From contig NZ_CP015986.1 of NCBI RefSeq assembly GCF_001658005.1, positions 2,233,501 through 2,297,500 on the forward strand: a stretch of 64,000 bases of DNA. Direction: 5' to 3'. Position 1 is the stretch's first letter. Each line of letters opens with the position of its first letter. A model generated the notes under the pieces. The model had not been told where the DNA came from and searched no databases. It was given only the letters and a program-made list of their open reading frames with translations. Positions 1 to 64,000 of this stretch are shown here, one piece after another. Made by a program: the position numbers and the translations under genes. Source of the DNA: Sphingobium sp. EP60837 (lineage in GTDB: Bacteria; Pseudomonadota; Alphaproteobacteria; Sphingomonadales; Sphingomonadaceae).

Positions 1-1085
1 TGATGGCTCGGGGTCATCATGTCGCGCTGGTGACGGATGAGCGGGGCGCCAAGATCCCTGGCATCTTCGACCGTGCGCAGGTCCATGTCCTTCCTGCTGG
101 CCGCATGACCAAAAATCCGCGGAGCTGGCCCGGCGCGCTCAAGGCGATCCTCACAGGCCGGGCGATGGCCCGCCGCCTTAACGAAACCTTCCGTCCGACG
201 GCCGTTGTGGGCTTCGGCGGCTATCCCGCCATGCCGGCGCTGCTTGGCGCGCTTGCCGATGGGATTCCGACAGCCATTCATGAGCAGAACGCCGTCCTTG
301 GCCGGGTCAATCGTCTGCTTGCTCGCCGGGTCGGTGCGATCGCCACAGCCTATCCCCGGGTGGAGCGCCTTCGCGACAAATATGCGTCGAAAGTTCATCT
401 CGTTGGCAATCCCGTCCGTGAGGAAGTGAAGGCGCTGCGGGACGAGGAATTTCCTGCGCTGACCGACGAAAGCGTTTTCCGCGTTCTTGTGATCGGCGGC
501 AGTCAGGGGGCCAGCATCCTCTCGTCGGTTGTGCCGGATGGTCTCGGCATGCTGCCCTTGAGCCTTCGCCGCCGCCTTCAGGTGACGCAGCAATGCCGGG
601 CAGAGGATATCGAACGCGTTCGCCGCTTCTACGCCGATCTCGAAATCCCGGCGGACCTTGCAACCTATTTCAACGATGTTCCCGAAAAGCTCAGCTGGTC
701 GCACCTGGTCATCGCCCGCGCTGGCGCCTCGACTCTGGCAGAACTCACCTGTGCCGGCCGCCCTGCGATCCTCGTTCCGTTACCGAGCGCAATGGACGAT
801 CATCAGACGGCCAACGCTCGAGAGATGACCGAGGCGGGGGGCGCACGGACCATCCCCCAGTCGCGCTTCACTGCGGTTGAGCTTGCCAAGCAGATGCAGA
901 AGATGGCGCTGGAACCTGGCGCGCTTCAAAATGCCGCCAAGCGCGCTCGTGCCTGTGGCCGGCCTAATGCCGCCCGCGACATGGCCGACCTGCTCGAAAG
1001 CATCGGCCCCGCCCCCATCCTTAATGACCCGCTTCGCGTCGGCCCAGTGCCGACCAGCCTTAATCTCCAGGGAGTTCCCGCATGA
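1..1085 (+). CDS. murG: UDP-N-acetylglucosamine-N-acetylmuramyl-(pentapeptide) pyrophosphoryl-undecaprenol N-acetylglucosamine transferase (5' partial)
   Basis: MurG converts lipid I to lipid II at the cytoplasmic face of the inner membrane, the last intracellular step of peptidoglycan precursor synthesis. The gene enters from the left edge, so the N-terminal glycine-rich acceptor loop is outside the window; the first in-window ATG at base 3 is internal. Visible MurG motifs are [14 protein letters not shown] and [11 protein letters not shown] in the N-terminal domain, and [16 protein letters not shown] and DDHQTANA in the C-terminal UDP-GlcNAc-binding domain. Its stop overlaps the murC start by 4 bp (ATGA), showing translational coupling in the dcw cluster. 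The family is secure; the true start cannot be seen. Confidence 0.97.
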
Positions 1086-2503
1086 AGGGTGTCGGCACCG
1101 ACATCGGCACGATCCATTTCATCGGCATTGGCGGCATCGGCATGTCCGGGATCGCCGAAGTGATGCACAATCTGGGTTACAAGGTTCAGGGTTCCGACGT
1201 CGCCGAGGGCTATGTCGTGGAAGGACTGCGCAAGAAGGGCATTGCGGTGATGATCGGCCATAAGGCCGAGAATCTCGGCGATGCCGCCGTGGTCGTGACC
1301 TCCACCGCGATCAAGAAGGGTAATCCCGAAGTCGATCTCGCCTTGGAAAAGCGCGTCCCGGTGATCCGCCGCGCCGAAATGCTCGCCGAGTTGATGCGTC
1401 TCAAATCCACCGTCGCAATCGCGGGCACCCACGGCAAGACAACCACCACTTCCATGGTCGCGGCGCTGCTGGATGCGGGCGGGGTGGACCCAACCGTCAT
1501 CAACGGCGGCATCATCAACAGCTACGGCTCAAACGCTCGCCTCGGCAAGAGCGACTGGATGGTGGTCGAGGCCGACGAGAGCGACGGCAGCTTCCTCCGG
1601 CTCGACGGCACGCTGGCAGTCGTGACCAATATCGACCCGGAGCATCTGGATCACTATGGCAGCTTCGACAAGGTGAAGGACGCCTTTGTCGAGTTCGTCG
1701 AGAACGTGCCCTTCTATGGCGCGGCGATGCTCTGTCTCGACCATCCGGAGGTGCAAGCGATCCTGCCGCGCGTGCAGGACCGGCGTATCGTCACCTATGG
1801 CTTCTCGGCGCAGGCCGATATTCGCGGCGAGAATGTCCAGCCCATCCCCGGCGGCAATCGCTTCGATGTGCAGATTCGGGAGCGTGACGGCTCGCTCCGC
1901 AGGATAGAGGGCATCGAAATGCCTATGCCGGGCCGCCACAATGTGCTGAACGCCATGGCGGCCATCGGCGTGGCGCTGCAGATGGGGATCGACGACGCGA
2001 CAATTCAGACGGGCTTCGCCAAGTTCAGAGGGGTCAAGCGCCGCTTCACCAAGGTAGGCGAAATGCCGGCGGGCCAGGGCGCCGCCACGGTCATCGATGA
2101 TTACGGTCACCACCCGGTTGAAATTAAGGCGGTACTCGCCGCAGCCCGGGAAGGCGCGAAGGGCCGGGTCATCGCCGTGGTTCAGCCGCACCGTTTCACG
2201 CGCCTTCGCGACCTGATGGATGAATTCCAGCAGGCATTCAACGACGCCGACATTGTCTATGCTGCGCCTGTCTATCCGGCGGGCGAACAGCCGATCGAAG
2301 GCGTGGACAGCGCAGAGCTGGTGGCTGGCCTTAAGCGGCGCGGCCATCGCTCCGCAGCGACGGTGGACGGCGCCGACGATCTGGCCCGCGCCATCGCTGC
2401 TGATCTTCAGGCCGACGACATGATCATCTGCCTTGGGGCCGGCGACATCACAAAATGGGCTGCCGGTTTGGCCTCCGCCGTCGTCGCCAAGGAAGCTGTC
2501 TGA
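1082..2503 (+). CDS. murC: UDP-N-acetylmuramate-L-alanine ligase
   Basis: Mur ligase that adds L-alanine to UDP-MurNAc using ATP in the cytoplasm. The 473 residues match the normal MurC length. The N-terminal Rossmann motif is [14 protein letters not shown] (about residues 15-28), the ATP loop is [12 protein letters not shown] (about residues 119-130), and the central domain has [11 protein letters not shown] and [12 protein letters not shown]. The C-terminal domain includes [10 protein letters not shown] and QPHRFTR. The ATG start lies in the 4 bp overlap with murG. It is followed by murB after a short gap, in the usual murG-murC-murB-ddlB order. Confidence 0.98.
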
Positions 2504-2540
2504 TGCGGGAGACCCAAATCTCTCCTCGGGGGACCGCCGG

Positions 2541-3443
2541 TTGACAACGGCGGTGGCGCCCCTTCCTTCGGTTCGCGGGTCGCTCAAGGCTGATGCGCCG
2601 CTCGCTCCTCTCGTCTGGTTCAAGGCGGGTGGCGTGGCGCAATGGCTCTTTGAGCCCAAGGACGTTGAGGACCTGTCCGATTTCCTTGCGCGGCTGGATC
2701 CTGCGATCCCGGTGATGGCGCTTGGTCTTGGATCCAACCTCATTGTTCGCGATGGCGGCGTTAACGGCGTTGTCGTGCGCTTGGGTAAGCCGCTCGCCAA
2801 GGTCGAGCAGATCGATGCCACCACTCTGCGTTGCGGGGGAGGGGCGTCGGGCATCCTTGTGTCTTCCACCGCGCGCGATGCGGGTATTGCTGGCTTGGAG
2901 TTCTTGCGCTCCATCCCGGGCACCGTCGGCGGCTTTGTCCGAATGAACGGCGGGGCCTATGGCCGCGAAACCTGCGACATTCTTGTCGAGTGCGACGTTG
3001 TGCTGCGCTCTGGTGAGCGCGTGACGCTGCCGCGCGATGCGCTGGGTTATACTTATCGCCACAGCACGCTGCCTGAAGGCGCGGTGGTGGTAGGCGCCGT
3101 CTTTCGCGGAACGCCCGGCGAGCCCGCGGCGATTCAGGCGGAGATGGACCGCATCGCCGCCGCGCGCGAGGAAAGCCAACCGCTCCGCAGCAAGACGGGT
3201 GGGTCCACCTTCAAGAACCCGGATGGACATAAAGCGTGGGCTCTGGTGGACGAAGCCGGATGCCGCGGCCTGCAAATGGGCGGCGCGCAGGTCTCGGAAA
3301 AGCACACCAATTTCCTCCTCAATCTGGGCGACGCCACCAGCGCGGATATCGAGGCGCTCGGCGAGGAAGTCCGTCGCCGGGTGAAGGAAATGAGTGGCGT
3401 GGAATTGGAGTGGGAAATCCAGCGCGTTGGAGAGAAGAAGTGA
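2541..3443 (+). CDS. murB: UDP-N-acetylenolpyruvoylglucosamine reductase
   Basis: FAD- and NADPH-dependent reductase that makes UDP-MurNAc from UDP-GlcNAc-enolpyruvate. FAD-binding motifs are GLGSNLIVRDGGV and SIPGTVGGFVRMNGGAYG; the catalytic serine segment is GGSTFKNPDGHKAW, with QVSEKHTNFLLN near the C-terminus. The reading frame is open further upstream but overlaps murC. A TTG at 2541, preceded by a GGGGGA stretch, gives about 300 residues, the normal family length; a GTG at 2553 is the alternative. The ATG at 2503 that overlaps the murC stop is in another frame and terminates quickly. Start confidence is moderate, identity is high. Confidence 0.93.
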   Translation: MTTAVAPLPSVRGSLKADAPLAPLVWFKAGGVAQWLFEPKDVEDLSDFLARLDPAIPVMALGLGSNLIVRDGGVNGVVVRLGKPLAKVEQIDATTLRCGGGASGILVSSTARDAGIAGLEFLRSIPGTVGGFVRMNGGAYGRETCDILVECDVVLRSGERVTLPRDALGYTYRHSTLPEGAVVVGAVFRGTPGEPAAIQAEMDRIAAAREESQPLRSKTGGSTFKNPDGHKAWALVDEAGCRGLQMGGAQVSEKHTNFLLNLGDATSADIEALGEEVRRRVKEMSGVELEWEIQRVGEKK

Positions 3444-3469
3444 ATAGCGCCCTGATTTCTTCCCTCGTC

Positions 3470-3540
3470 TTGAGCTCGCCGAAGGGCTCTTCTTTCTACA
3501 GAAATGATGGCGCGGGCTTCGACAAGCTCAGCCCCGACGG
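3470..3540. repeat. REP-like imperfect inverted repeat between murB and ddlB
   Basis: Two arms, TTGAGCTCGCCGAAGGGC (from 3470) and GGGCTTCGACAAGCTCAG (to 3531), are imperfect inverted copies flanking a short AT-richer loop, followed by CCCCGACGG. The core TTCGACAAGCTCAG recurs in diverged form near 17320 and 59030, so this belongs to a dispersed palindromic family in this genome. It fills nearly all of the murB-ddlB gap. A role in mRNA stability is possible but not shown. Confidence 0.6.
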
Positions 3541-3561
3541 ACATATTTCGGAGTTTTACAG

Positions 3562-4521
3562 ATGACCCGTGGCCCCTGGCATGTTGCTGTCCTGATGGGC
3601 GGCTGGTCCGCCGAGCGGCCTGTTTCCTTGTCGAGCGGCGAGGGGGTCGCAAAAGCGCTGGAATCGCGTGGGCACAAGGTCACGCGGATCGACATGGACC
3701 GTAACGTCGCCGCCCGCCTTGCCGACGCTGATGCTGACGTTGTGTTCAATGCCTTGCACGGCGTTCCCGGCGAGGATGGCACGGTGCAGGGGATGATGGA
3801 CCTGATGGGCCTCACCTACACTCATTCGGGCTTGGCGACATCGGTCATCGCTATTGATAAGCAACTGACGAAGCAGGCGCTGGTGCCTCATGGTATCCCC
3901 ATGCCGGGCGGCCATGTCGTAACCAGCGCCAGCCTGTTCGAAGCTGATCCCCTGCCGCGCCCCTATGTGGTGAAGCCGGTCAACGAAGGCAGCTCCGTCG
4001 GCGTTGCCATCATAACGCCGGACGGCAATTACGGCTCACCGATCGGTCGCGATGTCGAAGGTCCATGGCAGCATTTCGAGGAACTGCTCGCCGAGCCCTA
4101 TATTCGCGGACGCGAACTCACCACCGCCGTACTCGGTGATGAAGCGCTGCTAGTGACGGAACTGCGGCCCAAGAGCGGCTTCTATGATTTCGACGCCAAA
4201 TATACCGACGGCATGACCGAACATGTATGCCCGGCGGAAATCCCCAACGAGATCAGCGAGGCGTGCAAGGCGCTCGCCCTGCGCGCGCACCAACTGCTTG
4301 GCTGCAAGGGGGCATCGCGCTCCGACTTCCGCTGGGATGACACCCAAGGAGTCCAAGGGCTTTATCTGCTTGAGGTGAATACTCAGCCGGGCATGACGCC
4401 CTTAAGTCTGGTGCCTGAGCAGGCGGCGAAACTGGGCATTGACTATGCCGAACTGGTCGAGCGTATTGTCGAAGACGCGCTGAGGCAGGTGCCGGGCGCA
4501 AAGGGGGCAGACAATGGGTGA
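3562..4521 (+). CDS. ddlB: D-alanine-D-alanine ligase
   Basis: ATP-grasp ligase that joins two D-alanines for the peptidoglycan stem peptide. The 319 residues fit the Ddl family. N-terminal VLMGGWSAERPVSLSSG, central EGSSVGVAI (ATP-grasp loop) and C-terminal LLEVNTQPGMTPLSL (metal and D-Ala binding) are all present. It lies between murB and ftsQ as in most alphaproteobacterial dcw clusters and its 3' end overlaps ftsQ by 8 bp. The Ser residue in the N-terminal loop and the EVNTQPGMT segment argue for a D-Ala-D-Ala rather than D-Ala-D-Lac enzyme. Confidence 0.97.
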   Translation: MTRGPWHVAVLMGGWSAERPVSLSSGEGVAKALESRGHKVTRIDMDRNVAARLADADADVVFNALHGVPGEDGTVQGMMDLMGLTYTHSGLATSVIAIDKQLTKQALVPHGIPMPGGHVVTSASLFEADPLPRPYVVKPVNEGSSVGVAIITPDGNYGSPIGRDVEGPWQHFEELLAEPYIRGRELTTAVLGDEALLVTELRPKSGFYDFDAKYTDGMTEHVCPAEIPNEISEACKALALRAHQLLGCKGASRSDFRWDDTQGVQGLYLLEVNTQPGMTPLSLVPEQAAKLGIDYAELVERIVEDALRQVPGAKGADNG

Positions 4522-5452
4522 AGCACGCATCCGGCGGGGCGGGACGGCGCGATTGGCGCGCGCGGCCGGCCCACGCGGCCGCAACGGTCCGGGCCGGGGC
4601 AAGCCAGGCAAGCGCCGTTCGTGGATCGGCCGCCTTCTCCATGCCTTGCCGGTTAGCGAGGATACGCTTCAGCGCATTGCCAGCTGGGCGATCGTTGGGA
4701 TTGTTCTGACGGTGATTATAGGCATCGCTGCACTTCTGGGTGTGCCCGCCATGGCCGAACAGAAGGCAGCCGAAGTCGCCGCCAACGCTGGTTTCGAAGT
4801 GCAAAAGGTCGAGGTCCGCGGCGTCGAGCGGATGGATGAACTGCCGGTCTATAATATCGCCCTGGGCCAGGTGGACCGCTCGATGCTTTCGTTGGATCTG
4901 CCCAAGGTGCGCGGCGAAATGCTGAAGCTGGGTTGGGTCAAGGACGCGCGCATCTCCCGCCGCCTCCCGGACACGCTGGTGGTCGATATCGTCGAACGCG
5001 ATCCTGTTGCCGTGTGGCAGCATGATGGCCAACTGCACCTGATCGACGTGCAGGGCGTCGTGCTTCAGTCTGTCGCTACTGACGCCATGCCCGATCTGCC
5101 GCTCGTGGTTGGGCCTGATGCTAATCGCCAGACAGCAGGCCTCAACAAGCTGATGGAGAATGCGCCTGCCCTGAAGCCGATGCTGGCAGGGGCGACCTGG
5201 GTCGGCAACCGCCGCTGGGACTTGCGGTTTCAATCGGGTGAAACGCTGTCGCTGCCTGAAGGAAGCCGCGCTTCCGCCACAGCGCTGGTCAACTTCGCAC
5301 GCATGGACGGCGTCAATCGCTTGCTGGGGCGCGGTATCGTGAAATTCGACATGCGCGATCCGGATCGCTTTGTCCTGCGTCTTCCTCAGGACCAGGTCGG
5401 TCAGAAGCCTGAAGACAAGGCTGAAGCGCCGACGACCGGCGAGGAAGGCTGA
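4514..5452 (+). CDS. ftsQ: Cell division protein FtsQ
   Basis: Bitopic divisome protein that links early cytoplasmic and late periplasmic division proteins. The 312-residue protein has a long basic Gly/Arg-rich cytoplasmic tail (residues 1-45), one membrane segment (about 60-80, IVGIVLTVIIGIAALLGV), then a POTRA domain (FEVQKVEVRGVERM to LPDTLVVDIVERDPVAVW) and the FtsQ beta domain. Start ATG lies inside ddlB (8 bp overlap), implying coupling. The gap to ftsA is 4 bp. The gene order ddlB-ftsQ-ftsA-ftsZ supports the call. Confidence 0.95.
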   Translation: MGEARIRRGGTARLARAAGPRGRNGPGRGKPGKRRSWIGRLLHALPVSEDTLQRIASWAIVGIVLTVIIGIAALLGVPAMAEQKAAEVAANAGFEVQKVEVRGVERMDELPVYNIALGQVDRSMLSLDLPKVRGEMLKLGWVKDARISRRLPDTLVVDIVERDPVAVWQHDGQLHLIDVQGVVLQSVATDAMPDLPLVVGPDANRQTAGLNKLMENAPALKPMLAGATWVGNRRWDLRFQSGETLSLPEGSRASATALVNFARMDGVNRLLGRGIVKFDMRDPDRFVLRLPQDQVGQKPEDKAEAPTTGEEG

Positions 5453-5456
5453 CCAC

Positions 5457-6743
5457 ATGGCGCAACCCAAGGTCGATAAGCTCGTCACCGCGATCGATAT
5501 AGGGTCGTGGAAGGTGTCCGCGCTGATTGCGGGGCGCACCGAAACGGGGGAGTTGGCGATCTTGGGCACCGGGCAGCGGGAAAGCCGGGGCGTGCGCCGC
5601 GGCTTCATCGCCGACATGGAGCGGACTGAACTGGCCGTACGCGAAACCGTCGAGCAGGCCGAGCGCGTCGCGGGCACCAATATCGAGGATGTGTGGGTCA
5701 GTTTTTCGGGCGGCAGCCTGGTCAGCGACGTCGTCACGGTCGAGCGCGACATGGGCGGTTATCGCGTCGAGCAGCCCGACATCGACGACCTGCTCGCCAC
5801 GGGGCAGCAGGGCATCGATCCTGACGGGCGGGTAGTGCTTCATGCGCAGCCCACATGTTTCACCATAAATGGCAAAGTGCCGGTCAAAAAGCCGCTCGGC
5901 ATGCACGCGGATCTTTTGGGCGTCGATATCCATGTTGTGCTGGCCGACGGAGCGCCGCTGGCCAATCTCGACCTGTGCGTTCGCGGGGCCTATCTCAACG
6001 TCAACTCCATCGTCGCTTCGCCGATCGCGACAGGGCTCGCCTGCTTGTCGGAAGAGGAGAGGGACCTGGGCGTCGCCCTCGTTGAACTCGGCGCAGGCGT
6101 GACCAACGTCTCGCTCTATGCAGGCGGCATGCTCGTCGGCCTGCACAGCATCCCGATCGGTGCTTCCGACATCACCGATGATATCGCATCAGCCTTCGGG
6201 ATCCGCCGCAGCCAGGCTGAACGGATCAAATGCTTCTATGGCTCGGCGATGCAGAACCGCCGCGACTTTCGCGACATGATCGAGATTGCGCCGCCGCATG
6301 GCGACGTCGCCGTGCCGGGGCAGAGCGCTGGCCCCAACGCGGACGGAGGCAAGATCACGCGCGCCGCTCTGGTCGCCGTGATTTGCGAGCGGCTCAACCA
6401 GTTGATGACGGAGATCAACGCCGCGCTCGCGGGCATGGGGTTCAACACGCCCACCGGCCGGCAGGTAGTCTTGACCGGTGGCGGAGCGGAATTGAAGGGC
6501 ATCGCCGACTATGCGCAGGGCGCGCTGGGTCGCGCCGTCCGCATCGGTAGGCCGCGCGGGTTGGCAGCGTTGCCCGAAGCGCATAGCGGCCCTGCCTTCG
6601 CAACATTGGCGGGCCTTGCGCTTTATGGCGCATCGAACCCGGTTGATCTTAGAACGATAGCGCCCGCTCCTCAGACCGTTCATCGTATCAATGCACCCCA
6701 ATGGTGGCAGCGGATGGTGCGGGCGATGAAGACGAACTATTGA
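5457..6743 (+). CDS. ftsA: Cell division protein FtsA
   Basis: Actin-fold ATPase that tethers FtsZ to the membrane. The start was set at the ATG at 5457 (MAQPKVDKLVTAIDIGSWKV), four bases after ftsQ, giving 428 residues; the open frame upstream lies inside ftsQ. The phosphate-1 loop is AIDIGSWKVSALIAG, phosphate-2 is LVELGAGVTNVSLY, and the adenosine motif is VVLTGGGAELKGI. The C-terminal WWQRMVRAMKTNY matches the short amphipathic membrane-targeting helix of FtsA. A 110 bp gap separates it from ftsZ and may hold an ftsZ promoter. Confidence 0.97.
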   Translation: MAQPKVDKLVTAIDIGSWKVSALIAGRTETGELAILGTGQRESRGVRRGFIADMERTELAVRETVEQAERVAGTNIEDVWVSFSGGSLVSDVVTVERDMGGYRVEQPDIDDLLATGQQGIDPDGRVVLHAQPTCFTINGKVPVKKPLGMHADLLGVDIHVVLADGAPLANLDLCVRGAYLNVNSIVASPIATGLACLSEEERDLGVALVELGAGVTNVSLYAGGMLVGLHSIPIGASDITDDIASAFGIRRSQAERIKCFYGSAMQNRRDFRDMIEIAPPHGDVAVPGQSAGPNADGGKITRAALVAVICERLNQLMTEINAALAGMGFNTPTGRQVVLTGGGAELKGIADYAQGALGRAVRIGRPRGLAALPEAHSGPAFATLAGLALYGASNPVDLRTIAPAPQTVHRINAPQWWQRMVRAMKTNY

Positions 6744-6853
6744 ATAAATCGAAAGCCGAATGAAATTTGCTGGTGAAATACACCATTTTCTGTTGCATTA
6801 ACCTTCGATGACAGTTTCGCTCATGTCGCCGAAGCTGGAGGGAGCTAGAATTT

Positions 6854-8311
6854 ATGAGCATTGAGATCAGCCCGCCGCATGTGGACGAGTTGAAGCCTCG
6901 CATCGCGGTGATCGGCGTAGGCGGCGCGGGCGGCAACGCCATCGCGAACATGATCGCCGCGTCGGTTGAGGGCGTGGATTTCATCGTCGCCAACACTGAC
7001 GCGCAGGCCCTGAACGCCTCGCCCGCAGAGCGCCGTATCCAGCTGGGTCCGCAGATCACGGAAGGTTTGGGCGCTGGATCGCGTCCGGAAATCGGCAAGG
7101 CCGCTGCTGAGGAGACGATCGCTTCCGTCGAAGATGCGCTGAACGGCGCGCATATGTGCTTCATCGCAGCAGGCATGGGCGGCGGCACCGGCACCGGCGC
7201 TGCTCCCGTCATTGCGAAGGCTGCACGCGACAAGGGCATCCTGACCGTCGGCGTTGTGACAAAGCCCTTCACCTTCGAAGGCAACCGCCGCATGAAGTCG
7301 GCGGAATCCGGCATCGAAGAACTGCAGAAGCATGTCGATACCCTCATCGTCATCCCGAACCAGAATCTGTTCCTGATCGCGAACCCCAACACCACCTTCA
7401 AGGAAGCCTTCCAGATGGCTGACGAGGTGCTGCAGCAAGGTGTTCGCGGCATCACTGACCTCATGGTGATGCCGGGCCTCATCAACCTCGATTTCGCCGA
7501 CGTCCGTTCGGTGATGGGTGAGATGGGCAAGGCGATGATGGGCACTGGCGAAGCGGAAGGCGACGGCCGCGCGCTCCAGGCCGCTGAAAAGGCTATCGCT
7601 AACCCGCTACTCGACGGCGTTTCGATGCGCGGCGCCAAGGGCGTTATTGTTTCCATCGTCGGCGGCGACGACATGCGCCTGATGGAAGTCGATGAGGCGG
7701 CGAACCACATCCGCGAACTGGTCGATCCCGATGCGAACATCATTTGGGGTTCGGCGTTCAATGACGGCCTCAATGGAAAAATCCGTGTGTCGGTTGTGGC
7801 GACCGGCATCGACAGTGAAGCGACCGCCGGAGCCGCGCCTCTGACCCAGCCGTTCAGCTTCGCCAACCGCCCGGCTGTGGCGGTGCCCGCCGCCGCTGCT
7901 TCGCGTCAGACGCCTCCGCCCGCACCCGCCCCGGTTGCAGCACCTGAGCCGGAGCCCGAGACGCTGGAATTGGATGTGCCCGCCGCTCCGGAGCCGGCTC
8001 CGATCGCTGCGCCCATCGAAGAAAAGGCCGCTGCGCCCAAGCCCGCTCCTGCGGCACCTGCGCGCCCGGCCGCCATATTCTCGGATGAAGACTCCTCGCA
8101 GGATGAGTTGCTGCTAGGTGCCGAAGCGGCCGAATCGCAGCCCGTTCCCGCGCCTGCTCCCCAAGCTGCGCCGCGTGTCGCCACCGGCGGCACCCTGTTT
8201 GAGCGTATGGCAGGTCTAACCCGGGGCGCGGACAAGAATGCTGCAGCAAGCGACGATGCCGGATCGACCCCCGACATCCCGCGCTTCCTCAACCGCCAAA
8301 GCAATCAGTAA
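6854..8311 (+). CDS. ftsZ: Cell division protein FtsZ
   Basis: Tubulin-like GTPase that polymerises into the Z ring at midcell. The GTPase core spans residues 1-320 with [10 protein letters not shown] and the tubulin signature [12 protein letters not shown] (about residues 110-121), and T7-loop residues [12 protein letters not shown] long Pro/Ala-rich linker (about 330-460) leads to a conserved C-terminal peptide DIPRFLNRQ, the FtsA- and ZipA-type binding tail. A ribosome binding site GGAGGGAG precedes the ATG. The extended linker is typical of alphaproteobacterial FtsZ (485 residues). An intrinsic terminator follows. Confidence 0.99.
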
Positions 8312-8341
8312 GCTCGCGGCGGAAGCTGTTTTATCCTGTTG

Positions 8342-8382
8342 AAGCGCGCCATCGGTCGCATCGGGCGATCGGGCGCGCTTTT
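8342..8382 (+). terminator. Intrinsic terminator after ftsZ
   Basis: The stem AAGCGCGCC (8342-8350) pairs perfectly with GGCGCGCTT (8372-8380), with a further ATCG/CGAT pairing inside the loop, and ends in TTTTA. It closes the dcw cluster and separates it from the following SPOR protein gene. Confidence 0.8.
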
Positions 8383-8430
8383 ACTTGCGGTAAATTTCCC
8401 ATTCACGCATCGATCCGCTAAAGGGCTTGT

Positions 8431-10134
8431 GTGAAACGCTCAGCTTTATGGATACTCGGTGGCCTGTTCCTAACGGGAACTGCGCACTCCCAGCCCGCAC
8501 AGATTCAGGCAATTCGGCCTTCCGGTGCGGAAAGTCTCAGCCGCAATCTGTCGCGGTTGGCGTCTAATCCCCGCGATGTTGACGCGCTGATCGGCGCTGG
8601 TGAAGCGGCGATCGATATGGACGATGTGCGTGCAGCGGCGGGTTTTTTCGGCCGCGCTGACGCCATCCAACCCAATAATGGGCGAGTCAAGGCGGGCTTG
8701 GCCCGTGTCATGCTCAAGTCCCAGAATCCTTCGGAAGCGCTGCGGCTTTTCGATCAAGCGACCCGCCTCGGATTTGGAGAGGCGACGCTGCTGGCGGATC
8801 GTGGTCTGGCCCGCGACATGACGGGTGATCAAGCAGGGGCCCAGCGCGACTATCAGGCTGCGCTCAAACGCGCGCCGGAGGATGCCGAGCTTCTCTACCG
8901 CTATGCCGCGTCCCTCGGCATTTCGGGTCAACTGGACGCGGCCGAAAAGGTTCTGCAGCCTTTGCTTTACAAGAGCGACCGTGCCGCCTGGCGCTACCGC
9001 GCCTTCATCCTCGCGATGAACAACAAGCAAGCCGATGCACGCAAGATCGCTAACCAGACAATGCCGGCTCAACTCGCCGCTGCCTTGTCGCCCTATATGG
9101 AGAAGATGCCCTATCTGACCCCCGCTCAGAAGGCGGCAGCGGTACATTTTGGCCACTTCCCGACGCGCGTCGGCACTTCCCTGGCGGCGGCGACGCCAAG
9201 GCCAGCCGTGCCCGCCCCCGTAGCGGCCGCACCGGAAAGCCCCGCTCCGGCTCCCGTGCGGCCCTCCTATCAGTCGCCCGGCGCGTCAAATGCCCGCGTT
9301 CAGCCGATGCAGCCCGACCGGCCAATGCCGGCCGCTCGCTTGCCCGTTCAGTCGCAGCCGATGCCTTCGCGTGCGCCCGCAACGGCACCAGCTCCCTCCT
9401 CGCTCACCCCATCATCGCTTCCGCCGCGTTCGGCCGATGTGCAAGGGCCGCCAGCGCCGGGCGTCTCATCGACCGCGAGCCAGTCCGCCTCCGCTGCCAC
9501 CACCGCTAGCCAGCCGAATGCCATCACCCTGGCACGGGCGTCGGCACCTGCGGTCCAACAAGCTGCCCCTGCACTCGCTGCCCGGCAGCAACCTAACCCC
9601 GAGGCAACCCGTACGCTGGCAGAAATCATTCGCGCCATAGACGTACCCGAAACGGAGCGCCGCTCCACCATTGCAGCCGTCGATCTTTCCGAAATCCAGG
9701 CACTGCAGGCAGCACGGCGCGCTGAACGGCAGGCCGCGGCAGAGAAGGCTAAAAAGACAGCGGCTGCAGTCAAGGCAAAGGCCGACGCCGCCGCCAAGGC
9801 AAAAGCGGAAGCGGATGCCAAGGCGAAGAAGGCCGCCGAAGAAAAAGCCCGCCTCGCCGCCAACCCTTCGCGCAATTGGGTTCAGATCGGCACCGGCGCT
9901 GACCGGGGCGCTTTGGCCTTCACGCTCAAGGGCCTGCGCCGCAAATATGATGATGTCGCGCCACAGGATGGATGGCTCGCAAGCTGGGGCCGCACCAACC
10001 GACTGCTGATCGGGCCTTTCACCAGCTTTACCCGCGCAAAAACGGTCGAGTCCAAGCTCAAATCGGCCGGCGCTGATGCTTTCGCCTGGCAAAGTGAGGC
10101 TGGAGAGGTGGTCGAGAGGCTGGGAGGCAAGTAA
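8431..10134 (+). CDS. TPR repeat and SPOR domain protein, secreted
   Basis: The GTG start at 8431 encodes a signal peptide (KRSALWILGGLFLTGTAHS), so the 567-residue product is exported to the periplasm. Residues 30-220 form TPR-like helical repeats (for example AAGFFGRADAIQPNNGRVKAGLARVM). A Pro/Ala-rich linker covers about 240-400, then an Ala/Lys-rich charged helix (about 425-475), and a C-terminal SPOR domain (about 480-560, starting SRNWVQIGTGADRGAL). SPOR domains bind denuded glycan strands at the septum, so a division or envelope role beside ftsZ is likely. The exact function is not known. Confidence 0.85.
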   Translation: MKRSALWILGGLFLTGTAHSQPAQIQAIRPSGAESLSRNLSRLASNPRDVDALIGAGEAAIDMDDVRAAAGFFGRADAIQPNNGRVKAGLARVMLKSQNPSEALRLFDQATRLGFGEATLLADRGLARDMTGDQAGAQRDYQAALKRAPEDAELLYRYAASLGISGQLDAAEKVLQPLLYKSDRAAWRYRAFILAMNNKQADARKIANQTMPAQLAAALSPYMEKMPYLTPAQKAAAVHFGHFPTRVGTSLAAATPRPAVPAPVAAAPESPAPAPVRPSYQSPGASNARVQPMQPDRPMPAARLPVQSQPMPSRAPATAPAPSSLTPSSLPPRSADVQGPPAPGVSSTASQSASAATTASQPNAITLARASAPAVQQAAPALAARQQPNPEATRTLAEIIRAIDVPETERRSTIAAVDLSEIQALQAARRAERQAAAEKAKKTAAAVKAKADAAAKAKAEADAKAKKAAEEKARLAANPSRNWVQIGTGADRGALAFTLKGLRRKYDDVAPQDGWLASWGRTNRLLIGPFTSFTRAKTVESKLKSAGADAFAWQSEAGEVVERLGGK

Positions 10135-10143
10135 GGGCGTCCC

Positions 10144-11301
10144 ATGACGACGCTCGCCCCCTATGCCTCGCACCCGGATAATAGCCGTGGCCGCCTTCAT
10201 CCTGAGCCCGGCGGCGAGATGCGCGGCCCTCGCGACATCTTTCAGCGGGACCGGGATCGCATCATACATTCGATCGCCTTCCGCCGGTTGCGGCACAAGA
10301 CGCAGGTTTTCGTGTCGCCCGACGGCGATCATTTTCGCGTCCGCCTGACGCACAGTCTGGAAGTAGCGCAGATTGGCCGCACCACCGCCCGCACGCTCGG
10401 CCTCAACGAAGATCTGACGGAGGCGCTCTGCCTCGCCCATGACATCGGCCACCCACCCTTCGGCCATGCGGGGGAGGATGCGCTGGAAGCGGCGCTCGAT
10501 GAGCATGGCGGTTTCGATCACAACGCCCACACGCTGCGCACGCTGATGCTGCTTGAATCGCCCTATCCTTGTTTTCCGGGCCTCAATCTCAGTTGGGAAA
10601 TGCTGGAGGGCCTCGCAAAGCATAATGGCCCCATCGATCACCCGGGATGGGCTATGCGAGAGGTCAACACGCTCTTTCCGCTGGAGCTTGGCAGCCATTC
10701 CTCTCTTGAAGCGCAACTCGCCGCGATTGCCGACGACATCGCCTATGACAATCATGATATCGACGATGGCCTGCGCGCGGGTCTTTTGACGCTTGAGCAG
10801 TTGCTTACCGTGCCGCTCGTCAAGCAGTGTTGGGATAGGGTGCGTGCCCGTTATCCTGACATTCCCCAGGACCGGCTGTTGCGTGAACTGGTCCGCGAAC
10901 AGATCGGCGTCATGGCCAATGACCTGATCGCTTCAACCCGGCGCAACATCACCGAAGCCCGGGTCGTGACCCCTGAAGATGTGCGGAGCGCTGGGCGCGC
11001 CCTCGTCTGCTTCTCCCCTGAGCTTGCCGCGCAGGAGCGGGATCTCAAGCGGTTCATGTATGCGGCCCTATACCATCATCCAGCGCAACTCGCAGCCGCC
11101 GATCGCGCCCGCATCATCGTGCGCGATCTCTTCCGCGCCTATCAGCAACAGCCGGATCTGATGCCGCTGGAATGGCAGGATGACTGTCTGCTGGACGAAC
11201 CCCGGCGCAGCCGCCACATCGGTGACTTTATCGCGGGCATGACCGACCGCTATGCAGAAAAGCGGCACGCCGAGATTTTTGGGGAAGGGGTGCTACCCTG
11301 A
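10144..11301 (+). CDS. dgt: Deoxyguanosinetriphosphate triphosphohydrolase-like protein (HD domain)
   Basis: HD-superfamily metal-dependent dNTP triphosphohydrolase that would release tripolyphosphate from dGTP or other dNTPs. The conserved N-terminus RDIFQRDRDRIIHSIAFRRL, the first metal ligand in RLTHSLEVAQIGR, and the HD pair in LCLAHDIGHPPFGHAGE are present, with a further Asp in IADDIAYDNHDIDDGL. The 385-residue length fits the shorter dGTPase-like type 2 subfamily rather than E. coli Dgt. It starts 10 bp after the SPOR gene. Confidence 0.92.
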   Translation: MTTLAPYASHPDNSRGRLHPEPGGEMRGPRDIFQRDRDRIIHSIAFRRLRHKTQVFVSPDGDHFRVRLTHSLEVAQIGRTTARTLGLNEDLTEALCLAHDIGHPPFGHAGEDALEAALDEHGGFDHNAHTLRTLMLLESPYPCFPGLNLSWEMLEGLAKHNGPIDHPGWAMREVNTLFPLELGSHSSLEAQLAAIADDIAYDNHDIDDGLRAGLLTLEQLLTVPLVKQCWDRVRARYPDIPQDRLLRELVREQIGVMANDLIASTRRNITEARVVTPEDVRSAGRALVCFSPELAAQERDLKRFMYAALYHHPAQLAAADRARIIVRDLFRAYQQQPDLMPLEWQDDCLLDEPRRSRHIGDFIAGMTDRYAEKRHAEIFGEGVLP

Positions 11302-11346
11302 CGCAGCCGGTTGCGTTCTCGCTACGCGCCGCCTAGCCTCCGGACC

Positions 11347-11640
11347 ATGACGCTTCACCCGCAGATCGCAGCCCTTGCGGCGCAGCTGGAAGATTTGGCC
11401 GCGCTTTTGCGCAGTCGCGGGGATCGCCGTTGGTCCGGCAGGGTAGAATTGTGCGCGCACCTCGTGGCGGATTCCAACTTCACGGGCGTCGATCATTTCC
11501 TCCGGCTTTTCGAGGGCGACGACAGCTTGGATGAGGTCAGGCTGAACGATGCCGCGGCCAATGCTCGCCTCGACGAATTGCGAAAGGTCACGCGAACCTT
11601 GGCCGAACGGCTCGCCCGGGAAGAGGGTGCGGCCGATTGA
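11347..11640 (+). CDS. Small conserved hypothetical protein
   Basis: A 97-residue, soluble, mostly helical protein (MTLHPQIAALAAQLEDLAAL...). It resembles small alphaproteobacterial proteins of unknown function; residues RWSGRVELCAHLVADSNFTGVDHFLRLF look like the conserved core. The frame is open to 11311, but ATG 11347 is preferred because the upstream part is low-complexity and overlaps sequence just after dgt. It lies between dgt and the glycine riboswitch and is not obviously part of either unit. No function is proposed. Confidence 0.6.
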   Translation: MTLHPQIAALAAQLEDLAALLRSRGDRRWSGRVELCAHLVADSNFTGVDHFLRLFEGDDSLDEVRLNDAAANARLDELRKVTRTLAERLAREEGAAD

Positions 11641-11711
11641 GCAATTGACGGCGCGATCCATTTCCCGCAATGCGAAGGGGTCGCCGGCGCTCGACAGATT
11701 CGGGCCCGGAC

Positions 11712-11910
11712 ATGATGCGGGAGAGCATGGGAAGCCTTTCAGGCCACCCCGTCGCCGAAGGAGCAACCGCCCCGGAATCTCTCAGGCCAAAGGACCGCAT
11801 CGTGGGCAGGCACTCTGGAAAGCGGACGGATTTCTCCGTCCCACCGAAGGGGTAAGCCATCCGGTCGTTGGCCGGTGGTCAAAGCTCTCAGGTTCCGTGA
11901 CAGAGGGGGT
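11712..11910 (+). promoter_or_regulatory. Tandem glycine riboswitch (two aptamers) upstream of gcvT
   Basis: Two consecutive glycine-aptamer cores are seen. Aptamer 1 (11712-11803) has P1 arms ATGATGCGG and CCGCATCGT, and the conserved GCCGAAGGAGCAA and CTCTCAGGCCAAAGGACCG blocks. Aptamer 2 (about 11811-11907) has CTCTG and CAGAG closing arms, CACCGAAGGGGTAAGCC and AAGCTCTCAGGTTCCGTGAC. This is the gcvT-type tandem arrangement, which normally switches on glycine cleavage genes when glycine is abundant. gcvT begins about 75 bp downstream, with no strong terminator hairpin visible between, so control may act on translation or through a weaker structure. Confidence 0.95.
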
Positions 11911-11982
11911 GACAGACGCTTGCGGCCGACTCCGGACGTGTGCGTTTGCCGCCTGTAACCCCGCACGGAAAGGCCGCCCTAC

Positions 11983-13134
11983 ATGTCCGGCAATGACGAC
12001 ATCTCCCATCTTGAAGAAGAATTGCCGCTGCAGGAGCTGCCGCTCGACGCCTGGCACCGCGCCAAGGGCGCGCGCATGGTCGGTTTTGCGGGCTATCACA
12101 TGCCCATCCAATATGAAGGCATCATGGCCGAACATAGCTGGACCCGCGAGCATGCCGGACTGTTTGACGTTAGCCATATGGGCCAGTTGCTCTTTTCAGG
12201 TGACGGCGTGGATGAGGCGCTGGAGCATCTGCTGCCGAGCGATATCAAAGGACTGCAGCCTTTCCGTCAGCGCTACTCAATGCTGCTCGATGAAGAGGGC
12301 GGCGTGCTGGATGACCTGATGGTTTCTCGCCTTGGCGGCGGCGCGTTCGATGGCGCGAACATCTATATGGTCGTGAATGGCGCCACGAAATATGACGATA
12401 TGGGCTGGATGATCGAGCATCTGCCTGATGAGGTTGTCATGAACCATATGGACGAGCAGGCGCTGCTCGCCCTCCAAGGCCCGGAAGCAGGCGAGGCGCT
12501 CGCCAGCCTGGTTCCCGAAACCGCAGACCTTCTCTTCATGCAGTCCGGCCTTTTCACCTGGCGCGGCATCGACCTGTGGATCAGCCGTTCGGGTTATACC
12601 GGGGAGGATGGCTTTGAGATCAGCGTTCCCGCCGATGACGTCACCCTGCTCGCCGATGCGCTGTGCGAACTGCCGCAGGTGAAGCCGATTGGGTTGGGCG
12701 CGCGGGACTCGCTTCGCCTTGAGGCGGGCCTGCCGCTCTACGGCCATGACCTCACGCCTTCGGTCAGCACCATTGGCGCGGATCTGGGCTTCGCCATCCA
12801 GAAGCGCCGCCGCGAGGAAGGCGGCTTCATTGGCCATGCGCGCGTGATGAAGGAATTGGCCGACGGACCGGGTTCGAAGCGCGTGGGCCTGAAGATCGAA
12901 GGCCGCCTGCCTGCGCGTGAAGGCGCCCCCATCTATGCGGGAAGCGCCCAGGTGGGTGAAGTGACCTCCGGCGGCTTCGCACCGACCGTCGGCGCGCCGA
13001 TCGCCATGGGCTGGGTCAGCCTGCCACATAGCGCGCTCGATACCGCGCTGGAGATTGAAGTGCGCGGCAAGCGCATCGCCGCCACCGTCGCGCCGATGCC
13101 GTTCGTCCCGCATCGTTACCGCCGCAAGGCCTGA
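11983..13134 (+). CDS. gcvT: Glycine cleavage system aminomethyltransferase (T protein)
   Basis: Transfers the methylene group from the aminomethyl-lipoyl H protein to tetrahydrofolate, releasing ammonia. The 383-residue protein has the folate-binding barrel starts AKGARMVGFAGYHMPIQY and EHSWTREHAGLFDVSHMGQ, the RSGYTGEDGFEIS segment (catalytic Asp region) and LGARDSLRLEAGLPLYGHDL. It is the first gene after the glycine riboswitch and is followed by gcvH, gcvPA and gcvPB on the same strand. The N-terminal about 15 residues are a short acidic extension. Confidence 0.98.
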   Translation: MSGNDDISHLEEELPLQELPLDAWHRAKGARMVGFAGYHMPIQYEGIMAEHSWTREHAGLFDVSHMGQLLFSGDGVDEALEHLLPSDIKGLQPFRQRYSMLLDEEGGVLDDLMVSRLGGGAFDGANIYMVVNGATKYDDMGWMIEHLPDEVVMNHMDEQALLALQGPEAGEALASLVPETADLLFMQSGLFTWRGIDLWISRSGYTGEDGFEISVPADDVTLLADALCELPQVKPIGLGARDSLRLEAGLPLYGHDLTPSVSTIGADLGFAIQKRRREEGGFIGHARVMKELADGPGSKRVGLKIEGRLPAREGAPIYAGSAQVGEVTSGGFAPTVGAPIAMGWVSLPHSALDTALEIEVRGKRIAATVAPMPFVPHRYRRKA

Positions 13135-13158
13135 TGTCCTTCCGAGGGGAGAAGTAAG

Positions 13159-13530
13159 ATGAGCCGTTATTTCACCGACGAACATGAATGGATCGATGTA
13201 GAGGGCGAAATCGCCACCGTCGGCATTACTGACTATGCGCAGGAGCAGTTGGGCGACATCGTGTTCGTGGAACTGCCCGCCGAAGGCGCTACGTTCGACA
13301 GGGGCGACGACGCCGCCGTCGTGGAGTCGGTCAAGGCCGCATCCGACGTTTATGCGCCCATCTCCGGCGAGGTCGTGGAAACCAACAGCGCGCTGGAAGA
13401 CGAGCCAGCGCTGGTGAACAGCGACGCGGAGGAGGATGGCTGGTTCTTCAAGCTCCGCGTTACCGACGCCAGCGAGCTGGAAGGGCTGATGAATGAAGCC
13501 GCCTACAAGAAGTTCGTGGCGAGCCTTTGA
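13159..13530 (+). CDS. gcvH: Glycine cleavage system H protein
   Basis: Lipoyl carrier that shuttles the aminomethyl group between P, T and L proteins. The 123 residues match the family. The lipoylated lysine is in [22 protein letters not shown] (K about residue 59), and [20 protein letters not shown] and [18 protein letters not shown] are conserved. A good ribosome binding site (GGGGAGAAGTAAG) precedes the ATG. It sits 24 bp after gcvT. Confidence 0.98.
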
Positions 13531-13541
13531 GCAACAATAGG

Positions 13542-13638
13542 CCCTCCCTTTGAGAGGGAGGGGTTGGGGTGGGACAGCCCCAGGCGTTGCGCCAGGCAGA
13601 CGGTCCCACCCGCGGCCTTTCCCCTCAAGGGGGAAGGG
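13542..13638. repeat. Nested palindromic intergenic element between gcvH and gcvPA
   Basis: The element has hairpins at both ends (CCCTCCCTTTGAGAGGGAGG on the left and TTTCCCCTCAAGGGGGAA on the right) and an outer pairing GGGTGGGAC (13567-13575) with GTCCCACCC (13603-13611). It occupies nearly the whole gcvH-gcvPA gap. Purine-rich blocks of this kind are dispersed in sphingomonad genomes. In the transcript it would fold into a large branched structure that could tune processing or polarity within the gcv operon. Confidence 0.7.
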
Positions 13639-13651
13639 AGAAGGAGTTAGA

Positions 13652-15010
13652 ATGCGCTACCTACCCCTTACCGACATGGACCGGCAGGACATGCTATCCG
13701 TCATCGGCGCATCGTCGGTTGATGATCTTTTCGCGGACGTTCCCGCCGAAGCGCGCCTTGACGAGAAGATTGCTGGCCTGCCCGATCATGCCAGCGAACT
13801 GGCAGTCGAACGCCACATGGCGGCGTTGGCGCGGAAAAATCTGTCGGCAGGGGAGGCGCCTTTCTTCCTGGGGGCAGGCGCCTACAAGCATCATGTTCCC
13901 GCCAGCGTCGATCATCTGATCCAGCGCGGTGAGTTCCTGACAGCCTACACGCCCTATCAGCCGGAAATCGCCCAGGGCACGCTGCAAGTGCTGTTCGAAT
14001 TTCAAACGCAGGTGGCGCGCTTGCTCGGCTGCGATGTGGCCAATGCTTCAATGTATGACGGCTCGACCGCCTGCTGGGAAGCGATCGGCATGGCCCGCCG
14101 CATCACCAAGCGCGGCAAGGCGATCCTCTCGTCCGGCCTGCATCCGCATTATGTGTCGGTCGCCGAGACCATGGCGAAGTTCACCGGCGACGCGCTGGTG
14201 CATGAAGCCCCTGCGCTTGACGCCGCTCCCGATCTCGATGCCCTGATCGCGGGCATCGACAAGGACACAAGCTGCGTCGTCGTCCAATATCCGGACATTC
14301 TCGGCCGCATTGCCGATCTCACACCGCTCGCTGAAGCGGCTCATGCGGCAGGCGCCCTGCTGGTCGCCGTCGTGACGGAGCCCGTCGCTCTCGGCGCGAT
14401 AAAGGCGCCCGGCCGTATGGGCGCGGATATCGTCGTGGGCGAAGGCCAGTCGATCGGCGTCGGCCTCCAGTTCGGCGGTCCTTATCTCGGCCTCTTCGCC
14501 TGCAAGCAGAAATATGTCCGCCAGATGCCGGGCCGCCTCTGTGGCGAGACGGTGGACGCGGCGGGGAAACGCGGCTTCGTGCTGACCCTTTCCACGCGCG
14601 AGCAGCATATTCGCCGCGAGAAGGCGACGTCGAACATCTGCACCAACTCTGGCCTCTGCGCGCTGGCTTTCAGCATCCACATGACCTTGCTGGGCGAGAA
14701 GGGCCTGCGCGAATTGGCAAGCCTCAACCACGCGCTCGCCTGCCAGGCCGCCGATCGTTTGGCGCAAGTGCCGGGCGTAAAGCTGCTCAATGACAGCTTC
14801 TTCAACGAATTCACGCTGATCCTTTCGAAGGATGCGCGCGAAGTCGTTCGCAATCTGGCCGACAAGAGCGTGTTGGGCGGCGTGTCGCTCGGCCGTCTGT
14901 TTCCCGACGCGCCGGAGATCGGTAACGGCTTGGTCGTCGCCGTCACCGAAACCGTGACGGCGGAGGACATCGAAACCTTTGCCAAGGCGCTGCAGGAGGA
15001 ACTGGCATGA
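13652..15010 (+). CDS. gcvPA: Glycine dehydrogenase (decarboxylating) subunit 1
   Basis: N-terminal half of the P protein in its split, two-subunit form; with GcvPB it decarboxylates glycine using PLP. The start was placed at the ATG at 13652 ([19 protein letters not shown]), which has GAGAAGGAG directly upstream; the longer open frame runs through the palindromic element. Length is 452 residues. Typical segments are [49 protein letters not shown] and [20 protein letters not shown]. It overlaps gcvPB by 4 bp. Confidence 0.97.
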
Positions 15011-16578
15011 CCATGCTCAAGGAAGGCCGCCCCACCGCCCCGCAGGCCGTGAACGAAGCCCGCCCCCCCGCTGCAACCGCCACCGGTAACCGCGCGCTGA
15101 TGCTGGAAGAGGCGCTGATCTTCGAGATCGGTTCGACCGACACCACCGGGGTCGATTTTGCCGAAGCCCCCAAGGTGGAAAGCCGCCTCGGCAACCTCGC
15201 GCGCACCGACAGTATCGGCCTGCCCGGCCTGTCTGAGCAGGAGACGGTGCGCCATTATACCCGCCTAAGCCGCCAGAACTATGCCATCGACCTCGGCTTG
15301 TTCCCGCTCGGCAGTTGCACGATGAAGCACAACCCGCGCCTCAACGAAAAGGTCGCGCGGATGCCTGGTTTCGCAGATCTCCATCCGCTCGCGCCGCAAT
15401 CGGCGGTGCAAGGCGCGCTTGCCGTCATCCATGAACTGGCCGAATGGCTGATCAAATTGACCGGCATGCACTCGGTTGCGATGAGCCCCAAGGCAGGCGC
15501 GCATGGTGAACTGTGCGGCCTGCTTGCAATCCGCGCCGCGCTGGAAGCCCGAGGCGATGCGCGTAGCGTCATCCTGGTCCCCGAAAGCGCCCATGGCACG
15601 AATCCTGCCACCGCCGCCTTCTGCGGCTACAAGGTGGAGGACATTCCGGCGACCCCGGACGGCCGGGTTGATCTCGAATCGCTCAAGGCTCGTCTCGGCC
15701 CCGATGTCGCGGCGGTGATGATCACCAATCCCAACACCTGCGGCCTGTTCGAACGCGACATGAAGACAATCTCCGACGCGGTCCATGCCGCCGGAGCCTT
15801 CGTCTATTGTGACGGTGCGAACTTCAACGCCATCGTCGGCCGGGTGCGCCCTGGCGACCTTGGCGTCGATGCCATGCACATCAACCTGCACAAGACCTTT
15901 TCGACGCCGCATGGCGGCGGCGGCCCTGGCTCGGGTCCGGTGGTACTCAGTCAGGCGCTCACCCCCTTCGCGCCGCTGCCTTTCGTCGAAAAACAGGGCG
16001 ACAAGTTCGCGTTGATTGAGGAAGAAACCGCGGACGAACATCATGCGAGCAGCTTTGGCCGCATGGTCGCCTTCCATGGTCAGATGGGCATGTTCACCCG
16101 TGCGCTGACCTATATCCTCAGCCACGGCGCGGACGGCCTGCGCCAGGTCGCGAGCGACGCGGTCCTCAACGCCAACTATATCCTGCGCAGCCTGGACGAT
16201 GTGCTCGATGCCCCGTTCGGACAAAGCGGCCCCTGCATGCATGAGGCGCTGTTCAGCGACAAAGGCCTCGCCGACGGCTTCACCACGCTCGACATCGCCA
16301 AGGGCCTGATCGACGAGGGCTTCCACCCCATGACCATGTATTTCCCGCTGGTCGTCCACGGCGCGATGCTGGTCGAACCTACCGAGACCGAGAGCAAGGC
16401 CGCGCTCGATCAGTTCATCCTCGCGCTGCGCAGTCTCGCTCAACGCGCCAAGGCGGGGGACGAAGCGCTGAAGGGCGCGCCCTATTTCGCACCCCGCCGT
16501 CGGCTCGACGAGACGCTGGCAGCCCGCAAGCCGATTCTCACCTGGACTGATCCCGCGCTGGCGGATGCCGCTGAATGA
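15007..16578 (+). CDS. gcvPB: Glycine dehydrogenase (decarboxylating) subunit 2
   Basis: C-terminal, PLP-binding half of the split P protein. The catalytic lysine lies in [20 protein letters not shown], and [31 protein letters not shown] and [10 protein letters not shown] are family landmarks. The 523 residues match the subunit 2 length. Both ends overlap neighbours by 4 bp (gcvPA before, the methyltransferase after), so the set is translationally coupled under glycine riboswitch control. Confidence 0.97.
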
Positions 16579-17222
16579 CGGATCGGCCGGAGCCGTGGGA
16601 ATCCGGTTCCGGTCCCGTTTCTGTGGGCAAGCTCCACGCTCCTGCGACTGAGCGTAACCGCGACGCCATTTTTAGCGTCCTGCGGGAAGAACTTCCGCCA
16701 TCCGGCCTTGTGCTGGAAGTGGCGAGCGGTAGTGGCGAACATGCGATCCATTTCGCGGCGGCAATGCCGAAGCTCGCTTGGCAACCGAGCGATCCCGATC
16801 CGGCGGCATGCGCATCCATCGCCGCCTGGCGGGAAGAAGCGGGGCTGGCCAATCTGCTTCCGCCGCTACGGCTGGACGCCGCGACACCTTGGCCGCTCAC
16901 AAGCGCCGACGCGTTGCTTTGCATAAACATGGTCCATATCGCCCCTTGGGCGGCGACGCTGGGGCTGATGAAGGGGGCGGGCCAAGTCCTCCCGCCCGGC
17001 GGGCTGCTTTATCTTTACGGCCCCTATCTGCGCGAGAACGTGCAAACCGCGCCGACCAATCTGGCGTTCGATGCGTCGCTCCGATCGCGCGATTCGCAAT
17101 GGGGCCTACGGCGAGCAGAGGACGTAATCGCCGTCGCCGACGCGGAAGGGATGCGCTTCGATCGGCTCATCGAAATGCCGGCGAACAATCTCTCGCTGTT
17201 GTTTCGCAAGGGCGCCTCCTAA
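16575..17222 (+). CDS. DUF938 family SAM-dependent methyltransferase
   Basis: A 215-residue protein with a class I methyltransferase fold: motif I LVLEVASGSGEHAIHFA, then WQPSDPDPAACASIAAW and INMVHIAPW, followed by GGLLYLYGPYLR. These are characteristic of the DUF938 family, whose substrate is not established. It overlaps gcvPB by 4 bp and therefore appears to be the last gene of the riboswitch-controlled operon, although a link to glycine metabolism is only inference from position. Confidence 0.88.
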   Translation: MTDRPEPWESGSGPVSVGKLHAPATERNRDAIFSVLREELPPSGLVLEVASGSGEHAIHFAAAMPKLAWQPSDPDPAACASIAAWREEAGLANLLPPLRLDAATPWPLTSADALLCINMVHIAPWAATLGLMKGAGQVLPPGGLLYLYGPYLRENVQTAPTNLAFDASLRSRDSQWGLRRAEDVIAVADAEGMRFDRLIEMPANNLSLLFRKGAS

Positions 17223-17277
17223 AGCCGTTCACGCTGAAGCCGCCGGAGCGGGTTATGTCTTCAGCGGGAAGAAGTCC

Positions 17278-17340
17278 CTTCGACTGCCTGCCTATATCCG
17301 TCGCTCCGGACTAGCTTAGACAAGCTCAGGCCGAACGGAT
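17278..17340. repeat. REP-like inverted repeat upstream of the Tam41-like gene
   Basis: CCTTCGACTGCC at the left and TTAGACAAGCTCAGGCCGAACGG at the right, with ATATCCGT and ACGGATAT arms, form an imperfect palindrome. The right arm shares the GACAAGCTCAG core with the element at 3515-3540. It lies just before the ribosome binding site of the next gene. Confidence 0.55.
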
Positions 17341-17353
17341 ATGGGAGGACCTC

Positions 17354-18229
17354 ATGCCGCAAACTCTGCTCTCCCTCGTCACGGCGGAACTCTCCGCTCC
17401 GGCTGATCCTCGCGCCGCCGCCATGGCCGGTGCGCTGGCCGCCCGGTATCCGTATGCCGCCCGCGCCGTGCTCTTTTACGGCTCCTGTCTGCGGGAACAG
17501 CATCTCGACGGGCTGATGCTGGATTTTTACCTGATCGTATCGGACTATCGCTTGGCTTATGACAAAAGCTGGTTGAGGACGGCGAACCGCCTGATCCCTC
17601 CCAATGTCTTCCCATTCGAACATAATGGCCTGATCGCCAAATATGCCGTGCTGTCGGAGGCCGATTTCGCCCGGCTCAACAGCATTGCCGCTGACAATGT
17701 TTCGGTATGGGCGCGCTTCGCTCAACCGTCCCGATTGCTTTGGGCCGCAGATGACATCGCCCGTCAGCGGGCCATCACCGCTGTCGCCAATGCGGCGCCG
17801 ACCTTGCTTTCACTGGCCAGTCCCATGTCGGAGACGCAGGATGCGCTAGCGCTCTGGAAAACCGGCTTTACTCTCACCTACAATGCGGAGCTGCGTGCGG
17901 AGAAAAAGGGCCGCTCTCTTTCTATCGTCGATGCAGATCCCGATCGGTATCGCCGCTTCGGTGAAGCGGCGCTGGCGCAGGGCCTGCCCTTATCCCCTCG
18001 GGACATTATGAGCCGCTGGCGTCAGCTTCAGCGGCGCGGCAAATGGCTGTCCGTGGTCCGGCTGGCCAAGGCCAGTTTCACCTACGCTGGCGGCATCGAT
18101 TATCTCGCCTGGAAAATCAATCGCCACGCGGGGACAGCGATCACCATTAAGCCCTGGCAGCGCCGCTGGCCCCTCATAGGCGCGCTCACTCTGCTGCCGC
18201 GGCTGTTCCGGGGTGGCGCGATCCGCTGA
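17354..18229 (+). CDS. Tam41/MMP37-like nucleotidyltransferase-fold protein (possible phosphatidate cytidylyltransferase)
   Basis: A 291-residue cytoplasmic protein with a strong ribosome binding site (GGGAGGACC). It shows a nucleotidyltransferase signature VLFYGSCLRE followed by LMLDFYLIVSDY, then PPNVFPFEHNGLIAKYAVLSEADFARL and ARFAQPSRLLW. This order (GS motif, Asp strand, an Asn-Pro-containing segment, KY-V-S segment, then a W-x-R-x-x-x-P-x-R segment) resembles the mitochondrial CDP-diacylglycerol synthase Tam41. A phospholipid role would fit the nearby sphingolipid genes. Family assignment is by motif reading only. Its 3' end overlaps the convergent kinase gene by 44 bp. Confidence 0.6.
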   Translation: MPQTLLSLVTAELSAPADPRAAAMAGALAARYPYAARAVLFYGSCLREQHLDGLMLDFYLIVSDYRLAYDKSWLRTANRLIPPNVFPFEHNGLIAKYAVLSEADFARLNSIAADNVSVWARFAQPSRLLWAADDIARQRAITAVANAAPTLLSLASPMSETQDALALWKTGFTLTYNAELRAEKKGRSLSIVDADPDRYRRFGEAALAQGLPLSPRDIMSRWRQLQRRGKWLSVVRLAKASFTYAGGIDYLAWKINRHAGTAITIKPWQRRWPLIGALTLLPRLFRGGAIR

Positions 18230-20180
18230 GCGCGTTGGACAGCGCGTGCGACAGGCCCATCAACGTATAGGGCTTGCGCAGAACTTCGTGCCCACCAAAC
18301 TCCGAACTTTCGGCAATGTCACCGGCATAGCCGGTGACGAACAACACCGGGACATGCGCGTGCGCGGCGGGCAGGGTGCGGATCATTTCCGGGCCGGTCA
18401 TGTCAGGCATCAACACATCGCTGATGATAAGACCGATGTCCCGATGGCTGGTGAGCAGCTTCGCGGCCTTCGACGGGTGATCGCAGGCGACGGGAAGGTG
18501 GCCCAACTCCGCAAGCGCCGCCATCGTTTGATTCAGCACGCGCGGATCATCCTCGACCACCAATATGCGTGTAGGCGGGTGCAGCACCGGCTCGCGATCG
18601 GCCAGCGGAGCCTCGCTCCAGCTAGTGCCTTCAACGCCTGACTTGCGCGGTAGGTAGATGTGCACGCTTGTGCCCTGGCCCAAGTCGGATTCGATTCGGA
18701 TCTCGCCTTCGCTCTGGCGCACAAAGCCGAATATCTGGCTGAGCCCGAGGCCGGTCCCCTTGCCGACCGGCTTGGTCGTGAAGAATGGCTCGAACACGCG
18801 CGCCAGCACTTCGGGCGTCATGCCGCAGCCATCGTCTTTAACGCTGAGGACGATATAATCGCCCGCGGCGCACTCTCCGATTTCATGCTCAGCCAATTGA
18901 GCTTGGCGCGTCTCGATGACCAGCCGTCCGCGTCCATCCATTGCGTCGCGGGCATTGACGCACAGGTTCAGGATGGCGTTTTCCATCTGATGTTGATCAA
19001 CGAAGATGTGCCATCCGGCGGCATTGTTGTCCAAGGACACGGTGACCTGGTCGCCGATCGATCGATCGATCAACTCCACCATGCCCTTGACCAATTGATC
19101 CGGGTCAATGGCGCGGGGCAACAGGGGTTCAGACCGGGCAAAGGCGAGTAGGCGGCGGGTCAAGGCGGCAGCGCGCGTAGCGCCTTCCATTGCATTGTCC
19201 AGGTGCCGAGCGGCTTCCTGCGGCTTGAGGCGCAGCTTGCGCTTCGCCAGTTCCAAACCCCCGACGACCACAGCCAGCATATTGTTGAAGTCGTGCGCAA
19301 TGCCGCCGGTCAGTTGGCCCACCGCATCCATCTTCTGCATCTGCCGCAGATTTTCCTCAGCGGCAGCACGTTCGGACGTTTCCTTTTTCAACTGCTCGTA
19401 GGCATCCGACAGTTCGATCGTACGGGCCGCGACCGCCGCTTCCAACCTGTCGGCGCGTTCGGCCTCCACCTCCGCCATCCGGCGGGCATTGCGGCGCTCG
19501 GTATAGGCGGCGTTCAGCATCCAGAGCGCGAACAAGACGCAGACCAGTAGCACCAGACCGAACAGGCGCGATGTCCGATCGACAAATTGCGTCCGGTTGC
19601 CAGCCAGCTTCACGGCGAGGCTGCGTTCCTGGAGCCGGGCATTTTCGGCCTGGATCACCCGATCGAGCAGCGCCGTGATATGCTTCAGATCCTCCGACCG
19701 GCCAGCACGGTGAAACTGGGCGAGCGCCCCCATCTTCTGGTCGTAGGTCGTGCGCAGACCAATTTCGCTTAGCGTCTTGCCGCGTTGTTCGAAGGCGTGC
19801 TGCAACTCCTGCACATTGGCCCGCTGCCATCCCGATTGGCGCGTTGCGTAGCTTAGAAGCTTCAATTGGCTCGATGCGGTGCGCCATTGGTCCTGAAACA
19901 ACCGGCCCACATCCGGATCAAGGCTGATCACATAGCGGGCCAGCGTCACTTCGGCGCGCGCAGTTTTGGCCTCGAAAGCTCGCGCAAGGGCTATGATCTC
20001 AAAGCTGCGGCGCTGTTCCATCAGCGCGCGTTCATGGTCGCGCGACGCGATACTGGCGCTGTAAAGCAGGGTGCCGAGCGCCCCCACCAGCAATATCACA
20101 AGGACTAGCGGAAGGAAGCGTCGAACCGCCGCTTGCCAGCCGGACTCCTGATCTTCCATGTAATAGCTGTCCGCCATCAA
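18186..20180 (-). CDS. Hybrid sensor histidine kinase with C-terminal receiver domain
   Basis: A 664-residue membrane sensor. Two membrane segments (about residues 24-44, FLPLVLVILLVGALGTLLYS, and about 210-230, FGLVLLVCVLFALWMLNA) flank a helical CHASE3-like periplasmic domain. A coiled coil leads to the phosphoacceptor segment GGIAHDFNNMLAVV, a GHKL ATPase (NLCVNARDAM, DDGCGM, GKGTGLGLSQIFG) and a receiver domain (VVEDD, phosphorylated Asp in ISDVLMPDM, Lys in LRKPYT). No DNA-binding domain is visible and no response regulator is adjacent, so the output is unknown. It follows spt on the same strand. The signal sensed cannot be deduced. Confidence 0.93.
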   Translation of the reverse strand: MMADSYYMEDQESGWQAAVRRFLPLVLVILLVGALGTLLYSASIASRDHERALMEQRRSFEIIALARAFEAKTARAEVTLARYVISLDPDVGRLFQDQWRTASSQLKLLSYATRQSGWQRANVQELQHAFEQRGKTLSEIGLRTTYDQKMGALAQFHRAGRSEDLKHITALLDRVIQAENARLQERSLAVKLAGNRTQFVDRTSRLFGLVLLVCVLFALWMLNAAYTERRNARRMAEVEAERADRLEAAVAARTIELSDAYEQLKKETSERAAAEENLRQMQKMDAVGQLTGGIAHDFNNMLAVVVGGLELAKRKLRLKPQEAARHLDNAMEGATRAAALTRRLLAFARSEPLLPRAIDPDQLVKGMVELIDRSIGDQVTVSLDNNAAGWHIFVDQHQMENAILNLCVNARDAMDGRGRLVIETRQAQLAEHEIGECAAGDYIVLSVKDDGCGMTPEVLARVFEPFFTTKPVGKGTGLGLSQIFGFVRQSEGEIRIESDLGQGTSVHIYLPRKSGVEGTSWSEAPLADREPVLHPPTRILVVEDDPRVLNQTMAALAELGHLPVACDHPSKAAKLLTSHRDIGLIISDVLMPDMTGPEMIRTLPAAHAHVPVLFVTGYAGDIAESSEFGGHEVLRKPYTLMGLSHALSNALSGSRHPGTAAAAE

Positions 20181-20300
20181 CCCCTACATTAGTCGAACAG
20201 CATTACCGGCGAAATATCAAGGATGAAAAGGTTCCTTGATAATCTCCCGCTTCATCGGATGAAAATGTTGCTTGGCGGCAAACCAGAGCGGAGAGCGGGT

Positions 20301-21563
20301 TCAGCCGATTGCGCCAGTGGCTTTGCCTGCCGCTTCGAACATCCCGATGATCTGGCTCACTTGCTCATCGCTATGTTCGGCGCACAGCGAACAACGCAGC
20401 AGGAAGGTTCCGGCAGGGGTCGCGGGCGGGCGAGCCATATTCACATAGAGGCCGAGTTCCAGCAGTGCCTGCCACATGGCTACCGCTTGTGTCTGATCGG
20501 TGAGGATCACTGCAATGATGGCAGACTGGGGCGTCTCAGTTCCCAGCTTGAAGCCGAGATCCGTCAGGCCCTTATGCAGGAGCTGGCTGTTCTTCCACAG
20601 ATGCGCGCGCTTGTCGCCCGCATGCATCAGCTTGCGGATCGAGGTCGCGGCGGTGGCGACCACGCTCGGCGGCAGCGAGGCGGTAAAGACATAGGGACGG
20701 CATACGAGCCGCAGAACTTCGAACTTCGGGTGGTTCGACACGCAGAAGCCGCCGACCGTCCCGACCGACTTGGAGAAGGTGCCGACAACAAAATCGACAT
20801 CCTTTTCGACACCCTGCTCCTCATAGACGCCGCGTCCATTGGGTCCGAAAAAGCCCATGCCATGCGCTTCATCGACCAAGATCATGCAGTTGGGATGCTT
20901 GCGCACCGCCGCTACCATCTCAGGCAGGGGGGCGACGTCGCCCAGCATCGAATAGACGCCTTCCAGCACAATCAGCTTCTGCGCATCGGCAGGCAAGCGG
21001 CCCAGGCGTTTGTCCAAATCCTCGACGCTATTGTGACGGAAACGCACGATCTCCGCATCACCCAGGAAGCAGCCGTCATAGATAGACGCATGGCTGTCGG
21101 CGTCCAGAACCACATAGTCGCCACGCCCGGCGAGCGTCGAGATCATGCCCAGATTTGCCTGATATCCGGTCGAAAACACCATCGCGCCGCTGGTGCCGTA
21201 AAATTCCTTCAGCGCCTCTTCGACTTCCTTGTGGCCCTGATAAGTGCCGTTCAGCACGCGGCTGCCAGTCGTGCCCGCGCCAAAGTCATCAAGCGCCTTC
21301 TTGCCCGCCGCGACGACCTCAGGGTCGAAGGTCATGCCCATATAATTATAGGTGCCGAGGAGGATCGTTTCCCTGCCCTTGATGATGGCCTGGGTTGGGG
21401 ACTTCACCTCGTCCATCACGATGGCGAATGGGTCACGCACGCCGGTCGCCAGCAGCGCTTCCCGCTCAGCAATCAGGGCGTCGAACTTGGAAAACAGGTC
21501 GCGCGCGCCAGCTACTTCGGCAGGCGTGTGGGCGTCAGTGGCGGTTTCGGCGGCGTCAGTCAT
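20301..21563 (-). CDS. spt: Serine palmitoyltransferase
   Basis: Soluble PLP enzyme that condenses L-serine with an acyl thioester to form 3-ketosphinganine, the first step of sphingolipid synthesis. ATG at 21563 gives 420 residues, the length of the Sphingomonas paucimobilis enzyme, which it resembles closely over its full length. Key parts are LLGTYNYMGMTFDP, LNGTYQGHKEVE, DADSHASIYDG, VDEAHGMGFFG and the PLP-lysine motif FSKSVGTVGGF. An in-frame TTG at 21599 is a less likely start. An acyl carrier protein gene is immediately upstream, as in other sphingolipid-producing alphaproteobacteria. Confidence 0.97.
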   Translation of the reverse strand: MTDAAETATDAHTPAEVAGARDLFSKFDALIAEREALLATGVRDPFAIVMDEVKSPTQAIIKGRETILLGTYNYMGMTFDPEVVAAGKKALDDFGAGTTGSRVLNGTYQGHKEVEEALKEFYGTSGAMVFSTGYQANLGMISTLAGRGDYVVLDADSHASIYDGCFLGDAEIVRFRHNSVEDLDKRLGRLPADAQKLIVLEGVYSMLGDVAPLPEMVAAVRKHPNCMILVDEAHGMGFFGPNGRGVYEEQGVEKDVDFVVGTFSKSVGTVGGFCVSNHPKFEVLRLVCRPYVFTASLPPSVVATAATSIRKLMHAGDKRAHLWKNSQLLHKGLTDLGFKLGTETPQSAIIAVILTDQTQAVAMWQALLELGLYVNMARPPATPAGTFLLRCSLCAEHSDEQVSQIIGMFEAAGKATGAIG

Positions 21564-21699
21564 CACATATATCCGTTCGGTTCGAGCAGCATCGAGCAAG
21601 GCCGAGATGCGTCAGTCGAAAACTTTTGCCCCGCCATCTCGACCATCGGTTCTCGGCAAGTTCGAACCGCTTCGATGCGAACGGGGGAGGTAAGCTGGC

Positions 21700-21942
21700 T
21701 CAGCCCTTCAGCTTCGCAACGGCATCGACAAGCTGGCCGATATTTTCGATTTCGGCCTGCATGTTCATGGTGATGATGATGTCGAACTCGTCCTCGATCG
21801 CGGCGACGAAGTCCATTACCGTCAGGCTGTCCCACTCCAGGTCGCCCGCGAAGGTGGTGGCCTCGGTCAGCTCAACGCCCTTCTTGTTGAAAGGCGTGAT
21901 CTGCGCGGCGATGCTGTCGAAAATCTGCTGGCGATCCGTCAT
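21700..21942 (-). CDS. Acyl carrier protein dedicated to sphingolipid synthesis
   Basis: An 80-residue acyl carrier protein with the phosphopantetheine serine in LEWDSLTVMDFVAAIEDEF. The standard ACP motif GADSL is altered to EWDSL, typical of specialised rather than fatty-acid synthesis ACPs. ATG 21942 was chosen because the upstream in-frame extension is unlike ACPs. It lies upstream of spt on the same strand, and in Caulobacter and Sphingomonas an ACP in this position supplies the acyl thioester for serine palmitoyltransferase. Function in that role here is inferred. Confidence 0.9.
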   Translation of the reverse strand: MTDRQQIFDSIAAQITPFNKKGVELTEATTFAGDLEWDSLTVMDFVAAIEDEFDIIITMNMQAEIENIGQLVDAVAKLKG

Positions 21943-22060
21943 TATCTGTTCAAAGCTTTCCCATGAAAGGGTGGCTTTTGCCCCCAAGCTCCGCCTCTTG
22001 GCAAGGGAATAAGGCGGCAATCGGGCAGCATCGCGCCCGATTGTGCCGCCGTTTCATGCC

Positions 22061-22339
22061 TCAGCGAAAATTGTCGGCGTACGCCTGGATCTTCAGCGTC
22101 TTGGGCGGAGTCGTGATGAAGCGGTAATCGATCCCATATTTGTCTGCATAGGCGCGCGCCGCGTCCACGGAAGGGAAGGTCAGCTTCACTTGGCTCTGCG
22201 TGTCGCCCGAGCCGGCCCAACCCGTCAGCGGATCGGGCTTCTTCGCCTCGCTCGGGGCAAATTCCAGGACCCATTTGTTGGTCCGCGCCTTGCCAGACTG
22301 AAGGGCGTTCTTCTGAATCTGATAGATGCGGGCGGCCAT
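22061..22339 (-). CDS. NADH dehydrogenase complex I accessory subunit, NDUFS4/ETC C1 family
   Basis: A 92-residue homologue of the mitochondrial 18 kDa complex I subunit (NDUFS4). Diagnostic segments are ARIYQIQKNALQSGKA, WVLEF, DPLTGWAGSGDT and LTFPSVDAARAYADKYGIDY, with TLKIQAYADNFR at the end. In alphaproteobacteria this protein is an accessory subunit of NADH:ubiquinone oxidoreductase although encoded away from the nuo operon. ATG 22339 gives a product starting directly with the family N-terminus. It lies between acp and hrpB on the same strand; no functional link to them is evident. Confidence 0.9.
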   Translation of the reverse strand: MAARIYQIQKNALQSGKARTNKWVLEFAPSEAKKPDPLTGWAGSGDTQSQVKLTFPSVDAARAYADKYGIDYRFITTPPKTLKIQAYADNFR

Positions 22340-22398
22340 CGTGGCGTCAAACTCCTTGGGAAGGCGATGGCTCCGTTGCACCAGCGGGCGCCCTCAAG

Positions 22399-24870
22399 TC
22401 AAGGCTTGCCACGGGCGTCGGCACGTTTCGTACGCAACGTCGCAGCCGCGCCTGCAGGATCGTCGGGCCAAGGATGCCTGGGATAGCGCCCGCGCATTTC
22501 CTTCGCCACCGCGCTCCAGCTGCCCGCCCAGAAACCGGGCAGGTCACGTGTCGTCTGGATCGGCCGCCCGGCAGGCGACGTCAGCGACAGGACGAGCGGT
22601 ATGCGGGCGCTACCGACCACCGGATGCTCGGCCAGGCCAAATAGCGCCTGCACGCGCAACTCCACCCGCGGCCCCCCTTCTGCCGCATAGTCGATCGCAT
22701 GGCTGCTGCCCGCAGGCGAACGGAAGTCCGGCGGAGCGAGCCGGTCGAGTTGCTGCTTGCCGTCCCAGCCGATCAGCCCTTCCAGCACGGCTGAAAGCTG
22801 CGCCCGGTCGATGTCGGACAAGCGCCGCCTGCCAGCCAGCAAGGGCGGGAGCCATTCGTCAAGACTGGTCAGCAACGCACTGTCAGACAGCGCTTCGACT
22901 CCGGCAAAACCTGCCCGCATCCGCAGCGATCGCGCGGCATCCGACCAGGGCAAAAGGTCCAGCCCGCCGCGCCTTACGCCATCCACCAGCGCGGCGGTCA
23001 CCGCTTCCGGATCGGGCCGGTCGTCCGATCCGGAAGAAAGCCTGACGGCGCCCAGCCGCCTTTCCCGCAGCGCTTCTATTCCGCCGGTCTCAGGCCGGAA
23101 GCGCACCGTGCGATGTTCAGTCACCCGCCCGCTGAAGAGGCCCAGAACATCAGCCTCGTCCATCGGCGCTGCTGACAATATCCGCGCCCCCGCCGCGCCG
23201 CCCTGCACCTCTCCCACGGCCAACCACTCTTCGCGGGCGAGTGGGGTGGCAGGGTCGAGCCGGAAGCCGCGTCCGCCCACACTTGTCCAATCAGCACCAT
23301 CAGCGGAGCGCCGTTTCGCAACGCGGTCGGGAAAAGCGAGTGCGAGGCAAAGCCCCGTTTGATGCTCGGAACCTCCAAAGGGTGAAGTCGCGGCGGGTGC
23401 TCCGGAAGGCAGCTTTGCGAGCCGCGCCCACCGCTTGGCCATGGCCCGTGCCGCATCGGCCCGCTTGCCGCTTTCGCGCCGCCAACGCGCCCGCCGTTGC
23501 GATAGATCGACGTCCTGCCCGCCAATCCCGCGCTCCCCCAGAAGCACGGCGATTTCGGCCGCAGGCTCCGCCAGCCCCATCTCTCCCGCCCGCACCAGCA
23601 TATGGCCGATTCGTGGTTCCAGCGGCAGCTGGGCCAGCGCTTTTCCATGGGCCGTGATACGCCCTTCCTCATCCAGCGCTTCGAGTACCGTCAGCCGCTT
23701 TCGCGCCTCGCTCAGCGCAGCTTCCGGCGGCGGATCGAGCCATTGCAGGCTCGCCGGGTCGCTCACGCCCCAAAGGGCGCAGTCGAGCAACAGGCTCGAT
23801 AAATCGCTTTCCAATATCTCGGGCGGGTCGAATGGCGGCATGCCCGCCGTGGCCGCCGCCTCCCATAAACGATAGGCGACGCCCGGCCGCTGCCGTGCCG
23901 CACGGCCAGATCGCTGCGTCGCCGCCGCTTGGCTCGCCCTTTCGGTCACCAGCCGCGTGACGCCCGCCGCCCGGTCATAACGCGGACGGCGCGCCAAGCC
24001 GGAATCGATCACGATCCGCACGCCATCGATGGTCAGGCTGGTCTCTGCGATGGAGGTCGCCAGAATGACCTTCCGCCGTGCCTCTCGTGACGGGCGGATG
24101 GCCGCGCGCTGGGCAGCGGGGTCCAGGCTTCCATGCAGCCTGTGCACTTCTACGCTTAGCCCTTCTAGCCGATCCGCCGTCCGTTCGATCTCCGCCACGC
24201 CGGGAAGGAAAGCGAGAAGGTCTCCTTCCGGTTCTTCTGTCAGCGCTCGCCGCACCGCCGCCGCCATTTCATCCTCGATCCGCTTTTCCGCCGATCGCCC
24301 CAGATGCCGCAGTTCCAGCGGCTGTATCCGTCCTTTGCTTTCGAACACCGGCGCGCTGTCCAGCAGCGCAGCAAAGCGCGCGCCATCCAGCGTGGCAGAC
24401 ATCGGCACGATACGCAGGTCCGGCCTCAGCGCGCCTTGTGCGTCGAGCGCCAACGCCAGCCCGAAGTCGCTGTCCAGGCTGCGCTCATGCACTTCGTCGA
24501 ACAATATGGCAGACACGCCCGATAGCTCCGGATCGTCCTGTATCCGCCGCACGAAAATGCCCTCGGTCAGCACCAGAATCCGCGTCCTGGCGGACTGCTT
24601 GCTGTCCATGCGCGTGGCATAGCCGACTGTTCCGCCTGGCATTTCCCCCATCAACTCGGCAATGCGCTCCGCCGCTGCGCGCGCCGCCAGCCTTCGTGGG
24701 GAGAGCAGCAGGACCTGCCCAGTGCACCAGGGTTCGTCCAGCAGGGCAGGCGCCACGGCCGTCGTCTTGCCCGCACCCGGCGGCGCGACGAGCACCGCAT
24801 TGCTCCTATTGCGCAGCGCCTCAAGAAACCGGGGCAGGACATCATAAATGGGCAGCACGGCGGTCATCAT
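22399..24870 (-). CDS. hrpB: ATP-dependent helicase HrpB
   Basis: DEAH-box RNA helicase-like protein of 823 residues. The ATPase core has VAPPGAGKTTAVAPALL (Walker A), LTEGIFVRRIQ, FDEVHERSLDSDFGLAL (DEVH box) and SATLD; the second RecA domain has ATSIAETSLTIDGVRIVIDSG and QRSGRAARQRPGVAYRLW. HrpB-specific helicase-associated and C-terminal domains follow (LVLSLTSPAGRPIQTTRDLP). The biological role of HrpB is poorly defined in general. Two ATG codons start the gene; the upstream one is used here. Confidence 0.95.
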   Translation of the reverse strand: MMTAVLPIYDVLPRFLEALRNRSNAVLVAPPGAGKTTAVAPALLDEPWCTGQVLLLSPRRLAARAAAERIAELMGEMPGGTVGYATRMDSKQSARTRILVLTEGIFVRRIQDDPELSGVSAILFDEVHERSLDSDFGLALALDAQGALRPDLRIVPMSATLDGARFAALLDSAPVFESKGRIQPLELRHLGRSAEKRIEDEMAAAVRRALTEEPEGDLLAFLPGVAEIERTADRLEGLSVEVHRLHGSLDPAAQRAAIRPSREARRKVILATSIAETSLTIDGVRIVIDSGLARRPRYDRAAGVTRLVTERASQAAATQRSGRAARQRPGVAYRLWEAAATAGMPPFDPPEILESDLSSLLLDCALWGVSDPASLQWLDPPPEAALSEARKRLTVLEALDEEGRITAHGKALAQLPLEPRIGHMLVRAGEMGLAEPAAEIAVLLGERGIGGQDVDLSQRRARWRRESGKRADAARAMAKRWARLAKLPSGAPAATSPFGGSEHQTGLCLALAFPDRVAKRRSADGADWTSVGGRGFRLDPATPLAREEWLAVGEVQGGAAGARILSAAPMDEADVLGLFSGRVTEHRTVRFRPETGGIEALRERRLGAVRLSSGSDDRPDPEAVTAALVDGVRRGGLDLLPWSDAARSLRMRAGFAGVEALSDSALLTSLDEWLPPLLAGRRRLSDIDRAQLSAVLEGLIGWDGKQQLDRLAPPDFRSPAGSSHAIDYAAEGGPRVELRVQALFGLAEHPVVGSARIPLVLSLTSPAGRPIQTTRDLPGFWAGSWSAVAKEMRGRYPRHPWPDDPAGAAATLRTKRADARGKP

Positions 24871-24925
24871 CGCCCTGTCGCTTTATTCGACGCGGGCTGC
24901 AAGCGCAGCCTGCTATCGTCGGCCG

Positions 24926-25705
24926 TCATCCAAATAACAAAGCATGCACCGGGTTCTTGGGATCCAAAAGCATCTTCGCAGTCAACCCCAGCGACATGAT
25001 GATCAACAATGGCCGGATCAGCTTGCTCCCGAACCGCATGGCCAGATGCGATCCGATCTGTCCGCCGGTGATGCTCCCGACAGCCATCGCCAGCCCCGCA
25101 ACCCAGATGACATGGCCGCCGATGATCATCGTCATCAGCCCGGCGATGTTGCTCGCAAAATTCGCCGCCTTGGTCTGTGCTGTCGCCCGCACCAGCCCCA
25201 GGCCGCCCAGGGCCACGAAAATCGTCGTGTAAAATGCCCCGGCCCCTGGCCCGAAAAAGCCGTCATAAAAGCCGATGACGCCGATCAACGGGCTCAGCAC
25301 GACAATCCCTACGCGGCTGCGCCGGTCCATCTCGCTCACCTTGGGTGAGAAAGTGAAGTAGAGCGCCAACATGATCAGCAGCGCAGGCATCAGGCCCGCC
25401 AGAACGGTGGGGTCCACGCGCTGCACCAGCCATGCGCCGCCTATGGACCCGGCGAAGGCCGCAAAGACCGGCCAACGGTAGGTTTTCAGGTCCATATGCC
25501 CCGCACGCGCATAGGCGATGCAGGCGCCAAAGGTTCCGAGGGACGATTGCAGCTTGTTGGTGGCGACGGCGGGTACAGGCGGTACTCCGGCGGCCAGCAG
25601 TGCGGGCAGGGCGATCAGTCCGCCGCCACCCGCCATTGCGTCAATGCATCCGGCGACCAGCGCGGCCGCCATAAGGAAGGCCAGAGTTTCCGGTGTTAGG
25701 ATCAT
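24926..25705 (-). CDS. TSUP family permease (TauE/SafE-like)
   Basis: A 259-residue polytopic inner membrane protein with about eight hydrophobic segments and the TSUP-type repeat starts CIDAMAGGGGLIALPALLAAGVPPVPAVATNKLQ and GFYDGFFGPGAGAFYTTIFV. TSUP proteins move small organic or sulfur-containing anions such as sulfite or sulfoacetate; the substrate cannot be read from sequence. It is the last gene before hrpB on the same strand, with a 55 bp gap. Confidence 0.88.
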   Translation of the reverse strand: MILTPETLAFLMAAALVAGCIDAMAGGGGLIALPALLAAGVPPVPAVATNKLQSSLGTFGACIAYARAGHMDLKTYRWPVFAAFAGSIGGAWLVQRVDPTVLAGLMPALLIMLALYFTFSPKVSEMDRRSRVGIVVLSPLIGVIGFYDGFFGPGAGAFYTTIFVALGGLGLVRATAQTKAANFASNIAGLMTMIIGGHVIWVAGLAMAVGSITGGQIGSHLAMRFGSKLIRPLLIIMSLGLTAKMLLDPKNPVHALLFG

Positions 25706-25759
25706 GTCAAAGTCGCCCCGCTGCTATTCCCGTAAATACGAGCGGATGCGGCGAACCCC

Positions 25760-26788
25760 TCAATAAGCGCGCGCGATTGCGAACTCCACCGCCTCGGTCA
25801 GCGCTGCCTTGGCGCTGCCGGCATCGAACTGACCCAGCGCATCAATCGCCCGCTGACCGTAAAGTCGCGCGCGTGCCAAGGTGTCATCGATGGCGCCGGT
25901 CTTGCGCAGCAATTGCGTCGCCAGCGCAAGATCCTGGTCGCTCACCCGATTGCCCGCGATCGCCTGTTTCCAGAAGGCCCGATCCTCTTCGGACCCGCGC
26001 GCGTAGGCCAGGATGACCGGCAGCGTTACCTTGCCATCGCGGAAGTCGTCGCCCGCGTCCTTGCCCATCGTCGCGCCATCGGATTCATAGTCGATGGCGT
26101 CATCGATCAGCTGGAAAGCAATGCCAAGGTTGCGGCCATAAACGTCCAACGCCTTTTCCTCTGCCTCGTCGCGATCAGCAACGACGGCGGAAATCCGGCA
26201 GGCTGCGGCAAACAAGGCGGCGGTCTTCGCGCCGATAATGTCCAGATACTGTTCTTCGCTGGTGTCGATCTTGCGCTGGGCGGTCAGCTGGTTGACCTCG
26301 CCCTCGGCGATCACCGCCGACGCGTTGGAAAGGATTTTCAGCACCTTGAGCGATTCCGCTTCGACCATCAGTTCAAAGGCGCGAGAAAACAGGAAGTCGC
26401 CGACCAGCACGCTGGCGCTGTTGCCCCAGATGATGTTGGCGGTTTTGCGGCCACGGCGCAGGCCCGACCCGTCCACCACATCATCGTGCAGCAGCGTGGC
26501 GGTGTGGATGAACTCGACGGCGGCCGCCAGCTTGTAGTGGCGGCTCCCTGCATAGCCTACCAACTGCGCACAGGCGAGGGTGAGCATCGGCCGCATCCGC
26601 TTGCCGCCGCCCGCGATCAAATGGCCTGCCAGTTCAGGGATCAGTGGGATGCGCGACTGCATCCGGTCCAGGATTACCGCATTCACCTGGTTCATGCCCT
26701 GGGCAACCAGCGCCATCATAGGGGCGAGCGAGGGCGCGCCGTTGGCGCGGCCGATGGGATGGACATTGCCTGAGGCGGGTGCGGTCAT
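25760..26788 (-). CDS. Polyprenyl diphosphate synthase (octaprenyl/decaprenyl type)
   Basis: Trans-prenyltransferase that builds the long isoprenoid tail of ubiquinone. The first Asp-rich motif is LLHDDVVDGSGLRRGRKT and the second is FQLIDDAIDYESDGATMGKDAGDD, with GGGKRMRPML near the N-terminus. Small residues before the first motif fit a long-chain product. ATG 26788 (MTAPASGNVHPIGR) was chosen; the longer frame reaches into the divergent chorismate mutase gene. Length is 342 residues. Chain length (C40 or C50) cannot be decided by eye. Confidence 0.93.
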   Translation of the reverse strand: MTAPASGNVHPIGRANGAPSLAPMMALVAQGMNQVNAVILDRMQSRIPLIPELAGHLIAGGGKRMRPMLTLACAQLVGYAGSRHYKLAAAVEFIHTATLLHDDVVDGSGLRRGRKTANIIWGNSASVLVGDFLFSRAFELMVEAESLKVLKILSNASAVIAEGEVNQLTAQRKIDTSEEQYLDIIGAKTAALFAAACRISAVVADRDEAEEKALDVYGRNLGIAFQLIDDAIDYESDGATMGKDAGDDFRDGKVTLPVILAYARGSEEDRAFWKQAIAGNRVSDQDLALATQLLRKTGAIDDTLARARLYGQRAIDALGQFDAGSAKAALTEAVEFAIARAY

Positions 26789-26889
26789 GACCCGGCCCAT
26801 GTGGCGGCGCAAAATGCAGATGGCAAGCGGGAATAGCTTGCACCCAGCGCTGGATGGCGCAAAAAGCGCCCGAAGAACGGAGGACAAGC

Positions 26890-27168
26890 GTGGACGAGAC
26901 TTTGAAGCGGTATCGCGAGAGCATCGACAATATCGACGCCGCGCTCGTGTTCATGCTTGCTGAACGGTTCAAGATCACGCAGGCGGTCGGCGAATATAAG
27001 GCGACCCATGACTTGCCGCCTGCCGACCCCGGCCGGGAGGAACGGCAGATCGCCCGGCTGCGTCAGCTTGCGACCGATGCCAATCTCGACCCCGACTTCA
27101 CGGAAAAATTTCTGCGCTTCATCATCGACGAAGTGATCCGCCACCACGAACGGCTGCGCGAACGCTAA
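26890..27168 (+). CDS. Chorismate mutase (AroQ class, monofunctional)
   Basis: Converts chorismate to prephenate for Phe and Tyr synthesis. The protein is about 92 residues, all helical, with LKRYRESIDNIDAALVFMLAERFKITQAVGEYKATHDLPP and EKFLRFIIDEVIRHHERL in family positions. A GTG start at 26890 is preferred since it has GGAGG just upstream, while the in-frame ATG at 26854 has no ribosome binding site. It is divergent from the prenyltransferase gene, so the 100 bp between them must hold two promoters. Confidence 0.9.
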   Translation: MDETLKRYRESIDNIDAALVFMLAERFKITQAVGEYKATHDLPPADPGREERQIARLRQLATDANLDPDFTEKFLRFIIDEVIRHHERLRER

Positions 27169-27224
27169 GCCGGTCCAAGAGTAGTGAACGTCCCTCCGTT
27201 CGTTCGAGCGAGGGGGAGAAATAT

Positions 27225-28115
27225 TCAGGCCGGCTCGTTCACCGTCTCGCGCTTGCCCTGCGACCGCCCAAGCAGAACGCCCACCAAGGCCAACGCGAAA
27301 CCTATCAACTGAATCGGCCCCAGCCTTTCTCCGAACAGCAACCACGCTTCGACAGCGGCGAGCGGAGGAACCAGCAGCAGCAGCATCGACATGCGCGTCG
27401 GTCCCTGTGTCCGCACCAGCCAGATCAGCAGCGACAGCCCCCCTGCTGACAGCCCCAGAACGGACCAACCGAGACCCAGCCACAGCAGCGGCGCGCCATC
27501 CCAGCGCATCTCGCCGATCGTCAGCACTGTCGCGATCGCAATCAGCGCTCCGCCTGCATTCTGCATGGCGCCTGAAACCCAGATGCCGTCGCCTGCGATC
27601 GATCCGCGCTGGACCAGCGTGCCCGCAGTCATGCCGATTACCGCGATCAACCCAGCGATTACAGGGATGAGGGGGATGCCGCCTGCGCCGGAACGCTCGA
27701 TCGCTGGCAATAAAACGCAAGTCACGCCCGCAATGGCGATGGCCAGCCCTGCCCAGGCGCGCCTCAGCAGCCTTTCTCCCAAGAGCAACACGCTCGCCAC
27801 CGCCACCATCAGCGGCTGCAGTGCGCCCAGCAGCGACATGATCCCCGCAGGCATGCCATGATAGACGGCCCACCAACTGACCGTCAGATAGACGCCGTGC
27901 AGCATCGCGCCCGCCAGCAGGTGCAGTAGCAGCCGTCTCCCAGTCGGCACTCTTTGCCGTGCGCCGAGAGCAATCATTCCCAGCAGCAGCGCCGTCAGCG
28001 TCAGTCTTACGCTCAATATCAATTCGGGCGCGCCATGCGGCACCGTCCCCCGCGCTACGATGAAGCCGGTGGACCAAATGAGGACGAACAGCAGCGAAGC
28101 GGCAAGCGCGATCAT
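27225..28115 (-). CDS. EamA/DMT family transporter
   Basis: A drug/metabolite-type exporter of 296 residues with ten predicted membrane segments and two EamA repeats (first starts MIALAASLLFVLIWSTGFIV). The open frame extends far upstream only because it runs antisense-like through ccmB; ATG 28115 is the true start and overlaps the ccmB stop by 4 bp. Substrate is unknown. Coupling to ccmB suggests co-transcription with the cytochrome c maturation exporter, but not necessarily a shared function. Confidence 0.88.
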   Translation of the reverse strand: MIALAASLLFVLIWSTGFIVARGTVPHGAPELILSVRLTLTALLLGMIALGARQRVPTGRRLLLHLLAGAMLHGVYLTVSWWAVYHGMPAGIMSLLGALQPLMVAVASVLLLGERLLRRAWAGLAIAIAGVTCVLLPAIERSGAGGIPLIPVIAGLIAVIGMTAGTLVQRGSIAGDGIWVSGAMQNAGGALIAIATVLTIGEMRWDGAPLLWLGLGWSVLGLSAGGLSLLIWLVRTQGPTRMSMLLLLVPPLAAVEAWLLFGERLGPIQLIGFALALVGVLLGRSQGKRETVNEPA

Positions 28116-28759
28116 TCCCGTCCGGCCCGTATCGCCGCTGCACCTGCAAAAGGCGTGATCGCAACTAGCAGCAGCGACGCCGCGCCCAGGAATTTGAGCG
28201 CCGACCCGCTTCCATCGCCCAGCGTCCCCGCGCCAAAGATCAGCAGCGGCACAGCCAGCGGTAGCGCCAGAAGCCCGGCCAGCGCTCCGCTCGACCGCAG
28301 CCCCGCCGTCAGGCTCGCCACCAGCAGACCGAGTGCCGCAAGGGCAGGGGTCCCGATCAAAAGCCCCAACTCCAACATGCCGATCGTAGATCCGTCCAGC
28401 TTCAGCAGGGCCGCCGCTGGCAAGGCGGCGATCATCAGCGCCGGCCCAAAACCCAGCCAATGCGCGATCAGCCGTGCCAGGACCACCAACTCCTCGCCTA
28501 TGCCTCGCAGCGCGATTTGGTCGAGCACGCCCGCGTCCCGATCCGGGGCCACGAGTCGATCGACCGGCAGCAGGCTCGCCAGCAGCGCCGCGATCCACAG
28601 CATGCCCCCGCCCGATCGCCCCAGCAGTGCCGCGTCGGGTCCCACCGCGAAGGGATAAAGGCTGGCCACCAGCAGCAGGAACGCGACCGGCAACCACAGC
28701 CCGGCGGACTGCCACGCCTGCCGCAAGTCCCGCGCCGCCAGCAGCAGGACCAGCCTCAT
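28112..28759 (-). CDS. ccmB: Heme exporter protein CcmB
   Basis: Membrane subunit of the CcmAB exporter needed to release holo-CcmE during cytochrome c maturation. The 215-residue protein has six hydrophobic segments; LAARDLRQAWQSAGLWLPVAFLLLV and VAPDRDAGVLDQIAL match the CcmB pattern. It overlaps ccmA upstream and the EamA gene downstream by 4 bp each. No ccmC or ccmE gene is in the window, so the rest of the system lies elsewhere. Confidence 0.93.
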   Translation of the reverse strand: MRLVLLLAARDLRQAWQSAGLWLPVAFLLLVASLYPFAVGPDAALLGRSGGGMLWIAALLASLLPVDRLVAPDRDAGVLDQIALRGIGEELVVLARLIAHWLGFGPALMIAALPAAALLKLDGSTIGMLELGLLIGTPALAALGLLVASLTAGLRSSGALAGLLALPLAVPLLIFGAGTLGDGSGSALKFLGAASLLLVAITPFAGAAAIRAGRE

Positions 28760-29358
28760 GCCGCGTCCTCCGCCACATAATCGGCAAGCTCGACGATCGC
28801 CGGCGCGGTCATCGGCAGGGGCTGATGCGAAGCCGCGACAACGATCCCGCCGCCAGCCAGGTGCGCCGCCACCGCCGTACCCAGCAGCGCGAGCGACGCG
28901 TCGTCCAATCCATTGCCCGGCTCGTCCAGCAGCCACAGCGGGGCTCCCCCGGCAATCACCCGCGCCAGCGACGCCCGCTTGCGCTGCCCGGTCGACAGCA
29001 TCCGCACAGGTATGTCAGCCAGCGGTCCCAACGCCATCGCATCCAGCGCCCGGTCCAGCGCCGCTGCATTCACTCCGTCCAACCGCGCCCAAAAGCCCAG
29101 CGCCGCCCTCAATGGCTCTTCCATTTCCAGCGCCAGCCGCTCATCGGCGAGCGCGATCCGCCCCCGCCGCTCGATCGTCCCGGCCATCGGCCGCAGCAAT
29201 CCGGCGCAGATGCGCATCAAACTCGACTTGCCGATGCCATTTGGGCCGCGCAGCAACGCGCTTCCGCCCGCCTGCAGCGACAGGTCCACGCCCCGGAACA
29301 GCATCCGCCCGCCACGCGCGCAGGCAATGCCCGACAGGCGCAGCGCTGCATCGCTCAT
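28756..29358 (-). CDS. ccmA: Heme ABC exporter ATP-binding protein CcmA
   Basis: ATPase subunit of CcmAB, 200 residues. Walker A is LRGPNGIGKSSLMRI, the ABC signature is LSTGQRKRASLARV and Walker B is LWLLDEPGNGLDD. The GIACARGGRMLF start is typical of CcmA. The start ATG overlaps the stop of the metallopeptidase gene by 4 bp, so four genes (zincin, ccmA, ccmB, EamA) form one tightly coupled unit. Confidence 0.95.
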   Translation of the reverse strand: MSDAALRLSGIACARGGRMLFRGVDLSLQAGGSALLRGPNGIGKSSLMRICAGLLRPMAGTIERRGRIALADERLALEMEEPLRAALGFWARLDGVNAAALDRALDAMALGPLADIPVRMLSTGQRKRASLARVIAGGAPLWLLDEPGNGLDDASLALLGTAVAAHLAGGGIVVAASHQPLPMTAPAIVELADYVAEDAA

Positions 29359-29762
29359 GATGAGACCATGTCCTCCAATACCTGCATGTCGAGGTCGGAG
29401 AGGCCAAAATGATGGCCGATCTCATGCACCACCACATGGGTGATAAGCACATCCAGCGGCACGCCCGTTTCCACCCATTCATCCAGCAGAGGACGCCGGA
29501 ACAGATGGACCGTGGGTGGGCTATCCCCGGTCTGGGCTGGCTCACCCACCGGACGCCCGCTGTAGAGGCCGGTGAGGCCGAAGGGATCGTCGATCCCCAT
29601 CTCCTTCAGCACCTGATCGTCGGCAAATTCCTCCACGAACAGGACGACGTTGAACAGGTGCGAGCGGAAGGGGTCGGGCAGGCGCCCTAGAGCCGCCAGC
29701 GCAAGGCTCTCGATCTCAGCACGGGTCGGCGGGAAAAGAGGGGGTTGACCATGGTCGGACAT
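29355..29762 (-). CDS. Zincin-like metallopeptidase family protein (PF06262 type)
   Basis: A 135-residue single-domain protein with the HExxH zinc motif VVVHEIGHHFGLSDLDM near the C-terminus and the family segment VLFVEEFADDQVLKEMG. Such small zincins are widespread, cytoplasmic and without a known substrate. It is the first gene of the unit leading into ccmAB and diverges from the pterin dehydratase gene. Confidence 0.9.
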   Translation of the reverse strand: MSDHGQPPLFPPTRAEIESLALAALGRLPDPFRSHLFNVVLFVEEFADDQVLKEMGIDDPFGLTGLYSGRPVGEPAQTGDSPPTVHLFRRPLLDEWVETGVPLDVLITHVVVHEIGHHFGLSDLDMQVLEDMVSS

Positions 29763-29802
29763 GGCTGCGACATAGGCGAAACAATATTATGAGGATAGAG
29801 CT

Positions 29803-30096
29803 ATGATTGGTAAACTGACCGCAGAAGAGCGGGATCAGGAACTCGCCGATCTGCCGGAGTGGACGGTGATCGCGGACCCGGATGGCATCCGTCGCCGTTT
29901 CAACTTCGCCGATTTCAGCGCAGCCTTCGGCTTTATGACGCGTGTCGCGTTGCTGGCCGAGCAGGCCAACCACCATCCAGAATGGTTCAACGTCTATAAT
30001 CGCGTCGATATCACCCTGACGACGCATGATGCGGATGGTCTGTCCCGTCGCGACATCGATTTGGCAAAGGCAATTGACGCGCTGCTGCTCGACTGA
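29803..30096 (+). CDS. phhB: 4a-hydroxytetrahydrobiopterin (pterin-4a-carbinolamine) dehydratase
   Basis: Dehydrates pterin-4a-carbinolamine to recycle the cofactor of aromatic amino acid hydroxylases. The 97 residues include the active-site segment [26 protein letters not shown], with WTV and [13 protein letters not shown] upstream. No phenylalanine hydroxylase is nearby, and a role as a dimerisation cofactor is also possible. The small gap to the metallopeptidase start (40 bp) implies overlapping divergent promoters. Confidence 0.94.
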
Positions 30097-30105
30097 TCCC
30101 TTCGA

Positions 30106-30600
30106 TCAGTTGGCTCGGGTTTCGATATGATCCTCATAGCCGTGCAGCGCGGCCATGACTGCGGGATCGCCTGCATAGCGCCGCCGCAGCATCGCCAGCT
30201 TGGCGTCCGTGCCAGTGCATAGTTCGGCGATGCTCTCCATCAAGAAGACGCGCCGCTCCCCATCATAGGGTTCTTCGCCCCGGAAATGGTCACAGCCGTC
30301 GCGATCGACCATGAAGCTGGTCACTTCCTGCGGGAAGGGCGTCGCCAGCGCAGCGTCCGGGGAAGGAGGCAGGTCCAGCGATCCGAGCGGCGCGGGTTCC
30401 GCGCGCACCCTGACCTCAGCGGAAGGCCGCTGCCGGGCGGCGACCACCTCGATCGGTTCACCCTCTATGGGATTTGCGGACAGTGCGGGCAGCGGCGAAG
30501 CAGCGTTGTCCGCAGACACGGCATCGCCAGACGCATCACGGCAAGCCGCGGTTAGCGTCAGCATCATCATCAATGGAAACAGCCCCAACCGTGCGCCCAC
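30106..30600 (-). CDS. Predicted lipoprotein of unknown function
   Basis: GTG at 30600 has an excellent ribosome binding site (GGGAGGAAATCG upstream) and starts a short signal peptide ending in the lipobox LTAAC (Cys about residue 20), so the 164-residue product should be lipid-anchored. The longer ATG at 30663 would hide the signal peptide. After a disordered Ser/Ala/Pro-rich linker, the C-terminal 80 residues are more structured (VDRDGCDHFRGEEPYDGERRVFL, then LCTGTDAKLAMLRRRYAG), with two Cys that could pair. It starts inside the 3' end of the patatin gene (65 bp overlap, other frame). Confidence 0.7.
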   Translation of the reverse strand: MGARLGLFPLMMMLTLTAACRDASGDAVSADNAASPLPALSANPIEGEPIEVVAARQRPSAEVRVRAEPAPLGSLDLPPSPDAALATPFPQEVTSFMVDRDGCDHFRGEEPYDGERRVFLMESIAELCTGTDAKLAMLRRRYAGDPAVMAALHGYEDHIETRAN

Positions 30601-32929
30601 CGATTTCCTCCCGCAATATGGCAATAAGATCAGCGACATGCGGCAGTCGCTGCTCCTCCTCATCGAGAATCGCCATGAAAGCGGCTTGCCTATAGGCGCG
30701 GACGCTCTCTTCGGAAAGGCGGCTTGCCGCGGGCAATGCGGAAATTACGATATCCAGCATGCGCTCGACGCCATGAAGGCGTCCCCACAAATAGTCGTTC
30801 TCCCGATAGGCCCTGCTAAAGAAAGCGCCGAAATTATTGAATTCTATCCCCTTTAATGTCACCTCTGCGCCGCCCGTGCGAATTGCGCTGCAATCTTCAG
30901 GAGAAATCCGATCAACCTTCACCGGATCATATTCATCCATAGCGTGGCCTTGAAGCAACGGTAGGGTGGCGATGTCGTAGAAGGGAAAGCCGAGATAGGA
31001 GAGCAGCATCGTCCTCCGTTCCGCCTTCGGCAGGTCCGCCAGCGCTTCGGCCAGCATCACGTCCGCTACGCCGTCGCGCTCGCCTAGCCCGCGCGCCTGC
31101 GCGATCGCATCCAGCGCCGCCGCCGCATCATTGGGCAGTTCCTTCGCCGCTGACCGGATCGCGCCATTGTAGAAGTCTGTGCCCTCGCATTCCGTATAAT
31201 GGGCCAGCGCCTGATAGATGGCGTCGTGCATCTTCTGGACCGCAGCGTCGCCCGCCTGCGATTCGACCTCCAGCGTTTCGGCCAGCCGCCGCGCCAGAAA
31301 ACGCAGCCGCCGGATGCGGAAGGCCAGGTCATGGGTACGGAAGAAGAGAACGGGCGGCGATCCCGGCCCGACATCTTCCGTCAGCTGGTCCGCTCTGATC
31401 GCCCGCACATGCGACCACAGCGCCTGGCGGTAATTTTCCCGCATCAACGGGCTTTCCTCGTCACTCAGGCGAAAGAGCAGGGCGGCAAGATCTTCCACAA
31501 TGCCGGACAGCTTCAGGTGCCCATAGGCTGGGAAGGCGAAACCTGCCGAATTGGCGGCGCGCTGCTGGGCCTTCGCGCGCCAGACCGAAAGCCGGGCGGG
31601 CGTGGGACGGTCGAGGAACAGCATGCCGCCCATCGCGCTTTCCACTTCCGCCTCAATCCCCGGACGCAGCGCATTCAGAATGCGCACCATGCGGCGGATG
31701 CGGGACGAATGGCGATCAATGGCTTCCAAATTGTCACGGATGGGCTGTTCACGCGGAATGTCGCTCAGTGCACCGAAGATGGTGCGAAAGAAGCCTGGCA
31801 GCGGCGCACCTTCGCCAACGGCCTCTTCTTCCTGAACGCCCTCTTTGTTGAGCTGGATCGAGCGATGGCCCGGCTTGGGGTCGATATAGACAAACCGCCG
31901 ATCGACCTCGCGCCGCGATGGGCGGTTCCGCAGCGCGCCGATCGCCTGCGCGAACGGCGCGTTCGCCAGCACCGATCCGTCGATCAGTACGGCGTCCTCC
32001 GCTTTGCCGCGCGCCCAATGCCGGGGCAGGGCATGCGCCAGAAAGGCGTCGCGCGTTGGCCAGGCCCGATGGCGGCGCTTCAGCACTCGGTCCAATTCGC
32101 GCACGGTGAAGGGCGGGAAAGCGCCGGGGAAACTTGCTGTCGCCCTCGCCGCAAAGACGAGTTCGGCCGGGTCCGCGAACAGCCTGTCGCCGCGCCCTCG
32201 TGCCCGAAAGCCGATAGACAGGCGATGCTCTGTCTCAACCACCTGGGGTGGGCTGTTGAGATTGAGGCTCTGCGGATGGCCTTCAAAATCCGTCACCGTG
32301 ACGAACAGGTCCAGAGGATGTCCCTCTGGCAGCAGCGGCGGCCCACGTTCCGCCGCCTCCATCGCGTCGAACGCATCCAGGATCATCGCGGTGAACACCT
32401 CGCCGCCGAAGGGCGGCTCGAACCAGCGCGACCGGATGAAATTCGACAGCTTGTGCCGCACCTCCTCGCGGGTATTCGGCGCCACGGTGCGCTCTACCGT
32501 GTCTCCAGGATGCCGCGCCGCCATCCAGACCAGCGGCGTTGCCCAGAATTTGGTGATCCGCCGAGCGGGTCGGGCATCAGGGTCCAACAGCCGCTCAACG
32601 TCGGCATTTTCCAGCCACAGATCGGTTAGCGGCTCCAGCGACTGGCCTGTTTCAATAGCTTGCGCCAGGAAGATGCCGTTGATGCCGCCCGCACTCGCGC
32701 CCGCAATAATATCGGGCATGACCCGCAAACGCACGCCGCTCGCCGCCTCCAGGTCCTCCAACAGCTTCCGGTACACGGCCTCGCTGCTGTTCCCGCTGGT
32801 CGAGCCATCATGAAAACCCCGGCTCGCCCGCGCGAGCCGCCAGATTTCCTTGGTGATGCCGTGCATGTAAACGGCCAGACTGATCCCGCCGTAGCAGACC
32901 AGCGCCAAGCGAAGTTCGCGCTCTTTCAT
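30536..32929 (-). CDS. Large patatin-like protein (TIGR03607-type)
   Basis: A 797-residue predicted serine lipase/phospholipase. It has an N-terminal oxyanion/glycine segment ALVCYGGISLAVYMHGI, the nucleophile elbow IIAGASAGGINGIFLAQA (GxSxG, Ser about residue 80) and the catalytic Asp in VLIDGSVLANAPF. A long C-terminal helical region (about 400-797) matches the patatin-related proteins of alphaproteobacteria. No signal peptide is visible, so it is probably cytoplasmic. It is followed by the lipoprotein gene, which overlaps it. Substrate is unknown. Confidence 0.9.
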   Translation of the reverse strand: MKERELRLALVCYGGISLAVYMHGITKEIWRLARASRGFHDGSTSGNSSEAVYRKLLEDLEAASGVRLRVMPDIIAGASAGGINGIFLAQAIETGQSLEPLTDLWLENADVERLLDPDARPARRITKFWATPLVWMAARHPGDTVERTVAPNTREEVRHKLSNFIRSRWFEPPFGGEVFTAMILDAFDAMEAAERGPPLLPEGHPLDLFVTVTDFEGHPQSLNLNSPPQVVETEHRLSIGFRARGRGDRLFADPAELVFAARATASFPGAFPPFTVRELDRVLKRRHRAWPTRDAFLAHALPRHWARGKAEDAVLIDGSVLANAPFAQAIGALRNRPSRREVDRRFVYIDPKPGHRSIQLNKEGVQEEEAVGEGAPLPGFFRTIFGALSDIPREQPIRDNLEAIDRHSSRIRRMVRILNALRPGIEAEVESAMGGMLFLDRPTPARLSVWRAKAQQRAANSAGFAFPAYGHLKLSGIVEDLAALLFRLSDEESPLMRENYRQALWSHVRAIRADQLTEDVGPGSPPVLFFRTHDLAFRIRRLRFLARRLAETLEVESQAGDAAVQKMHDAIYQALAHYTECEGTDFYNGAIRSAAKELPNDAAAALDAIAQARGLGERDGVADVMLAEALADLPKAERRTMLLSYLGFPFYDIATLPLLQGHAMDEYDPVKVDRISPEDCSAIRTGGAEVTLKGIEFNNFGAFFSRAYRENDYLWGRLHGVERMLDIVISALPAASRLSEESVRAYRQAAFMAILDEEEQRLPHVADLIAILREEIGGRTVGAVSIDDDADANRGLP

Positions 32930-32991
32930 GAGCGTGTCTTATCCCTGATCCTATGACCGTGGATTGAATGGCGCGTTACCTCTTTCATCCC

Positions 32992-33026
32992 CTTCGCTTC
33001 GAGCGGCTTCGAGCGAAGTCGAGAAG
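32992..33026. repeat. REP-like palindrome upstream of the patatin gene
   Basis: CTTCGCT (32992-32998) and AGCGAAG (33012-33018) frame CGAGCGGCTTCG, followed by TCGAGAAG. The same CTTCGAGCGAAGTCGAGA block occurs at 33985-34010 in the same orientation. The rest of the 32930-33125 gap shows no open frame that looks coding. Confidence 0.55.
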
Positions 33027-33125
33027 CGCCCGCCGAAAAGTCGGCGCAGTGTTCTCGGCCTGCTAGAGCCGACCGGAGAGGAGGACGGCCTGCTGGCCCA
33101 AACTTGGCTAATCTATCGCCGCCCC

Positions 33126-33821
33126 TCACAACCAAAACTCCGCCCATATCGGCAAATGGTCAGATGCCTTCCGCGCCGCCGCGCTGTCATGCACTCCGCT
33201 ATCGACCAATTTCAGTTGCCCGCAATGCATGATCCGGTCGAGCTGCGCCACCGGCCGCCGCGCATGGAAGCTCCGGCCACAGGGCGCGAAGCTGTAATGC
33301 CGCGCGAAATCGGCCAGGCATCCTCGTCCCGCGCTCCATTCGTTTAGGTCCCCCATCAGCACCGTGGGCATCTCCTCGCGCAGCCCTGCCGCGTGGATCA
33401 CCGCTGCTGCCTGCTTCCGCCGCCAAAGGCCAGACAGGTCCAGATGCATGCCGAAAATCCGCATCTTGGACTTGCCCAGCGTTACCTCCGCCATGGTCGC
33501 CCCTCGCGGTTCCAGACAGGGCAGGTGCAGCACGTCATGTGCGCCGATCTCCGCCTCCTTGCGCACCAGAATGGCGTTGCCATGCCAACCCATGGAATCG
33601 GCCTGCACATTCAATGGCACGGGCTTGTAGGAGCTGAGGGAGTCCAGCAACCAAGGCGGGATCGCAGCCGATCTTACCCCAAAGCGGCGATCCGCTTCCT
33701 GCAGGGCTATGATGTCGGCATCCACCTCTGCCAGCACTTCCAGCACCCGTTCCGGACTTCGGCGGCGATCCGTGCCGATGGCCTTGCGGATATTGTAGCT
33801 GGCAACGCGAATGGATTTCAT
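33126..33821 (-). CDS. Endonuclease/exonuclease/phosphatase family protein
   Basis: A 231-residue EEP-fold hydrolase. Conserved blocks are VASYNIRKAIG, IALQEAD (metal-binding Glu), GMHLDLSG, LMGDLNEW (Asp/Asn pair) and the final catalytic SDHLPI. The family includes nucleases, sphingomyelinases and phosphoinositide phosphatases; the substrate is not evident. ATG 33821 gives a start directly at the fold; the upstream 13 codons are unlikely. It has no signal peptide. Confidence 0.88.
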   Translation of the reverse strand: MKSIRVASYNIRKAIGTDRRRSPERVLEVLAEVDADIIALQEADRRFGVRSAAIPPWLLDSLSSYKPVPLNVQADSMGWHGNAILVRKEAEIGAHDVLHLPCLEPRGATMAEVTLGKSKMRIFGMHLDLSGLWRRKQAAAVIHAAGLREEMPTVLMGDLNEWSAGRGCLADFARHYSFAPCGRSFHARRPVAQLDRIMHCGQLKLVDSGVHDSAAARKASDHLPIWAEFWL

Positions 33822-33984
33822 GGCGAAACAATGCGCCACATAGCAATGAGTTTCCAGCACTCTCCGTCCGGCTCTAACAATCCCCCGGTCTCTTTAAGCC
33901 CGTGGAAGGGCGCCAGCTTCGTTTCTTTGTTCTTGAAACGTTCGCGGCGTGCCGCCATACCACATCCGTTCGCTTAATTACCCC

Positions 33985-34010
33985 ATTCGCTTCGAGCGAA
34001 GTCGAGACGC
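33985..34010. repeat. REP-like palindrome upstream of radA
   Basis: TTCGCTTCGAGCGAAGTCGAGA is a short palindrome sharing its sequence with the element near 33005. It lies about 25 bp before the radA start. Confidence 0.55.
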
Positions 34011-34033
34011 GAGATCGGACGGCAAGGTTTATA

Positions 34034-35401
34034 ATGGCAAAGGCAAAGCGCAAATTCGTCTGCCAGCAGTGCGGCACGCTCTCCTCCCGCTGGCAGGGGC
34101 AATGCGATGATTGCGGCGAATGGAACAGCATCGTGGAAGAAGCGGCCGAAACCATCTTCTCTGCCCGTCACGACCTTCAAACCGGCGGTCGCGCTCTGAC
34201 GCTCGTGGGCCTAGATAGCCAGGTCGAACTGCCGCAACGCACTAGCACCGGCATTGCCGAGTTCGACCGGGCGCTGGGCGGCGGGATCGTTCCTGGCTCC
34301 GCGACGCTGATCGGCGGCGATCCCGGCATCGGTAAATCGACGCTGCTGCTTCAGGCCGCTGCCCGCATTGCCGCACGGGGCCTCTCCGTCGCCTATATCA
34401 GTGGGGAGGAGGCATCGGATCAGGTCCGCCTGCGCGCACAGCGTCTCGGCCTCGGCAGCGCGCCGGTGCAGCTCGCCAGCGCGACCTCCGTCCGGGACAT
34501 ATTGACCACGCTGGGGGAGGGGGAGCCGCCCGTTCTGCTCGTCATCGACTCCATTCAGACGATGCACAGCGATTTGATCGAGGGCGCTCCCGGCACGGTC
34601 AGCCAGGTTCGGGCCTCCTCGCAGGAACTGATCCGCTTCGCCAAGCAGCACGGCACCGCAGTCATTCTCGTCGGCCATGTGACGAAGGACGGCAGCATCG
34701 CTGGCCCTCGCGTCCTTGAACATATGGTGGATACAGTGCTCAGCTTCGAGGGGGAGCGCAGTCACCAGTATCGCATCCTGCGCGCGATCAAGAACCGCTT
34801 CGGCGGCACCGACGAGATCGGCGTTTTCGCTATGGTAGCGGAAGGGCTGGAGGAAGTTGCCAACCCTTCCGCGCTGTTCCTGACACATCGTGACGTAACC
34901 GTAACGGGTGCCACCGTCTTTCCGGCGCTTGAGGGCACCAGGCCCGTTCTCGTCGAAATACAGGCCCTCGTCGTCCGGCTCTCCAGCGGCGCTACCCCCC
35001 GCCGCGCGGTGGTTGGCTGGGACAGCGGCCGCCTCGCCATGATTCTGGCCGTGCTGGAGGCGCGCTGCGGCCTCAGCTTCTCGACCTGCGAAGTCTATCT
35101 GAACGTCGCGGGCGGATATCGCCTTTCCGATCCCGCCGCAGACCTCGCCGTCGCCGCGGCGCTCATTTCCGCCTTGGCCGAACGCCCCGTGCCGGCCGAT
35201 CTCGTTCTCTTCGGCGAACTTGCGCTGTCAGGTGAAATTCGCCCTGTCGCTCACGCACCTCTGCGCCTGCGGGAATCTGCCAAGCTCGGCTTCGAACGCG
35301 CCTATGTTCCCTCGGCAGTGGCGGATGGGGTGAAGGGCATCGCCGTCAGCGGCTATCGCGCGTTAAGCCAATTGGTTGACCAGATGCTCGGCCGCGGATA
35401 G
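34034..35401 (+). CDS. radA: DNA repair protein RadA
   Basis: RecA-like branch-migration ATPase. The N-terminal four-Cys zinc finger is CQQCGTLSSRWQGQCDDCGE, Walker A is GGDPGIGKSTLLLQ, the RadA-specific motif is KNRFGGTDEIGVF and a C-terminal Lon-like P domain follows (GWDSGRLAMILAVLEARCG). ATG at 34034 (MAKAKRKFVCQQCG) begins at the zinc finger and gives 455 residues, the usual length; the upstream frame contains the REP element. cvpA starts 10 bp downstream. Confidence 0.96.
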   Translation: MAKAKRKFVCQQCGTLSSRWQGQCDDCGEWNSIVEEAAETIFSARHDLQTGGRALTLVGLDSQVELPQRTSTGIAEFDRALGGGIVPGSATLIGGDPGIGKSTLLLQAAARIAARGLSVAYISGEEASDQVRLRAQRLGLGSAPVQLASATSVRDILTTLGEGEPPVLLVIDSIQTMHSDLIEGAPGTVSQVRASSQELIRFAKQHGTAVILVGHVTKDGSIAGPRVLEHMVDTVLSFEGERSHQYRILRAIKNRFGGTDEIGVFAMVAEGLEEVANPSALFLTHRDVTVTGATVFPALEGTRPVLVEIQALVVRLSSGATPRRAVVGWDSGRLAMILAVLEARCGLSFSTCEVYLNVAGGYRLSDPAADLAVAAALISALAERPVPADLVLFGELALSGEIRPVAHAPLRLRESAKLGFERAYVPSAVADGVKGIAVSGYRALSQLVDQMLGRG

Positions 35402-35411
35402 CCCGGCGTCC

Positions 35412-35921
35412 ATGAACGCCGTCGATATCCTCGTCCTCCTCGCCATCGGCGGATGCGCCGTCTTGGGTTTGCTACGTGGTTTCGTTCTCGAAACATTGTC
35501 GCTGATCGCCTGGGTGCTCGGCATCTTCGCCATCCGCCTCTTCCACAGTTCTGCGACCGAACTGCTCACTCCCCTTGTAGGAACCACCAGTGGCGCTGCA
35601 ATTCTTGCATTCATTCTGGTATTCGGCATTACCTTCGGCGCCGGTAAGCTTCTCGCCCACGCCATCGGCCGCCGCACCCGGCAGTCGATCCTCGGCCCTG
35701 TCGATCGCGTCTTGGGCGCAGGTTTCGGAGCGGTCAAAGGACTGATTGGCGCAACGCTCGTCTTCCTCGCCTTCAGTCTGGTGTACGACACCTTCTACGG
35801 CAGTACCGCTCGTCGTCCCGACTGGTTGTCCGATGCACGCACCTATCCCCTGCTCAACGCCAGCGGTCAGGCGATCAGCGAATTCGTCGCCGAGCGCCGC
35901 GCCAGGAAGTCAGCGGACTGA
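35412..35921 (+). CDS. cvpA: CvpA family membrane protein
   Basis: A 169-residue inner membrane protein with four hydrophobic segments, beginning MNAVDILVLLAIGGCAVLGLLRGFV, the conserved CvpA start. In E. coli CvpA is required for colicin V secretion and envelope tolerance; its molecular function is unclear. It follows radA closely and ends 1 bp before the convergent epimerase gene. In many alphaproteobacteria radA-cvpA-purF occur together, but purF is absent here. Confidence 0.9.
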   Translation: MNAVDILVLLAIGGCAVLGLLRGFVLETLSLIAWVLGIFAIRLFHSSATELLTPLVGTTSGAAILAFILVFGITFGAGKLLAHAIGRRTRQSILGPVDRVLGAGFGAVKGLIGATLVFLAFSLVYDTFYGSTARRPDWLSDARTYPLLNASGQAISEFVAERRARKSAD

Positions 35922-35922
35922 G

Positions 35923-36837
35923 CTACAGCCATCCTTTGGCCCGGTAAGCGTCAGCCGTCGCCTTAAGCCCTTCCTCCGTGGTCACCATGGGGGTCCATAG
36001 CTTTTTGGGTGGTTGCTTGCGCTTCGTCACCACCCAATCCGGATGGCAGAAATAGCTAACCCGATCCTGTGTCAGTTTCGCCCCCTTGCCGCGCAGTATC
36101 CGGTCCAGCCGGGCCCCCAGACCCAGCGCCCAGTTCGGCGTCGCAAAGGTCCGGACTGGCCGCCCCACCGCTCGGCCTATCGCCTGGCCAAAATCCAGAT
36201 GATCCCAGCCGCCCGGGGTGCCGTCATCGGCTTCGTAGCAATGGGCGAGGCTGATTTCTTTCTCTCCGGCAAGCACCAGCAGCAGCCGCGCCAGATCGCT
36301 GACCTCGATCAGCGACAGACGGCCACCGGGCGGCAGCAGCATGACGCCGCGCTTAGCCATGCGAAACAGCTCCAGCATCTCCCGGTCGCCTGGCCCATAG
36401 ATTGCTGGCGGCCGCACTATCGTCCAATCTAGGCCGCTCGCCTTCACATGCCGCTCAGCCAAGCCCTTTGACCAGCCATAGTCGGACAGCTTGGGTTCTC
36501 GCGCCGCAAGTGACGATACATGAATCAGCCGCCGCACCCCCCGTTGCCGCATGGCGTCAATCACGGCCATGGTGCCCCGAGCGTTGCCTGCCTCGAAGCC
36601 ATCGCGATCAGCGGCGTTGACGACCCCTGCAATATGGATCACCACATCTGCGTCGCGCACAAGCGTGTTTAGCGCTGGGCGATCCTCTAACGAGCCATGC
36701 ACCCATTTCAGTCGCGCGCGGGGCGGCTGCGCCTTGCGTGTGATCGCCGTCACATGGAGCCCGGCTTGCAAGGCTTGATTAAGTGTTTCGGCACCGACGA
36801 AACCCGTCGCGCCGGTCATTGCAATACGCAGTTTCAT
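35923..36837 (-). CDS. NAD(P)-dependent epimerase/dehydratase family protein (NDUFA9-like SDR)
   Basis: An extended/atypical short-chain dehydrogenase of 304 residues. The Rossmann motif is MTGATGFVGAETLNQAL, and DADVVIHIAGVVNAAD, VSSLAAREP and DYGWSKGLAERHVK (active-site Tyr-x-x-x-Lys replaced by Y-G-W-S-K) follow. It starts 6 bp after proB on the same strand. Members of this group include NDUFA9-like proteins and, in Caulobacter, a ceramide reductase, so a lipid role is possible but unproven. Confidence 0.83.
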   Translation of the reverse strand: MKLRIAMTGATGFVGAETLNQALQAGLHVTAITRKAQPPRARLKWVHGSLEDRPALNTLVRDADVVIHIAGVVNAADRDGFEAGNARGTMAVIDAMRQRGVRRLIHVSSLAAREPKLSDYGWSKGLAERHVKASGLDWTIVRPPAIYGPGDREMLELFRMAKRGVMLLPPGGRLSLIEVSDLARLLLVLAGEKEISLAHCYEADDGTPGGWDHLDFGQAIGRAVGRPVRTFATPNWALGLGARLDRILRGKGAKLTQDRVSYFCHPDWVVTKRKQPPKKLWTPMVTTEEGLKATADAYRAKGWL

Positions 36838-36843
36838 GAAATG

Positions 36844-37974
36844 TCAGACCATCGCCAAATGGTCGCGATGGACCAGGACGGAGCGAGGCAGGTGCCCCAG
36901 CAGGGCGGCTATATCCTCGCTGCGCTTGCCAGCAATCCGGGCTGCTTCCTCGCTGTCATATTCGCTGAGACCGCGAGCGATCACTTGCCCTTCCGGGCCG
37001 ATGATATCCACGACATCGCCGCGCGCGAATGCTCCCTCGACTCTTGCCACACCCGCGGGCAGCAAGCTGTTTCCGCGGCCCAGCGCTTTTTCCGCTCCCG
37101 AATCGATGATGATCCGCCCGCGCACCATCAGCCGTCCGGCGAGCCATCCCTTGCGTGCGCGCTTCGCAGGCGCGGCCAGGAAGATCGATCCTCGCCCGCC
37201 ATTACTCCAGTGGGATAAGGGGCTGTCCACCTTGCCCGAGATAATCGCCAGATGCGCCCCTGCTCCCGTTGCGATCCGCGCCGCCTCAATCTTGGACGTC
37301 ATGCCGCCTGAACCCATGCCGGAAGCCGATCCGCCGTCCGCCATTCCGGCGATCCGCGCGTCTATGCGCTCGATTGTCTGTATCAACATCGCGCTCGCAT
37401 CGACGTGCGGGTTCGCGGTGTAAAGCCCATCGACATCGGAAAGCAGCACGACCGCGTCGGCCCGTGCCGCCTGTCCGATGCGCGCCGCCAGCCGGTCGTT
37501 GTCGCCGAAGCGGATCTCGGCTGTCGCCACGCTGTCATTCTCGTTCACGACCGGAACGACGTCCAGTGCCATCAGCCGCTCTAGGGTGGCCGATGCGTTG
37601 AGATAGCGTCGGCGATGCTCAAGATCGTCGAGCGTCACCAGTATCTGCGCAGCCGTCATGCCCTTGTCCTGCAGCAAGCGCGCCCAGCATTGTGACAATG
37701 CAATTTGCCCCGTCGCAGCCGCTGCCTGCGCATCCTCCAGGCTGCCGCGTCCGCCCTTGGGCAGTTTCAGTCGACGAGCCCCAAGCGCGATCGCGCCAGA
37801 TGATACAATGATGATCTGCTGCCCAGCGGCTTTACGGGCGACAATATCTTCTACCAGCGTGCGCAGCCATGCCTCGCGCACCTCGCCAGCCGGATCGACC
37901 AGCAAGGCGGACCCGATCTTGATGACCAAACGCCGAATCTGGGAAGGCGGAAAGCCGGAAAGAGGGGATGTCAC
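36844..37974 (-). CDS. proB: Glutamate 5-kinase
   Basis: First enzyme of proline synthesis, phosphorylating glutamate. The amino acid kinase domain has VIKIGSALLVD, VSSGAIALGARRL, NENDSVATAEIRFGDNDRLAARIG and SDVDGLYTANP. A C-terminal PUA domain is present (LPAGVARVEGAFARGDVVDIIG). GTG at 37974 is proposed because the longer ATG start at 38034 overlaps obgE by 35 bp and adds a tail not seen in the family; this choice is uncertain. Length is 376 residues. It follows obgE and is not next to proA. Confidence 0.93.
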   Translation of the reverse strand: MTSPLSGFPPSQIRRLVIKIGSALLVDPAGEVREAWLRTLVEDIVARKAAGQQIIIVSSGAIALGARRLKLPKGGRGSLEDAQAAAATGQIALSQCWARLLQDKGMTAAQILVTLDDLEHRRRYLNASATLERLMALDVVPVVNENDSVATAEIRFGDNDRLAARIGQAARADAVVLLSDVDGLYTANPHVDASAMLIQTIERIDARIAGMADGGSASGMGSGGMTSKIEAARIATGAGAHLAIISGKVDSPLSHWSNGGRGSIFLAAPAKRARKGWLAGRLMVRGRIIIDSGAEKALGRGNSLLPAGVARVEGAFARGDVVDIIGPEGQVIARGLSEYDSEEAARIAGKRSEDIAALLGHLPRSVLVHRDHLAMV

Positions 37975-37999
37975 AGATTCGAATCCATCCGCCTTGCAA

Positions 38000-39091
38000 T
38001 CAAATGGGCGACCATGGTGCGTCACCTTCCCCATCGGCCGACTCCTCTGCCTTGGGTTCCGTCAGCAACGGCAGAACCGCATCGAGCAGCGCGGGGACGC
38101 CCTCACCGGTGGCCCCAGATATGATGAACACATCCTCCACACCGGCTTCTTCGCGAAGCTGGGCAGCGATGTCCTCCATCAATTCCTGGCCCAACAAGTC
38201 GCCTTTGTTGAGCGCTACGATCTGCGGCTTGTCTTCCAGACCTTCATCATATGCGGCGAGTTCGTCCTGCACGATCCGGAACTGCTCGACGGGATCGTCG
38301 CCTGTCGCATCCACCAAGTGCAGCAGCACGCGACAGCGTTCGATATGGCCAAGGAAACGGTCGCCAATCCCGGCTCCCTCGGCGGCGCCCGCAATCAGCC
38401 CCGGAATGTCGGCCAGCACGAATTCGCGATCGCGGTGCAGCACGACGCCGAGCTGAGGCTTGGTCGTGGTGAAGGCATAGGCTCCGACCTTCGCTTTGGT
38501 GTTCGTCACCTGATTGATGAAGGTCGACTTGCCAGCGTTGGGCATGCCCACCAACCCTACATCGGCAAGCAACTTCAGCCGCAGCCACACCCACATTTCC
38601 TGACCCGGCCAGCCGGTGCCATGTTGCCGGGGCGCGCGGTTGGTGCTCGTCTTGTAAGATAGATTGCCGCGCCCGCCGTCGCCGCCGCGGAGCAGCACCA
38701 AGCGCTGCCCGACTTCCGTGAAATCCGCGAGCAGTTCCTGCTCCTCATAATCAGGATAGCCGTCCTCATCCTCCGTGCCTTCGATGGGCTGGGGGTCGGA
38801 CAGAATCTGGGTGCCTACGGGCACTTTGATGACGAGATCCTCGCCACCCGCGCCGTAGCGATTCTTGCCTGCGCCGGGCAGCCCTCGCTGCGCTTTGAAA
38901 TGCTGAGTATAGCGGAAGTCGATTAGGGTGTTCAGCCCGGCGACGGCTTCAAAGATAATGTCTCCGCCCTTGCCGCCATTGCCGCCGTCGGGGCCGCCAT
39001 ATTCGACATATTTTTCCCGCCGGAAACTGACCGCGCCGGGGCCGCCCCAGCCGGATTTAATGTAAATCTTTGCTTGATCCAGGAAATGCAT
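38000..39091 (-). CDS. obgE: GTPase ObgE/CgtA
   Basis: Ribosome-associated GTPase needed for 50S assembly and growth control. The N-terminal glycine-rich Obg fold is MHFLDQAKIYIKSGWGGPG and GGPDGGNGGKGGDI; the G domain has GMPNAGKSTFINQ (G1), DIPGL (G3) and NKGD (G4). ATG 39091 starts at the standard N-terminus (363 residues); an ATG four codons upstream exists. It lies downstream of the rplU-rpmA pair, as is common. Confidence 0.97.
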   Translation of the reverse strand: MHFLDQAKIYIKSGWGGPGAVSFRREKYVEYGGPDGGNGGKGGDIIFEAVAGLNTLIDFRYTQHFKAQRGLPGAGKNRYGAGGEDLVIKVPVGTQILSDPQPIEGTEDEDGYPDYEEQELLADFTEVGQRLVLLRGGDGGRGNLSYKTSTNRAPRQHGTGWPGQEMWVWLRLKLLADVGLVGMPNAGKSTFINQVTNTKAKVGAYAFTTTKPQLGVVLHRDREFVLADIPGLIAGAAEGAGIGDRFLGHIERCRVLLHLVDATGDDPVEQFRIVQDELAAYDEGLEDKPQIVALNKGDLLGQELMEDIAAQLREEAGVEDVFIISGATGEGVPALLDAVLPLLTEPKAEESADGEGDAPWSPI

Positions 39092-39206
39092 GGGCTGGCC
39101 CATAGCTGCTTATGCTGCGGAATTAAACCTTGCCGTCTCCGGTCTTAATTAAACATGTGTTGGGAGGGGAGGGACGACACGGTTCGACGCCGCCCCTGTC
39201 GATCAG

Positions 39207-39782
39207 TCATGCCGCAAGGGCAGGCATGGCATCTTCATAAAGGTCCATGGCGGGATCTGTCATCATTCGTCCGGCCACGCCTTCTTCGAAGACCAGGCAC
39301 TCGGCCGTCGTCCCGCGCGCGGGGCTGTATCGCTGCTCAACACGCCCCGTGTAGCGGAAGCCGAGTTTGCGCAGTACGTTGCCCGATGCAGGATTGTCAG
39401 CGAAATATGCCGCGGCGATGCCGTTAACGCCTGCCGCGCGCGCCATGTTCAGCACCGCACTTGCCGCCTCGGTGGCGAAGCCCAAGCCCCAATAAGGGCG
39501 AGCGATCCAGTAGCCGATCTCCGGCGCACCATCTTCGGCGAGATGCAGCCCGCAGCCACCGACGAGCCGTGGCGCTCCCCGGGTACGAGAAAAAGCCAGC
39601 AATCGCGGGAGGCGCGAGTCGTGCGGTAGCGAAAGGAAGGCGCGGGCGTCATCGACGCCATAGAGCGCAGGTGCCCTCGTCAAATTGCGCAGGATCGCCT
39701 GCTCGCCGATCGCCTCGGCCAGCGCAGGCGCATCTTCCATCCAGCCAGGTCTCAAGAGTAGGCGAGGGGTACGGGCGAACAT
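39207..39782 (-). CDS. GNAT family N-acetyltransferase (RimJ/RimL-like)
   Basis: A 191-residue GNAT enzyme. Conserved elements are RTPRLLLRPGWMEDAPALAEAI at the N-terminus, EIGYWIARPYWGLGFATEAASAVL (acetyl-CoA loop QxxGxA variant) and AAYFADNPASGNVLRKLGFRYTG, the RimJ/RimL-type motif B with an Asn for alpha-amino acetylation. ATG 39782 has GAGGAGAG upstream. It lies between rpmA and obgE, a frequent alphaproteobacterial arrangement. The target protein or metabolite is not known. Confidence 0.9.
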   Translation of the reverse strand: MFARTPRLLLRPGWMEDAPALAEAIGEQAILRNLTRAPALYGVDDARAFLSLPHDSRLPRLLAFSRTRGAPRLVGGCGLHLAEDGAPEIGYWIARPYWGLGFATEAASAVLNMARAAGVNGIAAAYFADNPASGNVLRKLGFRYTGRVEQRYSPARGTTAECLVFEEGVAGRMMTDPAMDLYEDAMPALAA

Positions 39783-39934
39783 TTTCAAATCTCTCCTCTG
39801 ATCGACGCGCCAATGGCCGCGAAAAGTTACGGCTTGACGACTTTTCCTCTGGCTGAACCCCGCCCGCATGACGCGTGAGAAAGGACAGGGTTCCAAAGGC
39901 TTGAGGGAAAATGAGGGGAGATGCCACCGAACGG

Positions 39935-39966
39935 AAAAAGGGGCGCTCCCAGACGGGGCGCCCCTT
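39935..39966 (-). terminator. Intrinsic terminator of rplU-rpmA
   Basis: On the minus strand AAGGGGCGC pairs with GCGCCCCTT and ends in a run of U (AAAAA on the plus strand at 39935-39939). It lies about 90 bp after the rpmA stop and before the GNAT gene. Confidence 0.85.
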
Positions 39967-40056
39967 CGTTTCCCTCGAACACTGGCGGTGGACTAAATGT
40001 CTTTCCACCAGGAGGATCGCCCCAATTGCGTGGGACGATCCGTCATCAATCGTCCG

Positions 40057-40326
40057 TTATTCGGCTGCTTCGGCCATCGCATCGACCGACACATATTTGC
40101 GGCCGAGCTTGCCGGTGTGGAATACCACGCGGCCTTCACCCAGCGCGAAAAGCGTATGGTCCTTACCCATGCCTACGTTGCGGCCCGGATAGACGCGCGT
40201 GCCGCGCTGACGGATGATGATGTTGCCACCGATCACTTCCTGACCGCCGAACTTCTTCACACCAAGGCGCTTCGATTCCGAATCGCGACCGTTACGCGAC
40301 GAACCGCCAGCTTTCTTATGTGCCAT
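40057..40326 (-). CDS. rpmA: 50S ribosomal protein L27
   Basis: An 89-residue L27 protein; [24 protein letters not shown] is the invariant N-terminus that reaches the peptidyl transferase centre, and [27 protein letters not shown] follows. The start has no N-terminal processing extension. It follows rplU by 30 bp. Confidence 0.99.
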
Positions 40327-40356
40327 GACTCAAACTCCTCGAAACTGGACTGCGGC

Positions 40357-40653
40357 TCAGGCGATCGACACGATCTTGAGGATCGTGTGATTCTGGCGAT
40401 GACCGTTGCGGCGACGGTAGTTGTGCCGACGGCGCTTCTTGAAAACGATGACCTTCTCGCCCTTCGCCTGCGCGATGATTTCTGCGGCAACGGTCAGCTT
40501 GCTGGCGTCCTTCACGTCGCTGCCTTCACCGGCGAACAGGACGTCACCCAAGGTAACCTTGTCACCAGCCTCACCGGCCAGCTTCTCAACGACGATCTTG
40601 TCTCCGGCGGCGACGCGATATTGCTTGCCGCCCGTGCGCACGACTGCGAACAT
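40357..40653 (-). CDS. rplU: 50S ribosomal protein L21
   Basis: A 98-residue L21 starting [18 protein letters not shown], with the L21 signature [21 protein letters not shown] near the C-terminus. ATG 40653 was chosen; a seven-codon longer frame is open but not conserved. A ribosomal promoter candidate lies about 80 bp upstream. Confidence 0.98.
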
Positions 40654-40734
40654 GGCTCTTCTCTTCTCGTTCAAATCTGCTTTACGCAGATCGCCGAGGA
40701 CTTGACGTCCTGTTGACCCGCGCGGGAATGTGGC

Positions 40735-40763
40735 CCGGTAGTGGAATGACTCGCTGCTGTCAA
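40735..40763 (-). promoter_or_regulatory. Candidate sigma-70 promoter for rplU-rpmA
   Basis: On the minus strand a perfect TTGACA -35 box (40763-40758) is separated by 17 bp from TACCGG (40740-40735) as a weak -10 candidate. Position relative to rplU is appropriate (about 80 bp upstream), but the -10 match is poor, so this is provisional. Confidence 0.4.
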
Positions 40764-40840
40764 CTATATCGACTGGTATCGGTACTGGTTTTTAGGCGGG
40801 CACGCGCCTATCTGGACTACGCAAAGGAACCGCGAAGCGC

Positions 40841-41242
40841 ATGACGTCAGTGTCGCATAGGGATAGCAGCATGATGGGACGCAGGTCCTTCATCGCGTCC
40901 CTGTGGGTGGCGATCATGATTGCGCTGCTGTCTGCCCTCGCGCCTCTGGGGCCGCCATCGAGCAGGCTGACGGGCTCTGCGTTCAACCCTGCGACGGTGG
41001 GCGTCGTGTTGAAGGCGCGGTCTCCAGCTACGATAGAGGAAGCGCTTCCTTCAGAGATAGGACGCGAACGCGCTGGGCAGATCGGGGGGCCGATCAAGTT
41101 GTGGGTCTTGCCAGCCGTTATGGCGCTTGTTGCAGCCGGGCTTTTTCTTTTTGGATGGTGTTGGCCCTCTTCAACGGAGGCACATCGCGCAACTACTTAT
41201 ACTTCCTGTCGCAGAGCGAGAGGGCCTCCAGCATCTTTCTGA
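40841..41242 (+). CDS. Hypothetical small membrane protein
   Basis: Open frame of 133 codons with two hydrophobic segments: SFIASLWVAIMIALLSALAPLG near the N-terminus and IKLWVLPAVMALVAAGLFLFG. Internal ATGs at 40871/40874 are alternative starts. The last 25 residues are basic and unlike a structured domain, so the real C-terminus or a frameshift is possible. No family is recognised and no strong ribosome binding site is seen at 40841. Low confidence as a gene, but it precedes a small protein and an antiporter on the same strand. Confidence 0.35.
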   Translation: MTSVSHRDSSMMGRRSFIASLWVAIMIALLSALAPLGPPSSRLTGSAFNPATVGVVLKARSPATIEEALPSEIGRERAGQIGGPIKLWVLPAVMALVAAGLFLFGWCWPSSTEAHRATTYTSCRRARGPPASF

Positions 41243-41291
41243 CAGTCTTTGCCCCGCCCGCTATGCGGGCGTTCCCTGGAAGGAGTCTTCC

Positions 41292-41411
41292 ATGACTGGC
41301 AGAAAATCGCGTCGCACCAGCCCGCCCCGGTGGTTTATGCCCGCTGTGCTGACCGGATTGGCCGCAGCGGGTGCGCTGCTGTCCGCAGCGATGCTGGCCA
41401 TCGCCGAATGA
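41292..41411 (+). CDS. 39-residue single-span membrane protein
   Basis: ATG 41292 has a strong ribosome binding site (GGAAGGAG, 7 bp spacing). The product has a basic N-terminus (MTGRKSRRTSPPRW) and one hydrophobic helix (FMPAVLTGLAAAGALLSAAMLAI). It ends about 55 bp before the Kef-type antiporter, suggesting co-transcription and perhaps a small accessory subunit. Such short proteins are usually missed by annotation; no homologue is recognised. Confidence 0.5.
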   Translation: MTGRKSRRTSPPRWFMPAVLTGLAAAGALLSAAMLAIAE

Positions 41412-41466
41412 CCACAGGCCAGGGCCAGCCGAGCGCTGCGCCCTGGCGGACAGGAACAGATTCTAT

Positions 41467-43101
41467 ATGCCTCATCATACGCCTCTGATCGGAACGATCG
41501 TTGCGGGCCTTGTCGTTGCTTTCGTCATGGGCGCCATCGCCCATCGCCTGAAATTGTCTCCATTGGTCGGCTACCTTGTCGCGGGTATCATCGTCGGTCC
41601 TTTCACACCCGGTTTTGTCGCCAATGCAGGACTGGCCAATGAACTTGCCGAGATCGGCGTTATTCTGCTGATGTTCGGCGTCGGCCTCCACTTTTCGTTG
41701 CGTGACCTGCTTTCGGTGAAGAATATCGCGGTTCCCGGCGCGATTGGCCAGATTGCCGTGGCGACATTGCTGGGCATTGGCCTTTCCCATTTCATGGGAT
41801 GGCCCCTGCTGGGCGGCCTAGTGTTCGGCCTAGCTTTGTCGGTCGCCAGCACCGTTGTCCTTTTACGCGCGCTGCAAGGCGCTGACCTGGTGAAGACGCG
41901 CCGCGGGCGAATCGCTGTTGGCTGGCTGATCGTCGAGGATCTGGTGATGGTGCTGGCGCTGGTCCTGTTGCCCGCACTGGCCGGGGTCATGAACAATGCG
42001 GATGCATCGGCGGGAGCGGGGGCGCTGTTCGGGCCGTTGCTCGGCACACTGCTGAAGGTGACCGGCTTCGTCGCATTGATGCTGATCGTGGGTCGCCGGG
42101 TCATCCCCTGGGCGCTGCACTGGGTCGTGCATAGCGGATCGCGGGAACTGTTCCGTCTCGCGGTCCTGGCGATCGCGCTCGGCGTCGCTTTCGGTGCAGC
42201 GGTTGCTTTTGATGTGTCCTTCGCGCTTGGAGCCTTCTTTGCGGGCATGATCCTGGGGGAGACACCCCTCAGTCGGCGCGCCGCGGAGGAAACTCTACCG
42301 CTACGCGATGCGTTCGCGGTCCTTTTCTTCGTCTCGGTGGGCATGCTGTTCAATCCGGCCGTGTTGGTCCAACAGCCCTTGCCCCTACTTGCGACGGTGG
42401 CGATCATCATCATTGGCAAGTCCATTGCCGCCTTCGTAATCGTTCGAGCTTTTGGCTACACTGGTGAGACGGCGCTAACCATCGCGGCAAGCCTCGCCCA
42501 GATCGGTGAATTTTCGTTCATTCTCGCCTCGCTGGGGACTGGCCTTGGCATCTTGCCTGCCGAAGCGCGGGACCTGATCTTGGCCGGTGCTATCGTTTCG
42601 ATCTTCCTCAATCCGCTGATCTTTTCGCTGATCGTGCGCAAGCATAAGCCGGAGGACGATGAGGAGCTTACCGAAAAGGCGCAGGTGACGCGCCGGATCG
42701 GCCATGTCATCCTGGTCGGCTACGGCCGCGTCGGCAAGATGATCGCATCTCGTCTGGCCGAGCGGCATGCGCATCTGGTGGTTGTCGAAGGAGATCACGA
42801 GCGGGCGGAGGAAGCGGAGGAGGCGGGGCTGTCGGTCGTGCGCGGCAGCGCGCTGGAGGACCGTCATCTCATTGCAGCGGGTATTTGCGAAGCGCGCCGC
42901 TTGTTGATCGCAGTGCCGGAGGGCTTTGAGGGTGGCGCAATCCACCAGCATGCCCGCCACCTGAACCCGAACATCCAAGTTATCGCCCGCGCCCATTCGG
43001 ATGCGGAAGTCGTGCATCTGGAAGGGTTGGGCGTTCCCCACATCGTCATGGGGGAACGCGAACTGGCCGCCAAAATGCTGTCGCTCTGCGGCGCGGGATG
43101 A
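41467..43101 (+). CDS. Kef/YbaL-type cation:proton antiporter with RCK domain
   Basis: A CPA2-family transporter of 544 residues. ATG 41467 (MPHHTPLIGTIVAGLVV) matches the YbaL N-terminus; the open frame upstream lies in the intergenic region. About twelve membrane segments (residues 5-380) include LVGYLVAGIIVGPFTPGF and GLALSVASTVVLLRALQ, and the C-terminal TrkA-N/RCK domain starts GHVILVGYGRVGKMIASRL (GxGxxG NAD-binding). It would exchange K+ or Na+ for protons under redox or nucleotide control. Confidence 0.92.
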   Translation: MPHHTPLIGTIVAGLVVAFVMGAIAHRLKLSPLVGYLVAGIIVGPFTPGFVANAGLANELAEIGVILLMFGVGLHFSLRDLLSVKNIAVPGAIGQIAVATLLGIGLSHFMGWPLLGGLVFGLALSVASTVVLLRALQGADLVKTRRGRIAVGWLIVEDLVMVLALVLLPALAGVMNNADASAGAGALFGPLLGTLLKVTGFVALMLIVGRRVIPWALHWVVHSGSRELFRLAVLAIALGVAFGAAVAFDVSFALGAFFAGMILGETPLSRRAAEETLPLRDAFAVLFFVSVGMLFNPAVLVQQPLPLLATVAIIIIGKSIAAFVIVRAFGYTGETALTIAASLAQIGEFSFILASLGTGLGILPAEARDLILAGAIVSIFLNPLIFSLIVRKHKPEDDEELTEKAQVTRRIGHVILVGYGRVGKMIASRLAERHAHLVVVEGDHERAEEAEEAGLSVVRGSALEDRHLIAAGICEARRLLIAVPEGFEGGAIHQHARHLNPNIQVIARAHSDAEVVHLEGLGVPHIVMGERELAAKMLSLCGAG

Positions 43102-43127
43102 CCCTTTTTTGTTAGTTTGAAGCGACA

Positions 43128-43156
43128 AAGGGCCGCCTTGTCAGACGGCGGCCCTT
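43128..43156. terminator. Convergent hairpin between antiporter and helicase genes
   Basis: AAGGGCCGCC (43128-43137) pairs perfectly with GGCGGCCCTT (43147-43156) around a 9-base loop. It lies between convergent stops at 43101 and 43161. The U-runs on both sides are short, so termination efficiency is uncertain. Confidence 0.6.
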
Positions 43157-43160
43157 CACC

Positions 43161-44909
43161 TCAAACTCGGGGTTTTCGAGGACCGCCGCGCTTGGGACCA
43201 CCCTTGAATGGGCGTGGACTGTGCGCGGGAGGACGGGGGCCGCGTTCGGCGTTGGGACGCCCCTTGCCGCGGGGCCCCTCCCGCCGGTTCTCGCGAGCCA
43301 TTTCGCGCGGCTTGCCTTCGATTTGCTCGATCGCGACTTCCGCGCCCTCGTCACTGGCTTGGCCGGTGCGCTTCACCGCGCCGACGAACTTCGCCGCAAT
43401 GGCCGAAGGGATCTCGAACATTGTTTCATTGGCGGCGATGCGGATCGCGCCGATATCCTGGCGCGACACATGGCCGCGACGGCAGATCAGCGGCAGGATC
43501 CAGCGCGGATCGGCATTCTGGTTGCGGCCGATGTCCATGCGGAACCATATCGTGTCCTCAAAGCCGGGACGCGGCCCTTCCTGGCGCGCAGGCGCCTCGC
43601 TGCGGTCGAGCAGTTCCTCGGGCGCGGGGAGGGCGGAGCGGGCGCTTTTCACCAGCATCGCGGCGATTTCCTTGGCGGACTTTTCGGCCAGCAACTCGGC
43701 GCCCAGCGCCCAGTCCTGCTCGTCCAATTCGGCCTTCTCCATCAGGCTGGCGCGCAGGCGGGCATTGTCCTGCTCCTGAATGGCTTCCTTACTCGGCGGA
43801 GTGCCCCATTCGACGGGGATTTTAGCGCCCCGCAGCATGGATTCGACGCGGCGGCGGCGCGGGTAGGGGACGATGAGTACCGCCGTTCCCTTCTTACCCG
43901 CACGCCCGGTGCGACCCGAGCGGTGCTGCATCGTTTCCGCGTCACGGGGAATTTCCACGTGGACCACGAGGCTGAGATTGGGCAAGTCGATGCCGCGAGC
44001 GGCGACGTCGGTCGCCACGCAGACCCGTGCGCGGCGGTCGCGCAGCGCCTGAAGCGCATGGTTGCGCTCATTCTGGCTGTGCTCGCCCGAGAGCGCGACG
44101 GCCGCGAAGCCGCGTTCGGTGAGGCTGGCATGGAGATGGCGTACATTGTCACGGGTGGCGCAGAAGAGGATCGCTGTTTCCGCCTCATGATAGCGTAGTA
44201 GGTTGACCACCGCATTTTCGATGTCCGCCGGGGCGACGGTCACGGCCTGATAGCTGATGTCGCCGTGACCGCGCTCATCACTGACCGTCGAGATGCGCAG
44301 CGCGTCCTTCTGATAGCGCTTGGCGAGGGCGACGATCGGCTTGGGCATAGTGGCGGAGAAGAGAAGGGTGCGGCGATCCTCGGGCGCGCCGTCGAGAATT
44401 TCTTCCAGATCCTCGCGGAAGCCCATGTCGAGCATTTCGTCGGCTTCGTCGAGCACCACGGTCTTGAGACCGGAGAGATCGAGGGCACCGCGCTCCAAAT
44501 GGTCGCGCAGACGGCCCGGCGTGCCGACGACAATGTGCGCGCCATGGCTGAGTGCGCGGCGTTCCTTTGCGGCGTCCATGCCGCCGACGCAGGTGGCGAT
44601 GCGAGCGCGAGCCTCACCATAGAGCCATTCCAGTTCGCGGCTCACCTGCAGCGCCAGTTCGCGCGTGGGCGCGATGGCCAGTGCGAGCGGCTTGCTGGCG
44701 ACCGGCAGGCGGCTTTGTTCGCCAAGGAGTTCACCCGCCATGGCGAGGCCGAACGCAACCGTCTTGCCCGAGCCGGTCTGTGCCGAGACGATGAGGTCGC
44801 GACCTTCGTTTTCGGGTTGCGTGACCTCGGCCTGGACGGGGGTCAGCTGTTCATAGCCTTTCCGTGTCAAAGCGCCGGAAAGCAGGGGAGGGAGATGTTC
44901 AAAAGACAT
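43161..44909 (-). CDS. DEAD-box RNA helicase with DbpA-type RNA-binding domain
   Basis: A 582-residue helicase. Motifs are AQTGSGKTVAFGLAM (I), APTRELALQVSREL (Ia), VVLDEADEMLDMGF (II, DEAD), LLFSATMPK (III), ATDVAARGIDLPNLSLVVH (V) and QHRSGRTGRAG (VI). A DbpA/CsdA RNA-binding domain follows (RMDIGRNQNADPRWILPLICRRGHVSRQDIGAI) and then an Arg/Gly/Pro-rich tail (about 540-582). It probably acts in ribosome assembly or cold RNA remodelling. ATG 44909 is the preferred start (MSFEHLPP); an ATG at 44921 is close. Confidence 0.94.
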   Translation of the reverse strand: MSFEHLPPLLSGALTRKGYEQLTPVQAEVTQPENEGRDLIVSAQTGSGKTVAFGLAMAGELLGEQSRLPVASKPLALAIAPTRELALQVSRELEWLYGEARARIATCVGGMDAAKERRALSHGAHIVVGTPGRLRDHLERGALDLSGLKTVVLDEADEMLDMGFREDLEEILDGAPEDRRTLLFSATMPKPIVALAKRYQKDALRISTVSDERGHGDISYQAVTVAPADIENAVVNLLRYHEAETAILFCATRDNVRHLHASLTERGFAAVALSGEHSQNERNHALQALRDRRARVCVATDVAARGIDLPNLSLVVHVEIPRDAETMQHRSGRTGRAGKKGTAVLIVPYPRRRRVESMLRGAKIPVEWGTPPSKEAIQEQDNARLRASLMEKAELDEQDWALGAELLAEKSAKEIAAMLVKSARSALPAPEELLDRSEAPARQEGPRPGFEDTIWFRMDIGRNQNADPRWILPLICRRGHVSRQDIGAIRIAANETMFEIPSAIAAKFVGAVKRTGQASDEGAEVAIEQIEGKPREMARENRREGPRGKGRPNAERGPRPPAHSPRPFKGGPKRGGPRKPRV

Positions 44910-45103
44910 TATATTTTCCATCGGTAAGGCGACCCGCCATTCCCGACGGATACATGATGACCTGATCTTCTCCAGCTGCTGCCGGAGCCCAGGGTGCAAG
45001 GTCACGCACCCCGAAGTTCACACCGTCCCTGGAGTAGAGAAACCGCCGAAAGCCGGGGCTTTCGAGCAGGCCCCCTGCGAAGGGAGAATGTCCCAAATAA
45101 GAA

Positions 45104-45142
45104 GGCCGCCTTCCCCCGCAAAGAGGGAAGGCGGCCCCTTTT
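45104..45142 (-). terminator. Strong terminator downstream of rplA
   Basis: GGCCGCCTTCCC (45104-45115) pairs perfectly with GGGAAGGCGGCC (45125-45136), with a 9-base loop. On the plus strand it ends in CCTTTTTTG, and on the minus strand in TTCTTATT, so it may work in both directions. It closes the secE-nusG-rplK-rplA unit. Confidence 0.85.
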
Positions 45143-45161
45143 TTGCTTATCCGCTAAGGGA

Positions 45162-45860
45162 TCAGACCGAAGCGACTTCCGCTACATCGACCTTCACGCC
45201 GGGGCCCATCGAGGACGACAGGGCGATCTTGCGGACGTACTTGCCCTTCGAACCCGACGGCTTCGCCTTGACGATCGCGTCAACGAAAGCGTCGAAATTC
45301 TTGCGCAGATCTTCGGCCGAGAAGCTCGCCTTGCCCAGACCGGCGTGGATGATGCCAGCCTTTTCGACGCGGAATTCGATCTGACCGCCCTTGGCAGCCT
45401 TGACCGCTTCGGCGACGTTCGGCGTCACGGTGCCCAGCTTCGGATTCGGCATCAGGCCCTTGGGACCCAGAACCTTACCCAGGCGACCGACCAGACCCAT
45501 CATGTCGGGGGTGGCGATCACGCGTTGGAAGTCGATGTTGCCGGCCTGGATGCTGTCGAGCAGATCCTCAGCGCCCACGATGTCGGCGCCAGCGGCGGTC
45601 GCGGCTTCAGCCTTGTCGCCGCGGGCGAACACGGCGACGCGGACGTCCTTGCCGGTGCCGGCGGGCAGGGTGACGACGCCACGGACCATCTGGTCGGCGT
45701 GACGCGGATCGACGCCCAGGTTGATCGCGATTTCGACGCTTTCGTCGAACTTGGCGGTCGCGTGGGTCTTGATCAGGCCCAGCGCTTCGTCAACGCCGTG
45801 CAGCTTTTCCCGGTCAACGGCGGTGGCCAGGGCCTTCGCCTTCTTGCTCAGCTTTGCCAT
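45162..45860 (-). CDS. rplA: 50S ribosomal protein L1
   Basis: A 232-residue L1. Landmarks are [73 protein letters not shown] (L1 signature) and [21 protein letters not shown]1 in other bacteria binds its own mRNA as a repressor of the rplKA unit. It lies 4 bp after rplK. Confidence 0.99.
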
Positions 45861-45864
45861 GGTC

Positions 45865-46296
45865 TTAGCCCTCCACCACTTCGAGGCCCATCGCGCGAGC
45901 GGAGCCTTCGATGATCTTCGTCGCTGCGTCGATGTCGTTCGCGTTCAGGTCAACCATCTTGGCCTGCGCGATTTCGGCGAGCTGGGCGCGGGTGATCTTG
46001 CCGGCGACAACCTTGCCCGGTTCCTTGGAACCCGACTTCAGGTTGACGGCCTTCTTGATCAGGTAAGTGGCGGGCGGCTGCTTCGTGACGAAGCTGAACG
46101 AACGGTCCGCATAGACGGTGATGATGGTCGGCAGCGGGGTGCCCTTGTCCATCTTTTCCGTCGAGGCGTTGAACGCCTTGCAGAATTCCATGATGTTCAC
46201 ACCGCGCTGACCCAGCGCCGGACCGATCGGCGGCGAGGGGTTGGCGGCTCCAGCGGGCACCTGGAGCTTGATATAGCCCGTAATCTTCTTGGCCAT
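45865..46296 (-). CDS. rplK: 50S ribosomal protein L11
   Basis: A 143-residue L11 starting [43 protein letters not shown], the rRNA GTPase-centre binding N-domain, and ending with [17 protein letters not shown] 46296 is chosen over an ATG two codons upstream because MAKKI is the conserved start. Confidence 0.99.
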
Positions 46297-46357
46297 TTTC
46301 ACTCTCTTTCAAGTTAAGCGGTCAAGCAGCGACCCGAAGGACGCCTCCCGCACTAGC

Positions 46358-46537
46358 TTCCCTTGTCGTTCATGCCAGCAGATGCTGGCATCTCAAGCCG
46401 CAAGGGAACGGCTTAAGGCACGAAATCCCTGCTTTCGCTGGGATGACGTAATCTCTTTCATCGTCATGCCGGACTTGATGTGGCATTCCGCTGCCCCTGG
46501 AAGGAAAGCGGGACCCCGGATCAAGTCCGGGGTGACG
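46358..46537. repeat. Palindromic mosaic element between nusG and rplK
   Basis: Two inverted structures lie side by side. The first pairs TTCCCTTG (46358) with CAAGGGAA (46401) around ATGCCAGC/GCTGGCAT. The second pairs CGTCATGCCGGACTTGATG (46462) with the reverse complement of CCGGATCAAGTCCGGGGTGACG (to 46537), and its right arm folds as CCCCGGAtcaagTCCGGGG. Copies of such CGTCATGCCGGACTTGAT blocks are widespread in alphaproteobacterial intergenic DNA. The position inside a translation operon is notable. Confidence 0.7.
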
Positions 46538-46548
46538 AGCGTAATTTT

Positions 46549-47085
46549 TTACTTCGACAGTTCGACCTGTTCGAAGTCCAGTTCGACCGGCGTGGCGCGG
46601 CCGAAGATCGACACGGACACCTTGACGCGGTTCTTTTCGAAATCCAGTTCCTCGACGGTGCCGTTGAAGCTGGCGAAGGGGCCGTCCAGAACCTTGACGC
46701 TGTCGCCGATTTCGTAATCGACATTGACCTTGTGCTTGGGCGCAGCCTCGGCTTCCTTGCGGGCGCCGAAATAGCGGGCGGCTTCCGTCTCGCTGATCGC
46801 CTGCGGCTTGCCGCTCGATCCGAGGAAGCCGGTCACCTTCGGCGTGTTCTTCACAAGGTGATAGATGTCGTCGTTCATCGCCAGCTTGGCGAGGACATAG
46901 CCCGGCATGAACTTGCGTTCGACCTGAACCTTCTTGCCGCGCTTCACCTCGGTCACGGTCTCGGTGGGAACTTCCACCTGCTCGACCAACTGGGAGAGGC
47001 CCATGCGCTCGGCTTCGGACAGGATCGATTCCTTGACCTTGTTTTCGAAGCCCGAATAGGCGTGGATGATGTACCAGCGCGCCAT
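46549..47085 (-). CDS. nusG: Transcription termination/antitermination protein NusG
   Basis: A 178-residue RNA polymerase-associated factor. The N-terminal NGN domain starts [21 protein letters not shown] and includes [32 protein letters not shown]; the KOW domain is [38 protein letters not shown]. It follows secE by 21 bp. The order tRNA-Trp, secE, nusG, rplK, rplA is the classic bacterial arrangement. Confidence 0.99.
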
Positions 47086-47106
47086 GTTACCGTTTCAAAC
47101 TCCCAA

Positions 47107-47313
47107 TCAAGCCTGTCCGGCAGCGAAGCTCAGCAGCCACTGAACGACCGCGCCGAAAAAGGTGTCGATGCCGAAGAAGAAGAGGCCGAGCAGCGTGGTC
47201 ATGATACCGACCATCACCGCAGTCATGACCGTTTCGCGGCCGGTGGGCCACACGATCTTCGACGCTTCGGTCTTCACCTGATTGACGAATTCGCCCGGAG
47301 AAACCTTCGCCAT
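47107..47313 (-). CDS. secE: Preprotein translocase subunit SecE
   Basis: A 68-residue single-span SecE. MAKVSPGEFVNQVKTEASKIVWPTGRETVMTAVMVGIMTTLL has the conserved amphipathic helix and the WPT motif before the membrane segment. ATG 47313 is the family start; the open frame upstream is not conserved. Confidence 0.97.
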   Translation of the reverse strand: MAKVSPGEFVNQVKTEASKIVWPTGRETVMTAVMVGIMTTLLGLFFFGIDTFFGAVVQWLLSFAAGQA

Positions 47314-47481
47314 CGCTGCCTCAAAACCTTCGAACAAAACACCAAAGCGCGAAGCAACAGTCCGCCCTCCGGACCCCGCCATGTCGGCGTCCCGGGGTGC
47401 GGCCGCTGGCTTCGCGACCCATCTTCGCTCGGGCAGCTACCCGCGAACCTTTGAAAAATCAAGGATCGACGACCAGATGCT

Positions 47482-47557
47482 TGGCAGGAGTGGAGGGACT
47501 CGAACCCCCGGCATTCGGTTTTGGAGACCGACGCTCTACCAGCTGAGCTACACTCCT
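47482..47557 (-). tRNA. trnW: tRNA-Trp (anticodon CCA)
   Basis: On the minus strand AGGAGTG opens the acceptor stem and pairs with CACTCCT, followed by discriminator G and an encoded CCA. The anticodon arm is TCGGT-CTCCAAA-ACCGA with anticodon CCA. The D arm is GCTCAGCTGGTAGAGC and the T arm contains GGTTCGAGTCC. It lies just upstream of secE, its usual neighbour. Confidence 0.97.
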
Positions 47558-47614
47558 GTGCCGGCGAAGGAGGGCGCTTTAGCGTGGCATGCGGGGTAGG
47601 GCAAGCAGGAAACT

Positions 47615-48838
47615 TTAGAGGAAAACGCCGCCCTTCATGATCCGCCGCGCACGGCCCTGGACCGGCACCCGATCAAAGGGCGTGTTACCCGCTTGCGCGG
47701 CCATCCTTGCAGAGTCGATGATCCACGGCGTATCGGGATCGATGAAGATGAGGTCGGCCGCGCTGCCCGCTGCGAAGCTTCCGGCATTGACGCCCAAGAT
47801 CCGGGCGGGATTGGCGCTCAGCAGCGTCATCAGCCGGGTCATGGAGAGATGGCCTTCGCGCACCAGATTGAGCGACAGGGCAAGGAGCGTTTCCGCGCCA
47901 GCCATGCCCGGCGACGCATCAGCGAAGGGCAATCGCTTGTCCTCCGGCCCGCGCGGGTCGTGGCTGGACGTGATCACATCGACCGTGCCGTCCGCCACCG
48001 CTGCGATCGACGCCAGGCGGTCATCCTCCGACCGAAGCGGGGGCGACAGGCGCGCGAAGGTGCGGAAGTCCGTGACGGCATTGTCCGCCAGGTAGAGATA
48101 GGCCGGGCTGATCCCGCAGGTGACCTTCAGCCCCTCGGCCTTCGCCGCTCGGATGAGGTCGAAGCCAGCCTTTGTGGTGACGAGCCGGAAGTGAATAGCC
48201 GCGCCTGTTTCGCGGGCCAGCATGATGTCGCGCCCGATCGCGATGGCTTCGGCGCAAGCAGGCGCGTGGGGCAGGCCGAGGCGCGTCGCCGTCTCGCCGC
48301 TGGTCGCCACCGCCTTGCTCGTCAGCCCACTGTCCTCGGCATGGGTGATGACCGTCAGCCCAAGGCCGGAGGCATAGGCGAGGACGCGCATCATGACGCC
48401 GGAGTCTGCGATCCACTGCCGTCCGGTTCCGACCGCCTTTGCGCCGGCCGCCTGCATCATGCCGATTTCCGCCAGTTCAGCGCCCTTAAGGCCGCGGGTG
48501 GCAGCGGCGATGGGATGAACCCAGAAGTCCGGCTTCCCCGCGCGCGTCGCCTGGCGGATCAGGCCAGCGTCGTCCAACGGAGAGGATTGGTCCGGCATCA
48601 GCGCGGCGCGGGTTATGCCGCCAAAGTGGAAGGCTGGCTTGTCGGTGGCGAAGACCCCGAGGTCGATCAGGCCTGGTGCGACGACCAGACCTGCCGCATC
48701 CACTTGTTCCGCATCCTGCGGAACGGCGATGTCGCCTGCAGCGGCGATCCGGTCGCCCTCGATCAGAATGACGCCGTTCGCCAAGCCCGGTGCGGCGGGA
48801 TCGGCAAGCTTTCCGTTCACGATGGCGAGCTTGTTCAT
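47615..48838 (-). CDS. Dihydroorotase-like protein, probably catalytically inactive (PyrC')
   Basis: A 407-residue amidohydrolase-fold protein. At the first metal site, where active dihydroorotases have a DxHxH motif, this protein reads [17 protein letters not shown], so both histidines are missing. ITHAEDS is retained, but the terminal TDHAPH-type motif is SSHDPRG. This pattern fits the inactive PyrC' that scaffolds aspartate carbamoyltransferase in several proteobacteria. It overlaps pyrB by 4 bp on the same strand. An active dihydroorotase must be elsewhere if pyrimidines are made. Confidence 0.88.
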
Positions 48839-49830
48839 TGCCAGCCCTCCACACCGCGTGCACTTCGCGTCAGCACATCCAGGCAGGCCATGCGGATGGC
48901 GACCCCCATTTCCACCTGTTCGGTGATCGCTGAGCGATCGGGATGGTCCGCCACCACGCTCGCGATTTCGACGCCGCGGTTCATTGGTCCGGGGTGCATC
49001 ACCAACGCGTCGGGCTTCGCCAGCGCCAGCCGTTCGGGGGTAAGGCCATAGAGCATATGATATTCGCGCGGCGACGGGATGAACGCGCCGTCCATGCGCT
49101 CATTTTGAAGGCGCAGCATCATGACGACGTCAGCGCCGTCCAGCCCCTCGTCCATTCGGTGGAAGGGGGTTGCGCCCAACATCTCGACTTCCGGCGGCAT
49201 AAGGGTCGGCGGCGCGACCGCCCGCACCTGAGCCCCCAGAGCGGCGAGGCAGAGCATGTTCGAGCGCGCCACCCGGCTATGCAGCACATCGCCGCAGATT
49301 GCGACGATCAGCCCTTCGAAGCTGCCCTTGCGGCGGCGGATCGTCAGCGCATCGAGCAGCGCCTGGGTGGGGTGCTGATGCCAGCCATCCCCGGCGTTGA
49401 GGACCGGGCAGTCCACCTTGTCAGCGATCAGCGCGACAGCTCCCGAACTGGCATGGCGGATGACGATCACATCGGCGGCCATCGCGTTGAGCGTCATCGC
49501 CGTGTCTATCAGCGTTTCGCCCTTTTTTACGCTGGACTGGCCGGCGTGCATGTTGACGACGTCCGCGCCCAGCCGTTTGCCCGCAATCTCGAAGGACAGC
49601 AGCGTGCGCGTGCTGTTTTCGAAAAAGGCGTTGATCTGCGTCATGCCTTTCAGGCGGTCGTCATGCTTGCGCGCATTACCGCGATTGGTCCTTGCCCAAT
49701 GCTCCGCCTCATCAAGCAGGAAGCGAATTTCCCAAGGCTTCAGATCGGCGATGGAGAGGAGATGCCGATGCGGAAACAGCGCCCGGCCAGAAAGGTCGGG
49801 CGAGGCGGAAGGAGCAATGATCTCGGGCAT
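48835..49830 (-). CDS. pyrB: Aspartate carbamoyltransferase catalytic subunit
   Basis: Makes N-carbamoyl-aspartate, the committed step of pyrimidine synthesis. The carbamoyl phosphate motif is [14 protein letters not shown] (STRT), with [31 protein letters not shown] (HPTQ) and [13 protein letters not shown]. Length is 331 residues. The N-terminal extension (about 25 residues) suits complex formation with the adjacent PyrC'. No pyrI regulatory gene is present. Confidence 0.97.
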
Positions 49831-49911
49831 GAACGGACCCTTTAGGCGAGCGCATGGGAGAGGGCAAGGCGCGAAGCTTGGAAGTTCCGCGCTGCTCCCT
49901 ATCTCTTCGAC

Positions 49912-50343
49912 ATGCGCATTTACACGATAGGATATGAAGGGGCGACCCAGGCCGAGCTCATCGCGGCGCTGCAGGAAGCTGGCGTGACCCTGCTGGCCGA
50001 CATCAGAGCGGTTCCGCTGTCACGCCGTCCCGGCTTTTCGAAGAACATCCTGGCGGCCGGACTCAAAGAGGCGGGCATCGATTATGTGGGCTTGAAGGCG
50101 CTGGGGACGCCCGCCGAGGGCCGGGAGGCTGCGCGAAAGGGCAATCATGCGAAGTTGCGCGAAATTTATTCAGCTCAGCTTGATCTGCCCGAAGCCATTG
50201 TTCAGGGGGAGCAGTTGCGTGACTTAGCGCGGGAAAGACCGACGGCGCTGCTCTGCTTCGAGCGGGAGGCGGACGGGTGTCATCGCTCCCTGCTGCTCGA
50301 ATATGTCTTTCCCGACGACGAGCGCGTTGACCTCAAGCCCTGA
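49912..50343 (+). CDS. DUF488 family protein
   Basis: A 143-residue cytoplasmic protein with the family start [41 protein letters not shown] and the [14 protein letters not shown] segment (Cys and His pair). DUF488 proteins have no settled function. Its stop overlaps the convergent TIGR02186 gene by 11 bp. Confidence 0.88.
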
Positions 50344-51097
50344 ATCGGCGCGCCACCGCTCCGGCCGCCCAGCCCATGCCGACAGCCAGCAGGATGGCCG
50401 TGAGGCCATAGAAAAAAGGCCATTGCTCCGCAGCGACGGCCATGAACCTTTCGAATCCCGATTTGCGAATGGTGATGTCGCGGACAGCGGCGGCGACGAC
50501 CCGACCATCCTGAACCAGGAAAGTTTCGGCCGTATAGTCGCCGACGATTACGCGCGCAGGAAGCGGCAAGCGGGCGCGGTACAGCACGCCTTGGGTGATC
50601 TCCACCGATCCCTGCCGCTCGGCGAAAAGGCCGGTTCGCTCCCGCAGGTCGATGAGGCCAGCCTGAAAGCGGTCGAGTTCGGCACTTTCGTTGAGCGAAG
50701 AGGGTGATAGTTGCAGCTTGTTGACGCCCAACTCGTAAATGGCGGCGGTGCGGTCATCCACCACATCGGTAATGGGCCGCGAGGACGCGACTGCGTAGAA
50801 GCTGGGGGCGGAGCGGAAGCGGACACTATCGGCGTTTACCCAGATGCCGGCCACTTTCTGCTTCTCGCGCATCATGATGGATTGATCGGGGCCTTTCAGC
50901 ACGACCAATATGTCGGCCGGTTTCTTGGGCTGGCGGCCGTTCGGATAGACGATTGCGCCGAACAGCAGGAGGTCCGCGCCTGTGAAGCTATATTGGATTT
51001 CCACCTCGCGCTGAGAAACGTCGGGCACCAGCATGGGCTCTCCAGCCGCGCTTGTGAGCAACAGCGCAGGCAAGAGAAGCGCGAGGCGGGCGCGCAC
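50333..51097 (-). CDS. TIGR02186 family membrane-anchored periplasmic protein
   Basis: A 254-residue protein with an N-terminal signal peptide (MRARLALLLPALLLTSAAGE), a beta-rich periplasmic domain (VEIQYSFTGADLLLFGAIVYP, VVLKGPDQSIMMREKQKVAGIWVN) and one C-terminal membrane helix (FFYGLTAILLAVGMGWAAGAV). Families of this type are restricted mainly to alphaproteobacteria and are regularly next to TSUP permeases, as here (2 bp gap). They may act together in export of a sulfur compound; this is inferred from context only. Confidence 0.87.
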   Translation of the reverse strand: MRARLALLLPALLLTSAAGEPMLVPDVSQREVEIQYSFTGADLLLFGAIVYPNGRQPKKPADILVVLKGPDQSIMMREKQKVAGIWVNADSVRFRSAPSFYAVASSRPITDVVDDRTAAIYELGVNKLQLSPSSLNESAELDRFQAGLIDLRERTGLFAERQGSVEITQGVLYRARLPLPARVIVGDYTAETFLVQDGRVVAAAVRDITIRKSGFERFMAVAAEQWPFFYGLTAILLAVGMGWAAGAVARRFRA

Positions 51098-51099
51098 GC

Positions 51100-52014
51100 T
51101 CAGCGAACTTCCACCGTGTAGATTTCATCGGGGCGGAAGCCCAACCCCAGCGCCATGCGCGCGGCCACCAGGAGAACGATGGCGGAGAGCAGGATGCGCA
51201 GATATTCGGGGCGGACCGTCATGGAGATGCGCGTGCCGACTTGCGCGCCGGTGACGCTGCCGATCAGGAGGAGCATCGCGAGGACAAGATCGACGGCCTT
51301 GGTCGTCATGGCGTGCATCATGGTCGTGGCCATGGTGACGAACAGGATCTGGAACAATGAGGTCCCGACCACCGACTGCGTCGTCATGCCAAGCAGGTAA
51401 AGCATGGCAGGCACCAGGATGAAGCCGCCGCCGACGCCCAGCAAGGTGGTGAGGATGCCGGTCGCCATACCCAGCAGCAGCGGCGCAAGTGGCGAGATAT
51501 AGAGGCCCGACCGGTAGAAGCGCCAGCGCATCGGGAGAGCCGCGACAAGCGGATGGTGCCGGCGCTTGCGCGCCGGGGGCCGCTTTCCGCTTTTCAATGC
51601 GATGAGGGTCTGGATCGATTCCTTCGCCATCAGGCTGCCGATGCCGCCCAGCATCAGGACATAGAGGATCCCGATAACGGTATCGATCTGCCCAGCCGAT
51701 TGCAGCAGGCGGAAGAGCAAGACGCCGATGCCCGCGCCGATGACGCCCCCGCCGATCAGAACCCCGCCCATTCGGAAATCGACGGTTCCTCGGGCCATGT
51801 GCGTGATTACGCTGGACACGCTGGCGCCAGTTACCTGCGACGCTGCCGAGGCCGCGGCGACGGTGGGCGGGATGCCGTAGAAAATCAACAGCGGCGTCGT
51901 CAGAAACCCGCCGCCTACCCCAAACATGCCTGAAAGCAGGCCGACCACGCCACCCAGGGCGATGATCACCAGCGCGTTCACCGACAGATTGGCGATGGGC
52001 AGGTAGAGATCCAT
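51100..52014 (-). CDS. TSUP family permease (TauE/SafE-like)
   Basis: A 304-residue polytopic membrane protein with two repeated units, LGGVVGLLSGMFGVGGGFLTTPLLIFYGIPPTVAAA and GILTTLLGVGGGFILVPAMLYLLGM, and about eight helices. A cytoplasmic basic loop (SGKRPPARKRRHHP) lies in the middle. The following TIGR02186 gene starts 2 bp after its stop. It is distinct from the shorter TSUP permease at 24926-25705. The substrate is probably a small sulfur oxoanion but not certain. Confidence 0.92.
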   Translation of the reverse strand: MDLYLPIANLSVNALVIIALGGVVGLLSGMFGVGGGFLTTPLLIFYGIPPTVAAASAASQVTGASVSSVITHMARGTVDFRMGGVLIGGGVIGAGIGVLLFRLLQSAGQIDTVIGILYVLMLGGIGSLMAKESIQTLIALKSGKRPPARKRRHHPLVAALPMRWRFYRSGLYISPLAPLLLGMATGILTTLLGVGGGFILVPAMLYLLGMTTQSVVGTSLFQILFVTMATTMMHAMTTKAVDLVLAMLLLIGSVTGAQVGTRISMTVRPEYLRILLSAIVLLVAARMALGLGFRPDEIYTVEVR

Positions 52015-52072
52015 GGAGTCACAGGGTTAAGCCCATTGCGCGGCGAGATAAAGGCAGGGGAGGGTACTCCTT

Positions 52073-53150
52073 TTAAAAATCGGCACCGAGCGTCACGGCC
52101 AGGCCGGACGGGGGGCTTGCCTGGCCGGCAATCCGTTCCCGCCACTCGATGCTGAGACGGGCGGAGACCTGTGGAAGCGGCAGGCGGAGCTGCACTTCCG
52201 GGCCGACGTCCAACCGCTCCACGCCGGGCTGAGCGCCGCCAGAAACACTTGCGCCTATCCGCAGCGGTAACCGGGCGATGGGCGAGAGCAGCGAGAATTT
52301 GCCGTCGGCGAACAGGTCGCGGCGGTGAAAGCCGACCATCCCGGCCTGTGCATAGGCTTCGGCCTCCAATCCAAGGAACACAGGGGTTGGGCCGAAACCG
52401 CCGACCGCCAGGACGGCGTTGGCGTCGCGGGCGCCCTTGCCAAGAGCTATGCGGCGTTCGGCGGCTATGCTGACGGGAATGGCCCGCGAGGGTTGCCAGG
52501 CGAGACCCAGCGCGCCTTCGGGGGAGGCTGGGCGGTTGAGGGCTGCGGTGACGCGGCCATAGGCGGCGGCTCGGCCAGATGACGCAGGAGTCAGATCATA
52601 ATCCAATCTAAGTCCGGCCTGTGACCCGCCGAGCTTGCCCGCGGTGATGATGTTCGCGCGGCTGGCGCTGCCGTCGCGCCAGAGCAGCCAAGCGCTGCCA
52701 CGCCAACGATCCAGCCGCGACTGACCGTGAGGCGCAAGCGGAACTGCCGGTGTGGGGGAGGGGTCCGGGCTGGCCTGGGGCTGAGCAGGGGTGGCGGCTG
52801 ATATATGATCGTCTTGGCCGATCGCGAGCATTTCAGCCGGGGTGGTACGCGCTGACCTGAACGGCGCTTCGACGGATTTGCGGATTGGGCGTGCGACAGT
52901 GCGGGTAGGCACGGGCGTTCCGAGCGGTCGCGCGCCGGATACAGATAGGGGGGGGAGCCACAATTGCTGCTTTCGGCCTTTGCATTGGCGCAGCCGTGTG
53001 ACGCACAGAGCTTGGCTGCATCGGGGGCGTCAGGCCCTGGGTGGAGACGGGCCAAAACATGCCGCTTGCGCTGCCCAAGCGTATAATTGTCCAACCGCCC
53101 ATAAGGACGACGAAGAAGCGGACGGGACGTCCGCTGACGGTTCGGCTCAT
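52073..53150 (-). pseudogene. NfrA-like (phage N4 adsorption protein A C-terminal-like) protein, frameshifted at a C8 tract
   Basis: The gene appears to begin at ATG 53150 (MSRTVSGRPVRFFVVLMGGW, a membrane-anchor-like start) 9 bp after the glycosyltransferase stop. That frame runs to 52833. A second frame continues from about 52963 to 52073 and encodes the beta-rich domain (GALGLAWQPSRAIPVSIAAERRIALG, then VGGFGPTPVFLGLEAEAYAQAG). The two frames meet at a run of eight C (minus strand; 52948-52955); with seven C they would join as one 358-codon reading frame. The domain resembles the NfrA C-terminus, fitting the NfrB-like neighbour. Sequencing error, slippage-based phase variation or true decay cannot be told apart here. 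Confidence 0.7.
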
Positions 53151-53159
53151 GCGGACCTA

Positions 53160-54545
53160 CTAAAGCTGAGGAAAGCGATGCTGCGTCTTGTCCCAGACCA
53201 GCGGTTTGCCGAACAGGGAATCAAGATAGAGGAATATGGCGCGACGGGCGGCCATCATGGCGATCAAGTTTGCAATGATCGATCGCGGGATCGCGCCCAG
53301 TCCGTATCGCCAGCCATAGCTACGGCCGACGAAGATGGCTCGCATCGCGAGGCGCCAGACCATGAAGAGGAAGTTGAGCCAAAGCAGGGGCTCGATCAGT
53401 GCCGAACCTCGAGGCGCAGGAACAATGCCGAACCAGCGTGCGACGGTAAGCACGCCCCAAAGCAACAGAGCGAGATAGGCGGCGAGCAGCACGAAGGCGG
53501 CGATGGCCGCCCGGCGGTCGCGAATGCGCATCCACCTTTCCGTCGCGCCACCCTGCCAGCCCATGCGGGCCCATCCGGCCAGCGAGATACCCACCATCCA
53601 GCGAGCCTTTTGCTTCACCGCGGCATCGAGATTGTCGGGAAAATATTCGCGCGTCGCGACCAGTTCGCCCGATCCGTCGCGCATGCGTACAAAGACGCCG
53701 CGGCCGCCCATATTCTTAATCCGCAGGCCGACCTCATAGTCCTCGGTCAGGGAGTCAGGATCGAAAGGCCCGCCATTTTTCGGGTCTATGAGTTTGTCGA
53801 GCGTGGCGCGTTCAAAGGCGCAGGCCACTCCCGCGGAGGGCACTGACGCGCCCATGGCCTCGCGAATGGTCAGATACTTCCCATGACTCTCGGCAAATTC
53901 GTCGCAATAATGATTGGCGATCGCCCTGCTCCACCAGCCCTCGTGGCCAGGCAGGGGGAGAACCGGGAGCTGAACCAGTTGGAAGCGGTCGATCATCAGG
54001 TCGAACAGCCGGATCTCATCGGCGTGAACGACATCTTCCGCGTCATGGAGAACGATTGCCTTGAAAGGCACGCCGGTGCGGCTTTCTTCCTTCATCATCG
54101 TACGCCATTGCAGGTTCAGGCAATCGGCCTTGGTGGTAGGGCCTGGCCGTTCGTTGATGCAGATGATCAGCCGCTCTTCGCCTTCGGCGATCGGGATCAC
54201 GGCGTCCAGCGTGGCGCGGTCATTGGGATAAACGCCAACGAAGATGCGATAGTCGCCTTGGCGCCATTGGCTGAGTGCGTTGCGGAGCATTGGGCCAATC
54301 ACGTCCGCTTCACCCCAGGCGGGAACGAAGATGGCGATACGTCCCGGATTTTCGGATTGTGGCAAGCTGGCCGTGGTCATGCGCGGATGGCGCGAATAGA
54401 TGATGATGTTTCGCCACCAGCGGCGGGCCAGAAACATGATATCGACAAGGAAATCATCGGTCCCGCCGATTGCGAGACCGACCACCGCGAAAAGCAATAT
54501 CTCATGATAAATGACCGCCAATATCGCGGTCAGCGATTGCGCCAT
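53160..54545 (-). CDS. Glycosyl transferase family protein (NfrB-like, family 2)
   Basis: A 461-residue inner membrane glycosyltransferase. It has a first membrane segment (about residues 5-28), a GT-A domain (RIAIFVPAWGEADVIGPML, LHDAEDVVHADEI as the DxD-like site, SLTEDYEVGLRI, and QKARWMVG as the QxxRW motif), and several C-terminal helices. The order resembles NfrB of phage N4 receptor systems but without the C-terminal cyclic-di-GMP-binding MshEN domain. ATG 54545 (MAQSLTAILAVIYHEILLF) was chosen. It probably makes a surface polysaccharide exported by the NfrA-like partner. Confidence 0.88.
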   Translation of the reverse strand: MAQSLTAILAVIYHEILLFAVVGLAIGGTDDFLVDIMFLARRWWRNIIIYSRHPRMTTASLPQSENPGRIAIFVPAWGEADVIGPMLRNALSQWRQGDYRIFVGVYPNDRATLDAVIPIAEGEERLIICINERPGPTTKADCLNLQWRTMMKEESRTGVPFKAIVLHDAEDVVHADEIRLFDLMIDRFQLVQLPVLPLPGHEGWWSRAIANHYCDEFAESHGKYLTIREAMGASVPSAGVACAFERATLDKLIDPKNGGPFDPDSLTEDYEVGLRIKNMGGRGVFVRMRDGSGELVATREYFPDNLDAAVKQKARWMVGISLAGWARMGWQGGATERWMRIRDRRAAIAAFVLLAAYLALLLWGVLTVARWFGIVPAPRGSALIEPLLWLNFLFMVWRLAMRAIFVGRSYGWRYGLGAIPRSIIANLIAMMAARRAIFLYLDSLFGKPLVWDKTQHRFPQL

Positions 54546-54818
54546 AATCCTTGAACCCCCTGTTCGGCGCGCCCATTGGCACCGGACGGACGAAATTCCA
54601 AGCCTCGGGGAAAAATTTCTGTACGGAACCGCGGGGTTAGCTGCTCTGGCGAGGATCATTGACGGCAGGGTATTTCCGGCAGGGTGCTCCGGCGCTGCGT
54701 TGGACTGAATCGCTTATCCAAAAGGGGGATGCTATTGTCGCTTTTGCCGGAACGACGACTCGCTAAGGGTCGCGGCACCCCAACCAGTCTCTTAGAGCGA
54801 TAAGGTAGGAGGGCGTGA

Positions 54819-54998
54819 ATGACCGGGGAGATGGATGTCAATTACCTCCTGCACAGGCAGCAGGTGTCCTTGATACGCGCTCAAATGAGCCGTTCGAGGA
54901 GAGGGCGCGCAGCCTACGAGGATCTTGCGCGCGGCTATACCGATCAGATTGATGCGTATCGGCAGGAAAATGTGCGGATGGTGAATCTCGCGCATTGA
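54819..54998 (+). CDS. Small conserved sphingomonad-type hypothetical protein (59 residues)
   Basis: ATG 54819 follows a clear AGGAGGG ribosome binding site. The product (MTGEMDVNYLLHRQQVSLIR..., ending QIDAYRQENVRMVNLAH) is a soluble, charged, probably two-helix protein. Similar short proteins with a Y-x-L-H-R-x-Q-V-S start are frequent in sphingomonads; function is unknown. The 270 bp upstream (54546-54818) hold no other coding frame that looks real. Confidence 0.65.
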   Translation: MTGEMDVNYLLHRQQVSLIRAQMSRSRRGRAAYEDLARGYTDQIDAYRQENVRMVNLAH

Positions 54999-55011
54999 TG
55001 GCGCGCGCTTT

Positions 55012-55410
55012 TCACCGCCGCCGGATCAGTCTGTCGATTAGCTGACGATGGGTTTCGTCGCTGCCGCATTCCCTTTCCAGCACGGCCTTGACGCGCTCCA
55101 GATCGGCTTCGGTCAGATGTTCGATGCCGATGAACTCATTGCGCGCGTCCATGCCGGCGCGGATCAGTTCGTCCAGTTTCGCCTGGATGGCTGATCCGTC
55201 GCGGTTCTGGGCGTTCTGGATCAGGAAGACCATCAAGAAAGTGACGATGGTCGTTCCGGTGTTGATGATGAGTTGCCAGGTATCGGAAAAACCGAAGAGC
55301 GGCCCTGTCACGACCCACCCGATGATGACCGTCACGGCGAGAATGAAGGCCAGCGGCTGTCCCGACCAACTGGCGATGCGATGTGCGAAGGCTCCGAAAA
55401 TCCTGTCCAT
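55012..55410 (-). CDS. Low-affinity iron permease family protein
   Basis: A 132-residue membrane protein of the PF04120 type. MDRIFGAFAHRIASWSGQPLAFILAVTVIIGWVVTGPLFGFSDTWQL and IINTGTTIVTFLMVFLIQNAQNRDGSAIQAKLDEL are the family hallmark (two helices). ATG 55410 has a good ribosome binding site (GGGAGAAG). Despite the family name, iron transport by bacterial members is not established. Confidence 0.9.
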   Translation of the reverse strand: MDRIFGAFAHRIASWSGQPLAFILAVTVIIGWVVTGPLFGFSDTWQLIINTGTTIVTFLMVFLIQNAQNRDGSAIQAKLDELIRAGMDARNEFIGIEHLTEADLERVKAVLERECGSDETHRQLIDRLIRRR

Positions 55411-55472
55411 TCTCTTCTCCCGGTGGCGGCCCATTTACCTTGCGTTCAGCCTCTGATTGCCATGGAGCGAGG

Positions 55473-55805
55473 ATGATCACCATATCCTCTCGCGCCTTCG
55501 CGCTCGCCCTTCCTGCCGCCGCGCTGCTGTTGTCTTCCTGCGCCACCGTCTCGCCCGAATCGAAGGTGAGGGCCGGGCTGATCGAGGCGGGGCTTTCGCC
55601 GCGTATGGCGGGATGCATGGCCGAGCGGATGGTGGACCGGCTGAGCCTGGGTCAACTGCGGCGGCTGCAGTCGCTGGCGTCGCTCCGCAAGTCGCACATG
55701 GGTGAGATGACGGTCGATCGTTTCCTCTACAAGGTGCGGGCTCTGGAGGATACGGAGATATTCATGGTGACGAGCAAGGCTGCGATCCTTTGCGCGATCG
55801 ACTGA
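55473..55805 (+). CDS. Small predicted lipoprotein
   Basis: A 110-residue product with signal peptide ITISSRAFALALPAAALLLSSCATVS; the lipobox LLSSC places the lipidated Cys at about residue 23. The mature part is helical (LIEAGLSPRMAGCMAERMVDRLSLGQLRRLQSL). ATG 55473 is chosen since it begins the signal peptide. It is divergent from the iron permease gene. No function recognised. Confidence 0.75.
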   Translation: MITISSRAFALALPAAALLLSSCATVSPESKVRAGLIEAGLSPRMAGCMAERMVDRLSLGQLRRLQSLASLRKSHMGEMTVDRFLYKVRALEDTEIFMVTSKAAILCAID

Positions 55806-55836
55806 ATGAAGTAGCGAATTGAACGCGATTTCGAGA

Positions 55837-55874
55837 AACCATTTTGCAATTTTGCAAAGTGGTTTTGCGAAATG
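55837..55874 (+). promoter_or_regulatory. TTTGCAA-type inverted repeat upstream of sucC
   Basis: A 28 bp near-perfect palindrome (55837-55864) is formed by halves AACCATTTTGCAAT and TTTGCAAAGTGGTT, matching at 12 of 14 positions. A further half-site TTTTGCGAAA follows at 55863-55872. TTTGCAAA pairs are the binding pattern of RamB/PccR-type regulators of acetate, propionate and short-chain acyl metabolism. The location 75-110 bp before sucC suits promoter control. The regulator itself is not in the window. Confidence 0.55.
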
Positions 55875-55947
55875 ATGCTGGCATCGCCAACCCGGCTGTG
55901 CTTTAGGCCCGTCATCAGCTTTTCAGGCGAAAGGACGGCCCGGGCCC

Positions 55948-57147
55948 ATGAACATTCACGAATATCAGGCGAAGGAACTGCTGGCGAAATATGGCGCGCC
56001 GATCGCCGCCGGTTATGCCGCTTTCTCGGTGGATGAAGCCGTCGAAGCCGCCAATAAGCTGCCCGGACCGCTTTATGTCGTGAAGTCGCAGATCCACGCT
56101 GGTGGCCGCGGCAAGGGCAAGTTCAAGGAACTGGCCCCCGAAGCGAAGGGCGGCGTTCGCCTCGCCTTCAACCTGGATGAAGTGAAAGCCCACGCCACCG
56201 ACATGCTGGGCAACACGCTGGTCACGATCCAGACCGGCGACGCCGGCAAGCAGGTCAACCGCCTCTACATCACCGATGGCGCGGACATCGCGAAGGAATT
56301 CTACCTCGCCCTGCTGGTCGATCGTGGCAGCAGCCGCATCGCTTTCGTCGTTTCGACCGAGGGTGGCATGGATATTGAAGAGGTTGCCCATTCGACCCCC
56401 GAAAAGATCCACACCTTCACCGTCGATCCGGCAGCCGGTTTCCAGCCGCACCACGGCCGCTCGGTCGCTGCCGCTCTGGGCCTGACCGGTGAGCAGGCGA
56501 AGCAGGCGGCCAAGGTCGCTTCCTCGCTCTACGCTGCTTTCCTCGACACCGACGCCGAGCAGATCGAAGTCAATCCGCTGGCGCTGACCGAGCAGGGTAA
56601 CCTGCTGGTGCTGGACGCCAAGGTGGGCTTCGACGGCAACGCCATGTTCCGTCACAAGGACATCGCGGAACTGCGCGACCTGACCGAGGAAGATCCGGCG
56701 GAAGTCGAAGCCAGCGAATATGACCTCGCCTACATCAAGCTCGACGGTAACATCGGCTGCATGGTGAACGGCGCGGGCCTAGCCATGGCGACCATGGACA
56801 TCATCAAGCTGAACGGCGAATTCCCCGCCAACTTCCTGGACGTCGGTGGTGGCGCTTCCAAGGAGAAGGTGACCGCGGCCTTCAAGATCATCCTGAAGGA
56901 CCCGGCGGTGAAGGGCATCCTGGTCAACATCTTCGGTGGCATTATGAAGTGCGACATCATTGCCGATGGCATCGTCGCCGCCGCCAAGGAAGTGAACCTG
57001 TCGGTTCCGCTGGTCGTGCGCCTGGAAGGCACGAACGTCCAGCAGGGCAAGGACATTCTGGCCAAGTCGGGCCTGGCGATCGTCCCGGCGGACGATCTGG
57101 GCGATGCGGCGAAGAAGATCGTGGCGGAAGTGAGGAAGGCGGCCTGA
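55948..57147 (+). CDS. sucC: Succinate-CoA ligase subunit beta
   Basis: ATP-grasp subunit of succinyl-CoA synthetase in the TCA cycle. The 399 residues show [32 protein letters not shown] (ATP-grasp), [57 protein letters not shown] and [16 protein letters not shown]. sucD, normally adjacent, is not present in the following sequence; instead etfBA follow, so sucD must be elsewhere. Confidence 0.98.
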
Positions 57148-57182
57148 GGCACTTTCCAGCCATTTAAACAGACACCATGGGG

Positions 57183-57210
57183 CGCAGGCGGGCTTTAAGG
57201 GCCGCCTGCG
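57183..57210 (+). terminator. Hairpin between sucC and etfB
   Basis: CGCAGGCGG (57183-57191) pairs perfectly with CCGCCTGCG (57202-57210) around a 10-base loop. The following bases (TCCTTGTCC) lack a proper U-run, so it may only attenuate or stabilise the sucC transcript. Confidence 0.4.
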
Positions 57211-57258
57211 TCCTTGTCCGCATATGCGGGCGATGGCGTGAAACGAAAGGATGTTGCG

Positions 57259-58008
57259 ATGAAGATCCTTGTCCCCGTGAAGCGGGTCATTGACTATAAT
57301 GTGAAGCCGCGGGTGAAGGCTGACGGCACGGGCGTGGACCTGGCCAATGTCAAGATGAGCATGAACCCGTTCGACGAAATCGCTGTCGAGGAAGCCATCC
57401 GCCTGAAGGAAAAGGGCGTGGCGACCGAGGTCGTCGCCGTGTCTATCGGCGTCGCCAAGGCGCAGGAAACGCTGCGCACGGCGCTGGCCATGGGCGCGGA
57501 CCGCGCGATCCTGATCCAGACCGACGATGAAGTCGAACCGCTGGGCGTCGCCAAGCTGCTCGCCAAGGTGCAGGAAGAAGAAGGCGCTGGCCTGATCATC
57601 CTGGGCAAGCAGGCGATCGATGACGACAGCAACCAGACCGGCCAGATGCTCGCCGCTCTGCTGAACCTGCCGCAGGGCACCTTCGCCAGCAAGGTCGAAG
57701 TGTCGGGTGACAAGGTCGATGTAACCCGCGAAGTCGATGGCGGCCTAGAGACAGTGAAGCTGAACATCCCGGCGATCGTCACCACCGACCTGCGCCTCAA
57801 TGAACCGCGCTATGCCTCGCTGCCCAACATCATGAAGGCGAAGAGCAAGCCGCTCGCGACCAGGGCGCCTGCCGATTATGGCGTCGATATTTCGCCGCGT
57901 CTGGAAACGCTGAAGGTTACTGAGCCCGCCAAGCGTTCGGCTGGCGTCAAGGTCGCCGATGTCGATGAACTGGTCGCGAAGCTCAAGGCTCTGGGAGTTG
58001 CAGCATGA
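57259..58008 (+). CDS. etfB: Electron transfer flavoprotein subunit beta
   Basis: AMP-binding subunit of ETF, which passes electrons from acyl-CoA and other dehydrogenases to ETF:ubiquinone oxidoreductase. [19 protein letters not shown] is the standard start; [16 protein letters not shown] and [20 protein letters not shown] are signature segments. ATG 57259 gives 249 residues; the upstream in-frame extension is not conserved. It overlaps etfA by 4 bp. Confidence 0.97.
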
Positions 58009-58937
58009 CGAAAGCGCTTGTCTGGGTTGAACATGAGGGCGGCGCCGTGAAGGACGCGACCCTTTCCGCCGTCACCGCCGCTGCAAAGCTGGGTGAAGTG
58101 CATCTGCTGGTCGCTGGTGCTGGCGTTGGCGGCGTGGGCGAGGCGGCCGCGAAGATTGCGGGCGTCGGCAAGGTCCATGTCGCCGATGACGCGGCCTTTG
58201 GTCATGCGCTCGCTGAAAATGTCGCGCCGCTGATCGTTGAGTTGATGGGCAGCCATGACGCGTTCGTCGTGCCCGCCACCAGCAACGGCAAGAATATCGC
58301 GCCGCGCGTCGCGGCTCTGCTGGACGTGATGCAGATCAGCGACATTCTGTCGGTTGAGAGCGACGACACCTTCACCCGCCCGATCTATGCCGGCAACGCG
58401 ATCGCGACCGTTAAGTCGAAGGACGCGAAGAAGGTGATCACCGTTCGCGGCACCGCCTTCGAGAAGGCGGCGCGCGAGGGTGGTTCGGGTGCGGTGGAAG
58501 CCGTGTCTTCCACCGGCGACAAGGGGCTGTCGAGCTTCGTCGGCGCCGAGATCGCCAAGCAAGAGCGTCCGGAACTGACCAGCGCCAAGGTGATCGTGTC
58601 GGGTGGCCGTGCGCTGAAGGACGGAGAGACGTTCGAGCAGGTGATCTTCCCGCTGGCCGACAAGCTGGGTGCGGCGGTTGGCGCTTCGCGCGCTGCGGTG
58701 GACGCTGGCTATGTGCCGAACGACTATCAGGTTGGCCAGACCGGCAAGATCGTGGCGCCGGAAGTCTATATCGCGGTCGGCATTTCCGGCGCGATCCAGC
58801 ATCTGGCGGGCATGAAGGACTCAAAGACCATCGTCGCCATCAACAAGGATGAGGATGCGCCGATCTTCCAGGTGGCGGACATCGGCCTAGTGGGCGACCT
58901 GTTCAAGGTGGTGCCGGAGCTGACGGAGAAGCTGTAA
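58005..58937 (+). CDS. etfA: Electron transfer flavoprotein subunit alpha
   Basis: FAD-binding subunit of ETF, 310 residues. The C-terminal FAD motif is [39 protein letters not shown], preceded by [24 protein letters not shown]. Overlap with etfB shows coupled translation. It ends the operon, followed by a REP-like element and a strong terminator. Confidence 0.97.
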
Positions 58938-58955
58938 GGGATTTTGCCTTCAGCT

Positions 58956-59039
58956 CCGTTCGGGCTGGCTGAATGCGCCACTTGCCTCATTCAGATGTCC
59001 ATGCCCGCGTGCGCGCTTTGATAGGCTCAGGGCGAACGG
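58956..59039. repeat. REP-like inverted repeat after etfA
   Basis: CCGTTCGGGCTGGCTGA (from 58956) is an imperfect inverted copy of GGCTCAGGGCGAACGG (to 59039). The arm TAGGCTCAGGGCGAACGG shares its layout with the 17315-17338 copy. It sits between etfA and its terminator. Confidence 0.55.
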
Positions 59040-59064
59040 TGGTGAGGGGCTTCCCTTGAAAAGG

Positions 59065-59093
59065 GGGCGCGGCTGATGGCCGCGCCCTTTTTT
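59065..59093 (+). terminator. Intrinsic terminator of sucC/etfBA region
   Basis: GGGCGCGGC (59065-59073) pairs perfectly with GCCGCGCCC (59079-59087) around TGATG and is followed by TTTTTT. It ends just before the stop codon of the decayed minus-strand gene. Confidence 0.9.
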
Positions 59094-59094
59094 G

Positions 59095-59405
59095 TTATTC
59101 GCGGCGGACGTCGTTGCGATTGAGGGCCCGGTCGGCGAGTGCGCCTCCTGCGTAGGGGATGGTGCCTCAGCGTTTTGGGGCCGCCGGGCGATGATGTTGC
59201 CCAGATGTAGCCTGCGATTGCGCCGACTATGGTTCGGCGGTGCTGTCGTGGCCTTGCAATGGTAGCGGTTGTTGGTGTTGGCGAGGACGCGGCCGGAATA
59301 GGCGGGACGGGGCCGGATGGGCGGTCGTAGCTATAGCGGTCGCTTTAGGTGTCGCAGGCGGTTGGTGGGATCGCCAGCAGTGTCGCGGCAAGGCGGGGTG
59401 CGCAT
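59095..59405 (-). pseudogene. Decayed glycine-zipper (17 kDa surface antigen-like) membrane protein gene
   Basis: Reading the minus strand in all frames recovers pieces of one small envelope protein in order. They are a signal-peptide-like RLAATLLAIPPTACDT, then DRYSYDRPSGP, then NNRYHCK, then TIVGAIAGYIWG, and finally AGGALADRALNRNDVRRE followed by a stop at 59095. These match the layout of sphingomonad glycine-zipper proteins (Cys-containing stretch, then VGG-x-AGG helices, then a DRND-type end). At least two frameshifts and internal stops separate the pieces. The adjoining 59406-59623 hold no coding frame that looks real. Confidence 0.6.
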
Positions 59406-59623
59406 TAGATATTCTTCTAAAACTGCGTCACTGACAGGGTAACAACCCCTGGTTGGGATGAGTTGCGCGGGCGGAACGGATCGCGAGGGAGAGCCCTGGC
59501 GCGGGAAATAGTCCACCCGCCGCGGCGCCGCGAAAGGGGGAGGACGCGGGCCGGGCGGGCGGTGGCCAGCGGCCAGAGGGAGAAGCCGCCGGAACTACAA
59601 TATCGTGACGTTGAGCGCCGAAA

Positions 59624-59860
59624 TCAGCTGGCGATGGGCGAGCTGGACGGCGTGTGGCGCGGCGGGGTTGGGGTCACCGCGGGAGACATGTCGCTGCCGC
59701 TCAGGCTGCTGCTGCTGCTGCCTGTCCGGTTGGACAGGTCGCTGCGGGCTTGCTGATAGCGGGAGACGAGGTCTTCCTTGAACTCGGTCAGCTTGCCTTC
59801 GTCATACAGCTTCTTGCCGACGTAACCGGCGATCGCGCCGAAAATCAGGGTACGGATCAT
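59624..59860 (-). CDS. Small hypothetical protein with N-terminal hydrophobic segment
   Basis: A 78-residue protein starting MIRTLIFGAIAGYVGKKLYDEG at ATG 59860, with a short N-terminal membrane-associating helix, a charged middle (LTEFKEDLVSRYQQARSDLS) and a Ser/Pro-rich tail. The upstream part of the open frame is not coding-like. Proteins of this form are common in sphingomonads with no assigned function. Confidence 0.7.
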   Translation of the reverse strand: MIRTLIFGAIAGYVGKKLYDEGKLTEFKEDLVSRYQQARSDLSNRTGSSSSSLSGSDMSPAVTPTPPRHTPSSSPIAS

Positions 59861-59997
59861 TGTGCCTTGCTCCTTACGGGATGTGTCCTGGCAGGGTTTG
59901 CACAGGATAACAGGTGGAGCGGCGTTGGGTTCCGGGCGCTTTTGGGTAATCGACAGGGCGAGCGCAGCAGGCGGCGTGAGGGCACGGGCCCCCTTAT

Positions 59998-60198
59998 TCA
60001 GACCGTCTCCGCATCCTTGGCGGCGGCGGCTGCGGCTTCGCGCCGGGCGCGGTTGGCGTCGGCCAAATCCTGACGATGGGCCATGGTGAGGAAAGCGGCT
60101 TCCGAACGCAGGCAGCGATTGCGCACATTGTCTAGCGAGGAGGCGTCGGCTTCGCTGCGGGCCTGAGCGGCGAGCGCGCGATAGTCGGGATGGGTCAT
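59998..60198 (-). CDS. Small conserved hypothetical protein (66 residues)
   Basis: A soluble, highly charged helical protein (MTHPDYRALAAQARSEADAS...; ends AAAAAKDAETV). ATG 60198 has GGGAG 6 bp upstream. The sequence NVRNRCLRSEAAFLTMAHRQ is the most conserved-looking part and resembles short sphingomonad proteins of unknown role. It lies downstream of the cold-shock gene on the same strand. Confidence 0.65.
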   Translation of the reverse strand: MTHPDYRALAAQARSEADASSLDNVRNRCLRSEAAFLTMAHRQDLADANRARREAAAAAAKDAETV

Positions 60199-60274
60199 GG
60201 GCTTTCTCCCTTCCTGCAAGGCGACGATGGGAGGACCGGACGCCGCCCATCAAAGCGGCGTCCGGCCATTCCGA

Positions 60275-60487
60275 TTATTGGGCGTGCTGGAGGTTCACCG
60301 CCGCCATCTTGCCGCGCTTGTCCTGCTCCAGATCATAGGAGACACGGTCCTTTTCACGCAGCGTGGCGAGGCCAGCGCGTTCCACGGCCGAGATGTGGAC
60401 GAAAGCGTCCGGGCTGCCGTCATCGGGAGCGATGAAGCCATAGCCCTTGTCGGCGTTGAAGAATTTGACGGTTCCGACGATGCTCAT
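60275..60487 (-). CDS. Cold-shock protein (CspA family)
   Basis: A 70-residue single-stranded nucleic acid binding protein. RNP1-like KGYGFIAPDD and RNP2-like AFVHISAV are present in GTVKFFNADKGYGFIAPDDGSPDAFVHISAVERAGL. ATG 60487 is the CspA start; the longer open frame is 5' untranslated sequence. It probably acts as an RNA chaperone. Confidence 0.96.
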   Translation of the reverse strand: MSIVGTVKFFNADKGYGFIAPDDGSPDAFVHISAVERAGLATLREKDRVSYDLEQDKRGKMAAVNLQHAQ

Positions 60488-60678
60488 TGGGTATTCCTTC
60501 TTTCGTGCGGCGCGCCCCGTGTGGACGGGCCTTGCGCTAGAGGGGCAGGGAAAGAAGGAAGTTTGGTGCCGCAAAGCGCCGAAAGACCGTCGATTTGCGA
60601 CTGTAGCAGCGCCCATATGGGCCCCGGGGCGCGGAATAGCAAGGGCTACCCCATCCGCTGGCCGTGATCGGCCAGCCT

Positions 60679-61707
60679 TCAGCCCGATCCATCCAGCGCC
60701 GCAAAGCCGAAAAAGACGTCGCGGGCGCGGGCCGCGGCATCCTCATAGGGGCGGCGCTGCAGGGCCTGCCGCGCGGCGAGCGCGTCTTCCTCCTGCGGCG
60801 TCAGGTCGCGCTCATAGCCGTCGATGTCGTATATGTCGTCGCTTTCATCGCCGTCGAAATCCGGCGGCGCGGGATAGTCGGTGCGCCAGGCTTCCCTTTC
60901 CTCGTCCCACCATATGCCGCGCAGGCGGGCGGCGGCCTGAGCAGGCGGAAGGGTCGCGCGATCGACCGGCGGCAGGCGAAGTTCACACCGGTCATCGAGG
61001 GGGTAGGGCTGAGCCTTGTCGCGCCCGCTCAGCGCCATCCGCGCGGCGACGAAAAGCGCGGCGGACGCGCCCGGCGACAGTGCGGTGGCGGTCTGTTCAA
61101 GGCCAAGCGGCGCATCCGATGAGGCGGCGTCGAGCAGCCCGGCCTCTTCCCCGTCGAGCGCCAGGGGTTCGCCGCCGGGGGACGCCAAGCCGAGGCGATC
61201 CGCCTCCGCCGCCGCCAGTTCCATCGCCTGATCCGGCATCCGCTGCTCCGGGCAGATGAGGTCGAGATAGGCGGCGAAATCCTGCGCCACGACGCGGGCG
61301 AGCGCGGCGTCGGACCCCTCGGGCGGGCTGTCGGCCATGCGGTCGAGGCGCGAGAGCATCGACATGGCGAGGCGGTTGTCGTGGCGGTGGCGGGTGATTT
61401 CGCCTGCGTCCATGTCCTTGCGGATCACTTCCTCATGGCCGGTGAGGGCGCGGGCGAGCAGATCATCGGCGAGGCGCGCGCGCGCGATGAGGATGGCCGC
61501 GTCCCAGCCGAGGCGAAAGGCCGCGCCGTCGCGGCGGATGCGTAAGGCGTAAGCCGAGCGCGTGGTGATGGCGGCGGCGTCGCAGGCCGTGCGGATGATG
61601 CCGGTGGCGGCGAGGGTTTCAAGGAAGGTCCGCTGCCGCGCGGGGCTCCAGCCGTCGGCGCGGATTTGCTGCGCGGGCGTGGGGAGAGGAGGGAATTGGC
61701 AGGTCAT
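60679..61707 (-). CDS. Hypothetical protein with terminase-small-subunit-like N-terminal helix-turn-helix
   Basis: A 342-residue acidic, cytoplasmic protein. The N-terminal WSPARQRTFLETLAATGIIRTACDAAAITTRSAYALRIRRDGAAFRLGWD resembles the DNA-binding HTH of phage terminase small subunits, but the rest is unlike them and no phage genes surround it. The C-terminal 100 residues are acidic (DFDGDESDDIYDIDGY). Proteins with this layout occur singly in sphingomonad chromosomes. Function unknown. Confidence 0.72.
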   Translation of the reverse strand: MTCQFPPLPTPAQQIRADGWSPARQRTFLETLAATGIIRTACDAAAITTRSAYALRIRRDGAAFRLGWDAAILIARARLADDLLARALTGHEEVIRKDMDAGEITRHRHDNRLAMSMLSRLDRMADSPPEGSDAALARVVAQDFAAYLDLICPEQRMPDQAMELAAAEADRLGLASPGGEPLALDGEEAGLLDAASSDAPLGLEQTATALSPGASAALFVAARMALSGRDKAQPYPLDDRCELRLPPVDRATLPPAQAAARLRGIWWDEEREAWRTDYPAPPDFDGDESDDIYDIDGYERDLTPQEEDALAARQALQRRPYEDAAARARDVFFGFAALDGSG

Positions 61708-61824
61708 GGCAAGGCCCTTTTCGTTAGGTGGCTTTGCCGGGAGGATATGTCAGGAGAGGGGTTGTAGGACAGAACAAAATGGGAACATGCGGCGGGGGCG
61801 GTTTACAAATCATGATGGTTGGTG

Positions 61825-61858
61825 TGCCTGGCATCGCCTTTCCGGCGAATACCAGGCA
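61825..61858. other. Stem-loop at the 3' end of the ATPase gene
   Basis: TGCCTGG (61825-61831) pairs with CCAGGCA (61852-61858), with CGCC/GGCG paired inside. It lies just past the stop of the minus-strand ATPase gene. No U-run is present, so it is a transcript-end hairpin rather than a proven terminator. Confidence 0.45.
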
Positions 61859-61866
61859 GTGCGAGA

Positions 61867-63977
61867 TTAAGCCGCTATTATTTCGTTTATGACGCTTATC
61901 ATGCCTTCAGGCCGATAGCCGGTGTCAACCATTCTGGACAAAATCATGTTGCGGAGCACTTCATAGGATATCCCATTCGGGAGCTTGGAAGCATATGCTC
62001 GCAATATATCACGTCCGGGCAAGCGTGCGCGCCAGCTTCCATCTGCGAAGGCTTGTTCGATCTGCTCTCTGGTGGATCGTTCGAACCCTCGGACGGCTTC
62101 ATCAGACAGGGTGCCATCCCGCAGTTTTGACAGGCGATCCAAAGAGCGATCTGCTGCCAACAAAATTTCTCGGGTGAAATCACCTGCGGCCGGATCCGAC
62201 TTTAAATCAATAGATCGGATCAAATGCTGGCTAACAAACTCATTCACACTGTGCCTGACGGCAAACGGCACAGTTTCTCTCGCGGCAGACCGCAAATCTT
62301 CAATTACCTTCTCAGGAGTAAGGGTGTTAGTGGCAGAGAGAGAATTAACCACATGGCAAATAGATTCTTCATGAAGAAGGTAATTTTCTATGTGATACAC
62401 GTTCCAAGTGTATCGTTTTATCGCCCGAGAGGATTCATCTGCTTCTTCAAAACCTTTGTCAACAATAGCAAAGAATGAGGTCTTCAAGTCTCCTCTTTCA
62501 TAGGCGCGATTCAGTACCTCGTGAAGTGCTTTGACCTTAGATTTGTTGCTGCCAGAGATCAGGTTTATTTTCTTACCGATTTCCGGAAACAGCCTTAATG
62601 TCATCGATTGATCAAAATCTGTGTCACCTCCGCCCTCAAAAATGATAGCTTTCCGTCCTGGCTCGTATGTTGCCAAGTCGCCAACGAGATCGGTCAGAGC
62701 GATGTCGACATCTTTTGTCGCGCTAAGAGGCTTTAGCTGATTATACCCGACGACAGGAGTGATGTGGCCCGCTGAATTCTGAAGAGAGACAGGTTGCATA
62801 TGAAAAACGTCAAAGCCGGGCTTCCCCACGGCTTCGCGGAGCAAGGCGTCAGAATGAGAAACGAGCCAAATCTGATTATTCAGCGCCTGACCAAGGTGCT
62901 TGCGGTAGAATTCAGGTAGGTTCCTGATTAGTCTAGGATTTAAGTGTAATTCGGGTTCGTCCAGAAGAATGATGGAGTACTTCGGAGCTGAATTTCGTAT
63001 TCTCAAGTAACCATACAAAATCTCTTTCTCGCCCGCGCTCAAATCATCGAGATCATGCGTCGTTCCGGCGCCGGTAATAACAGGAAAGCTCAAGTTTCCG
63101 TCGGACGTTGGCGTAGGCCCCTTAAATTCCTTATCAGGGAAAAATGTCTGGAACAGCTCCTTCATCGTCTGCGTCATTCCAACATGGCTGGCTTCTCCAC
63201 CAGCCTGTTGTGCGAACATTTCTTTGACGTAGCTTGCCGCAAGCTCGCTTTTGACGTTATTGTATTTGTTTGAATAATTGTAAAGCGCGTGTTGACGTTG
63301 ATGCTGCGATGATCCAAACTGATGTTGACGGCTTGAACCAATTCCCGACCATAATGACGTTGCGCGCCGTGATAGTCGACTACGCCAATTTCCTGCGGTC
63401 GATATGTAGTGAAGACAACAGACAATATCTGAGATGGGTGCAGCATGATGCTGCCACCTACTGGGACCGACACTCGGCCAATAATCTGAGGTTGGGCCAA
63501 CTCGGCAAGCAGAGCAGGGAGTTCTGCCTCAACGCGAGCGCGTACTTCTGGCTCTTTCTCCCGAAACTGGCTCGCAAATAGCGCGAGGCGATAAGCGCCA
63601 AATTGGAAAGCCTCGGGCAATATTGTCCGCCAAATTGCGTCAGTTAACAGTTCAGCCGCGTTTCGCGTAACGAAATTCTTTTCAGAATCTTCTAAACTAA
63701 ACTGACATTCAATCAATATTGGTCTAGTGGGATCATTAAACATCCCCTTCAGGCTTTCACCTGTAGCGTTCGGCGCAATTGAGAACTCGCCTAACCAGTT
63801 CTGCCATTCGTTTTGTTGGTATCCGCCATATACGGACTTCAATAGTCGAATGGCATCAAAAATACATGATTTCCCGGACCCATTTTGCCCCGCTATTATA
63901 ATGGTATCGCCGAGATCTTGAGCAGCAACACGTCGAATTCCACGAAAATTTTCTATTGTTATGCTGTCGATCTTCAT
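61867..63977 (-). pseudogene. AAA/ABC-type ATPase fused to a DUF4435-like TOPRIM domain (PARIS/OLD-like), frameshifted
   Basis: ATG 63977 (ribosome binding site AAGGGGG) starts MKIDSITIENFRGIRRV with Walker A GQNGSGKS (residues 30-37); this frame ends at 63174. The rest is read in another frame to the stop at 61867 and carries the signature LSAGEKE, Walker B IILLDEPELHL, LVSHSD, then a TOPRIM-like EGGGDTD, AIVDKGFEEAD and HIENYLL, the DUF4435 pattern. The frames cross near 63309-63318; one added base would give a 703-residue protein reading through HQRQHALYNYSNKYNNVK. The gene is AT-richer than its surroundings and appears acquired. Either a sequencing error or inactivation; an ATPase-nuclease defence role is inferred. 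Confidence 0.75.
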
Positions 63978-64000
63978 AGTTCCCCCTTCAGACCAAATCG

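Follow-up and report, generated by a model that had tools for sequence, protein, structure and literature searches.

A broken single-chain PARIS gene, probably inactivated, in a variable chromosomal slot behind uvrA of a Sphingobium-like host

What is the broken gene on the minus strand at 61867-63977, does it still work, and what is the place in which it lies? The window (the whole stretch of DNA that was analysed, 64,000 nt) carries here an ABC-type ATPase that continues into a DUF4435/TOPRIM region, divided between two reading frames. The reading favoured here, at a probability of roughly 0.8, is a recently inactivated single-chain AriAB, the cargo of a chromosomal defence slot that runs from uvrA to a gene of 342 aa (t342) in a Sphingobium-like host. 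An earlier note on this DNA had listed coordinates and motifs for the gene, which proved correct when the open reading frames and their translations were re-examined; it mentions neither the loss of an aspartate from the D-x-D motif nor the variable slot behind uvrA. The parts of the gene are as follows.

63174..63977, minus strand: N piece (AriA part), the N half of the ABC-type ATPase with Walker A GQNGSGKS; Pfam AAA_15 2e-12, PADLOC AriAB
61867..63219, minus strand: C piece, the C half of the ATPase (signature, Walker B) leading into AriB (DUF4435/TOPRIM); Pfam AAA_21 5.1e-11, DUF4435 2.3e-7, PADLOC AriAB
61867..62712, minus strand: AriB-like TOPRIM part, 281 aa plus stop
63309..63310, minus strand: frame break, from the unaltered DNA aligned to an intact homologue (L007)
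62452..62454, minus strand: codon for the second position of the TOPRIM D-x-D, Gly here and Asp in 11 of 11 homologues

The N piece matches positions 1-233 of the 694 in the PADLOC AriAB model (PDLC02981; E 4.5e-53), and the C piece matches positions 261-692 (E 1.3e-121). As profile matches these are far beyond chance, and in both pieces the next PADLOC model scores at least 129 bits lower than AriAB. Pfam finds AAA_15 in the N piece (47.9 bits, cut-off 32.1) and both AAA_21 (43.6 bits, cut-off 27) and DUF4435 (31.3 bits, cut-off 27) in the C piece. The C piece carries LSAGEKE, IILLDEPELHL, LVSHSD, EGGGDTD, VDKGFEEAD and HIENYLL, and the link to PARIS that had been drawn from this motif order is borne out by Pfam DUF4435, PADLOC AriAB and structure comparison. 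When the AriB part is folded by itself, its best solved structure in Foldseek is AriB of PARIS. The C-terminal half thus has the DUF4435 and TOPRIM similarity whose absence, according to the earlier note, would have refuted the link. For a full-length model of the homologue from Novosphingobium sp. Leaf2, retron Eco8 and Gabija are the top Foldseek matches, with no PARIS chain among the best 50 matches listed. OLD, Gabija GajA and retron Eco8 likewise join an ABC ATPase to a TOPRIM domain and are the next-best structural matches; a Gabija, OLD or retron identity is rejected on scores, both in the profile comparison and in the structure comparison of the AriB part. The fusion of AriA and AriB had been put forward as a new architecture. 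It is already known: a fused PARIS form is on record in passages of PMC9122126, and passages of PMC12409363 describe AriA and AriB as sometimes fused in one chain. With the single-gene form of PARIS the window copy shares the entire domain order and the sequence profile, in two pieces, as well as an AriB-type fold; it differs in being frame-broken in the AriA half and in having lost the second Asp of the TOPRIM D-x-D. The gene is a fused PARIS homologue, and probably a remnant rather than a working member.

The N piece (open reading frame 63977-63174) has 267 aa and, past ~63310, consists only of an out-of-frame tail. The C piece (63219-61867) has 450 aa and a start codon of its own, and its frame is open for 553 codons. 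The two pieces lie in different, overlapping frames, the overlap covering 355 nt (63528-63173), and the single open frame of AriAB is broken at 63310/63309. The Leaf2 homologue (L007) is intact and aligns along the whole 2111-nt stretch, with 77% identity over the C piece; aligned to the unaltered stretch, it is 4 bases longer at 63310/63309. The proposal of a single missing base near 63310 thus stands in that the frame is off by one, but Leaf2 differs by four bases, not one.

TOPRIM domains bind their metals through a glutamate and a D-x-D motif. The window copy keeps the glutamate and reads D-K-G where D-x-D is found in 11 of 11 homologues (L004, L007-L016), so that its TOPRIM acidic set (Glu plus D-x-D) is incomplete. 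Parts of PMC12409363 present AriB as a two-metal nuclease, for which an inactive mutant, E26A, is in use, and parts of PMC9122126 report that mutations of TOPRIM catalytic residues abolish PARIS defence. By analogy with PARIS, the AriA half of an intact AriAB would form an ATPase assembly and keep AriB inactive until its release by a phage anti-restriction protein; the freed TOPRIM nuclease would then cut tRNA and stop growth. In this copy the frame break splits the chain within the AriA half, and AriB lacks the conserved D-x-D aspartate. With the chain split and the aspartate lost, the copy is probably inactive and gives no PARIS protection.

Outside these two lesions the gene resembles its relatives. 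Of 101 columns that are present in the C piece and invariant in 10 homologues (the distant L012 excluded), the D-x-D site is the single one at which the C piece differs. Each of the ten relatives, left out in turn, deviates at 0 to 15 of the same columns, and the rest of the C piece is therefore as conserved as in the relatives. Of 49 invariant columns in the N piece, 13 deviate, only two of them before the break, both shared with Leaf2; the remaining ones fall in the out-of-frame tail. The comparison with Leaf2 shows saturation at synonymous sites (pS 0.84 and 0.85), with a dN of 0.145 over the first 220 codons and 0.196 over the C piece. We read these substitution patterns as long purifying selection followed by a recent two-hit inactivation, the order of the hits not being given by the data.

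Could the frame break be an error of sequencing or assembly? The protein would then be whole, with a TOPRIM domain weakened by the loss of the aspartate, and would represent a natural effector-dead PARIS that may still bind the phage trigger. Such an error would fit the single deviation in 101 columns and the low nonsynonymous change against saturated synonymous sites, but recent inactivation accounts for this conservation equally well. Moreover, the break is outside any homopolymer (no run of at least four equal bases is found at it, the nearest being AAAA at 63252), and at that point the closest relative has four additional bases; we consider an error quite improbable. Alternatively, the two pieces may both be in use, through a programmed frameshift or as two separate proteins that make up a split AriA, as the 355 nt of frame overlap and the start codon of the C piece would allow. 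However, a programmed frameshift is rejected: the overlap holds no in-frame -1 slippery heptamer, and the homologues use one frame. Both ATPase ends lie in one open frame in 9 of 11 homologues, the remaining two being disturbed at the N end (L008) or too distant for close comparison (L012), and the lost aspartate would persist even with both pieces in use. This account is very hard to sustain, and recent inactivation of a single-chain AriAB remains the preferred reading.

At a threshold of E <= 1e-50, an AriAB match is found in 1 of 94 genus genomes (the window's own) and, in wider samples, in 2 of 298 (family), 2 of 396 (order), 1 of 385 (class) and 2 of 398 (phylum) genomes; the samples overlap, and each count includes the window's own genome. 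Its distribution is rare and patchy. No match occurs among 50,697 phage records at 1e-10; among 72,556 plasmid records the C piece finds 2 at 1e-20 and the Leaf2 protein finds 3 at 1e-10, and further matches come from one viral contig and from five loci among genome contigs. On these counts a phage or plasmid home for AriAB is rejected. As for a type I restriction partner, the window's genome contains no HSDR_N match. On a plasmid of Lichenicola cladoniae (L014, 6712-8567) an AriAB-like gene is followed a few genes on by a separate pair annotated as an ATP-binding protein and a DUF4435 protein. In the AriAB of a Desulfobulbaceae MAG (L008, 7242-7400), relatives are matched only from residue ~40 of its open frame, and the P-loop region looks out of frame.

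What, then, is the place that holds the gene? Its surroundings are these.

61787..64000, minus strand: variable slot; its left edge is the uvrA stop at ~64005, just outside the window
60679..61707, minus strand: t342, a conserved gene of 342 aa that forms the right flank; without a match in Pfam (E <= 1) or NCBIfam
60275..60616, minus strand: cold-shock protein gene (Pfam CSD 2.2e-20), after t342 in most slot genomes
59624..59859, minus strand: small conserved gene that starts MIRTLIFG, directly after uvrA in six slot-less genomes
61772..61786, minus strand: LexA-type box GTTC-N7-GTTC at the right edge of the slot, ~80 bp before t342

The uvrA gene lies just beyond the window edge, in the same direction as AriAB, which starts 27 bp after the uvrA stop. 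Continuous DNA similarity breaks off no more than 10 bp from this stop codon in 29 of 29 relatives compared, some having short further matches downstream. The survey of the genus took in up to ~6-8 kb behind uvrA, less at contig ends, in the 92 genomes with a uvrA match (two of the 94 have none). In 42 of the 92, the window's own included, t342 lies 1.5-3.1 kb behind uvrA; in six the next small conserved gene follows 125-277 bp past uvrA, with neither t342 nor cargo; the contig ends too soon in 13, and the arrangement differs in 31. The 41 slots analysed have a median length of 2271 bp and a mean GC of 0.51, and 40 of them have an assignable main cargo ORF; these ORFs fall into 35 classes mutually without blastp similarity at 1e-5. 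The interval is a variable slot with conserved flanks and different contents, which are probably exchanged by recombination within the conserved flanking genes. No RNA family reaches the gathering threshold at 59000-64000. The window's genome has a second, weaker t342 relative at a distance of ~25 kb from uvrA.

The t342 family adjoins AriAB in all three sphingomonad genomes from the AriAB family search (G000, G130, G1342): in one of another genus (G130) an intact AriAB lies between uvrA and a 271-aa t342 relative, and in the third sphingomonad (G1342) an intact AriAB lies beside a 302-aa relative, away from uvrA. The members of the t342 family (window 60679-61707; L047 3463-4278; L048 6083-6991) have no Pfam match, and the examined Leaf2 locus holds no t342 relative near AriAB. 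In a further survey of the family (20 genomes, 19 genera), the first genes behind uvrA include a Beta_protein with an IrrE-like peptidase (L144), an AriA/OLD-like ATPase (L150), a GmrSD/NsnA protein (L151), a NACHT protein (L156) and a PIF1-like helicase (L153), the remaining genomes being judged by eye or having no defence match.

Is the slot a place for defence genes? A Pfam scan of 40 cargo proteins gives a match at 0.001 in 23, which in L069, L080 and L105 lies only below Pfam's own cut-off, and none in 17. The matches include AAA_15/AAA_21 with HNH, DUF4435 with AAA_15, HSDR_N, GmrSD_N with HEPN, RelA_SpoT, Beta_protein (two slots), DUF4062 (two), RVT_1 (two), SEFIR/TIR, AIPR, FRG, DUF2971, DUF6236, DUF6414 and DnaJ, and no integrase or transposase is among them. 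PADLOC at E <= 1e-10 matches 12 of 20 cargo proteins picked by hand and not at random, in 11 of 18 slots.

Slot L050: Septu, PtuA 2.5e-136 and PtuB 1.5e-59
Slot L051: beta 4.6e-36
Slot L064: NsnA 4.5e-74
Slot L108: bSEFIR 4.6e-92
Slot L089: RT 3.9e-43, type not settled
Slots L065 and L107: PDC-S33, 4.2e-15 (L065) and 4.2e-39 (L107)
Slot L071: AbiU 1.8e-110
Slot L080: PDC-S60 3.8e-41
Slot L098: PDC-S15 1.3e-103
Slot L105: RT_UG13a 8.4e-175

To judge from these profile matches, several named defence families occupy the slot. Ten other long ORFs of the window, a small and hand-picked control, gave no PADLOC match (0/10); since the picks were not random, 12/20 against 0/10 is support and not a measured enrichment. 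It is possible that the interval between uvrA and t342 is a general accessory-gene hotspot, in which defence genes appear because they are common among accessory genes. The cargo proteins without a Pfam match, the presence of some that are not typical defence genes and the nature of the control would agree with this. Against it stand the strong PtuAB, bSEFIR, AbiU, UG13a and NsnA matches, the small one-system cargo in slots with a median length of 2271 bp, and the defence-type genes that other genera carry in this position. A general hotspot therefore appears unlikely, and a true defence hotspot, with AriAB as one of its occupants, would better describe the slot. Hotspots of P2-like phages and P4-like satellites, in the parts of PMC9122126 that treat them, also have conserved flanks, changing defence cargo and PARIS among the occupants. 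In contrast, the slot of the window has chromosomal flanks (uvrA, t342), no integrase in the scanned cargo, and LexA-type boxes both at uvrA and at t342, the latter in 17 of 42 slots. In the literature covered (titles and beginnings of abstracts of openly accessible papers, in part the top matches), no defence hotspot at uvrA in sphingomonads was found.

Three observations concern individual slots. One, in another species (L052, in G299, at ~6111-8273), holds a separate DUF4435 gene and an AAA_15 ATPase gene whose frame is also split; it looks like a second PARIS-like occupant with a damaged ATPase, and its DUF4435 protein has no PADLOC match at E <= 1e-10. In another (L107, in G384, slot 138-1184) the PDC-S33-like cargo gene, of RelA/SpoT type, is broken by one in-frame stop codon. 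Small genes adjoin t342 in L053, L057, L062, L063, L065, L066 and others, by eye resembling RelE/ParE toxin-antitoxin genes or nucleotidyltransferases.

Is the slot linked to the SOS response? Its right border in the window reads GTTCCCATTTTGTTC and fits GTTC-N7-GTTC, which parts of PMC9578287 give as the SOS box of Caulobacter crescentus, with uvrA among the induced genes. Of the relatives tested, 20 of 20 have a box within 61 bp of the start used for uvrA, and 17 of 42 slots have an exact box in the 200 bp before t342, where slot interiors lead one to expect 0.005 per such window. The slot might thus be SOS-wired: a single, swapped defence cargo would sit behind LexA-controlled uvrA and before a second LexA-type box, cargo in the direction of uvrA (such as AriAB) would be read from the damage promoter, and phage attack or DNA damage would raise defence expression. 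Costly cargo such as PARIS would be lost by mutation where this wiring fired without phage. However, 23 of 42 slots have neither an exact nor a one-mismatch box at t342, the pattern is not rare genome-wide (117 matches against 93 for the reversed control), and 16 of 200 shuffles produce two matches in 20 kb. The first ORF has the direction of uvrA and lies within 100 bp of its stop in 19 of 41 slots, lies farther away in four and is reversed in 18, counts that depend on one choice of ORF per slot; read-through from uvrA is unsupported as a general rule. A simple scan, which proves little, finds no terminator between uvrA and AriAB. For these reasons SOS wiring is a tentative and rather doubtful proposal.

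A natural PARIS damaged both in its frame and in its nuclease site is a small case of the loss of a costly abortive-infection gene. The slot matters more than the gene. If our reading of it is right, sphingomonads have a fixed chromosomal address at which each species keeps different defence genes, and reading the address between uvrA and t342 across genomes would produce a list of new candidate defence systems, 17 of the 40 cargo proteins having no Pfam match. Should the SOS reading also hold, the cargo classes without known domains would be candidate defence systems. Because the slot lies behind uvrA, a connection of phage defence with the DNA-damage response can be tested directly.
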